Shown here piece after piece: positions 1-38,133 of a stretch of DNA of 38,133 bases. Made by a program: the position numbers and the translations under genes. Within the stretch, counting starts at the first letter, position 1, and every line of letters begins with the position of its first letter. Below the pieces are notes generated by a model, which worked only from the letters and a program-made list of their open reading frames with translations, did no database searches and was not told the DNA's origin. The stretch comes from Clostridia bacterium (GTDB lineage Bacteria > Bacillota > Peptococcia > DRI-13 > SV3-B141), in contig JAHDSB010000135.1 in NCBI GenBank assembly GCA_018433015.1, forward strand, positions 1 to 38,133, read 5' to 3'.

Positions 1-1169
1 CAGGGCCGCATATGGTTCTGATTGAAAGGTTGATGTTTCCTATACTGCATGAAAAGTGGAGATTGCAGAGCTTCCATAACGGAACAGTCCCGAATATTTA
101 TATTGGAATAATGAATGAAGGCGCAAGGTTCTACTTGTCCCGCCGAATTGATATGGAGGTAATGACGTCCCCCCGCTATGCAGCCCTCTATGTATTTAGC
201 ATCATTCCAGAAATCAATCAGGAAGATGGGCTTTTCTTTGCGAATTTCCTGAACCCGCTCTCCCATATAAACTCTTTGATCAGGAGTTGCCATAAAGTCT
301 ACATCACTGTCGCTTCCCACGGGGACATAAGTAAAATACCAGCCAAATCTGCAGCCTTTATTAATCATCAGATCTATGTATTCGTCACTGGCCACCGCTT
401 CTGTGTTCTTCCTATGGTAGCAAGCAGAGAAACCATAAATACAGCCGGCCTCCTTTAATCTATCCATAGCAGCTATAACTTGTCGGTAGGTACCCTTTCC
501 TCTCCGGAAATCGGTTTCCTCCTCAAAGCCTTCCACACTGATAGCAAAGGTTAGGTTTCCGACCCGTACTACTTCTTTTACAAAATCATCATCGATCAAA
601 GTTCCGTTGGTAAAGGCCATGAACATGCAATCATTATGTTTCTCACAAAGCTTAATTATGTCTTTTTTCCTTACTAGGGGCTCTCCCCCTGAGAACAAGT
701 ACATACGCACCCCTATTTCTTTAGCCTCATTGATAATTCGATCCAATAGTTCCAAAGATAGATTATTGTTCAACTGATATTCCCCGGCCCAGCATCCCGT
801 ACAATGCAAATTACAAGCTGAAGTGGGGTCCATTAAGATGGCCCAGGGAATGTTGCAATTATATTTTTTCATGGCTCTTCTCCGCAGTTCTAGACCAATA
901 AAATCAGCGTGGACAATAAAGTTTTGGAAAAACTTCCTCCGCACATTAGGATGGGTATCCTTCAGCATGCTAATCATGTAGTCCTTCCATACGGAATTTC
1001 CTTGAAACAGTTTACGAACAAAATCTACATATTTCTTTTCTTGCGTATTCTTGACTACCTTGTCGGCCCAATCTAAGAGTCTTAAGGCATTTTTCTCAGG
1101 ATCTTTTTCCACATAGTTCATTCCTGTATTAAAGAATGTCTCTCCTAACAGTTTCTTACCTATTAACAC
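1..1169 (-). CDS. Radical SAM/SPASM-like protein, 3' end cut by window edge
   Basis: An open frame of 389 codons runs from a GTG start to the window edge with no stop, so the C-terminus is missing. I chose the GTG at 1169 because AAGGGAG sits 8 nt upstream and the ATG one base upstream (1170) meets a stop after two codons. The protein has a CNLHCTGC motif (CxxxCxxC, the [4Fe-4S] cluster and S-adenosylmethionine site) near residue 115, then an FSGGEP segment, both typical of radical SAM enzymes. Near the C-terminal end of the visible part is EPCAFMHYSN followed by a further Cys, resembling the SPASM/twitch auxiliary cluster region. About 100 residues precede the radical SAM core. The substrate is unknown. 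Two operator-like inverted repeats lie upstream and match one in front of the neighbouring TetR gene, so repression by that regulator is likely. The family is well supported; the reaction is not assignable. Confidence 0.85.
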   Translation of the reverse strand, partial: MLIGKKLLGETFFNTGMNYVEKDPEKNALRLLDWADKVVKNTQEKKYVDFVRKLFQGNSVWKDYMISMLKDTHPNVRRKFFQNFIVHADFIGLELRRRAMKKYNCNIPWAILMDPTSACNLHCTGCWAGEYQLNNNLSLELLDRIINEAKEIGVRMYLFSGGEPLVRKKDIIKLCEKHNDCMFMAFTNGTLIDDDFVKEVVRVGNLTFAISVEGFEEETDFRRGKGTYRQVIAAMDRLKEAGCIYGFSACYHRKNTEAVASDEYIDLMINKGCRFGWYFTYVPVGSDSDVDFMATPDQRVYMGERVQEIRKEKPIFLIDFWNDAKYIEGCIAGGRHYLHINSAGQVEPCAFIHYSNINIRDCSVMEALQSPLFMQYRKHQPFNQNHMRP

Positions 1170-1187
1170 ATGAATCACTCCCTTCCC

Positions 1188-1201
1188 CGACATTCGTGTC
1201 G
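1188..1201. promoter_or_regulatory. TetR-type operator copy 1, CGACA-N4-TGTCG
   Basis: A 14-bp inverted repeat, CGACATTCGTGTCG, lies just upstream of the ribosome binding site of the radical SAM gene. The same half-sites occur at 1288-1301 and 2054-2067, the last directly in front of the tetR gene. Position and symmetry suggest the binding site of the adjacent TetR protein. Binding itself is inferred. Confidence 0.7.
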
Positions 1202-1251
1202 AGAATAACTAAAAAAATATTGTTAACATAATAGAATCTAAAACTACCCGA

Positions 1252-1269
1252 TTATACTATCATTAACAT
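1252..1269 (-). other. Five-codon leader ORF (MLMIV) in a duplicated 5' module
   Basis: An ATG at 1269 follows an AAAAGGAG ribosome binding site 8 nt upstream and opens a frame of five codons ending in TAA. It sits exactly 100 bp upstream of the real GTG start at 1169. The surrounding bases (A/T tract, operator, RBS, start, TTAAT) align without gaps to those before the real start. I read it as a remnant of a tandem duplication of the operator-RBS-start segment. Whether it is translated or acts as an upstream regulatory ORF is unknown. Confidence 0.5.
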
Positions 1270-1287
1270 ATAAATCACTCCTTTTAT

Positions 1288-1301
1288 CGACACTTATGTC
1301 G
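1288..1301. promoter_or_regulatory. TetR-type operator copy 2, CGACA-N4-TGTCG
   Basis: The inverted repeat CGACACTTATGTCG extends to 18 bp with matching flanks (AT...AT, 1286-1303). It lies 100 bp upstream of copy 1 and carries the same half-sites as the copy before tetR. It is likely a second operator controlling the radical SAM gene. The 1170-1422 interval otherwise holds only A/T-rich promoter-like sequence. Confidence 0.7.
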
Positions 1302-1422
1302 ATATTGAGCAAAAAAATATATTTATTACCTATGGGCACCTATTAGGCAGTGAGTGGTAAATCAGCGGTAATTTACTGCTGCAAGAATATTGTTTATAAA
1401 TCTTATTACATCTTTTCCCTAA

Positions 1423-2025
1423 CTATGTCACTAAAAGCCCACTTAAAAGAAGATCAATATCTTGTAAATATTGTTCATAATCCACTTCTTCTTTTAGAAA
1501 GAAGAGGCTTAACAACAAGGAATCCATTAAAGCCAGCAAGGTAGTACTCATGGATTTTACATTAGTGGGTTTAAATTCTCTATTATCTATGCCTTCCTGG
1601 AGATATTCAGCCAGCAATTTTTTAAAGTGCTCTACCTTATATAATAAGGAGGTCAGCAAATAATTTGACTGTCTTTTGTCGGGTACAGCCCAAATATCTA
1701 ATAAAACTAAGATCTTATCTCCAGCATTGATATAGGTATCGGTAATAGCTCTTAGCAGGGTCTTTATCTTAGTCATAGCTGAAACAGAAGCATCATATTT
1801 GGTATTTATCATTTGTGTATCTATGGCCTCAAAAAATTCTTCCAAGCAAAAGATAAAGATCTCTTCTTTATTCTTAAAATAATCGTACAAAGTACTGCGT
1901 CCCATTTCACAAGCTTTAGCAATATCCTGCATATTGGTATTATAGAAACCTTTCTGACAGAATATTTCTAAGGCCGTTTGGGCGATGTTAAGCTTTTTTT
2001 CGAGAGAATCTACAACTTTGGGCAT
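1423..2025 (-). CDS. TetR/AcrR family transcriptional regulator
   Basis: A 200-aa protein with the usual TetR layout: an N-terminal three-helix DNA-binding domain (residues about 10-55, with the recognition segment MGRSTLYDYFKNKEEIF) and an all-helical ligand domain that matches no ligand class I recognise. The ATG start at 2025 is preceded by GGAAGGGAG. A perfect 14-bp palindrome lies 29 bp upstream (2054-2067), and two further copies of its half-sites stand before the radical SAM gene downstream. The simplest reading is a repressor that controls itself and the radical SAM gene. The inducer cannot be told from the sequence. No clear terminator follows the gene, so some read-through into the radical SAM gene is possible. 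Confidence 0.9.
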   Translation of the reverse strand: MPKVVDSLEKKLNIAQTALEIFCQKGFYNTNMQDIAKACEMGRSTLYDYFKNKEEIFIFCLEEFFEAIDTQMINTKYDASVSAMTKIKTLLRAITDTYINAGDKILVLLDIWAVPDKRQSNYLLTSLLYKVEHFKKLLAEYLQEGIDNREFKPTNVKSMSTTLLALMDSLLLSLFFLKEEVDYEQYLQDIDLLLSGLLVT

Positions 2026-2053
2026 ATTTTCTCCCTTCCGTAAAAATTATGTC

Positions 2054-2067
2054 CGACACTAGTGTCG
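2054..2067. promoter_or_regulatory. TetR-type operator copy 3, perfect palindrome before tetR
   Basis: CGACACTAGTGTCG is a perfect 14-bp palindrome between the alanine symporter terminator and the tetR start. It has the same CGACA/TGTCG half-sites as copies 1 and 2. This is a typical autoregulatory operator position. Confidence 0.75.
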
Positions 2068-2170
2068 TCAAACTCAGTATAGCATTTTTTTAGGAAAATA
2101 TAAACAATTCATAATAAAAAACTTATTTTGAGATACTTTTAATTAACTCAGGATCGCTTAACCAGGACAT

Positions 2171-2207
2171 AAAAAAGGCAGTAAATGCTCACAGCATCCC
2201 CTGCCTT
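2171..2207 (-). terminator. Intrinsic terminator of the alanine symporter gene
   Basis: The inverted repeat AAGGCAG...CTGCCTT has an inner ATGCT/AGCAT stem. On the minus strand it is followed by a T run. It lies 38 bp past the stop of the 2246-3640 gene and insulates it from tetR. Confidence 0.8.
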
Positions 2208-2245
2208 CTTCTTATATTCTTATTTGTTAAGCTTAAGTGTTATCC

Positions 2246-3640
2246 TTAGTATCGAGACATTTCTCTTTCTTCCTTTTCCTTGGCATAAATATTCTCCAAG
2301 AAATCTTTTGTTTCTGAAACTACCACACCGCTTAATAACACCAAGCCAATCAAGTTAGGTATGGCCATTAAACCATTCAAAGCATCAGCTAAAGCCCACA
2401 CAAAGTCAATCTTCAACTTAGCCCCTACTATTACAACTGCCACCCACAGGATACGATAAAAGATTATTACCCTTTTCCCCAATAAATATTGGGCGCATTT
2501 TTCTCCATAATAAGCCCAACCTAGGATAGTGGAATAAGCAAAGAGAATAATTCCTAAAGATACGATCATTCCACCCCAATTACCGGGTAAACCATGACTA
2601 AAAGCTGCCGCAGTCAAAACTGCACCGGTATAGGTTTCCGGCACTGCTTGCTGCCACACACCCGTAACGGTCAATACTAAACCGGTAATAGTACAAACGA
2701 TAATGGTATCAAAGAAAGTTCCTGTCATGGCTATAAAAGCTTGTCGAGCAGGATGGTCTGTTCTAGCTGCAGCCGCTGCAATAGGAGCACTACCTAAACC
2801 TGCTTCATTAGAGAATACACCCCGTGCTACTCCAAAACGAATAGCTTGTGCCACTGTGGCACCCATAAAACCGGCTGCCACTTTGTCGACACCGGAAAAT
2901 GCTGAAGTAAAGATAATATTTAAAGCTTCCGGTAATTGACCTATATTAAGTAATATAATTATTATTCCGCCAATAATATAAAATGCTGCCATAAAAGGTA
3001 CGAGAAAAGAAGTTACTCGACCGATACTCTTAATCCCCCCCAGAATAACTAAACCTGTTACAAGTGCTAAAACAATGCCTGTGGCCAGGGGAGGAACGTT
3101 AAAAGTAGCTTCGATAGAAGTCGCCACAGAGTTAGACTGTACCACATTACCAATACCAAAGCCGGCTAAAGCACCAAAAAGTGCAAAAAGCATGCCGAGC
3201 CACTTCTTGCCCAATCCTCTTTCCAAATAGTACATAGGCCCGCCGGCCATTTGGCCATTTTCATCTGTGATCCGGTACTTAACGGCTAAAATTGCTTCAG
3301 CATATTTAGTTGCTAAGCCTACTAAAGCCGTGGCCCACATCCAAAATACTGCTCCGGGTCCTCCTAAAGTTACAGCCGTAGCTACTCCTACCAAGTTACC
3401 CGTACCGATAGTTGCAGCCAGAGCCGTAGTCAAGGCCTGGAAGGGACTAACATCCCCCTGGGATTTATCCTTTACTTCCTGCTTGCTAAAAACCTGTCTT
3501 AGGGCATAAGGTAAAAATCTAAAGGTTATAAACTGTAACCGAAAAGTTAATAAAAGGCCTGTCCCCACTAAAAGCACTAACATGGGAGGCCCCCAGACAA
3601 AATCATTAATCTGCCCAATTAGTTTTGTAAGATACTCCAT
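2246..3640 (-). CDS. Alanine/glycine:cation symporter (AGCS family, AlsT-like)
   Basis: A 464-aa polytopic membrane protein of normal AGCS length. Family hallmarks are visible: FVWGPPMLVLLVGTGL at the N-terminus, GTGNLVGVATAVTLGGPGA around residues 80-98, and VFSNEAGLGSAPIAAAAA near the middle. Members import alanine or glycine with Na+ or H+. The ATG start at 3640 has AAAGGAATG upstream. The gene is a single transcription unit with its own terminator downstream. It lies after spoIIM on the same strand with a 70-bp gap, so co-transcription from spoIIM is possible. I cannot tell which amino acid is the main substrate. Confidence 0.93.
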   Translation of the reverse strand: MEYLTKLIGQINDFVWGPPMLVLLVGTGLLLTFRLQFITFRFLPYALRQVFSKQEVKDKSQGDVSPFQALTTALAATIGTGNLVGVATAVTLGGPGAVFWMWATALVGLATKYAEAILAVKYRITDENGQMAGGPMYYLERGLGKKWLGMLFALFGALAGFGIGNVVQSNSVATSIEATFNVPPLATGIVLALVTGLVILGGIKSIGRVTSFLVPFMAAFYIIGGIIIILLNIGQLPEALNIIFTSAFSGVDKVAAGFMGATVAQAIRFGVARGVFSNEAGLGSAPIAAAAARTDHPARQAFIAMTGTFFDTIIVCTITGLVLTVTGVWQQAVPETYTGAVLTAAAFSHGLPGNWGGMIVSLGIILFAYSTILGWAYYGEKCAQYLLGKRVIIFYRILWVAVVIVGAKLKIDFVWALADALNGLMAIPNLIGLVLLSGVVVSETKDFLENIYAKEKEEREMSRY

Positions 3641-3710
3641 ACCATCATTCCTTTAGTTCTTAGTTTATAATATTATTGCCAAATTTAATTTAACGAAATA
3701 ATTATAAAGT

Positions 3711-4370
3711 TTATAACCCTGAAATGCAAACTTTATACAATATACAAAGTTTTTTGACACTTAGCAGTTGGATAATTACCGGGGAATAATACCCCTCAAT
3801 AAAAGCTGCTCCTACCAGCAATAAGATAAGCCCTAACATTACCAAGATATAATTTAAAAAGTATTTCGGTAAGCTGATGCTGCCGGGAGTACTCCGTCCT
3901 TTAATCAAGTACACAGAAAAATTTGTAGCCGATACTGCTGCTAAAAGATAAGCCGGTAGGGACAAGAGGTTGGGAGGAACTACTGCAAAAAGGGCTAACA
4001 AGCCACCTAACAGGCCTTTTCCTTGTAAGAGAAAGACAATAGTAAAACCCAGAACAAAACCCCGTGTAAAAATAATCAGCATAATAAAGGGCACACCAAT
4101 CACGGTAAGACCTAAAATAAGGATTTTAGCCAGATTTAAAGCATTTTTCACAAATGCTTGTCTTGTATTCATAATATAATCAAGCTCACCATTAGTCTGA
4201 GCAAGGCCTTGCTCAATGAATTTTAATAAAGAAGAGGACTGACCTTCATTTAAGACCCTGACACCTAAAGATCCAAAGATAATTCCCGCAATAAAACATA
4301 ATAATATAAAAATATAAACCCACCAGCTAGAATGAAAATGCTGAGATAACTTTTGTTTAAATTTTCCCAT
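3711..4370 (-). CDS. spoIIM: Stage II sporulation protein M
   Basis: A 219-aa membrane protein with about five hydrophobic segments, matching SpoIIM in length and pattern. An N-terminal segment (WWVYIFILLCFIAGIIFGSLG) is followed by an external loop, and then come RQAFVKNALNLAKILILGLTVIGVPF and FAVVPPNLLSLPAYLLAAV. SpoIIM belongs to the SpoIIDMP peptidoglycan-degrading machine that drives forespore engulfment. The ATG start is preceded by GGGAGGAGG. The last 20 residues (LLSVKKLCILYKVCISGL region) are not typical and are partly encoded by an inverted repeat (3728-3752), so the natural C-terminus may have drifted. It sits near nudF, as in many Clostridia. Confidence 0.93.
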   Translation of the reverse strand: MGKFKQKLSQHFHSSWWVYIFILLCFIAGIIFGSLGVRVLNEGQSSSLLKFIEQGLAQTNGELDYIMNTRQAFVKNALNLAKILILGLTVIGVPFIMLIIFTRGFVLGFTIVFLLQGKGLLGGLLALFAVVPPNLLSLPAYLLAAVSATNFSVYLIKGRSTPGSISLPKYFLNYILVMLGLILLLVGAAFIEGYYSPVIIQLLSVKKLCILYKVCISGL

Positions 4371-4467
4371 TTTCTACCTCCTCCCCTCTATTCCATGTTA
4401 TGAGGTTAGAAGTTCAAATATAACCAGTCCTTCTTTTTTTGACAAGCTTTGCTTTTATACAAAAAAT

Positions 4468-4503
4468 AATCCCTCAGCCCAGGTTTTACCCGGCAGAGGG
4501 ATT
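4468..4503 (-). terminator. Intrinsic terminator of the DUF3231 gene
   Basis: The stem AATCCCTC/GAGGGATT is followed on the minus strand by ATTTTTTG. It lies 5 bp beyond the stop of the 4508-5008 gene. Confidence 0.8.
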
Positions 4504-4507
4504 GGGA

Positions 4508-5008
4508 TTAGTTGGCGTGGAGAGGAGGAATAACCAGCCAACCTTTTTCCTTATTAAGTTTTAATAATTGTCCCCCTTGCTTAACTAACTGCTGATGATG
4601 TTGAGCAAAAATCAGGGCTACATCTTCCCTGTAGCTCAAGCCAATTATTTGACTACATTCTACCAGAGCTAAGGCAATATCATGGGAAACACAATTTGCT
4701 ATCTCCATATCGGAAAACCTGGCTCCCACAGGAATATCTTCACCATCGATTTCCGGTCTCTCCTGGGGAGCAGGTGGAGGCATAACCCCATTTTCTTTGA
4801 GCAACTTGTCCAGAGTATCTATTTCCGGTCTAATTACTTTGGTGATCATATTTTTCATGTACTTTTTCAAATCTTTATCACCGGCATGATTAATTAAGAA
4901 TTGATACTTGGCTACACAACCTTTGGCCATTAATAAGTGTTTCCACACACTGAATACTTCTCCATAATGCATAGGTTCTAATTTTTGATTTCCTGATAAT
5001 AAGCCCAT
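4508..5008 (-). CDS. DUF3231 family protein
   Basis: A 166-aa soluble, largely helical protein resembling one repeat of DUF3231. Bacillus members usually carry two such repeats and are about twice as long. It starts MGLLSGNQKLEPMHYGEVFSVW and contains long helical stretches with scattered His and Glu residues, as in ferritin-like four-helix bundles. I do not claim metal binding. The ATG at 5008 has GGGGGAGG 9 nt upstream. DUF3231 proteins are often found in spore formers, and the neighbour is spoIIM, so a spore-related role is plausible but unproven. The gene has its own terminator, separating it from spoIIM. Confidence 0.75.
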   Translation of the reverse strand: MGLLSGNQKLEPMHYGEVFSVWKHLLMAKGCVAKYQFLINHAGDKDLKKYMKNMITKVIRPEIDTLDKLLKENGVMPPPAPQERPEIDGEDIPVGARFSDMEIANCVSHDIALALVECSQIIGLSYREDVALIFAQHHQQLVKQGGQLLKLNKEKGWLVIPPLHAN

Positions 5009-5090
5009 ATTTTTATTCCTCCCCCTTGCTGTAGGTTTTGTCTATGTTTTTCCCCGGGAGGAACAAATATATGTGTGAATTGCTTCTAAC

Positions 5091-5615
5091 TTATTTTGCT
5101 TTAGCTAACCATAACAGGGCAATCAGAGTCTTAGCGTCTTGTATTTCCCCTTTTTCTATCATCTGCAAAGCCTCACTGAGTTTAATCTTTGCGAAAGTTA
5201 TAATCTCATCGGGATCAGGATGGGCTTCTTTTTTCACCAAATCACGGGCATAGTATAAATGCATGGTTTCATTAGCAAAACCGGGTGCGGTATAAAATGT
5301 TGTTATCTTTTCCCAGCTTTTCGCAACAAAACCCGTTTCTTCCTCCAATTCTCTGGTAGCACAAATTAAAGGATCTTCCCCCTTTTCCAGCTTACCTGCA
5401 GGAATCTCATACAATACTGTTTGTACGGGATAGCGATATTGTTTAACAAAGATAACTTCCTCTTCTTCCGTAACAGCAATGATGGCCACTGCCCCAGGGT
5501 GCAAAACCATATCACGGGTAGCACGTGCACCGTTGGACAAGGCCACTTCATCCTGTCTAAATGTTAAAAAACTTCCTTGCTGTTCCTGTAGCGTTTTTAT
5601 ATATTTTTCTTCCAC
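5091..5615 (-). CDS. nudF: NUDIX hydrolase, ADP-ribose pyrophosphatase-like
   Basis: A 174-aa protein with a complete Nudix box, GKLEKGEDPLICATRELEEE continuing TGF (Gx5Ex7RExxEExG). Its layout is that of ADP-ribose pyrophosphatases, which hydrolyse ADP-ribose to AMP and ribose 5-phosphate in the cytosol. I place the start at the GTG at 5615. The ATG six codons upstream (5633) is followed at once by AGGAGG, which is best read as the ribosome binding site for the GTG with 7-nt spacing. A nudF-like gene near spoIIM is common in Clostridia. The natural substrate could be another nucleoside diphosphate derivative. Confidence 0.88.
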   Translation of the reverse strand: MEEKYIKTLQEQQGSFLTFRQDEVALSNGARATRDMVLHPGAVAIIAVTEEEEVIFVKQYRYPVQTVLYEIPAGKLEKGEDPLICATRELEEETGFVAKSWEKITTFYTAPGFANETMHLYYARDLVKKEAHPDPDEIITFAKIKLSEALQMIEKGEIQDAKTLIALLWLAKAK

Positions 5616-5693
5616 TGTAGTACCTCCTGTCATATTTACTAATTCCTCTTCATATATATGGACTATCTCTATTGTATATAAAGGAGTCCTAAT

Positions 5694-5816
5694 ATGATAG
5701 TAACTTATAATAGTGTATGTTTAAAAGGTACACCTTACGAAATTTTACTTGAACTGAGTAAACTAAAGAGAGATTACACTTACGTCAAAGATGTGATTAG
5801 AAGATCCTTTCATTAG
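5694..5816 (+). CDS. Small ORF, 40 aa, unknown function
   Basis: A plus-strand frame of 40 codons starts at an ATG with a textbook AAAGGAG 7 nt upstream. It fills the gap between the divergent nudF and the convergent LRAT-like gene. The protein begins MIVTYNSVCLKGTPYEILLE, has an amphipathic C-terminal half rich in Lys, Arg and Tyr, and no signal peptide or membrane segment. An A/T-rich -10-like TATATA lies just upstream of the RBS. I do not recognise a family. The RBS, and a fit between neighbours without overlap, favour a real gene, but the length gives little statistical support. Confidence 0.5.
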   Translation: MIVTYNSVCLKGTPYEILLELSKLKRDYTYVKDVIRRSFH

Positions 5817-5828
5817 TTATCCCTTGTC

Positions 5829-6359
5829 TTATATGGGATAAACAATCCTAGGAACCAGTTGCAAGTATTCTTCTAACTGATAACTTTTACTTATTCCTGT
5901 TTTACACCACACAGCAAAATGTTCGCAATTATTAAATAGCAGGCTATATTGATTTTCGCCCAATCTGCTTTCAGCCCGCTTAACTGTCTCTTCCGGTGAA
6001 TAAACCTTTATTTTTTTGATGTAATCAGGGACTTCCCTATATTTAATGGGCAGGGATTTATGGGGCCATTTGTATTCACAATCTAAGATAAATAAGGTAG
6101 TAGAGTCATGGAGAAAACCTTTCATATTCGTTTTTCTGATCATGATATTTTCGTCTTCTTTCGTAGCTGAATAATGAATAACCGTATCATTACCGGCATA
6201 TATTCCATAATGTTCATAAAATAAGCGGCTTACTCCTATCACGTCCCCATATTGGATTTTTCTCTGCTGGCTAATGGCCTCTTGAAATTTATTATTATAG
6301 TATTTTAAAGTCTTTTTTATATAGTAAAAAAGGCTTCTCTTTTTGGCTCTTTCCGTCAT
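5829..6359 (-). CDS. LRAT-like (NlpC/P60-fold) domain protein
   Basis: A 176-aa protein carrying the LRAT/H-box layout. There is a GD-I-GVSR strand, then His50 in HYGIYAG, then His62 in VIHYS, and the Cys motif NNCEHFA with Cys145 as the expected nucleophile. LRAT-like proteins are permuted papain-fold enzymes that act as acyltransferases or thiol hydrolases. In bacteria their substrates are mostly unknown. About 35 basic, helical residues precede the domain, and there is no signal peptide, so a cytosolic or membrane-surface location is likely. The ATG at 6359 follows GAGAGGAAGAGG. The gene stands alone between the small ORF and the lpd terminator. Confidence 0.75.
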   Translation of the reverse strand: MTERAKKRSLFYYIKKTLKYYNNKFQEAISQQRKIQYGDVIGVSRLFYEHYGIYAGNDTVIHYSATKEDENIMIRKTNMKGFLHDSTTLFILDCEYKWPHKSLPIKYREVPDYIKKIKVYSPEETVKRAESRLGENQYSLLFNNCEHFAVWCKTGISKSYQLEEYLQLVPRIVYPI

Positions 6360-6449
6360 CAGGCCTCTTCCTCTCCAAATTTCTCCTGTTATATTCTATG
6401 GAGGAACAGCCTCAGTGTTCTAATATTCTTTTCTTAAAACTCCTCTATT

Positions 6450-6651
6450 TTAGGCTTTCAGCCTTTGAAATTTCTCCTTAGTCATGTCCTCTCTCGCTTT
6501 CTGTAGCTTTAACAGGTCAGCTTTTTTCAAACATCCTTCTCATCGTTGCTTCCTCACCGGGAAGAATAATATACTTAAATTTTAAGTAAGCAGAACCAAG
6601 CAGGGCCGGCTCAGGAGCAAAGATGTCTGCGTTAATTATAAGCCTCCCCAT
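6450..6651 (-). pseudogene. Small coding-like region with a possible frameshift
   Basis: The 376-bp gap between the LRAT-like gene and the lpd terminator holds a 44-codon frame from ATG 6651 to TGA 6517. It begins MGRLIINADIFAPEPALLG and ends MFEKS. The next frame over continues directly with ADLLKLQKAREDMTKEKFQ and stops at 6450. Removing one base of an A6 run (6521-6526 on the opposite strand) joins them into a plausible 66-aa protein. No convincing RBS precedes the ATG, although GGGGAGG lies just inside the frame. I do not recognise the sequence. It may be a decayed gene, a slippage-dependent gene, a sequencing error, or chance. Confidence 0.3.
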
Positions 6652-6693
6652 CTTCCCAGTATATAGCTTGATCTTAAAAGATAATTATACTAA

Positions 6694-6729
6694 AAGAAGC
6701 CACATCTTTTTTTGGAGATGTGGCTTCTT
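6694..6729 (-). terminator. Terminator of the acetoin dehydrogenase operon
   Basis: A 14-bp stem (AAGAAGCCACATCT and its complement) lies directly beyond the lpd stop, with a short A/T-rich loop and a T tract on the minus strand. It marks the 3' end of the aco operon. Confidence 0.9.
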
Positions 6730-6735
6730 CTTGCT

Positions 6736-8130
6736 TTATTTTGCCCCAGGGGGCCAATGTATAGCATTGCCTGTCACAGCATGGGCCGCTTCCATCATAG
6801 CTTCGCTTATGGTGGGATGGGGATGAACTGCAGCAATGATCTCTTCCGCGGTGGCTTCCAAGGTCATTGCCACCGTTGCTTCCCCGATTAAATCGGTGGC
6901 CCGTGGTCCAATGATATGAACGCCCAATATTTCCTTATATTTTTTATCTGCGATTATTTTTACTAAGCCCTTTTCACAGCCTTCAATGACAGATTTCCCA
7001 TTTCCGGCTAAGGGGAATACCCCTACTTCATAAGCAATTCCTTGCTCTCGGGCTTGTTCTTCCGTCAAACCTACCCCTGCTATCTCCGGATTTGTATAGA
7101 TACAATAAGGTATTAATTTGTTATTATAGTGGGCCTTGTGCCCCAAGCTATGTTCCACTGCTGCTACCCCTTGAGCCGAAGCGGCATGGGCCAACATAGT
7201 TAATGCATTACAGTCACCGATGGCGTAGATTCCCGGCACATTAGTGGCAAAATTTTCGTCAACTACTATGGCCCCTTTATTTGTGTTTATCCCTACTTTC
7301 TCTAGATCTAACTTAGCCGTATTAGGTTTACGCCCTACTGCCACTAAGACATATTGCCCGCGCAGTTCTTGCTCTTTCTGATCCTTCACTACTTTTACTG
7401 CTAATTCAGCTTTTTCTTCCTTAACTTCCGTCATTTTGGTTTCTGTTAAGAAAGTTACACCCTGATCTATTAATTCTTTTTTTATTACCTGGATCAGCTG
7501 TCCATCCACCGGGGGTAAAATTTCCGGAAGCATCTCCACCACTGTAACTTTTGTACCTAAGGAGCTATACAGGGCGGCAAACTCCGTACCTATTACCCCT
7601 CCCCCAATAATTATCAAAGAGGATGGTATTTCAGCTAAGCTTAATCCTGCGGTACTGTCAATCACTCCGGGAAGCTGGGACCCCGGAAAGCGCAGATGAA
7701 CAGGAACGGAACCCGTACTTATAATGATCTTATCGGCAGAAATTGTTTTAGTTGTACTGCCTTCTATCTTTACGGTATGTTTATCCTTTAGGGAAGCATA
7801 CCCTTTGTGGACGGTAACTTTATTTGCTTTTAATAGTCCTTGGACCCCTTGAACCAGCCGGGTTACTACCTTTTCCTTATGTTTTAACAATACCGGCCAA
7901 TTAACCCGGACTCCCTCAACATCCAACCCTATTGTTGGGCCCTTTAGCACCCTTTGATAAAGTTCAGCGGTATGCAACAGGGCTTTGGTAGGGATACAAC
8001 CCACATTTAAACAGGTTCCCCCTATTTTATCACCTTCTACGAGATGAACTTCAGCCCCCAACTGTGCTGCACGAATAGCAGCCACGTAACCACCAGGGCC
8101 ACCTCCGATAATAATAATTTTATTTTTCAT
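6736..8130 (-). CDS. acoL: Dihydrolipoyl dehydrogenase (E3) of the acetoin dehydrogenase complex
   Basis: A 464-aa flavoprotein of normal E3 length. The N-terminal FAD motif GGGPGG lies at residues 9-14, and the redox-active disulfide GGTCLNVGCIPTK places Cys40 and Cys45. A second GGGVIG motif near residue 175 binds NAD, and AIGDCN completes the FAD site. The C-terminal HPHPTISE carries the active-site His-Glu pair (around 438 and 443). It reoxidises dihydrolipoamide on E2 with NAD+. It is the last gene of the operon, 71 bp after acoC and before a strong terminator. It lacks the N-terminal lipoyl domain seen in some AcoL proteins. It could also serve other lipoyl enzymes. Confidence 0.95.
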   Translation of the reverse strand: MKNKIIIIGGGPGGYVAAIRAAQLGAEVHLVEGDKIGGTCLNVGCIPTKALLHTAELYQRVLKGPTIGLDVEGVRVNWPVLLKHKEKVVTRLVQGVQGLLKANKVTVHKGYASLKDKHTVKIEGSTTKTISADKIIISTGSVPVHLRFPGSQLPGVIDSTAGLSLAEIPSSLIIIGGGVIGTEFAALYSSLGTKVTVVEMLPEILPPVDGQLIQVIKKELIDQGVTFLTETKMTEVKEEKAELAVKVVKDQKEQELRGQYVLVAVGRKPNTAKLDLEKVGINTNKGAIVVDENFATNVPGIYAIGDCNALTMLAHAASAQGVAAVEHSLGHKAHYNNKLIPYCIYTNPEIAGVGLTEEQAREQGIAYEVGVFPLAGNGKSVIEGCEKGLVKIIADKKYKEILGVHIIGPRATDLIGEATVAMTLEATAEEIIAAVHPHPTISEAMMEAAHAVTGNAIHWPPGAK

Positions 8131-8201
8131 AGCTACCTACTCCCATCGTCAATGTATCCGGCATTTTCTGCACCAAGCTCAGCCCTCACTTAAACAATTC
8201 A

Positions 8202-9425
8202 CTACAGAAATACTCTTAAAGGCCACTCTATCAATTTAATCAGGATACCTAAAAACTCCGCTGCAGGTGCTCCGTCAATTATCCTGTGATCAAAAGTTAA
8301 GGATAAACCCATCATAGAGCGGATCTTAATTTCCCCTTCATGAACTACGGGCTGTTCTTTTATTCTCCCGATCCCCATAATGGCTGATTCCGGCGGATTA
8401 ATAATAGGAGTAAACCAATCTACTGAGCCGTATGCCCCCAGATTAGTTATAGTAATAGTACCTCCCCTCATTTCATCCATAGCCAACTTATTCTCCCGGG
8501 CCCTGGCCCCTAAATCTTTTACTTCTTTCCCAATCTGTAATAAGGTTTTTTCCTGGACTTGCCTTATAACCGGCACTACAAGCCCCTTCTCTACGGCCAC
8601 CGCCAGACCTATATTAATATCTTGCAACAGCTTGATGTTAGTACCATCAAAAGTAGCATTCATGTAGGGGGCCTTTTCCAGTCCACGGGCGACTACCTTG
8701 ATCAACATATCGGTGATGGAAACTTTTTCATCGTCCTCACAGTTTTCATTAATAGTCTTGCGTAAGGCCAAAAGCTCAGTAACATCCACACTAACATGGT
8801 GAGTTACCATGGGATAAGTAGACCAACTGCCGGCCATATTGTCTCCGATGGCTTTTCTCATACCGGAGTAGGGAATAAGCTCTCTATACTCGTTATCTTC
8901 TGAAGGAATAGGCTCTTGCTTTTCTTCTGACTTCGGAGGATTAGCCACGGCCTTTTCTATATCTTCCTTGGTGATCCGTCCCCCCGGTCCCGTTCCGATG
9001 ATGTCTTGATAATCAAGGCCCTTTTCTTGAGCCAATTTACGGGCGGAAGGTGTGATTTTAACTTTTTTGGGAATAGCACTTACTGATGCTGGGCTTGCCG
9101 GGGTGGGGCTATCGGGGGTAGGCTGTGCAGTTTCATTATCTGGAGCAGGAGCAGGCTCCGCCTTTTTAGACTCAGCAACTTGTTCTCCCGCTTCGCCCAA
9201 GATCCCTAATACTGTGAAACAGGGTACTTCTTCCCCTTCCTTAATATAGATTTTCAGCAGTATCCCATCCTGGGGAGCTTCCACTGTATTGGTGATTTTA
9301 TCGGTGGTAATCTCTAAGAGCACATCTCCTTGGGCTACCTGATCCCCCTCTTTTTTTAACCACTCTACCACTGTACCGGTGGTCATTGTTAAGCCTAATT
9401 TAGGCATGATAATCTCATGAGCCAT
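8202..9425 (-). CDS. acoC: Dihydrolipoamide acetyltransferase (E2) of acetoin dehydrogenase
   Basis: A 407-aa 2-oxoacid dehydrogenase-type acyltransferase with three parts. One lipoyl domain (residues 1-75) has the lipoylated Lys43 in EITTDKITN. A Pro/Ala-rich linker is followed by a peripheral subunit-binding domain (about 123-160, ITPSARKLAQEKG then GTGPGGRITKEDI). The catalytic domain ends in FDHRIIDGAPAAEF with His380 and Asp384. In acetoin cleavage it transfers the acetyl group from E1 to CoA. The ATG start is preceded by GGAG. Position between acoX and lpd, and E1 genes of the AcoAB type, favour acetoin over pyruvate as the substrate. Confidence 0.94.
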   Translation of the reverse strand: MAHEIIMPKLGLTMTTGTVVEWLKKEGDQVAQGDVLLEITTDKITNTVEAPQDGILLKIYIKEGEEVPCFTVLGILGEAGEQVAESKKAEPAPAPDNETAQPTPDSPTPASPASVSAIPKKVKITPSARKLAQEKGLDYQDIIGTGPGGRITKEDIEKAVANPPKSEEKQEPIPSEDNEYRELIPYSGMRKAIGDNMAGSWSTYPMVTHHVSVDVTELLALRKTINENCEDDEKVSITDMLIKVVARGLEKAPYMNATFDGTNIKLLQDINIGLAVAVEKGLVVPVIRQVQEKTLLQIGKEVKDLGARARENKLAMDEMRGGTITITNLGAYGSVDWFTPIINPPESAIMGIGRIKEQPVVHEGEIKIRSMMGLSLTFDHRIIDGAPAAEFLGILIKLIEWPLRVFL

Positions 9426-9452
9426 ATAAATTCACTCCATTTTCACAAGTTA

Positions 9453-10415
9453 TTATTGTAAAGCAGCTTTATAATCTATGACGCTGGGACCAGCGAAGGT
9501 AAGTTCAATTTGGACTTCATCATCTTCCTTTATTGCTAGCTCCCTTTCCCCATCTAAAGCAATGATACAGGGAGTATGATGGAGCTTTACTGTTTGCTGC
9601 AACTTTATTTTTTCGTAGGTTTTTACCTTTACAGGCACTATCATCCCCGGAGCTATAGGGGCGGTAACACTAGAACCGCCCTCACCAAACTCCAGAGCTA
9701 ACCCTGCTTTATCCTTAGAACCTATAGCTAGCAAATTTCCTGCTATGGAGGCCATCCCGATATTATGGGGCTCACCACGAGTAAATACCCCTTGCAAGAG
9801 ACCCTGAACCTCCCAAATGGCCCGAGCGCCGATAAAGACATCTTTTATAACAACAGCATCAATCAAAGCAATGTCTACGGGAATTCCATTGAGATAGATA
9901 ATTAATTTTTTGCTGGGCCTAACAGCTTGAGGATGATTACTGCTTCCCCCTGCTACTTTACCTGCTGCCAATCCGGCAATAGTCCCTTCTACCATTACGG
10001 GAAAAACGTTATTGGTCCCGGTAGATACCGGTAAGAGGGGAACATTTCCACACCCTTTGGCCACCAGACGATTAGTGCCGTCTCCACCTAGAGTAATAAG
10101 GGAACCGACTTTGCATTCAGCCATAATTTGGGCCGCCTTAAAGGAATCCTCTTGCGTTCCGGTAAGTTCAAGATCAACGGGAACCACTTCCAGCGGCAAC
10201 TTATCCTGACTTTTTAAGCCGTCTAAAGCTCTAGGTACAATCCCATAATAGTCGGGCATATATACTACCCTCTTTACATGCACAGCGGCTAACCCCAACA
10301 AGATACGGCGTACTATATTAACTTTTTCCTGATTATCAAAGACAGTACCATAGGATACTAGTCGCCTAATGTCTTTACCGGAAGCAGGATTAGCGATAAT
10401 GCCTACCGTAACCAT
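9453..10415 (-). CDS. acoX: AcoX, ATP-NAD kinase-like acetoin catabolism protein
   Basis: A roughly 320-aa protein of the AcoX/ATP-NAD kinase group. It begins VTVGIIANPASGKDIRRLV and carries the nucleotide-binding GGDGTNRLVAKG near residue 110, with LPVSTGTNNVFP further on. AcoX occurs in many aco operons but is dispensable in some species and its reaction is uncertain; kinase activity here is inferred from the fold only. The start is ambiguous: ATG 10415 fits family alignments and has GAGGTG 6 nt upstream, while two GTG codons begin at 10424 and 10421. Location between acoB and acoC, and the absence of this gene from pyruvate dehydrogenase operons, strongly supports acetoin as the substrate of this complex. 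Confidence 0.9.
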   Translation of the reverse strand: MVTVGIIANPASGKDIRRLVSYGTVFDNQEKVNIVRRILLGLAAVHVKRVVYMPDYYGIVPRALDGLKSQDKLPLEVVPVDLELTGTQEDSFKAAQIMAECKVGSLITLGGDGTNRLVAKGCGNVPLLPVSTGTNNVFPVMVEGTIAGLAAGKVAGGSSNHPQAVRPSKKLIIYLNGIPVDIALIDAVVIKDVFIGARAIWEVQGLLQGVFTRGEPHNIGMASIAGNLLAIGSKDKAGLALEFGEGGSSVTAPIAPGMIVPVKVKTYEKIKLQQTVKLHHTPCIIALDGERELAIKEDDEVQIELTFAGPSVIDYKAALQ

Positions 10416-10432
10416 CCTCACCACCTCAACCT

Positions 10433-11404
10433 TTAAAACATTTCTTTTACAGCTTTTACGATCTTATCTTGGCTGGGTAAATAATGGGCTTCCAAATAAG
10501 AGCTAAAAGGCACGGGACAATCGGGAGCAGTAACTCGTTTGATAGGAGCATCCAGCAGATCAAAACCTTCATCTGCTACTAAGGCAGCAATTTCTCCCCC
10601 TAATCCCCCGGTTTTAACGGCCTCGTGGACAATGACCAGCTTCCCTGTCTTCTCCAAGGATTGCAAAACACTGTCCTTATCAAAAGGAGCCAAAGTGCGG
10701 GGATCTATCACTTCTGCACTTATCCCTTCTTGTGCTAGAGCTTCTGCCGCCGCTAAAGCTTGATGAACCATAGCCGACCAAGCCACAATTGTTACATCGG
10801 TACCCTCCCGCTTAATATCCGCTTTCCCCAAGGGTACAACATACTCGCCTTCCGGCACCTCTCCCTTAAAGCCTAAGAGCCCTTTATGTTCAATATAGAC
10901 CACAGGGTTATCATCACGAATAGCGGCTGCCATCAATCCCTTAGCATCTGCGGGAGTAGCAGGCATCACAACTTTTATGCCCGGGATATGGGTTAAGAAG
11001 GCTTCTAAACTCTGAGAATGTTGGGCTGCTGCCCCCACACCGGCACCACAGGTGGTGCGAATTACCATAGGTAATTTAGCTTTACCGCCAAACATATAGC
11101 GCATCTTGGCCGCCTGATTTAAGATTTCATCCATACACACACCAATAAAATCAATAAACATAATCTCTACAATAGGACGTAACCCCGCCGCTGCTGCGCC
11201 TACGGCATGGCCCACGATAACCGTTTCGCTTATAGGGGTATCAATAATCCGTTCCCCGCCAAATTCCTGAAAGAGACCGGCCGTTTGCCCAAAACAACCG
11301 CCAAATATCCCTACATCTTCGCCAGCCATATATATATTAGAATCTTTTTTCATTTCAATGCGGATACCATCCCTCAATCCTTCAACATAAGACATTTGAG
11401 TCAT
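10433..11404 (-). CDS. acoB: Acetoin:DCPIP oxidoreductase / acetoin dehydrogenase E1 beta subunit
   Basis: A 323-aa transketolase-like E1 beta subunit. Recognisable segments are MAGEDVGIFGG, RIIDTPISE, EIMFIDFIGV and AQHSQSLEAFLTHIPGIKVV, followed by the C-terminal transketolase domain with VIDPRTLAPFDKDSV. With AcoA it forms the thiamine-diphosphate E1 that cleaves acetoin to acetaldehyde and an enzyme-bound acetyl unit. The ATG at 11404 follows AAAGGGTG; a second ATG lies three codons on. The gene is 27 bp downstream of acoA, consistent with coupled expression. Confidence 0.94.
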   Translation of the reverse strand: MTQMSYVEGLRDGIRIEMKKDSNIYMAGEDVGIFGGCFGQTAGLFQEFGGERIIDTPISETVIVGHAVGAAAAGLRPIVEIMFIDFIGVCMDEILNQAAKMRYMFGGKAKLPMVIRTTCGAGVGAAAQHSQSLEAFLTHIPGIKVVMPATPADAKGLMAAAIRDDNPVVYIEHKGLLGFKGEVPEGEYVVPLGKADIKREGTDVTIVAWSAMVHQALAAAEALAQEGISAEVIDPRTLAPFDKDSVLQSLEKTGKLVIVHEAVKTGGLGGEIAALVADEGFDLLDAPIKRVTAPDCPVPFSSYLEAHYLPSQDKIVKAVKEMF

Positions 11405-11431
11405 TATTTTTCACCCTTTCTCTCTTTATAA

Positions 11432-12394
11432 TTAACCTGCATAAACGTCAGTCAACAATTCATCAAGACTAGGATCTTTACTGTTTTTAGCAAATTCTAC
11501 GGCTGCCTCTATTTTGCCGTGAGCCTCTTCTTGTAGATGAGCAATTTCTTCTTTAGTAACAACCTTATGCTCCAACAGTTTCTCTTCTAATTTAATGATG
11601 GGATCTTTTTTCACCCAAGTTTCCTGCTCTTTCGGATCTTTGTACACGCCAGGATCTCCTTCAAAATGGCCCCTATGTCTCCAAGTCTTACATTCTATTA
11701 AACTGGGACCATCGCCCTTCCTGGCGCGTTTAACGGCTTCTTTAACAGCCTCATAAACTGCTATTACATCATTACCGTCTATTGTCATACCCGGCATACC
11801 GTAAGCTGCGGCCCGATCAGAGATATCATTAATATTCATGTGATTTTTCTGATTATTGGAAATACCATACATATTGTTTTCACAGATATAGACGGCAGGT
11901 AATTTAAAGATGGAAGCCATATTCAAGGATTCATGGAAAGTTCCCCGGTTTGAGGCCCCATCCCCGAAGAAGCACACTGATACAGCATCGGTTTTTTTGT
12001 ATTTACAAGCAAAGGCTGCTCCTGTAGCGATAGGTTGTCCTGCTCCCACAATACCATTGGCCCCTAAAATTCCTAAATTCACATCGGCAATATGCATGGA
12101 ACCACCTTTGCCTTTACAATAACCACTGGCCTTGCCAAAGAGTTCTGCCATCATTAAATCCAGCTTTCCTCCTTTAGCAATCAAGTGTCCGTGACCTCTG
12201 TGGGTACTAGTTATATAATCTTTATCAGTAAGATTTGCACACGCTCCTGTAGCTACTGCTTCTTCCCCAATATATAAATGCACAAAACCAGGTATTTGTC
12301 CGGCGGCAAACAACTCTACTGCTTTTTCCTCAAAATATCTGATGGTAAGCATAGTTTCATAAAAACTTAACAATTTTTCTTTTGTAATCTCCAT
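11432..12394 (-). CDS. acoA: Acetoin dehydrogenase E1 alpha subunit
   Basis: A 320-aa thiamine-diphosphate E1 alpha subunit. The cofactor motif GDGASN (residues 144-149) pairs with the downstream NN at 173-174. THRGHGHLIAKG and GKGGSMH are also conserved. It binds ThDP and Mg2+ and, with AcoB, attacks acetoin. The sequence is of the AcoA rather than the PdhA type in having the short N-terminus (MEITKEKLLSFYETM). The ATG start has AAAAGGAGG upstream. It is the second gene of the operon, about 60 bp after the Lin0512 gene, with no terminator between them. Confidence 0.94.
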   Translation of the reverse strand: MEITKEKLLSFYETMLTIRYFEEKAVELFAAGQIPGFVHLYIGEEAVATGACANLTDKDYITSTHRGHGHLIAKGGKLDLMMAELFGKASGYCKGKGGSMHIADVNLGILGANGIVGAGQPIATGAAFACKYKKTDAVSVCFFGDGASNRGTFHESLNMASIFKLPAVYICENNMYGISNNQKNHMNINDISDRAAAYGMPGMTIDGNDVIAVYEAVKEAVKRARKGDGPSLIECKTWRHRGHFEGDPGVYKDPKEQETWVKKDPIIKLEEKLLEHKVVTKEEIAHLQEEAHGKIEAAVEFAKNSKDPSLDELLTDVYAG

Positions 12395-12455
12395 ACTTGT
12401 ATCCTCCTTTTCTTTCCCCGGATTATAAAATTTACTTTTACACTTGAACTTGCCC

Positions 12456-12818
12456 TCACTCTTCCTCTCTGTAAACGGTCAGGGCCGCTACTACAAGAAC
12501 GATTTCATCCCCGGGACCCAAACTTGGTAAATGCAGTCCTTTCACCGTTAAGCCCCCTTGAACCACTTCTATCTCTACAGAACCAAAGGGAATTCCTTTC
12601 CTTACTTCAGCTTTATTGATTTTCTCAGGATAAGGGCAGCCGATTTTAGCCTCAATCTGCATTTTGTTGGGATCGGGAAGGGGATAAGCTTCTACCAGAC
12701 CACACAAACAACTGTGAGATATGGCATCCTTAACAGCCTTCTGAGCTGCCTTAGTCACATCTCCCCCATGAATGTCCGCACCCATCCCCCATTCAATGAC
12801 AAAGCGTTTACGGCCCAA
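12456..12818 (-). CDS. Lin0512 family conserved protein, first gene of the aco operon
   Basis: A 120-aa soluble protein matching the Lin0512 family of unknown function: VIEWGMGADIHGGD at the N-terminus, AVKDAISHSCLCG in the middle, and a beta-rich C-terminal half (VVQGGLTVKGLHLPSLG). The TTG start at 12818 is set by GGGAGG 7 nt upstream and by the family N-terminus. It is the gene closest to the sigma-54 promoter (12879-12894) and is followed by acoA without a terminator. It is therefore presumably induced with the complex. A role in assembly or in a cofactor step is only a guess. Confidence 0.85.
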   Translation of the reverse strand: MGRKRFVIEWGMGADIHGGDVTKAAQKAVKDAISHSCLCGLVEAYPLPDPNKMQIEAKIGCPYPEKINKAEVRKGIPFGSVEIEVVQGGLTVKGLHLPSLGPGDEIVLVVAALTVYREEE

Positions 12819-12878
12819 AACTATACCTCCCTTCTCTTTAATTTTTTGTACAGATCCTGTGCTGTTATAGATATATAA

Positions 12879-12894
12879 AGCAAGTATTATGCCA
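12879..12894 (-). promoter_or_regulatory. Sigma-54 (-24/-12) promoter of the aco operon
   Basis: The minus strand reads TGGCAT-AATAC-TTGCT, which fits the RpoN consensus TGGCAC-N5-TTGCW with GG and GC in the required 10-bp register. It lies 61 bp upstream of the first operon gene. The gene immediately upstream encodes a sigma-54 activator (AcoR) with the GAFTGA loop, which supports the call independently. Confidence 0.85.
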
Positions 12895-12990
12895 TAATTT
12901 ACGGAACCCCCATAACATGCTACTTCCCACTAAAAAAGCTCAAATTAGTGAGGATATAATATATCCCTCAACCAGCTGCTAAAGAATATT

Positions 12991-13031
12991 TGTAACATTA
13001 TTGTTCAGTTTTGCTTTACAGCAATGTAACA
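12991..13031. promoter_or_regulatory. Candidate AcoR upstream activating sequence
   Basis: Two direct TGTAACA repeats (12991-12997 and 13025-13031, 34 bp apart) flank a perfect inverted repeat TTGCT-N4-AGCAA (13011-13024). The cluster lies about 100-140 bp upstream of the sigma-54 promoter, the usual distance for an enhancer-type activator. AcoR binding is inferred from position and symmetry alone. Confidence 0.5.
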
Positions 13032-13043
13032 CTTTTGCAACAT

Positions 13044-13077
13044 AAAAAAACCTTCCTCATCACAAGGAAGGTTTTTT
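13044..13077 (-). terminator. Intrinsic terminator of acoR
   Basis: A stem of AAAAAACCTTCCT with its complement, short loop, and a T7 tract on the minus strand, 11 bp beyond the acoR stop. It separates acoR from the aco operon it controls. Confidence 0.9.
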
Positions 13078-13087
13078 GGGCCTACTA

Positions 13088-15061
13088 TCAATTTTTGATA
13101 TCGTAATCTTTCATTTTACGATATAGGGTAGTACGGGATATTCCTAAATCTTTTGCAGTTCTAGTAATATTTCCCCCGTTTTTATCTAATAAAATGATGA
13201 TGTTGCGACATTCCTGCTCCATGGCCCGGAGTTTTCTTGCTCCTCTAGAAGTAGAACCATTAACTTCATTAGGAACTACAACCTCCTGCTGCACCATGGC
13301 ATCCTGGGAATCTACGATTTCCTTAGGAAGATCCGCTAAGCTGATCCTATTATTCTGGGCCAGGCACACCAGCCGTTCTACCACATTTTCCAATTCCCTT
13401 ACGTTGCCGGGCCAATTATAGCACAGTAAATATTTAATAACATTGGGATCTATAGTTATTTCTTTACTATGTTGCCTTGTATATTTGCGTAAAAAATACT
13501 CAAATAATAATTTAATATCTTCTTTCCGTTCTCTCAGGGGCGGTATTTCCAAGGCTACTACTTTAAGTCTAAAATAAAGGTCTTCTCTAAAATTACCGTT
13601 AGCTACTTCTTTTCGTAAGTTCTTATTGGTTGCCGAGATTATTCTTACATCTATGGGAATGGTTTTATTGCCGCCAATACGAGTAATTTTCCTTTCCTGG
13701 AGTACCCGTAACAGGGCTACCTGCTGTTCTAAAGGCAATTCCCCTATTTCATCTAAAAATAGGGTCCCCCCATTAGCTTGCTCAAACTTACCGGATCTTC
13801 CTCCTTTCAGAGCTCCGGTAAAAGCTCCTGCTTCATAACCGAAAAGTTCACTGACAAGTAAATTTCCCGGGATAGCGCCACAGTTCACAGCAATAAAGGG
13901 TCCCTTTTGTTGCGAACTCATTTCATGAATGGCTTGAGCAAATATTTCCTTACCTGTGCCACTCTCACCTTGCAACAAGATGTTAGCTCTACTACCGGCA
14001 ACCAAAGCTGCCTTATCTTTACACTCTTTTATAGCTTGACTCTCACCAATTATTTGTTCCAAGCTAATTGTAGCAATATTTTTATTATTAGTACTATTTT
14101 TCCCACTATTATTTATAATAAATTTTTTCCCTTCCTCTATTTTCTTAAGGATTATAGTAGTACCTTTTTTGTTTCCTATCTTATCAATAATAGGTTCACC
14201 GTATAGATGGTAGACTTCTTTATTTTTCGCGTGATAAATTTCTTCACTACACTTCAGCTTCTTAATTTCCCTAAGAAAAGTACTTTCTTTATTAAAAATC
14301 CGGGTAATAGGTTTATGCAAAATTTCATATTGGGGTTTAGCCAAGATCCTGGTAACTGCCGGATTAATATAGATAACCACATCATTTTTATCTAACTCCA
14401 TAATCCCATCGGAAATTCTATTAAAAGTTTTTGTGATGGAACTATTAGCCAGGGTCATATCTGTATTGATTTTATTCATTCTGTATTGCATAGAAATCAT
14501 TTTGGCCAGCATAGCAACTATCCCTAAAGTATGGGGATGCAAACTGTCGGAATAACCGGAGATATCTACTATACCTAAGACAGAACCGGCACTATCAAAG
14601 ATAGGTGCAGCTGAACAAGACCATAAGTGATGTTTGGAGCAATAATGTTCAGAACCCAAGATTTGTAGAGGTTTTTCTATCACTAAAGCAGTGCCGATAG
14701 CGTTAGTGCCCACATCACCCTCTAACCAGCTAGCTCCGCAGACAAAATTAATCCTCCTCAAGCGCCCGTGAATCTCCGTATCGTACTTATTGGCAATAAT
14801 CCGGCCCTCTTTATTTATCAGAATTAAGACACAACCGGTATTTTTGATATATTCAAATACCATTTCCATCAGGGGCACAGCTATCTCCATTAGCTCATTA
14901 TCCCTCTCCCAAATTTGTTTTATTTCCTGCTGGGATAAAATATTACTGCAACGCCCATCGTTTTTATTAACTTTTGCCGAGTAGCTCCGTTCCCATGATT
15001 CTTTGATAACTAGTTCTCTATCATAAGTAATATTAACCGGCGGAAAGAAAAGGTCGTTCAA
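13088..15061 (-). CDS. acoR: AcoR, sigma-54-dependent activator of acetoin catabolism
   Basis: A 657-aa enhancer-binding protein. A GAF-type sensor region (about 60-200) has the AcoR-like [16 protein letters not shown], followed by a PAS domain (about 205-305). The AAA+ domain (about 335-565) shows Walker A GESGTGKE (365-372), the sigma-54-contacting GAFTGA loop (412-417) and Walker B FLDEIGEL (435-442). A Fis-type helix-turn-helix closes the protein (about 628-655, [17 protein letters not shown]). It is expected to sense acetoin or a product and open the RpoN promoter of the aco operon lying 190 bp beyond its own stop. The TTG start at 15061 follows GAGGGGG by 9 nt. No sigma-54 site is evident in its own upstream region. 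Confidence 0.93.
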
Positions 15062-15236
15062 AACAATCTACCCCCTCTTAATTTTTGTACAATAACTTAG
15101 ATAAATGTAATTTTTCCAAATATTAAGTATATTGATTTGCCATACAACTTAAAGACACTATCATAATTTCGTTATAGTTTGCCGGGAATATCTTTATTTG
15201 AATTATAACAAAGTTAAATCAGTAAAGCAAAAAACA

Positions 15237-15264
15237 AACGTCTTATCACTTTAGACAAGACGTT
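15237..15264 (-). terminator. Intrinsic terminator of spo0A
   Basis: The stem AACGTCTT/AAGACGTT, with extra pairing in the loop, is followed on the minus strand by TGTTTTTTG. It lies about 30 bp past the spo0A stop. The remaining 170 bp up to acoR holds its promoter, which I could not place. Confidence 0.85.
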
Positions 15265-15294
15265 GATTCTTCTATTAAATATATAAATATAATA

Positions 15295-16086
15295 TTAGCC
15301 CACTTTACTTCCTATTCTCAATTTATCTGCTACCATGGCAATAAATTCTGAGTTGGTAGGTTTTCCCCGCTGAATATTGATTGTATAACCAAAAAATTTA
15401 TTCATCATTTCTACATTGCCACGGTCCCAGGCTAATTCTATGGCATGGCGAATAGCCCTTTCCACTCTGCTGGGTGTAGTTTGATATTTTTCCGCAATCA
15501 TGGGATATAATTCTTTTGTTACTGCTCCCAGTAAATTCACTTCATCTATGACTAACAAAATAGCATCACGTAAATACTGATAACCTTTGATATGGGCGGG
15601 CACACCCATCTGATGAATAATGTTTGTTACTTCTACATCCATGTTCTTAGAGCGCACTTGAGGCTGATATGTATTCTCTACAGGAGCACCGCCTCCTTTA
15701 CTCTCTATCCTCCCTGAACACAGCTGGCGTATACGATGGGCCAGTGTATCTAAATCAAAAGGTTTCAACACAAAATAATCTGCCCCCATTTCCACTGCTC
15801 GTTGAGTCATACTTTCTTGACCAAAGGCTGTTAACATTATAACTTTTGGTCGGGTCTCAGACTGGGTCAATCTCTCCAGTACGCCGATGCCGTCTAAATG
15901 GGGCATGATAATATCAAGAATTACTACATCAGGTACTAATAAAGAAATCATTTCTAAAGTTTCTAATCCATTGTATGCTGTACCAACAATCGAGAAGTCA
16001 TCTTGTTTTTCAAAATAATCTCTCAAGATTTCTACAAAATCTCTATTGTCGTCAGCAATTATTATTTTTATTGGCGTTTTACTCAT
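15295..16086 (-). CDS. spo0A: Sporulation master regulator Spo0A
   Basis: A 263-aa response regulator of standard Spo0A length. The receiver domain (1-125) has the acidic pair Asp12/Asp13, the phosphorylated Asp58 in VVILDIIMP, the Thr in VIMLTAFGQ and the Lys in VLKPFDLD. The C-terminal DNA-binding domain ends with [20 protein letters not shown], the recognition helix region conserved in Spo0A. It binds 0A boxes and starts sporulation. A sigma-H-like promoter with an overlapping 0A box lies 35-65 bp upstream, suggesting autoregulation. The gene follows spoIVB as in most spore formers. Confidence 0.97.
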
Positions 16087-16120
16087 TCATTTTCCCCCTC
16101 ACTTTAAAATCCCACAATAG

Positions 16121-16150
16121 CATTTCGACAATTGCCATTTATCTCCTGCT
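16121..16150 (-). promoter_or_regulatory. Sigma-H-like promoter of spo0A with an overlapping 0A box
   Basis: On the minus strand AGCAGGAGAT (-35-like, 16141-16150) is followed after about 11 nt by GTCGAAATG (-10-like). TGTCGAA (16124-16130) is an exact match to the Spo0A box core TGNCGAA and covers the -10 region. The arrangement resembles the Ps promoter of Bacillus spo0A. The assignment rests on motif match and position. Confidence 0.6.
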
Positions 16151-16218
16151 TTTTAATCTCATTTATTTTGCTAAATATTCACATATTTTCTTTTATATTT
16201 CGAAAATTTTTGATATAT

Positions 16219-17619
16219 TTATATTTTAAAACACATTTTTATTACATAAATTTCCAGCTTTATACAAAAAATAAGATAAAAACCTTGAGAACTTTGCCTC
16301 AAGGTTTTACTATTTTTATTTAAAATATCTGCTTCCAGCAACATATTTTCGATAAAAACTCCATATCCTCGAACAGGATCATTAACAAATACATGAGTTA
16401 CGGCACCTATTATCTTATTATCTTGTATTATAGGACTTCCACTCATACCTTGTACTATTCCTCCTGTATACTTCAAGAGATTTTTATCAGTTATGCGGAT
16501 AATCATATTTTTTCCGTCTAATCTGCCATTCATCACCCTTTCAACTTCAATATCATACTTCTTTATTTCTTGTCCATTTACCACCGTTAAGATATAAGCA
16601 GGGCCAACATGAATGTTATTTGAATAAGACACCGATAAGGGCTCGGGACAAAGGGGGTTTTTAATTTCTTTTTCACAAACTCCAAATATTCCGCATGTAT
16701 CATTTTTTTCTATATTTCCCAATTCACTGTTTTCTATGAATATACCAACTTTTTCTCCGGGTGCCCCTCTTTTAGCTTTTTTAATACTTTCGATGGAAGC
16801 GTTAAGAATTTTTCCCTGTCGTATACTCAAAGCTGTATTAGTCTGGCTATCGGTGATTAGATGACCTAATGCTCCAAATTTTTGGGTAAGGGGATCATAG
16901 AAAGTTAATGTACCTACCCCTCCCGCATTATCTCTTACAAACAATCCAATGCGGTAATTTTTAGATTCATGGCAATATTTAGGATATATTACTTTATCAA
17001 AAATCTTACCATTTCTTTTAATGGTGATATTTATGCCTGCTGGACTGTCCTTTCGGGAAGTAATAATTTGCTTTACTTGATCGTCAGTTAATACTCTCAT
17101 GCCATTAATTTTAACTATGGTATCTCCCACTTCAATACCGGCATCCTTGGCAGGAAAATAGCTCTCATTCTCCTCATTTAACACAGGGGAATAACCTACA
17201 ACCATTACTCCTTCTGTTCTTAAGAGGACTCCTATGGAATGACCGCCGGGTATAACTTTAATATCAGGTAATACATCTACATTAATCTTTTTTAAAGGGA
17301 TTAGATCAAAGAGTTTTAATTCCAGTTTTACTGTCCCAGGCTCAATAACAACGGGGGAATTAACACCCAAAGTATATTGCTTCCGGTTATTAAGAAAATT
17401 TCCCTCAAAAGACAAAAGCTTTTCTCCCTCTTTAATATGAACATTAATAACATTTAATAAGGTGGGGGGAAGCTTTAAAAGTAATTCTAGAGAGTCTCCT
17501 ACGGAGAGTTTTTGTTTTTCCTGTAAATAAAAATAACTTTTAGCCTGAGGAGACAAAAAGGTCATAAATACCAAAATTGACAAAATCATACCCAGGATTT
17601 GCCTCTTTTTTTGCTTCAT
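16219..17619 (-). CDS. spoIVB: SpoIVB signalling protease, with an atypical C-terminal extension
   Basis: A 466-aa S55 serine protease. An N-terminal membrane segment is followed by a PDZ domain (about 110-205, with AGIEVGDTIVKING) and the peptidase domain with HLITD (catalytic His) and GMSGSP (catalytic Ser393). SpoIVB is secreted into the space between the forespore membranes and cleaves SpoIVFA to trigger pro-sigma-K processing. The ATG start has AGGAGG 8 nt upstream. Family members usually end about where VFIENMLLEA stands (residue 430, near 16330). The last 36 residues here are encoded by a rho-independent terminator and the sequence beyond it. In the +1 frame a stop follows after four codons, so a recent indel that removed the normal stop is likely. 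Confidence 0.93.
   Translation of the reverse strand: MKQKKRQILGMILSILVFMTFLSPQAKSYFYLQEKQKLSVGDSLELLLKLPPTLLNVINVHIKEGEKLLSFEGNFLNNRKQYTLGVNSPVVIEPGTVKLELKLFDLIPLKKINVDVLPDIKVIPGGHSIGVLLRTEGVMVVGYSPVLNEENESYFPAKDAGIEVGDTIVKINGMRVLTDDQVKQIITSRKDSPAGINITIKRNGKIFDKVIYPKYCHESKNYRIGLFVRDNAGGVGTLTFYDPLTQKFGALGHLITDSQTNTALSIRQGKILNASIESIKKAKRGAPGEKVGIFIENSELGNIEKNDTCGIFGVCEKEIKNPLCPEPLSVSYSNNIHVGPAYILTVVNGQEIKKYDIEVERVMNGRLDGKNMIIRITDKNLLKYTGGIVQGMSGSPIIQDNKIIGAVTHVFVNDPVRGYGVFIENMLLEADILNKNSKTLRQSSQGFYLIFCIKLEIYVIKMCFKI
16279..16308 (-). terminator. spoIVB: Intrinsic terminator located inside the spoIVB reading frame
   Basis: A perfect 11-bp stem, AAAACCTTGAG and its complement, has an 8-nt loop and is followed on the minus strand by a U-rich tract (TATCTTATTTTTTG). 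It lies 57 bp before the in-frame stop at 16219-16221. Transcripts ending here would lack a stop codon. Confidence 0.85.
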
Positions 17620-17783
17620 TCATTTATCCTCCTAGCTCCGGCAAATCCTTCCTTAATCATCTTTTTATTTTTTTGTTTGTATGTTTAAAATAACCGTTTT
17701 TGACTCCTTTTATGTTGGAAAAAGTCTTAACTTTGTGGCTAAAATGTTTATATTTTCTAAAGTCACTTAGATAAAAGTTTTTA

Positions 17784-17812
17784 TTGATTAATACATTGTG
17801 TTGATTTAAAAT
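17784..17812 (+). promoter_or_regulatory. Candidate promoter of the PTS-like gene
   Basis: TTGATT (17784-17789) and TAAAAT (17807-17812) are separated by 17 bp, matching a sigma-A promoter. The expected start point is near 17819. The -10 lies in a palindrome TTTAAAATTTTAAA that recurs 33 bp downstream (17838-17850). Between them a good RBS (AAAGGAG) precedes a two-codon frame ATG-TAT-TAA (17833-17841). The remaining part of the divergent 17620-17874 region shows nothing else I can support. Confidence 0.5.
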
Positions 17813-17874
17813 TTTAAAAAGGAGATTCTTTAATGTATTAAAATTTTAAATCGTTTTAGAGAGGAGTTACTCAA

Positions 17875-19431
17875 TTGACTAGGAATCTTGTTATATTAGG
17901 AAGCAGCGGAGGAAATCTCTACAATGCGGGAGGAAAGAATCCCAAGAAATTATTGGAAGAATTAAAATGTCAAATAGATGCTGCCGGTATGGAACTGGCT
18001 CAAGCACAATTTATCGCCGCCGCATGTTCTATGGACCAAATTAAACCCACTACTAAAGCTGACTTGTGGGTTTGGGATGGAGAAGACTTTAGCATTGCCT
18101 TTTCCGGCCCTTTACAGGAAGTTAATGAAAGGGCGGCACAATCCGATGAAGAAATTGCCACCAGTATTCTCTCAGGAAATATCCAAGGTTTAATACTAAT
18201 TAGTGCGGACCCTGAACATACTAACAAAAAAGCGCTACAAGCCGCAGCCCAAACTAAAATACCTGCCGTGGGAACAGGCGGCACTTCCATGGGAAAAACT
18301 CAAGCCTTAGGAGTTAAAGTTATCGCTGCCTCAGGTACCACAGGCACAACCAACAGGACTCGGTCCATCGCTAATATTGCCGCTTTAGCTAAATACTGGG
18401 ATATAAAATATCGCCCTGCTATCGGTAAAACTTCCCCTACTACCAGTTCGGGGAATATGCTTTCCAGAATCAATATCCGCGGCATTATGACAGCTTCTTT
18501 ACCCGGTTTTATTGCTCTGGCCATAACTTTAGCTTTAGGTAAAATTCCCCAATTATCTTCTTTCGGACAGATTTTCGATACCATGTTATCTGCCCTGCCC
18601 GTTATAGTGGCAGCCGTGGCCGCTAAACAAGTATCCGATATGGATGAAGTTGCCATTGTAGCCGGGGTAGTGTCCGGTACTTTATCTGTTTCCGGCGGCA
18701 TTATCGGGGGCATCATCGGCGGAATCCTGGCCGGTATTCTTGTCCAGCTCCTCTTCATTAAATGTCTGGAGTGGCACTTTCCCACAACTACGGCCAATAT
18801 AGTGGCCGGTGGTATAGCTGGTTTGGCAGGAGGACTTTTTGTTTATTTCCTGATCGGACCTTTAGCTTTAGCAGCAGGAAACGGCATACGAGAACTAATT
18901 AATTTAGCTTTACAATACAGTCCCATCCTGTGCGGAGCCCTAGCAGGGCTACTAATCTGGCCCGCTATAATATGTGGTGTATATCACGCCGCTATCCTGC
19001 CCATTGTCCTCTTAGAAATGGAAAAAACGGGTAATAGTTTTTTAGGTGCCATCGATATGTGCGGCCTAGTAATGGTATCGGCCGGCATCACCCTAGCTAA
19101 TATCGTATCTCCCCGGGTTAAAGGGGAAGCCGCTTTAGCGGCACCGGGATTCTTCATTAACGTAGGCTTTGGTACCTTTGTAGAAGCTGCCTATCCCTTT
19201 ATGTTTTCTAATAAAATTGTGTTCGGAGGAGCCCTTATTTCCGCTGCTCTTTCCGGAGCGTTTGTAGGCTTCTTTAATGTGCGGGGTACTGCTTACGTTC
19301 CTTCTATAGCTGCTCCCACTTTATCTAATAGCCCCGGAGGCTTTGTGATAAGCATGCTAATTGCTTTAAGCAGTGCCTTTATTATTACCTTAATAGCTAA
19401 TAAAATGCACAAAAAAACTAGTTCTAATTAG
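17875..19431 (+). CDS. PTS EIIC-like membrane protein with a novel N-terminal soluble domain
   Basis: A 518-aa protein in two parts. Residues 1-180 are soluble with a Rossmann-like feel: LVILGSSGGNLYN at the start, and a Gly/Thr-rich GTGGTSMGKTQ (133-143) followed by ASGTTGTTNRTR. Residues 200-510 form about ten hydrophobic segments resembling a fructose-family PTS EIIC, including Gly-rich helices (GGIIGGIIGGILAG) and FVEAAYPFMF, which recalls the TEGAIPF substrate motif. No EIIB Cys motif or EIIA is visible, and none lies nearby, so phosphotransfer is doubtful. The TTG start at 17875 has GAGGAG 8 nt upstream. It is the only large plus-strand gene, inserted between spoIVB and recN, which are usually adjacent or nearly so. 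The substrate is unknown. Confidence 0.8.
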   Translation: MTRNLVILGSSGGNLYNAGGKNPKKLLEELKCQIDAAGMELAQAQFIAAACSMDQIKPTTKADLWVWDGEDFSIAFSGPLQEVNERAAQSDEEIATSILSGNIQGLILISADPEHTNKKALQAAAQTKIPAVGTGGTSMGKTQALGVKVIAASGTTGTTNRTRSIANIAALAKYWDIKYRPAIGKTSPTTSSGNMLSRINIRGIMTASLPGFIALAITLALGKIPQLSSFGQIFDTMLSALPVIVAAVAAKQVSDMDEVAIVAGVVSGTLSVSGGIIGGIIGGILAGILVQLLFIKCLEWHFPTTTANIVAGGIAGLAGGLFVYFLIGPLALAAGNGIRELINLALQYSPILCGALAGLLIWPAIICGVYHAAILPIVLLEMEKTGNSFLGAIDMCGLVMVSAGITLANIVSPRVKGEAALAAPGFFINVGFGTFVEAAYPFMFSNKIVFGGALISAALSGAFVGFFNVRGTAYVPSIAAPTLSNSPGGFVISMLIALSSAFIITLIANKMHKKTSSN

Positions 19432-19444
19432 AACTAGTTTTTTT
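19411..19444. terminator. Perfect 34-bp palindromic bidirectional terminator containing both stop codons
   Basis: The sequence is an uninterrupted palindrome centred between 19427 and 19428: A7, CTAGTTCT, AATT at the centre, then the complement and a T8 tract. It serves the PTS-like gene and recN as a shared terminator. Their TAG stops (19429-19431 plus; 19424-19426 minus) both fall within it. Confidence 0.92.
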
Positions 19445-21103
19445 TAACATTTGTAAGGCATGTCGTTTTAAATCAGAGGTTTGTTTTTCCCCACCTAACA
19501 TGCGGGTCAATTCATCCACTCTCTCTTCATAACTCAGGTATCTTAACTTAGTCCTGGTTCTTCCTGACGTTACACTCTTCTCCAACAGAATGTGCTCATC
19601 GGCCAAACTGGCAATTAAGGGAGAATGGGTAACACAAATCACCTGCTGATGGCTGCTAATTGTTTCTAATTTTTCCGCCACCTTTTGGGCTGCTTTTCCC
19701 CCGATACCCGAATCTATCTCATCAAATATAAGGGTTCCAATGCCATCTATCCCGGCTAAGATAGTTTTTAAAGCCAGCATGATACGCGACAGTTCTCCCC
19801 CTGACGCAATTTTTGCCACAGGCAGCAACGGCTCACCGGGATTGGGCGAGATCAATAATTCGATCTTGTCTCTTCCCTTACTGGAGGGGTCACACTTTTC
19901 AAAAGCCACAGAAAATTTAGCATGGGGCATAGCCAAATCTTTTAATTCCCGGGTAACTTTTTGTTCTAACTCTTGGGCCAGTTTTTTTCTGCGCTTGGTA
20001 AGTTCTGCCGCTCCCTGGGCAAAAGCTTCCCAGGCTTCAGCTACTCGGGCTTCCAGTTTTTCCGACCTGGCTGTACTATCTTCCCACATCTCTAATTCTG
20101 CTTGGGCCTTTTGGGTAAAAGCCACTACATCTTCCAGGGAAGGTCCATACTTTTTACAAAGATTTTTCAGCAACTGTAATCTACTTTCCACTTCTTCCAA
20201 CCTGTAGGGGGAGTATTCTATCTCCTCCAGATAATTTCTCACTTCCCCCGCCGTATCCTCAATAATATATTGGGCCGGCTCCAAGTTTGCTGCTATTTTT
20301 TCTAGGGAGGAGTCTAAATTTCTGACGCCATTAAGACTTTCCAAAGCTTTACTTAATAAATCATAGGCGGAATTGCCCCGCTCCCCTCCAAATAAAAAGA
20401 GATAGGCAGAGTTAAGGAGATTGCTTATTTTTTCGGCATTGGCCAAGATTTGAGCTTCTTGGACCAACTCTTCATATTCTCCCTGTTTTATATTAGCATT
20501 TTCTATTTCCGTAAGCTGATATTGGAGAAAATCAATCTTTTGCTCCCTTTCCTGCTCCTGAGAACGTAACTTTTCCAGCTCTTGCTTATCTGCATCCCAT
20601 TGCTTAAAACTCTTAGCTATTTCTTGTAAAAATTTCTGATGATCACTACTACCAAATTGATCTAATATCTGCAAATGTTTATCTGACTGCAACAGTGCTT
20701 GATGGTCATGTTGACCGTGTATATCTATGAGGGATAAGCCTAAACGTCTTAGATTACTTAAATTTAATGTCCTACCATTAACCCGGCAGGTATTTCTCCC
20801 ATTAAGGGAAATCTCCCGTAAGAGAATCAAGGTATCATCCTCATAATCGATCCCTAACTCCTCCAGAACCCGAAAGGCTACATGGTCGGAAGGGAGCAGA
20901 AAGACCCCTTCCAATAAGGCCTTTTCAGCTCCTGTTCGGACAAATTCCGTTTGTGCTCTTCCGCCTAACAGCAGAGAAACAGCATCAATAATTATTGATT
21001 TACCGGCCCCTGTTTCACCAGTCAGAACATTAAATTTATCACAGAGCTCAATGTTTAATTCTTCTATCAAGGCAAAATTTTTAATATATAGCCTCTCTAA
21101 CAT
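19424..21103 (-). CDS. recN: DNA repair ATPase RecN
   Basis: A roughly 559-aa SMC-like ATPase. The N-terminal MLERLYIKNFALIEELN leads into Walker A GETGAGKS, followed by long coiled-coil arms (about 150-370), the ABC signature ASGGELSR and Walker B LIFDEIDSGIGGKAA. RecN binds DNA ends and supports recombinational repair. I prefer ATG 21103, which matches RecN proteins and has AGGTG 6 nt upstream, over the GTG at 21112. The gene follows argR directly. Its last codons lie in the palindromic terminator, giving the C-terminus KKTSSN, identical to that of the converging gene. Confidence 0.96.
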   Translation of the reverse strand: MLERLYIKNFALIEELNIELCDKFNVLTGETGAGKSIIIDAVSLLLGGRAQTEFVRTGAEKALLEGVFLLPSDHVAFRVLEELGIDYEDDTLILLREISLNGRNTCRVNGRTLNLSNLRRLGLSLIDIHGQHDHQALLQSDKHLQILDQFGSSDHQKFLQEIAKSFKQWDADKQELEKLRSQEQEREQKIDFLQYQLTEIENANIKQGEYEELVQEAQILANAEKISNLLNSAYLFLFGGERGNSAYDLLSKALESLNGVRNLDSSLEKIAANLEPAQYIIEDTAGEVRNYLEEIEYSPYRLEEVESRLQLLKNLCKKYGPSLEDVVAFTQKAQAELEMWEDSTARSEKLEARVAEAWEAFAQGAAELTKRRKKLAQELEQKVTRELKDLAMPHAKFSVAFEKCDPSSKGRDKIELLISPNPGEPLLPVAKIASGGELSRIMLALKTILAGIDGIGTLIFDEIDSGIGGKAAQKVAEKLETISSHQQVICVTHSPLIASLADEHILLEKSVTSGRTRTKLRYLSYEERVDELTRMLGGEKQTSDLKRHALQMLKKTSSN

Positions 21104-21112
21104 TATTAACAC

Positions 21113-21583
21113 CTACTCCATTAGGCTTTTTAATTTGTCTAAAAGTGTTCCCACTTCCTTAGATGGTGGAACCTCCTTGGATTGTTTAATTATTAAAAGA
21201 ATAGTATCATCCCCTGCCAGAGTCCCCATTACGTCTCCCCATTCGGCCCCATCAATAAGAGCAGCTATGGTATGGGCATTACCGGGATAAGTACGCAGGA
21301 TAATCATATTCCCGCTGAAATCAATGCTGATAACTAATTCCTGCATCATGCGACGAAGCCTGTCCTCATTTTTTACATAGCCTTGTTCTTTGGGTAAACC
21401 ATAGCGATAAGAATTATTTCCCGTGGCTATTTTTGCTAAGCGCAGTTCTTTAATATCACGGGATACAGTAGCTTGTGTTACGTCATATCCTGCTTTTCTA
21501 AGGGCATCTGCTAGTTCTTCTTGGGTCGAAATATTTTCGTTTTCAATGACCTCGAGTATTTTTCTCTGTCTTCTTATTTTCAA
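21113..21583 (-). CDS. argR: Arginine repressor ArgR
   Basis: A 156-aa ArgR/AhrC repressor. The N-terminal winged helix (about 1-70) contains TQATVSRDIKELRLAK, and the C-terminal hexamerisation and arginine-binding domain ends with GTLAGDDTILLI. I place the start at TTG 21583 because AAAGGAGG stands 7 nt upstream; the longer frame to 21604 would translate the RBS itself as part of the protein. It lies between mnmM and recN, the usual clostridial order, with 17 bp to the mnmM stop. No arginine genes are in the window. Confidence 0.95.
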   Translation of the reverse strand: MKIRRQRKILEVIENENISTQEELADALRKAGYDVTQATVSRDIKELRLAKIATGNNSYRYGLPKEQGYVKNEDRLRRMMQELVISIDFSGNMIILRTYPGNAHTIAALIDGAEWGDVMGTLAGDDTILLIIKQSKEVPPSKEVGTLLDKLKSLME

Positions 21584-21600
21584 AAAGCTACCTCCTTTAA

Positions 21601-22167
21601 TCAACCTTGTTTCTGGGCAAATAATAGATAAGGTGCTACAGGAGACCCATTAACCCTTTTCCAACTTAACACATCCCAGGGTGGAGCTTCTAAGCCTTGT
21701 AAAAACTCTTCCACGGCCTGAGCCTCTTGGTCACCACCGGGATGCCCACAATAGACTATTATTGAAAGCACTCCACCGGGAGCTAATAATTCCAGGCCTT
21801 GGCGCAGGGAGGCCAGACTTGTATTTTCCGTTGTTATAATATTTTTATTACCACCGGGTAAATAACCTAAGTTGTAAACGAGACAATTTATCTCTTCTTT
21901 CACATAATATTGTAATTTAGCGTGGCTGTCCAGAATAAATTTAACCCTCTCAGAACAGTTATTACGAGCTATCAGCTCTTGGGCTTTTTCCAGAGCTTGA
22001 GCTTGAATATCAAAGGCATAAACCTTGCCTGAAGGTCCCACGTGTTGGGCTAAAAATAAGGTGTCATGACCATTACCGGCGGTAGCATCTAGGGCAACGT
22101 GACCTTCTTGTAGAACATCCTCTAATAACAAGTGGGATAGTTCTGTAGCGCGCAATAACTTATTCAT
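21601..22167 (-). CDS. mnmM: MnmM (YtqB)-type tRNA methyltransferase
   Basis: A 188-aa Rossmann-fold methyltransferase. The S-adenosylmethionine loop is ALDATAGNGHDT (about 27-38), followed by YAFDIQ, and the family motif NLGYLPGGNK (about 103-112) is present. YtqB/MnmM proteins methylate the nm5s2U34 wobble base of tRNA to mnm5s2U in Gram-positive bacteria that lack MnmC. The ATG at 22167 follows GAGGGAAG and overlaps the end of nadK by 8 bp, so the two are translationally linked. Confidence 0.88.
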   Translation of the reverse strand: MNKLLRATELSHLLLEDVLQEGHVALDATAGNGHDTLFLAQHVGPSGKVYAFDIQAQALEKAQELIARNNCSERVKFILDSHAKLQYYVKEEINCLVYNLGYLPGGNKNIITTENTSLASLRQGLELLAPGGVLSIIVYCGHPGGDQEAQAVEEFLQGLEAPPWDVLSWKRVNGSPVAPYLLFAQKQG

Positions 22168-23029
22168 AGGATCTACTTCCCTCAGCTTTTAATTTTTCCC
22201 GCATGATACTGAAAAAATTATGTTCTTTTATTCTGACAAGTCTTACCTGATAAGGTGCTTTGCTGACAATAATTTCGTCACCGTTGAGGAGATCAAAACA
22301 ATTTTGACCATCTATAGTTAACATGGACTCCGATTGTTGATACGAGATATTAATTCTTACGGTTTTACTGCCGGGTATTACTAAAGGCCGGGCATGGAGA
22401 GAATGGGGACAAATAGGAGTTAAAATAATTACTTCAACTTCCGGATAAACTATGGGTCCTCCCGCCGAAAGAGAATAAGCCGTTGATCCTGTAGGTGAAG
22501 AAACTATTACTCCATCTGCTTTATATGTAGTGTAATATTGCTGATCCACATGGACATCCAAGGTATTAATCCGGGCCAAGGGACCTTTGGTTACTACTAC
22601 ATCATTTAACCCTGCCGATGAATAGATAATCTTATTATTACGCAAAACCTTTGCTTCTAACATCAGTCTATCTTCCAAATAGTATTGACCCCTGATCAGC
22701 TTTTGCAGAGCCACCTCGATTTCACTAACCTCTATTTCCGTCAAAAAACCTAAGGTGCCCATATTAATCCCTAAGACAGGAACCCCGTAGGGTGCCATTA
22801 AACGGGCAGCCCGCAAAAAGGTTCCATCTCCTCCTAAGGTCAGTACGCAATCTACTTCTTGCCCCAGTTCGGGAATAATATAATCGGGTTTAAGTCCTAA
22901 CACAGTTCCGTCGTTCTCCGGAGCATAGACCATTATCCCCTTTTTAACGAACCACTGAACAATTTCTTGCGCCAGCTGGACCGGTTGCTTCTTGCGATAA
23001 TTTATGATAAGTCCAATACTATTAATCAT
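22160..23029 (-). CDS. nadK: NAD kinase
   Basis: A 289-aa NAD kinase of standard length. Visible motifs are the catalytic GGDGTFLRAARL (from residue 66), NMGTLGFLTE, and DGVIVSSPTGSTAYSLSAGG. It phosphorylates NAD+ to NADP+ in the cytosol with ATP or polyphosphate. The ATG overlaps the stop of the upstream nuclease-like gene (ATGA), and the 3' end overlaps mnmM, so three genes form a tight unit. It provides NADP for the NfnAB and biosynthetic enzymes encoded elsewhere in the window. Confidence 0.96.
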   Translation of the reverse strand: MINSIGLIINYRKKQPVQLAQEIVQWFVKKGIMVYAPENDGTVLGLKPDYIIPELGQEVDCVLTLGGDGTFLRAARLMAPYGVPVLGINMGTLGFLTEIEVSEIEVALQKLIRGQYYLEDRLMLEAKVLRNNKIIYSSAGLNDVVVTKGPLARINTLDVHVDQQYYTTYKADGVIVSSPTGSTAYSLSAGGPIVYPEVEVIILTPICPHSLHARPLVIPGSKTVRINISYQQSESMLTIDGQNCFDLLNGDEIIVSKAPYQVRLVRIKEHNFFSIMREKLKAEGSRSYE

Positions 23030-23562
23030 ACTATATTCCCTCCACTAATGCACTTATATAGGAACCAGCCGAATACTAGACCTAAAAGGCCAGCTAACAA
23101 AAAGATATGTATATTTTGCAGATCATAATTTCGACCAGAGATATCAAATGCGATATTATGTAGTTTCTTTTTTTCCATGTCTACTAAGATTATACCATGA
23201 GGATTAAATGCTAAATAGTACTCTAACAATTGGCGTCTTGTTTCGGTATGGGTTGGTTTGGTAACTTTCTTTCCCGTTTTCACTTCCGCGATAAAAGTTT
23301 TACCGCCTTTTCTTACAATATAATCTACTCTAAGGGTATTATAATGAGGTTTATTGTCAACCCAGGTAACAATCCTCTTTTCTTTTTGCGCCTCAATTAT
23401 ATTATAACCCCTGTCTTCCAAGAGTTTAACAGCAGCTAGCTCGCCTTTTTTAGCTTTTCTAAACTTACGCTGCAATACTAAATGTTTCCAATATTTAATT
23501 CCATAAAAACAGATAATAATTCCGGAAATTATCCCCAGCAATAAAAGATCCAGCTTAGTCAT
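23026..23562 (-). CDS. Membrane-anchored PD-(D/E)XK nuclease-like protein
   Basis: A 178-aa protein with an N-terminal membrane helix (about 5-23), a soluble core and a second helix near the C-terminus (about 152-170). The core has the pattern of PD-(D/E)XK enzymes: Glu41, Asp80 in LRVDYIV, Glu93 and Lys95 in FIAEVKTG, and Gln111 in RRQLLEYY. These would coordinate the catalytic metal. The spacing resembles Holliday-junction resolvase and Mrr-like domains. Whether it cuts DNA is unknown. The stop overlaps the nadK start by 4 bp. It may act at the membrane on incoming or damaged DNA; recN is in the same cluster. Confidence 0.7.
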   Translation of the reverse strand: MTKLDLLLLGIISGIIICFYGIKYWKHLVLQRKFRKAKKGELAAVKLLEDRGYNIIEAQKEKRIVTWVDNKPHYNTLRVDYIVRKGGKTFIAEVKTGKKVTKPTHTETRRQLLEYYLAFNPHGIILVDMEKKKLHNIAFDISGRNYDLQNIHIFLLAGLLGLVFGWFLYKCISGGNIV

Positions 23563-23595
23563 TATTTTACCCTCTTATTCTTAATTCGCTCTAAC

Positions 23596-24150
23596 CTAAT
23601 TTTTTCCTTTTACTACCTTATCCTTAAGATAAGGTTTAGCTTGCTTAATTATATTTTGTAAATCTCTCTCTGTTAAAAGTAACCCAAATCTATGTGTTCT
23701 TCCCTTATAGTCAAAAGCCAGGCTTCCTCCGGCCACTCCCCAGATCTCTAAACTATATGCCAAAGAAAACCTGGAACCTTTATACTTTTCTCTACGAAAA
23801 CCGGCTAGGTCTTGAAGCTGATAAATCTTGGCTTTTCCTAAACCTAAAATATCCCGTTTAAGACTTACTATCTCCGGGGTAAACTTGATTATTTCTTTGC
23901 CAAAAACTAACCAACTAGTTAAATAGGCAAATATTAGACCAAATACCAGCCAAGCCGCCAACTCACCTATACCGGCACTCTGCCCGGAGCTATTTGTATC
24001 TATAAACATTTGATAAAGCTTTATTAAACTCCCTGATAACCAGCCTAAGGCTACCAAGGAAAACAAAAAGATCAGCAGCCAGTTTCTCTTGGCTTTTATC
24101 TCTACTTGTAAAGATTCATCCCCTTGTATAAAAGTAATGCGCTCATCCAT
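23596..24150 (-). CDS. Uncharacterised two-helix membrane protein with a PH-like C-terminal half
   Basis: A 184-aa protein with two hydrophobic helices (about 28-50 and 82-105) separated by a Gly/Ser-rich loop. The C-terminal half is beta-rich (EIIKFTPEIVSLKRDILGL, then AKIYQLQDLAGFR, and YKGRTHRFGLLLTERD). This layout is like small bacterial PH-domain membrane proteins of the YdbT/DUF304 sort, but I cannot assign a family firmly. The ATG at 24150 has GGAG upstream. It begins the gene cluster leading to nadK and recN, 33 bp from the nuclease-like gene. Confidence 0.6.
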   Translation of the reverse strand: MDERITFIQGDESLQVEIKAKRNWLLIFLFSLVALGWLSGSLIKLYQMFIDTNSSGQSAGIGELAAWLVFGLIFAYLTSWLVFGKEIIKFTPEIVSLKRDILGLGKAKIYQLQDLAGFRREKYKGSRFSLAYSLEIWGVAGGSLAFDYKGRTHRFGLLLTERDLQNIIKQAKPYLKDKVVKGKN

Positions 24151-24261
24151 AGTGTTTCATCTCCTATCATAGCTGTTGTCCTATTTCTACCTTCTCTCGT
24201 AATATACTAGAATTTTGGTTTTATTGCAATCGTGCAACCTAAGGTACTATATAGCTCAGAA

Positions 24262-24289
24262 AAAGGCCTGGATTTTCATCCAGGCCTTT
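24262..24289 (-). terminator. Terminator of the hydE-hydF-ABC transporter operon
   Basis: A perfect 12-bp stem, AAAGGCCTGGAT and its complement, has a TTTC loop and a T5 tract on the minus strand, about 30 bp beyond the lipoprotein stop. Confidence 0.92.
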
Positions 24290-24318
24290 CTGCTCTCACT
24301 TAGATCTTGAGGATTCCT

Positions 24319-25287
24319 TTATACGTCGGCAATAATACTTTTTATATCAATCTTTTTCGTCAACATCTCATTTTCTAAGAGAAAATCTTGAGTTTTTTCC
24401 AGTTCTTCAATATCTTTTTCCGTAATGGTTGGAGCAAAATTATACCACTGGTACATGGTCTTTACCTCATCCAAAGCTATATTAGTTTCTTCTGCTGCCA
24501 GTTTAAAGGTATCTTCCGGATTCTCGGCCATATATTTCAAACTGTTGTTGTGAACTTTCATATATCTTTTTACCAGCTCCGGATGCTCTCTGAAAAATTC
24601 GCCCCGTACCCCGATTACAATCGTAGCATCTAAAATACCTTCCCCGGTAGTAATGATCTGGGCGCCACCTTCTACGGCCTTGGTAACAGCAGGACCGGCT
24701 ACTAAGGCAGCATCGGCATTACCGCTCATCAAAGCCGCTACCCCCTCCGGTATACCCATATGAGTAAACTTTACATCTTCCACTTGCAAATCTTCCTGAG
24801 CCAGAGCCCCTAATAACAACTGATGAAGAATAGTGCCTTTAGGTCCCACAATGGTTTTTCCTTTAAGATCAGCAATAGTTTTAATACTGCTGTCGTTGAC
24901 CATAATGGTAAAGGCTTTGGGAGCGCGACTATATATGCCGATAATCTTCAAGTCCACTCCATTTGCGGCGGCCAGGATAGCGGAAGTGCCTCCTAAAGCA
25001 TTACAAAAATCCAAAGAACCCCCGGCAATGGCTTCCGTCATTTTAGGCCCTTGGGTTATTTCAGGGTAATTAATAGTTATATTGTCCTCAGAAAATTCCT
25101 CTTCAAAGAGATTCTTATTTTTTTCAATGATGGAAGGTACATTAAGAGGCAATTTAACATAAGAAATATTTATTTCTTCCACTTGCTCTTCTGGCTGCTC
25201 ATCCTGGGCACTGTTTGTGGAACCACAACCTCCTACCAGAGCTATTACCAGCAGTGCCGTTAGCAATAAGGCGATAAATTTTTTCAT
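24319..25287 (-). CDS. ABC transporter substrate-binding lipoprotein (SsuA/TauA/NMT1-like)
   Basis: A 322-aa lipoprotein with a signal peptide MKKFIALLLTALLVIALVGG and a lipobox Cys21. The mature part is a type II periplasmic-binding fold of the SsuA/THI5 kind, with ISYVKLPLNVPSIIEKNK, LKGKTIVGPKGTI and GNADAALVAGPA. Relatives bind sulfonates, taurine, nitrate or pyrimidine precursors of thiamine; this one cannot be assigned. I chose ATG 25287 because the ATG three codons upstream abuts the GGGGAGG ribosome binding site. It is the last gene of the operon behind permease and ATPase, an inverted order relative to many ssu operons. Confidence 0.9.
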   Translation of the reverse strand: MKKFIALLLTALLVIALVGGCGSTNSAQDEQPEEQVEEINISYVKLPLNVPSIIEKNKNLFEEEFSEDNITINYPEITQGPKMTEAIAGGSLDFCNALGGTSAILAAANGVDLKIIGIYSRAPKAFTIMVNDSSIKTIADLKGKTIVGPKGTILHQLLLGALAQEDLQVEDVKFTHMGIPEGVAALMSGNADAALVAGPAVTKAVEGGAQIITTGEGILDATIVIGVRGEFFREHPELVKRYMKVHNNSLKYMAENPEDTFKLAAEETNIALDEVKTMYQWYNFAPTITEKDIEELEKTQDFLLENEMLTKKIDIKSIIADV

Positions 25288-25314
25288 AAACTCCATCCTC
25301 CCCTTCTTTTTAAA

Positions 25315-26061
25315 TCAATCAGTTAATAATAGAGAAAGCAATTCTTCCCGCAAGGTAAAAAAGTTTTTATCTTTCATATTTCTGGGATAAGGTAATTCTA
25401 CAGGTATTTCCTGTAAAACTATGCCCTTTTCCAAAGCAACAATTTTATTGCCTAAAAGAATAGCTTCATCCACATCATGGGTAACAAAGATAACAGTTTT
25501 TTTGTTTTCCTGAAAAATCTGCAATAACTCCCTTTGCAACCTTTGCCTGTTAAAAGCATCTAAGGCCCCTAAGGGTTCATCCATCAAGATTAAATCCGGT
25601 TCATAACATAAGGTTCTTCCCAGGGCTACCCTTTGGGCCATACCTCCTGATATTTGCTCGGGATAAGCATCTTTAAATTTTGTTAAACCTAAGATCTGTA
25701 AGTACCTGCTTACCCTCTCCCGAACAACAGTCTTTTCTACATGATTTAGCAGGGAAAAACCCATGTTCTCTTGGACAGTTAACCAAGGCATCAATCTGGG
25801 CTCTTGAAACACAATGCTTATTCTAACTTGTTCCGCCGTTAAGAAGTTATTAGCTCTATTTACAAAACTAAGGGTACCTCCGGTTTTTTCTTCTAAGCCG
25901 CAGAGCACGCGCAACAGGGTAGTCTTACCGCAGCCGCTCTTGCCTACCACAGTTACGAAACTCCCCTCTTCTACAGCTAAATTTATTCCTGCTAAAGCTT
26001 TTACTTTTTGCCCCTGAATATCAAAGGTTTTGGTTAAATTTTTTATTATTACGCCCGCCAT
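25315..26061 (-). CDS. ABC transporter ATP-binding protein (SsuB/TauB-like)
   Basis: A 248-aa ATPase. Walker A is GKSGCGKT (40-47), the Q-loop is in VFQEPRLMPWL, the signature is ISGGMAQRVALGR, Walker B is LILMDEPLGALD and the H-loop is VTHDVDEA. The PRLMPWLTVQEN segment is typical of the nitrate/sulfonate/taurine group. It powers the transporter formed with the neighbouring permease and lipoprotein. Its ATG at 26061 lies 41 bp inside the permease gene, so translation is coupled. Confidence 0.94.
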   Translation of the reverse strand: MAGVIIKNLTKTFDIQGQKVKALAGINLAVEEGSFVTVVGKSGCGKTTLLRVLCGLEEKTGGTLSFVNRANNFLTAEQVRISIVFQEPRLMPWLTVQENMGFSLLNHVEKTVVRERVSRYLQILGLTKFKDAYPEQISGGMAQRVALGRTLCYEPDLILMDEPLGALDAFNRQRLQRELLQIFQENKKTVIFVTHDVDEAILLGNKIVALEKGIVLQEIPVELPYPRNMKDKNFFTLREELLSLLLTD

Positions 26062-26812
26062 TGTTTCCCTGCTCCCATCTCTTGTTAAACATTTTCCCCG
26101 TTAACCATAAAAAAAGGTAATCCAAGATAAAGCCCATGACACCGATGGTCAAGATTCCCACAATAATAATATCGGGTCGCGATAGTTGTTCCGCTTCTAT
26201 GATCATGTAACCTATACCGGCCGAGGCAGCTATCAATTCTGCACCAATTAAAGAGCGCCAACTATAACCCAGGCCCAATTGCATACCTACAATAATCTGG
26301 GGTACAGCCTGAGGTAGGATGATGCGCACCAGCTTCTCCTTTTCGGAAAAGTGAAAAACCGTCCCTACTTCCAGCAACTTCTTATCACAATTAACAATAG
26401 CGCTAACAGTGTTCAAGAAGACGGGAAAAAAGGTAGCTAAGAAGATCACCGCCAACTTAGCAGTTTCCCCAATACCGAACCATAAGATCAACATGGGTAT
26501 AAGAGCAATGGGAGGGATATGGCGAATAAACTCCAAAGTAGGTTCTAAAAATTGATAAACTCTTTTCTTCATACCTACAAAGACAGCCAAAGGAAAAGCC
26601 ACCAAAAAGGTTAGGGCAAAACCTACAAACACGCGATATAAACTAACGGTTAAATGCCGCCATAACACACCTTTCTTGACCATGACCATAGCTGTTTCAT
26701 AAACCCGCTCCGGAGCAGGTATGATATAGGCATTAAAGAGTTGGGCCTTAGAACCTGCCCACCACAACATCACTAAACAGGCAGGAAATAACAAGCCTTT
26801 CAATCTATGCAT
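26021..26812 (-). CDS. ABC transporter permease (SsuC/TauC-like)
   Basis: A 263-aa permease with about six membrane helices and the EAA-type loop (around FHFSEKEKLVRIILPQAVPQIIVG) that contacts the ATPase. Its family is the sulfonate/nitrate/taurine type. The ATG at 26812 stands 4 bp past the hydF stop, and its RBS (AGGTGA) overlaps that stop, so it is co-translated with hydF. The C-terminal tail (KRWEQGNNGGRNNKKFNQNL) overlaps the ATPase gene in another frame. Such a tight link between hydF and a transporter is not part of the usual hyd operon. Confidence 0.93.
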   Translation of the reverse strand: MHRLKGLLFPACLVMLWWAGSKAQLFNAYIIPAPERVYETAMVMVKKGVLWRHLTVSLYRVFVGFALTFLVAFPLAVFVGMKKRVYQFLEPTLEFIRHIPPIALIPMLILWFGIGETAKLAVIFLATFFPVFLNTVSAIVNCDKKLLEVGTVFHFSEKEKLVRIILPQAVPQIIVGMQLGLGYSWRSLIGAELIAASAGIGYMIIEAEQLSRPDIIIVGILTIGVMGFILDYLFLWLTGKMFNKRWEQGNNGGRNNKKFNQNL

Positions 26813-26816
26813 GGGA

Positions 26817-28004
26817 TCACCTCAGAATCTCTACAGCCCTATCTAAAATTCCTGTTAGATGAGCCAACAGCATGCCATAATTGGTTATAGGTACGTTATT
26901 CTCCTGACATATTTTAATCCGTGATTCCATGGACTTCCTATTCAACATACAGGAGGCACAATGAATCACCAGATCATATCCTTGCAAATCTGTGGGAAAA
27001 TCTTTACCGGTAGTAAATTCGTAGGTAAACTTTTTCCCGGTAAATTTGTTTAAGCCCCGGGGTATTTTCACCCTGCCAATGTCTTCATGGGTATGGTTGT
27101 GAGTACAACTTTCCGCCATTAAGATTTTGGCTCCCTCGGGTAAATTAGCAATAGCTTTAATACCTGCTAAAAATACTGAAATATCGCCCTTTACCCGGGA
27201 TAACAAAATGGAAAATGAAGTAAGTTTTATCTGGGGCGGTACAATCTGATTTACTTTTTTAAAGGCTTGGGAATCGGTAACTACCAGATCCACATCGGGC
27301 ATATCGGCTAAGGCCGAGGCCAATTCCGTATCACGCACTACATAACTTTTCAGCCCATTATCCAGACAATCTCTTATCAACTGAACCTGGGGAAGGATGA
27401 TCCTTCCTTTGGGGGCCTCCGAATCGATAGGTACAACCAAAATAACTTTACTATTGTAAGGTAAGAGATCTCCCACTAAAGGGATTTCTGCTTTTTTATC
27501 CTCAATTCTTTTTACTAATTCTTCTTTCAATTCTGCCATATGGGTATCGGCGGTAGAAGACACAAAAAAGGCAGTTTTCTCTTTTTCTTTCATTTTTTCC
27601 AGGCTTTCCGCGGAAACAGTATCGATCTTATTGATAACAGTTAAATAAGGAACATTAAACTTCTTAAAGTTTAATTTGGCTAAGTCATAAAATTCATCTT
27701 CCGGCTCATTAATATCTCTAACGTAGAGGGCAAAGTCCGTGCTCTGTAGCACTTGCAGACTTTTTTGCACCCGCAGTTGGCCCAGCTCTTGCTCGTCATC
27801 CAGCCCGGCTGTATCAATAAATAGCACCGGTCCTAGAGGAAGTAATTCCATGGCTTTTCGTACGGGATCTGTAGTCGTTCCTTTAACGGGGGATACAATA
27901 GCTACTTCTTGCCCTGTTAGGGCATTGAGCAAGGAAGATTTGCCTGCATTTCTTTTGCCGAAAATAGCAATATGTATTCTATTGGCATGGGGTGTACTAT
28001 TCAT
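26817..28004 (-). CDS. hydF: [FeFe]-hydrogenase H-cluster maturation GTPase HydF
   Basis: A 395-aa HydF. The GTPase domain has the P-loop GKRNAGKS (16-23), a G2 Thr in KGTTTDP, DTAGLDD and NKID. The C-terminal [4Fe-4S]/scaffold domain carries the ligand set Cys300-x-His302 ... His348-Cys349-x-x-Cys352. HydF holds the 2Fe precursor of the H-cluster and delivers it to apo-hydrogenase. The ATG has TAGGAG upstream, and the gene lies 14 bp after hydE. HydG and the hydrogenase itself are not in the window, so they must be encoded elsewhere. Confidence 0.96.
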   Translation of the reverse strand: MNSTPHANRIHIAIFGKRNAGKSSLLNALTGQEVAIVSPVKGTTTDPVRKAMELLPLGPVLFIDTAGLDDEQELGQLRVQKSLQVLQSTDFALYVRDINEPEDEFYDLAKLNFKKFNVPYLTVINKIDTVSAESLEKMKEKEKTAFFVSSTADTHMAELKEELVKRIEDKKAEIPLVGDLLPYNSKVILVVPIDSEAPKGRIILPQVQLIRDCLDNGLKSYVVRDTELASALADMPDVDLVVTDSQAFKKVNQIVPPQIKLTSFSILLSRVKGDISVFLAGIKAIANLPEGAKILMAESCTHNHTHEDIGRVKIPRGLNKFTGKKFTYEFTTGKDFPTDLQGYDLVIHCASCMLNRKSMESRIKICQENNVPITNYGMLLAHLTGILDRAVEILR

Positions 28005-28018
28005 AAGCCAACTCCTAT

Positions 28019-29083
28019 CTACTCCAATTTTGTTCTGCAGAAACTCTTATGGTCTCCTCTGCCTTTATCCACTTCATAACCGGCTTCCTCAATACATTTC
28101 TCTATACGAGCCAGCAGAAACTTGCTTTCGTCAGCGGATATTCTCCTTTGATATAGTTCATATTTTTTTCTTTCCTCTACCGGGGTCAGATTAGGCATTA
28201 CCACATTAGCTCCCGCTTGTAAGCCCCCTTTTAATCCTTGGGGAACCAGGACATTCAAAGCTGTGGTGGAGGGCAGCAATACATCGGGCAACAATAACCT
28301 GGTCAAGGCTAAACAAATCAAGGTCTGTTCCACGGAACCATTAGAATAATCTTTTAAAGGTGTATCGGGGTGTACTATTAAAGGGCCTATTCCTATCATG
28401 TGGGGTTTAAACTCTTTCAAATATACAAGATTTTCTGCCAAGATTTCCGAGGTTTGTCCCGGCAAGCCCACAATAAAGCCTGCCCCAGCCTGATACCCAA
28501 TGACCTTGATGTTTTCCAGGCATTCTCGTCTGTTTGCAAAGCTCATGCCGGGATGCAGTTTATCATACAGTTCTTTCGTAGCAGTTTCGTGCCGTAACAA
28601 AAAGCGATCTGCTCCCGCCTCATAATAGTTGCGATAAGAGCTATTACTTTTTTCTCCGATAGATAAAGTTACGGCCACATCAGGAAATTTTTGCTTTATC
28701 TCCCCGATAATATCTGTCAAAATTTCATCGGTGAAATAGTCATCTTCCCCACTCTGCAAAACAAAGGTTTTAAAACCCAACTCATATCCCTGATAACAAC
28801 AAGCTAAAATCTCCTCTTTAGTAAGCCTGAATCTACTTCTTTTAACGTTGGCACACCTCAGCCCGCAGTATTGGCAAGTCCTTTTGCAATAATTGGAGAA
28901 CTCAATCAGTCCTCGTAAGAAAACCTTGCTGCCATAGTTAGCTTTTCTTGTGGCATTTGCTAAATTAAAGAGCAATTCCATTTCTTCTTGCTTAATATGA
29001 TCCAGAATATATACTAATTCTTCCTTAGACAAGGTATTATCCTGATACAGGGTTGTGATAAGTTCTGCTACTTTAGTCTTCAT
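28019..29083 (-). CDS. hydE: [FeFe]-hydrogenase maturation radical SAM protein HydE
   Basis: A 354-aa radical SAM protein with the cluster motif CKRTCQYCG (Cys66, Cys70, Cys73) and the HydE signatures GLRCANVKRSRFRL, FVLQSGEDDYF and HTATKELYDKLHPG-like RHETATKELYDKLHPGMSF. It shares the biotin synthase/ThiH fold and takes part in building the 2Fe subcluster. I chose ATG 29083 (GGGAAG 7 nt upstream) over the TTG at 29098, which overlaps the RBS region. The tail GDHKSFCRTKLE is Cys-poor, so the second, dispensable [4Fe-4S] site of some HydE proteins appears absent. It sits between the TM1266-like gene and hydF. Confidence 0.95.
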   Translation of the reverse strand: MKTKVAELITTLYQDNTLSKEELVYILDHIKQEEMELLFNLANATRKANYGSKVFLRGLIEFSNYCKRTCQYCGLRCANVKRSRFRLTKEEILACCYQGYELGFKTFVLQSGEDDYFTDEILTDIIGEIKQKFPDVAVTLSIGEKSNSSYRNYYEAGADRFLLRHETATKELYDKLHPGMSFANRRECLENIKVIGYQAGAGFIVGLPGQTSEILAENLVYLKEFKPHMIGIGPLIVHPDTPLKDYSNGSVEQTLICLALTRLLLPDVLLPSTTALNVLVPQGLKGGLQAGANVVMPNLTPVEERKKYELYQRRISADESKFLLARIEKCIEEAGYEVDKGRGDHKSFCRTKLE

Positions 29084-29098
29084 AGCGCATCTTCCCAA

Positions 29099-29350
29099 CT
29101 ATACTTCTTTTTTGGAAATAGAAGTTTTTACTGTAACACCTTTGATATTGCCCAGTTTACCCGTAAGGCCGTTTATTTCATCCAGGGAACCTACTACCAC
29201 GATAGAAATAACAGATACTCCCGCTTCATCGTAAGGAATTCCCATCCTTCCTTTGATAATCCCTTTATAGCTGGAAACTATCTCATTAAATTTCCCCTGA
29301 CTTTCTTGGGGATTTTCCAGAACTGCACCTAACACTGCTATTTTCCTCAT
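29099..29350 (-). CDS. TM1266-type iron-only hydrogenase system regulator
   Basis: An 83-aa protein of the TM1266 family, small ferredoxin-fold ACT-like proteins encoded beside hydrogenase maturation genes. The sequence begins MRKIAVLGAVLENPQESQGK and contains GIIKGRMGIP and VVVGSLDEINGLTGKLG. I chose ATG 29350, which has AAGGTG upstream and matches family length; the longer frame to 29443 runs into the leader hairpin. It is thought to be regulatory, by analogy only. It is the first gene after the leader. Confidence 0.9.
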   Translation of the reverse strand: MRKIAVLGAVLENPQESQGKFNEIVSSYKGIIKGRMGIPYDEAGVSVISIVVVGSLDEINGLTGKLGNIKGVTVKTSISKKEV

Positions 29351-29404
29351 GCAAATCACCTTCTTTATTTTTCTATTCTTATTTCTTAACCTTTGAATAG
29401 CTGT

Positions 29405-29440
29405 CTCAAAACAAAAAACTCTCCCTGCAGGAAAGTTTTT
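29405..29440 (-). terminator. Terminator-like hairpin in the leader of the hyd operon
   Basis: On the minus strand AAAAACTTTCC pairs with GGGAGAGTTTTT (one G-U) across a TGCA loop, followed by a T6-G-T4 tract. It lies about 60 bp upstream of the first gene of the operon and about 140-190 bp downstream of the promoter. It may be an attenuator. It could alternatively end read-through from the YbaK gene. Confidence 0.7.
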
Positions 29441-29574
29441 CAAAAGGTTGTGACACCCTGTATTAGCTATTTAAACTCATCCTTGCAGATCAGAATACTC
29501 TTTTCTGTGAGGTTTTCTGTTATATACTACACAAGTTATATAAGGTATTCCTCATATAACTGATTCACTCTTTC
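29441..29574 (-). ncRNA. Candidate regulatory 5' leader of the hyd operon
   Basis: The leader from the likely start point (about 29574) to the hairpin at 29440 is 134 nt and has no long ORF. Near its 5' end AGTTATATGAGG pairs with CCTTATATAACT (12 bp, one G-U, AATA loop; 29529-29556). A smaller CAGAA/TTCTG hairpin follows. It ends in a terminator-like hairpin. I compared it by eye with known riboswitch classes (T-box, TPP, c-di-GMP, preQ1, purine) and saw no match. It is a plausible unclassified attenuator. Confidence 0.4.
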
Positions 29575-29580
29575 ACATAA

Positions 29581-29608
29581 ATTCTATCATGGCTTGCTAA
29601 GATGTCAA
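29581..29608 (-). promoter_or_regulatory. Sigma-A-like promoter of the hyd operon
   Basis: On the minus strand TTGACA (29603-29608) and TAGAAT (29581-29586) are 16 bp apart, close to consensus. It lies between the YbaK stop (29639) and the leader. Confidence 0.75.
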
Positions 29609-29638
29609 TACCGAAAATTTTTAGATCACCGTAGTACT

Positions 29639-30121
29639 TTACAAATCGCAAGCGCAGCACAGTTCTCCCTGGGTAGCCTCCACAAGTTGGGGAACAGTAA
29701 TGGGTACCGCAGAATTAGCCGTCCCTGCCGCTGCATAAACTACATCGAAACGTTCTAAGGTTTTATCAATATAAACAGGTATATCTTCCGGCAAACCGAA
29801 GGGACATACTCCTCCCGGAGGAAATCCTGTCAACTCTAAGGCTTCGTCGCCACTGGCAAACTTGGGCTTGTATCCCACCAGTGCCTTTAATTTTTTCGTG
29901 TTTACCCTTACATCACCGCTAGTAACTACCACGGCACTTTTTTGCTCTTCTCCCTCTTTTTTCTTGCTTATGAACACAAGGGTTTTAGCAATTTGTCCTA
30001 CTTCCACCCCCAGGGCCTCTGCCGCCAGCTGGGAAGTGCTGGTACTTTGATCAAATAAAATTATTTCTAAGGGAAAGGATAAAGTTTGAAAATAATCTTT
30101 TACTTTTTCTAAAGGTGTCAT
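29639..30121 (-). CDS. YbaK/EbsC-type aminoacyl-tRNA editing protein
   Basis: A 160-aa protein with the YbaK fold: LFDQSTSTSQLAAEALG at the N-terminus, AKTLVFISKK, a SGDVRVNTKKLKALVG block, then TGFPPGGVCPFGLP and the closing AAGTANSAVPITVPQL. Such proteins deacylate mischarged tRNAs, typically Cys-tRNA(Pro). The ATG start has AAGGAGG upstream. The C-terminus has three Cys (ELCCACDL), unusual for the family. It is followed by the promoter of the hyd operon. Confidence 0.9.
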   Translation of the reverse strand: MTPLEKVKDYFQTLSFPLEIILFDQSTSTSQLAAEALGVEVGQIAKTLVFISKKKEGEEQKSAVVVTSGDVRVNTKKLKALVGYKPKFASGDEALELTGFPPGGVCPFGLPEDIPVYIDKTLERFDVVYAAAGTANSAVPITVPQLVEATQGELCCACDL

Positions 30122-30153
30122 AATATCAACCTCCTTGAGACACCTGATAATTA

Positions 30154-30966
30154 TTATTGGTTCTTTAAAACTTGATGAGCCTGGGCTACTAACTCAGCAA
30201 CAGTCTCTTCATCAGGGATGTCTTCCCCGTAAGTACTCTTCTCCAGCAAAAGTAAAAATTCGATATTTCCTTCCGGCCCCGTAATAGGAGAATAATCCAG
30301 ACCTTGGATTGTAAAGCCGGAAACCTTGCTGAATTCAAGAATACGTTTAATTACTTCCCGGTGAACCTCCGGGTCCCTAACTACACCTTTTTTACCTACT
30401 TTTTCTCGGCCCGCTTCAAACTGAGGTTTGATTAAAGCCATTATTTGTCCCCCGTCTTTAAGAAAAGTGCTAATAGCAGGGAGAATCTTTTCCAGGGAAA
30501 TAAAGGCCACATCGATGGTAATCAAATCTACTTGTTCGGGGATATCCTCCGGCGTTAAATATCTGGCATTTTTCCTTTCCAGATTTACTACCCGGGGATC
30601 TTGTCGTAAAGTCCAAGCCAGTTGTCCATAACCTACATCCACAGCATAGGATTTTACAGCCCCATTTTGTAGAGCACAGTCGGTAAACCCCCCTGTGGAA
30701 GCTCCTATATCTATGATTACCTTATCCTGCACATCCAAAGCAAAAGACTGCAGTGCTTTTTCCAATTTTAAACCTCCCCGGCTCACATAGGGGAGGGATT
30801 TTCCTTTTATTTCAATCTGGTTCTCCTCCTGTACAGGCGTTCCCGGTTTATCTACCCTTTTATCATTAACGTATACACTCCCGGCCATGATTAAGGCTCT
30901 CCCTTTTTCACGGCTTTCCACTAAACCTTGTTTAACCAGGAGCTGATCTAAACGAAGCTTTGCCAT
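30154..30966 (-). CDS. tlyA: TlyA-type rRNA 2'-O-methyltransferase
   Basis: A 270-aa protein with an N-terminal S4 RNA-binding domain (about 1-60, MAKLRLDQLLVKQGLVESRE) and an FtsJ-like methyltransferase domain with the SAM site IDIGASTGGFTDCAL, then VDLITIDVAFISL and the catalytic Lys in LIKPQFEAGREKVGK. TlyA methylates 16S and/or 23S rRNA. The ATG follows GGAACAGG. In Clostridia it usually lies between dxs and nadK or argR; here YbaK and the hyd operon separate it from nadK. Confidence 0.94.
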   Translation of the reverse strand: MAKLRLDQLLVKQGLVESREKGRALIMAGSVYVNDKRVDKPGTPVQEENQIEIKGKSLPYVSRGGLKLEKALQSFALDVQDKVIIDIGASTGGFTDCALQNGAVKSYAVDVGYGQLAWTLRQDPRVVNLERKNARYLTPEDIPEQVDLITIDVAFISLEKILPAISTFLKDGGQIMALIKPQFEAGREKVGKKGVVRDPEVHREVIKRILEFSKVSGFTIQGLDYSPITGPEGNIEFLLLLEKSTYGEDIPDEETVAELVAQAHQVLKNQ

Positions 30967-31012
30967 ATTTTCACAATCCTGTTCCTTTTATTTCTAATAA
31001 TACCTAAAGAAC

Positions 31013-32884
31013 CTAGGAAAAATTAAAATAATCTCTGATTCTTTGGTTCATCTTTTCTGCTGTTAAATTCAGACTTTCGTGGATGGTTGAAGTATTTCCT
31101 TGGGTAACAAAGGCATCGGGCAGGCCGATATTGAGTACCTTTTTAGCAAGACCCAAGCGGGCTAAAAGTTCCAGCACACCTGCTCCAAAACCGCCGGCTA
31201 TCACATTTTCCTCCATGGTAACTACATATTTATGTTTTTCCACGGCTGCTTTAATAAGTTCTTCATCTAAAGGCTTAATAAATCTGGCATTAATTACAGT
31301 AGTACTGATTCCCTGTTTATCCAAGATTTTTCCTGTTTCCAAAGCCGGATATACCATAGTACCCCCAGCAATTATCACTAAATCTTTACCTGTGACCAGG
31401 GTCTCCCCTTTTCCCCAAGGTATAGTTTGATATTCCTGGGATAGAGGTACACCAACTCCCTGTCCCCGAGGATATCTTAGGGCTACAGGTCCTTGGTACT
31501 GTAAAGCTGTAGAGAGCATGTGACGCAGTTCTTCTTCGTCTTTAGGGGCTAATATGGCCATGTTGGGGATATGTCGCAAATAACTGAGATCAAAGGCTCC
31601 ATGGTGGGTGGGACCATCATGACCCACTATCCCGGCCCGATCGATAGCGAAAAGCACGGGGGCCTTTTGCAAACAAACATCATGGATGATTTGATCATAA
31701 GCCCGCTGCAAGAAGGTGGAATAAATAGCCACCACGGGACGCATTCCTGCTAAAGCCATGGATGTTGCCATGGTTACCGCATTCTGTTCAGCAATACCTA
31801 CATCGAAAAACCGCTCCGGATAACGAGCTGCAAAGTTATTTAACCCCGTACCCTCAGGCATGGCGGCAGTTATAGCAGCTATTCTTTCATCTTTTTCCGC
31901 CAAGTCTACCAAGGCTTTGCTAAACACTTTGGTATAAGTAGGAGGTCCCGATTTCTTAATAACCTCTCCCGATTCTAAGTTGAACGGTCCTACTCCATGA
32001 AAAAGTGAGGGGTCATATTCCGCCGGTTTATAGCCCTTACCTTTTTTCGTTAGAATATGTAAGAGAACAGGGCCCTCCATTTCCTTGGCCTGTTTTAATA
32101 CTGCTATTAAATCCCGGATATTATGCCCATCAATAGGTCCCAGATAGGTGAAGCCCATTTCTTCAAAAAGCATGCCCGGTACTACTAAATATTTTAAACT
32201 ATCCTTTACCCGCTCTGCTGCTTTAACTACCGTAGTCCCTATGGCGGGAACTTTGCGCAACAAAAGCTCAATATCTTTTTTCCGTTTAGTATAAGAGGGA
32301 TCTGATCTTAAGCGACTTAAATAGGATGACATGGCGCCTACGTTCTCGGCAATAGACATCTCATTATCATTGAGAATTACCGTCATATCAACCCCTAGAT
32401 GTCCTGTTTCGTTCAAGGCTTCAAAGGCCTGTCCCCCTGTCAGAGCACCATCTCCAATAATAGCAGCCACCTGATAATTTTCTTTCTTCCTATCCCGGGC
32501 TAAAGCAAAACCTAATGCGGCAGAGATAGAGGTACTGCTGTGTCCCGTATTAAAAGCATCATGGATGCTTTCTTCCCTTTTAGGGAAACCCGCTAATCCC
32601 CCAAATTGCCGCAGGGTTGCAAAGCTGTCCTTCCTGCCGGTGATTATTTTATGCACATAAGACTGATGCCCTACATCCCAAACGATACGATCCGTAGTCG
32701 TATCAAAAATATAATGGAGAGCCAGAGTCATCTCAACTACTCCGAGATTAGGTGCTAAATGTCCTCCCGTTTGAGAAACATTTTCTATAATAAACTCTCT
32801 AATTTCTGCTGCTAAGAGATTTAAATCATCCATTTTAAGTTTTTTTACATCTTCCGGTTTTTCTATCTGCTTTAATAATCTCAC
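31013..32884 (-). CDS. dxs: 1-deoxy-D-xylulose-5-phosphate synthase
   Basis: A 623-aa thiamine-diphosphate enzyme of full length. Key blocks are [35 protein letters not shown] (ThDP and Mg2+), [15 protein letters not shown], and [18 protein letters not shown] in the C-terminal half. It makes DXP from pyruvate and glyceraldehyde 3-phosphate, the first step of the MEP isoprenoid pathway. The GTG start at 32884 follows AAGGTGG. It stands downstream of ispA and DUF212, so precursor and prenyl chain synthesis are co-transcribed. Confidence 0.97.
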
Positions 32885-32909
32885 AGTAACCCACCTTCAT
32901 ATGTGAAAC

Positions 32910-33353
32910 TCACAAAATAAAAGCTATAATAATCCCTAATAAAGCCCCTGCCAAGACTTCTACAGGTGTATGTCCGATTAGTTCTTTTAATCTTTCCTGG
33001 GAAATTTGCTCTCCCCTGTAAATATCATTAATGATCTGATTAATAGCTTCCGCTTGCTTACCGGCAGCTCTTCTCACCCCTGCCGCATCATACATGACCA
33101 CAAAAGCAAAAACTAAAGCAACAGTAAAAAGCGGGGTATCCCATCCCGCATCTTGCCCCACACTTACCGCTAAGGCCATGACTAAGGCAGAATGAGAGCT
33201 AGGCATCCCTCCTGCTCCTACTAAGCGCGTCAAATCCACCTTTCCCACACTTATTATAGAAAAGATGACCTTTAACACCTGTGCTATTAACCAAGCTAGC
33301 AAAGAAACCTGTAAAGTATGATTTGCTGCAATACTACTCATGATTTCATGCAT
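32910..33353 (-). CDS. Divergent PAP2 family membrane protein (DUF212)
   Basis: A 147-aa membrane protein. A hydrophobic N-terminal helix (ANHTLQVSLLAWLIAQVLKVI) leads to VGAGGMPSSHSALVMALA, the phosphatase-like Ser-His motif, and then MYDAAGVRRAAGKQA, with a C-terminal membrane helix. DUF212 proteins are distant relatives of PAP2 lipid phosphatases; the reaction is undetermined. Position between ispA and dxs hints at prenyl-diphosphate or undecaprenyl metabolism. The ATG at 33353 has a weak RBS (GGATGG). Confidence 0.88.
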   Translation of the reverse strand: MHEIMSSIAANHTLQVSLLAWLIAQVLKVIFSIISVGKVDLTRLVGAGGMPSSHSALVMALAVSVGQDAGWDTPLFTVALVFAFVVMYDAAGVRRAAGKQAEAINQIINDIYRGEQISQERLKELIGHTPVEVLAGALLGIIIAFIL

Positions 33354-33377
33354 ATATCTTTTTCCATCCCTAAAAAG

Positions 33378-34265
33378 TTAGTATTCCCTAGTCAATAAAT
33401 ATTCTGCTAACATCTTAAGGGGTTGTGTATTACCCGGTAATATCTGCAGACTGCTGACAGCTTGTTCTACAGCCTCCTCCGCAACTTGGCGGGATTTCTC
33501 TATGCCATATAAAGCAGGATATGTATTCTTACCATTTTTACTATCACTGCCCGTAGGCTTGCCTAATTTCTCTGCATCTCCTAAGACATCCAAGAGATCG
33601 TCGGTAATCTGAAAAGCTAGGCCGAAATTATCAGCATATTTTTTTAGAGCAGCCAATTGTGCCGGCTCTGCTTGATATATTAGCGCTCCGGCCCTGAGAG
33701 AAACGGAAAATAGAGCTCCCGTCTTATGGCTATGAATATACTCTAAAATATCTTTTTCCACACTTTTCCCTTCAGATATAATATCAACTACTTGACCGCC
33801 GATCATACCCAGAGTTCCTGCTGCAGCGGCTGTTTCTTTAATGACCTGGAGAGCTTCCCGATAGCAATTATGTTTAAGACCATAGTCTGCCAGTATTTCA
33901 AAAGCATAAGTCAATAAAGCATCCCCAGCCAAAACAGCCATTCCTTCCCCAAATACTTTATGGTTGGTGAGCTTGCCCCTCCGGTAATCATCATCATCCA
34001 TAGCGGGCAAGTCATCGTGGATCAAAGAATATGTATGGATCATTTCCAAAGCACAGGCCACAGGTAAAATAGGTTCAATTTCCTTATTTATGGCTTCTGC
34101 CCCGGCCAGGCACAGGATTGGTCTTAATCTTTTTCCTCCGGCAAATAAGCTGTATTTCATAGCTTCATGAATAACAGCAGGATACTGCTTTTCATCGGGT
34201 ATTATTTGCTCCAAACTCCCATTAACCATCTGGGCCCTTGTCTGTAAATACTGCTGTAAATTCAT
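33378..34265 (-). CDS. ispA: Polyprenyl synthetase (farnesyl/geranylgeranyl diphosphate synthase)
   Basis: A 295-aa prenyltransferase. The FARM motif DDLPAMDDDD and the SARM DDLLD are present, plus GGKRLRP at the N-terminal side and GGQ. It condenses IPP with allylic diphosphates, most likely to farnesyl diphosphate. I chose ATG 34265 (GGGGAGG 7 nt upstream). The longer frame to 34364 would overlap the xseB coding region and includes the RBS. Only 2 bp separate it from xseB. Confidence 0.94.
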   Translation of the reverse strand: MNLQQYLQTRAQMVNGSLEQIIPDEKQYPAVIHEAMKYSLFAGGKRLRPILCLAGAEAINKEIEPILPVACALEMIHTYSLIHDDLPAMDDDDYRRGKLTNHKVFGEGMAVLAGDALLTYAFEILADYGLKHNCYREALQVIKETAAAAGTLGMIGGQVVDIISEGKSVEKDILEYIHSHKTGALFSVSLRAGALIYQAEPAQLAALKKYADNFGLAFQITDDLLDVLGDAEKLGKPTGSDSKNGKNTYPALYGIEKSRQVAEEAVEQAVSSLQILPGNTQPLKMLAEYLLTREY

Positions 34266-34267
34266 TT

Positions 34268-34498
34268 TTATTCCTCCCCTGTGTCCAGCTCCATTTCCTG
34301 TAAACTGCCGTCCTGGTTTAAAATCTCCATTTTCTTGGCCACCCTGTCCAATTGGTTTTGACATGTCTTTATCAAATGAACTCCTTCTTCAAAGGAGGAT
34401 AATCCTTCTTCTAAAGTAATATTACCCTGCTCCAAACGCTGAATAATTCCTTCCAGCTTCTGAATATTCTCTTCATACGATTTTTCCTGATTCTTCAT
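34268..34498 (-). CDS. xseB: Exonuclease VII small subunit
   Basis: A 76-aa protein of standard XseB length and composition, with the coiled-coil [20 protein letters not shown] and LEEGLSSFEEGVHLIKTCQ. It forms exonuclease VII with XseA, degrading single-stranded DNA. Its start lies 26 bp inside xseA. Confidence 0.95.
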   Translation of the reverse strand: MKNQEKSYEENIQKLEGIIQRLEQGNITLEEGLSSFEEGVHLIKTCQNQLDRVAKKMEILNQDGSLQEMELDTGEE

Positions 34499-35705
34499 GA
34501 TAATCTTCCTTTCCTGTTACTACACAGGCAAGTTTCCCTTGATATAGTTGGATATCTAACTTATCCCCTATTTCACATCCTTGAGAGTTGTTAATGATGG
34601 AACCCTCTATATTCTTACAAATGCTGTAACCTCTAGCCAAGGTTGATAAAGGGCTAAGCGCCTGTAATTTACTGACAGATACCCGAAAAGTCTGGGCTTT
34701 TTGCTGATAAAACTTATCCATCTGCTTGAAGAGCTGAAACTCTAATTGAGCCAGCCGTTCTCGATAATTATCCACCCAGCGTTCCGGTCTTTTCATTACA
34801 CCGGTTTCGGCAAAAAAGGCCAGTTTTGTTCTTTCCTTCTCCACACGATTTGCCAGCCCGTAAGACAAGCGATCTTGCAGTTTATTTAGACCCTCTATTA
34901 GCTCAGCTTTAACAGGAACTGCTAATTCTCCTGCCATAGAAGGAGTAGCGGCACGTACATCGGCTACCAAATCGGTAATAGTAAAATCAATCTCGTGTCC
35001 TATGGCTGATATTACAGGTTTAGTAGCAGTAAAAATTGCATCGGCTATGGCTTCTGAATTGAAGACATACAAATCCTCTACCGAACCTCCACCCCGGGCC
35101 ACAATAATAACATCTATATCCTCCCGAGCATTAAGCCGCTGAATCCCCTCCACAATAGGATCTACGGCCTTTTCCCCTTGAACCGTAGCGGGATAAAGGA
35201 TCAGGGGCATACCAGGATAACGACGGCGAATAACTTTATTAATATCTCTTAAAGCGGCACCTACGGGAGAAGTAACAACACCGATTCCCTTCGGTAAAAA
35301 CGGGAGCTTTTGCTTATGCTCCGGAGCGAAATAGCCTTTAAGCTGCAATTTTTTCTTCAATTCCTCTAAGGCTAAAAAATCTAAACCCACCCCCGCCGGG
35401 ATAATTTCCTCTGCATACAATTGTAACATAGTATCCCGGGGATAGACGGAGATATAGCCCCGTACCAGACAATCCATTCCATCTTTGGGCAAAAAATTCA
35501 GCTTCCAAGCACGGCTTCTGAACATTACCGCTCTAATATTACTGTTTTTATCTTTCAGAGAAAAATAGCAGTGACCGGAGGAATGTTTTTTAAAATTAGC
35601 TATTTCCCCTCTAACCCATAAGTCCCCTAATAAAGGTTGATTATCTATGGTCCTTTGTACAACTTGGGACAGCTCGGCTACCGAATAAACCCTAGGCTTC
35701 TTCAT
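34473..35705 (-). CDS. xseA: Exonuclease VII large subunit
   Basis: A 410-aa nuclease. The N-terminal OB domain ([32 protein letters not shown]) is followed by the catalytic region with [17 protein letters not shown] and [24 protein letters not shown], then coiled-coil helices. The ATG at 35705 overlaps the end of folD, and the 3' end overlaps xseB, so the genes are translationally coupled. Confidence 0.96.
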
Positions 35706-36544
35706 TTTGCTGCCGCCTGGAGAGTATTATATAAGAGCATGGTTATAGTCATGGGACCCACGCCGCCCGGAACTGGTGTAAGCCAGCCGGCCACTTGAGA
35801 AGCACCGGCAAAATCAATATCACCTGCTAATTTTCCCGACTCTAAACGATTCATTCCCACATCGATGACAACTGCTCCCGGTTTGATCATATCCCCGGAA
35901 ATAAAATTAGCTTTTCCTACCGCCGCTACTAGAACATCCGCTGTTTTGGTAAGCTCCGCTAAATTCTTAGTCCGAGAATGACACACTGTAACCGTAGCAT
36001 GTTGCTGCAAAAGCAAGGCCGCCATAGGTTTACCCACGATGTTACTGCGCCCCACTACTACAGCCCTTTTCCCTGTGAGATCTATACCCGTAGTCTTTAT
36101 CAGCTCCATACAACCTAAAGGTGTACAAGATACCAGACTGGGGTGCCCCGTAACAAGTCGTCCTACGTTGTAAGGATGAAAACCATCCACATCTTTGTCA
36201 GGGCTGATAGCTAAGATTACCTTTTCTTCATTTATGTGCTGGGGCAGAGGAAGTTGTACTAAAACCCCATTAATATCCGTTCTGGCATTTAATTGATCCA
36301 CCAGCTCCAACAGTTCTTTTTCACTGGTAGACTCGGGAAGTCTTATCACTTCGGATTTCATCCCTACTTCTGCGCAGCCTCTTTCCTTATTTCTCACATA
36401 AATACAAGAAGCAGGATCGTTTCCTACCAAGACTACTGCTAGGCCCGGAATAATACCTCTTACTTTTAGCTTATCTACTTCCAGTTTGATTTTTGCTCTA
36501 ACTTGTTGGGCACAAGCCTTACCGTCAATAATTTGACAGGGCAT
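35702..36544 (-). CDS. folD: Bifunctional methylene-THF dehydrogenase/cyclohydrolase FolD
   Basis: A 280-aa FolD. It shows the active-site [13 protein letters not shown] with the catalytic Lys, [24 protein letters not shown], and the NADP-binding [14 protein letters not shown]. It interconverts methylene-, methenyl- and formyl-THF in one-carbon metabolism. I chose ATG 36544 (GGGGGG 6 nt upstream); the longer frame to 36628 extends into the terminator of the next gene. The gene heads the folD-xseA-xseB-ispA-DUF212-dxs-tlyA run. Confidence 0.96.
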
Positions 36545-36597
36545 TTTCTTCCCCCCTTCCTTATTTACTAAACTATTTCTATATATAAGTAAAATTT

Positions 36598-36634
36598 CCC
36601 TCAGTGCCGGTATTATTCCTCCCTTCACTGAGGG
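36598..36634 (-). terminator. Probable terminator of nfnB
   Basis: A 9-bp stem CCCTCAGTG/CACTGAGGG with a 19-nt loop lies 10 bp past the nfnB stop, followed on the minus strand by AAATTTTAC. The U tract is short, so termination may be partial. Confidence 0.6.
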
Positions 36635-36643
36635 TTATTTAAT

Positions 36644-38032
36644 TTATGCCTTTTGTAAATAATCATGGATAGCACGGGCCGCTCTTTTTCCTGCTCCCAT
36701 GGCTAATATTACTGTAGCCGCACCTGTTACAATATCTCCTCCCGCAAAAACTTTCTCCCGAGAGGTAGCCCCCGTCTCTTCATCAGCTTTAATATTCCCT
36801 TTTTTCGTCAGAATAAGACCCGGGGTGGTTCTGGGGATCAGAGGGTTAGGACCTTGTCCAATAGCTACAACTACTGTATCAATAGGCACTTCATACTCGG
36901 AACCTGGGATAGGTACAGGTCTGCGTCTCCCAGAGGCATCGGGCTCACCTAAAGAGAACTCCTGACAGATCATAGAGGTTACCCGGCATGAATCGTCCCC
37001 CTTGTACTCTACGGGGCAGGTGAGCAGGTGGAATTGTACACCTTCTTCTTTAGCATGCTCAATCTCTTCATTACGGGCCGGCATTTCTTCCTCGGAGCGC
37101 CTATAAATAATGGTGCTTTCTTCCGCTCCTAAACGCAAAGCCGTTCTGGCCGCATCCATAGCCACGTTACCGGCACCTATTACAGCCACACGCTTCCCTA
37201 CTTTAATAGGAGTTTTATACTCGGGGAAAGTATAAGCTTTCATTAAGTTGATACGAGTTAAAAATTCATTGGCTGAATAGACTCCATTCAAATTTTCCCC
37301 AGGCAAATTCATGAAATTGGGTAACCCTGCTCCCGTTCCGATAAATACCGCATCATAGCCTTCTTCTAATAACTCATCCACGACTGCCATTTTACCAACT
37401 ACTGAATTCACTTGGATATCTACACCTAAATTACGAATATATTCTATTTCCTGTTGTACCACATCTTTAGGTAAACGGAATTCAGGAATTCCGTACATTA
37501 ATACTCCTCCGGCAGTGTGCAGGGCTTCAAAAATCGTTACATCATAACCAAACTTTGCTAAATCTGCCGCAGCCGTTAAACCTGCAGGGCCTGACCCGAT
37601 AACGGCTACCTTCTTATTTAAAGGAGTGGCTTTTTCCGGAACTTTCTTTTCCTGAGTTCTATCCCAATCGGCAACAAACCGTTCTAAGCGTCCGATAGCT
37701 ACAGCTGCACCTTTCTTACCTAAAATGCACTGGGCTTCGCACTGGTTTTCCTGGGGACAAACCCGACCACACACAGCAGGCAAATTATTTTTATCCTTCA
37801 GTACTTTAATGGATTCCTCCAGCTTTCCTTCTTTTAAGGCAGCAATAAACCCGGGAATATTTACTTCTACGGGGCAACCTTTAACACACTGAGGATTCTT
37901 ACAATTTAAACAGCGGGAGGCTTCTTGTACAGCCATGTCATAGCTATAGCCTAAGGCAACTTCTTGAAAATTATGTCTGCGTTCCTGAGCATCTTGTACG
38001 GGCATTGCTGCTCTCTCTTTGTTTAATGGCAT
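36644..38032 (-). CDS. nfnB: NfnB/GltD-like FAD- and iron-sulfur-containing NAD(P)H oxidoreductase
   Basis: A 462-aa protein. Two N-terminal cluster-binding motifs are visible: Cys41, 44, 49, 53 (CLNCKNPQCVKGC) and Cys88, 92, 98, 102 (CGRVCPQENQCEAQC). An FAD site (IGSGPAGLTAA) and a second NAD(P)H site (IGAGNVAMDAARTA) follow. It is annotated either as NfnB of the NADH-dependent ferredoxin:NADP+ oxidoreductase or as glutamate synthase small subunit GltA/GltD. NfnB is preferred here because an NfnA/SudB-type gene overlaps it by 10 bp and no GltB large subunit is present. NfnAB bifurcates electrons between NADPH, NAD+ and ferredoxin. Confidence 0.85.
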   Translation of the reverse strand: MPLNKERAAMPVQDAQERRHNFQEVALGYSYDMAVQEASRCLNCKNPQCVKGCPVEVNIPGFIAALKEGKLEESIKVLKDKNNLPAVCGRVCPQENQCEAQCILGKKGAAVAIGRLERFVADWDRTQEKKVPEKATPLNKKVAVIGSGPAGLTAAADLAKFGYDVTIFEALHTAGGVLMYGIPEFRLPKDVVQQEIEYIRNLGVDIQVNSVVGKMAVVDELLEEGYDAVFIGTGAGLPNFMNLPGENLNGVYSANEFLTRINLMKAYTFPEYKTPIKVGKRVAVIGAGNVAMDAARTALRLGAEESTIIYRRSEEEMPARNEEIEHAKEEGVQFHLLTCPVEYKGDDSCRVTSMICQEFSLGEPDASGRRRPVPIPGSEYEVPIDTVVVAIGQGPNPLIPRTTPGLILTKKGNIKADEETGATSREKVFAGGDIVTGAATVILAMGAGKRAARAIHDYLQKA

Positions 38033-38133
38033 TTCCTATCCCCTCCGCATTTACATTGATGTGTAGCATTTTGTTCTTCTTCCTTGAAAAAGGCTGATCT
38101 CTTCATGGCTAAATCAAAATCTACCAAATGGCC
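38023..38133 (-). CDS. nfnA: NfnA/SudB-like subunit, C-terminal end only (cut by window edge)
   Basis: The last 36 codons of a gene entering from the right edge. The sequence GHLVDFDLAMKRSAFFKEEE matches the conserved end (DGHxVDFDELMxR) of the ferredoxin:NADP+ oxidoreductase alpha subunit and related dihydroorotate dehydrogenase electron-transfer-like proteins. It overlaps the nfnB start by 10 bp, the usual coupled arrangement. The tail CKCGGDRKCH, with three Cys, is not part of the family core as I know it. Confidence 0.7.
   Translation of the reverse strand, partial: GHLVDFDLAMKRSAFFKEEEQNATHQCKCGGDRKCH

Follow-up and report, generated by a model that had tools for sequence, protein, structure and literature searches.

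The ABC importer encoded directly after hydF in the maturation operon studied here has close relatives that adjoin [FeFe]-hydrogenase genes in members of Bacillota and Synergistota and in one spirochaete; most of them point the same way as those genes, and the number of distinct gene orders is eight or more. In the window, by which we mean the whole 38,133-nucleotide stretch of DNA that was analysed, the importer genes continue an array of TM1266, hydE and hydF (Table 1). The best explanation as a whole seems to be that a dedicated importer provides H-cluster assembly with a small solute, perhaps for the step carried out by HydE and HydF, and we give this reading a probability of about 0.5. 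Its parts differ in strength: a functional tie between the importer and [FeFe]-hydrogenase is highly probable, a role in assembly, as opposed to H2 metabolism in general, is close to an even call, and supply of the bridge step in particular is a tentative suggestion.

The six genes of the array lie tightly packed on the minus strand in the positions and order given by the first-pass annotation. HydE and HydF score above the curated cut-offs and their catalytic motifs are present, which identifies a [FeFe]-hydrogenase maturation operon: as read from the sequence, HydE carries the radical-SAM motif CKRTCQYC (CxxxCxxC), and HydF has both the P-loop GKRNAGKSS and the ligand set CTH...HCASC. A gap of 4 bp separates hydF from the permease gene, and the hydF stop codon TGA is contained in the ribosome-binding site of the latter, confirming an overlap proposed earlier. 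The ATPase gene starts within the end of the permease gene (41-bp overlap) and is followed after 18 bp by the lipoprotein gene, beyond which the terminator previously assigned to the end of the operon is indeed found. To judge from this layout, the six genes would be co-transcribed.

Table 1. Features of the hydE-hydF-importer operon in the window
Feature	Position	Strand	Evidence
TM1266-family putative regulator, 83 aa	29102..29350 (stop 29099-29101)	-	TIGR03959, 99.5 bits (cut-off 60.8); PF21699
hydE, radical-SAM H-cluster maturase	28019..29086	-	TIGR03956, 465 bits (cut-off 254.6)
hydF, H-cluster maturation GTPase/scaffold	26817..28004	-	TIGR03918, 537 bits (cut-off 325.6); PF18128, PF18133
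Permease ribosome-binding site GAGGTGA, overlapping hydF stop TGA	26816..26823	-	sequence reading
ABC permease, SsuC/TauC-like	26021..26812	-	PF00528; nearest models SsuC and TauC, each below its own cut-off
ABC ATPase	25315..26061	-	PF00005
Substrate-binding lipoprotein, SsuA superfamily	24319..25296	-	TIGR01728 (SsuA_fam), 194.9 bits (cut-off 163.5); lipobox-like LVGGC
Intrinsic terminator after the lipoprotein gene	24258..24290	-	fold -26.7 kcal/mol, z -6.1
Leader hairpin then U run, ca. 60 nt before TM1266, possible attenuator	29413..29441	-	hairpin alone z -1.4
Promoter-like site TTGACA-16-TAGAAT, TG before second hexamer	29581..29608	-	consensus match only (11/12)

Importers 54-64% identical to that of the window were found across Bacillota and Synergistota. 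A single-sequence search of contigs with the substrate-binding lipoprotein (SBP) gave no matches; an alignment search recovered the relatives, and the maturase identities at linked loci were verified with curated models. All of the following arrangements run in one direction: permease-ATPase-SBP-(TM1266)-HydE-HydF at L145-L147, from three genomes that belong to a single family; HydE-HydG-HydF-permease-ATPase-TM1266-SBP in Peptoclostridium litorale (L159); permease-ATPase-SBP-HydF, then aspA (aspartate ammonia-lyase), in a Negativicutes MAG (L160); HydE-TM1266-HydF-(permease/ATPase)-SBP in a Lachnospiraceae MAG (L181); TM1266-permease-ATPase-SBP in Acidaminococcaceae (Acidaminococcus; L170, L171, L175); and permease-ATPase-SBP-(NuoF-like piece)-HydA in Brevinema (L180). 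In genomes G221 and G084 the importer adjoins [FeFe]-hydrogenase A6 genes. Overall, HydF is the most frequent partner. Since the importer lies beside hyd genes in many bacteria and in differing gene orders, its role probably lies in the assembly or use of hydrogenases. The first-pass annotation had suggested that the importer supplies something needed for hydrogenase assembly, or regulated with it, and that other genomes be searched for hydF beside this type of ABC system; the pairing does recur in several phyla and gene orders, so that the functional link is supported, while a role in supply keeps the rank of a proposal beside simple co-regulation. At L181 the permease and ATPase appear to be fused in a single frame of 540 aa (L181:7342-8961(+)).

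Among named loci, a hyd gene was located within 6 kb at 9 of 23 with at least 40% identity, while none of the 49 with less than 34% identity had one (Fisher p = 1e-5); the latter are an imperfect control in that some of their genomes may be without any hydrogenase. On a quick tree of the SBP the maturase-linked label changes six times, three of these changes being forced by well-supported branches. HydF was present in 32 of 40 genomes carrying the importer. For Pseudomonadota the figures were 4 of 7 carriers, Burkholderiales making up three of these four, and 0 of 199 other sampled genomes (p = 5e-7); for Bacillota, co-occurrence was not significant (8 of 10 carriers, with a background of 107 of 199).

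The SBP was found in 49 of 188 Synergistota genomes, and hyd genes lie within 6 kb at 23 of 51 importer loci of this phylum, on the same strand in 21 of those 23; if hyd genes are taken to occur by chance at 3% of loci, the binomial p is 8e-22, a value inflated by relatedness. The arrangements include HydA-HydG-permease-ATPase-SBP, HydF-HydE-permease-ATPase-SBP (L272) and HydF-permease-ATPase-SBP (L284), as well as TM1266-SBP-HydF, devoid of permease, at about twelve loci that are probably one lineage. Of the 20 TM1266-SBP-HydF genomes tested, 17 encode elsewhere a permease with 51-58% identity to that of Synergistota, and permease and ATPase genes without an SBP occupy a separate site in such genomes, as read gene by gene at four loci (L331, L332, L335 and L336). 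With the SBP placed between TM1266 and hydF, and the permease-ATPase pair elsewhere, it is the SBP that keeps its place beside hydF once the transporter has been split. All the SBPs with an intact N-terminus bear a signal peptide and should therefore act outside the membrane. The idea that stand-alone SBPs could be cytoplasmic maturases was discarded on account of these signal peptides and of the matching permease in most such genomes. Inspection by eye of the four SBP-less loci showed a metallo-beta-lactamase-fold protein of ca. 305 aa after the permease-ATPase pair, a possible clue that the solute gets hydrolysed.

In the prevailing view, H-cluster assembly draws on nothing beyond metabolites of the cytoplasm. 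That a conserved importer is found joined to the maturase genes time and again, and that its SBP remains with hydF even where the permease does not, points to an unrecognised input for this process. We propose that permease, ATPase and lipoprotein constitute a single ABC importer, a member of the SsuA superfamily with a function in [FeFe]-hydrogenase biogenesis. A small solute would be captured by the lipoprotein on the outer side of the membrane and carried inward by the importer, to be used with HydE and HydF; its likeliest role is that of a precursor or donor in H-cluster assembly, providing for example nitrogen, carbon or sulfur for the dithiomethylamine bridge. The six genes would share one transcript, probably under control of the leader or of TM1266. 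There is a precedent for finding such a donor from gene neighbourhoods: a survey around hydF led to ammonia-lyases, and assays showed that these (aspA) give ammonium/nitrogen for the HydF-dependent dithiomethylamine bridge (PMC11736057). That this precedent exists and that HydF is the commonest partner lead us to suggest that the importer may bring a precursor or donor for the HydE/HydF step. The word transport does not appear in the text of that survey of hydF/hydE neighbourhoods (PMC11736057), and our literature search found no publication describing a link between the importer and hydrogenase. In comparison with the Bacillota operons of the type TM1266-hydE-hydG-(aspA)-hydF, the window operon has the regulator and maturases in common and is likewise compact, but hydG is elsewhere and the importer is added. 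The identity of the SBP ligand would reveal the missing input of the pathway, and it also matters for making active [FeFe]-hydrogenases in foreign hosts.

A different reading, less probable and still of some weight, is that the imported solute is a growth substrate or electron acceptor of H2-linked metabolism, and that the importer is co-regulated with the hyd genes instead of feeding assembly. It would account for the members that adjoin structural [FeFe]-hydrogenase A6 operons (L151, L157 and L180), one of which (L151) is also, by eye, near a formate-dehydrogenase-like gene, and for those that have FmdE-like partners in genomes without HydF. It fits less well with the prevalence of assembly genes (TM1266, hydF and hydE) among the partners, in many cases with no hydA in the vicinity, or with an SBP that, once separated from its own permease, is still found with hydF.

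The carriers lacking HydF, the pairing with FmdE-like proteins and the non-significant co-occurrence in Bacillota all count against supply of H-cluster assembly as the best explanation. HydF is missing in 8 of the 40 carriers, among them Lactococcus reticulitermitis, Bosea, Allorhizobium and Leminorella. In members without nearby hyd genes the SBP is often followed by an FmdE-like protein, and FmdE-like and hyd genes were found at the same locus in 0 of 51 Synergistota loci (p = 0.012). This family of ca. 178 aa, whose resemblance to FmdE is weak and which has no Pfam or NCBIfam match above cut-off, follows the SBP at L141:929-1459(-), at L144, L163, L164, L169, L178, L182, L185, L186 and L187, and at seven Synergistota loci. 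A second partner, which we call mini-HydA, is encoded just upstream of the permease at L141:4029-4691(-), L174:6927-7541(+), L178:6845-7468(+) and L167:1-435(+). It is a protein of 205-221 aa similar to the C-terminal domain of the [FeFe]-hydrogenase large subunit and devoid of ferredoxin domains; cysteine occurs in each of the three H-cluster motif regions (RCP, TPC and YCxxGCxNGDG). It is present in L. reticulitermitis, a genome without HydF. In view of these partners and of the HydF-less carriers, the solute may have wider uses: either it serves more than one pathway or the importer family covers more than one solute. A bolder form of the proposal, which we regard as doubtful, would have a distinct subfamily of the SsuA fold act as a dedicated extracytoplasmic supply line through which the HydE/HydF step obtains a specific cofactor or building block, with the mini-HydA and FmdE-like partners as alternative users of the same solute. 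Other neighbours were observed once or twice, namely a guanine-deaminase-like gene directly after the SBP in a Selenomonadaceae MAG (L165:9951-11234(+)) and an MsnO8-family luciferase-like oxidoreductase after the importer in Allorhizobium and Bosea (L176:9881-10951(+) and L179:9934-10944(+)).

The importer had been described as SsuABC-type, which holds for family and fold and fails for the residues that contact the sulfonate. The model of the lipoprotein (pLDDT 91.7) has SsuA (Z 34) and TauA (Z 31) as its closest solved folds, well above the next group (ca. 26), and together with the SsuA_fam score above cut-off this would favour a true alkanesulfonate or taurine importer (SsuABC/TauABC) scavenging sulfur for iron-sulfur clusters. 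The residues of TauA that contact taurine have been defined, and loss of the hinge Glu106 abolishes binding in that protein (PMC6906117). In the importer subfamily, Gln30 of TauA is replaced by Val47 (invariant in 31 of 31), Glu106 by Phe129 (26 of 31), Trp176 by Ala200 and Asp205 by Ile226, so that neither the sulfonate/amine contacts of TauA (Gln30, Glu106 and Asp205) nor those of SsuA (Gln, Glu and Trp) are retained; the glycines providing backbone anion contacts, Gly83 and Gly102, are the only ones kept, and Pro50, Asn52 and Arg124 are newly conserved in the subfamily. Because the side chains that hold the sulfonate and amine are replaced, the ligand is probably not a classical alkanesulfonate, and SsuABC should be taken as a label of fold and family, not of substrate. 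What is shared with SsuABC/TauABC (SsuA superfamily, TIGR01728, NMT1-like) is thus the three-gene organisation, the SBP fold, the gene family and the two glycines, whereas the operon partners are hydrogenase maturases and not desulfonating oxygenases. No SsuD, SsuE or TauD gene is found among the operon members or flanking genes, and the Rhizobiales copies have beside them a monooxygenase that belongs to the MsnO8 family and is not SsuD. Sulfonate scavenging is, on these grounds, improbable.

All three components are detectably similar to SaoX, SaoP and SaoA (NF040735, NF040733 and NF040729), but their scores are far below the curated cut-offs (41 vs 300, 147 vs 295 and 206 vs 360), which places the importer outside that system. 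Rfam scans of the window and of 36 related loci found no known riboswitch upstream of the importer in its direction, neither the TPP element expected of a riboswitch-controlled thiamin/HMP-type importer nor any other. The riboswitches that were matched (TPP before thiD, FMN before ribD) do not govern the importer and were set aside as clues to the solute.

The about twelve Synergistota loci that keep just TM1266-SBP-HydF are what would be expected if the SBP acted chiefly as a sensor or reporter outside the cytoplasm, serving control by TM1266, with transport secondary; this we consider quite unlikely, as the window operon and the majority of linked operons include permease and ATPase, and the split genomes usually hold a matching permease elsewhere (17 of 20 tested).

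Regarding the origin of the importer, the HydF of the window is closest to those of same-order and same-class genomes (61-63% identity), whereas the best permease in the sampled same-order genomes is 36% identical and no close copy of the importer is found there. This gives the importer the look of an acquired or differentially retained element that was joined to vertically inherited hydEF, and its sequence comparison with these relatives suggests that it is probably a recent arrival. A chance co-location in the window genome, which such a recent arrival would permit, is very improbable given the recurrence in several phyla and gene orders. None of ca. 40 sampled HydF-bearing relatives has such an importer adjoining hydF; most bacteria with [FeFe]-hydrogenase lack it, so that it is not generally required, a further point against supply of H-cluster assembly. 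Searching relatives through hydF had suggested a pairing unique to the window genome, a view overturned by searching through the importer.

Control of the operon may also act at its front, as the leader (29413-29608(-)) combines a strong promoter match with a stable upstream hairpin and, before TM1266, a second, terminator-like hairpin with a U run. The 183-nt leader is more stable than shuffled sequences (z -3.4), the hairpin alone weakly so, and no Rfam family scored above threshold in it. This hairpin could be an attenuator, or else the transcript end of the upstream ybaK-like gene.

The absence of hydG pointed out in the first-pass annotation applies to the operon and not to the genome, where hydG is found on another contig (G000:C132:8389-9810; 464 bits, cut-off 312), and five HydA-like genes with a HydA domain are located on other contigs as well. 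This hydG (L075) is set apart from the other hyd genes; its neighbours, by eye, are a chemotaxis-receptor-like gene, an ABC transporter of the amino-acid type and two amidinotransferase/deiminase-like genes.
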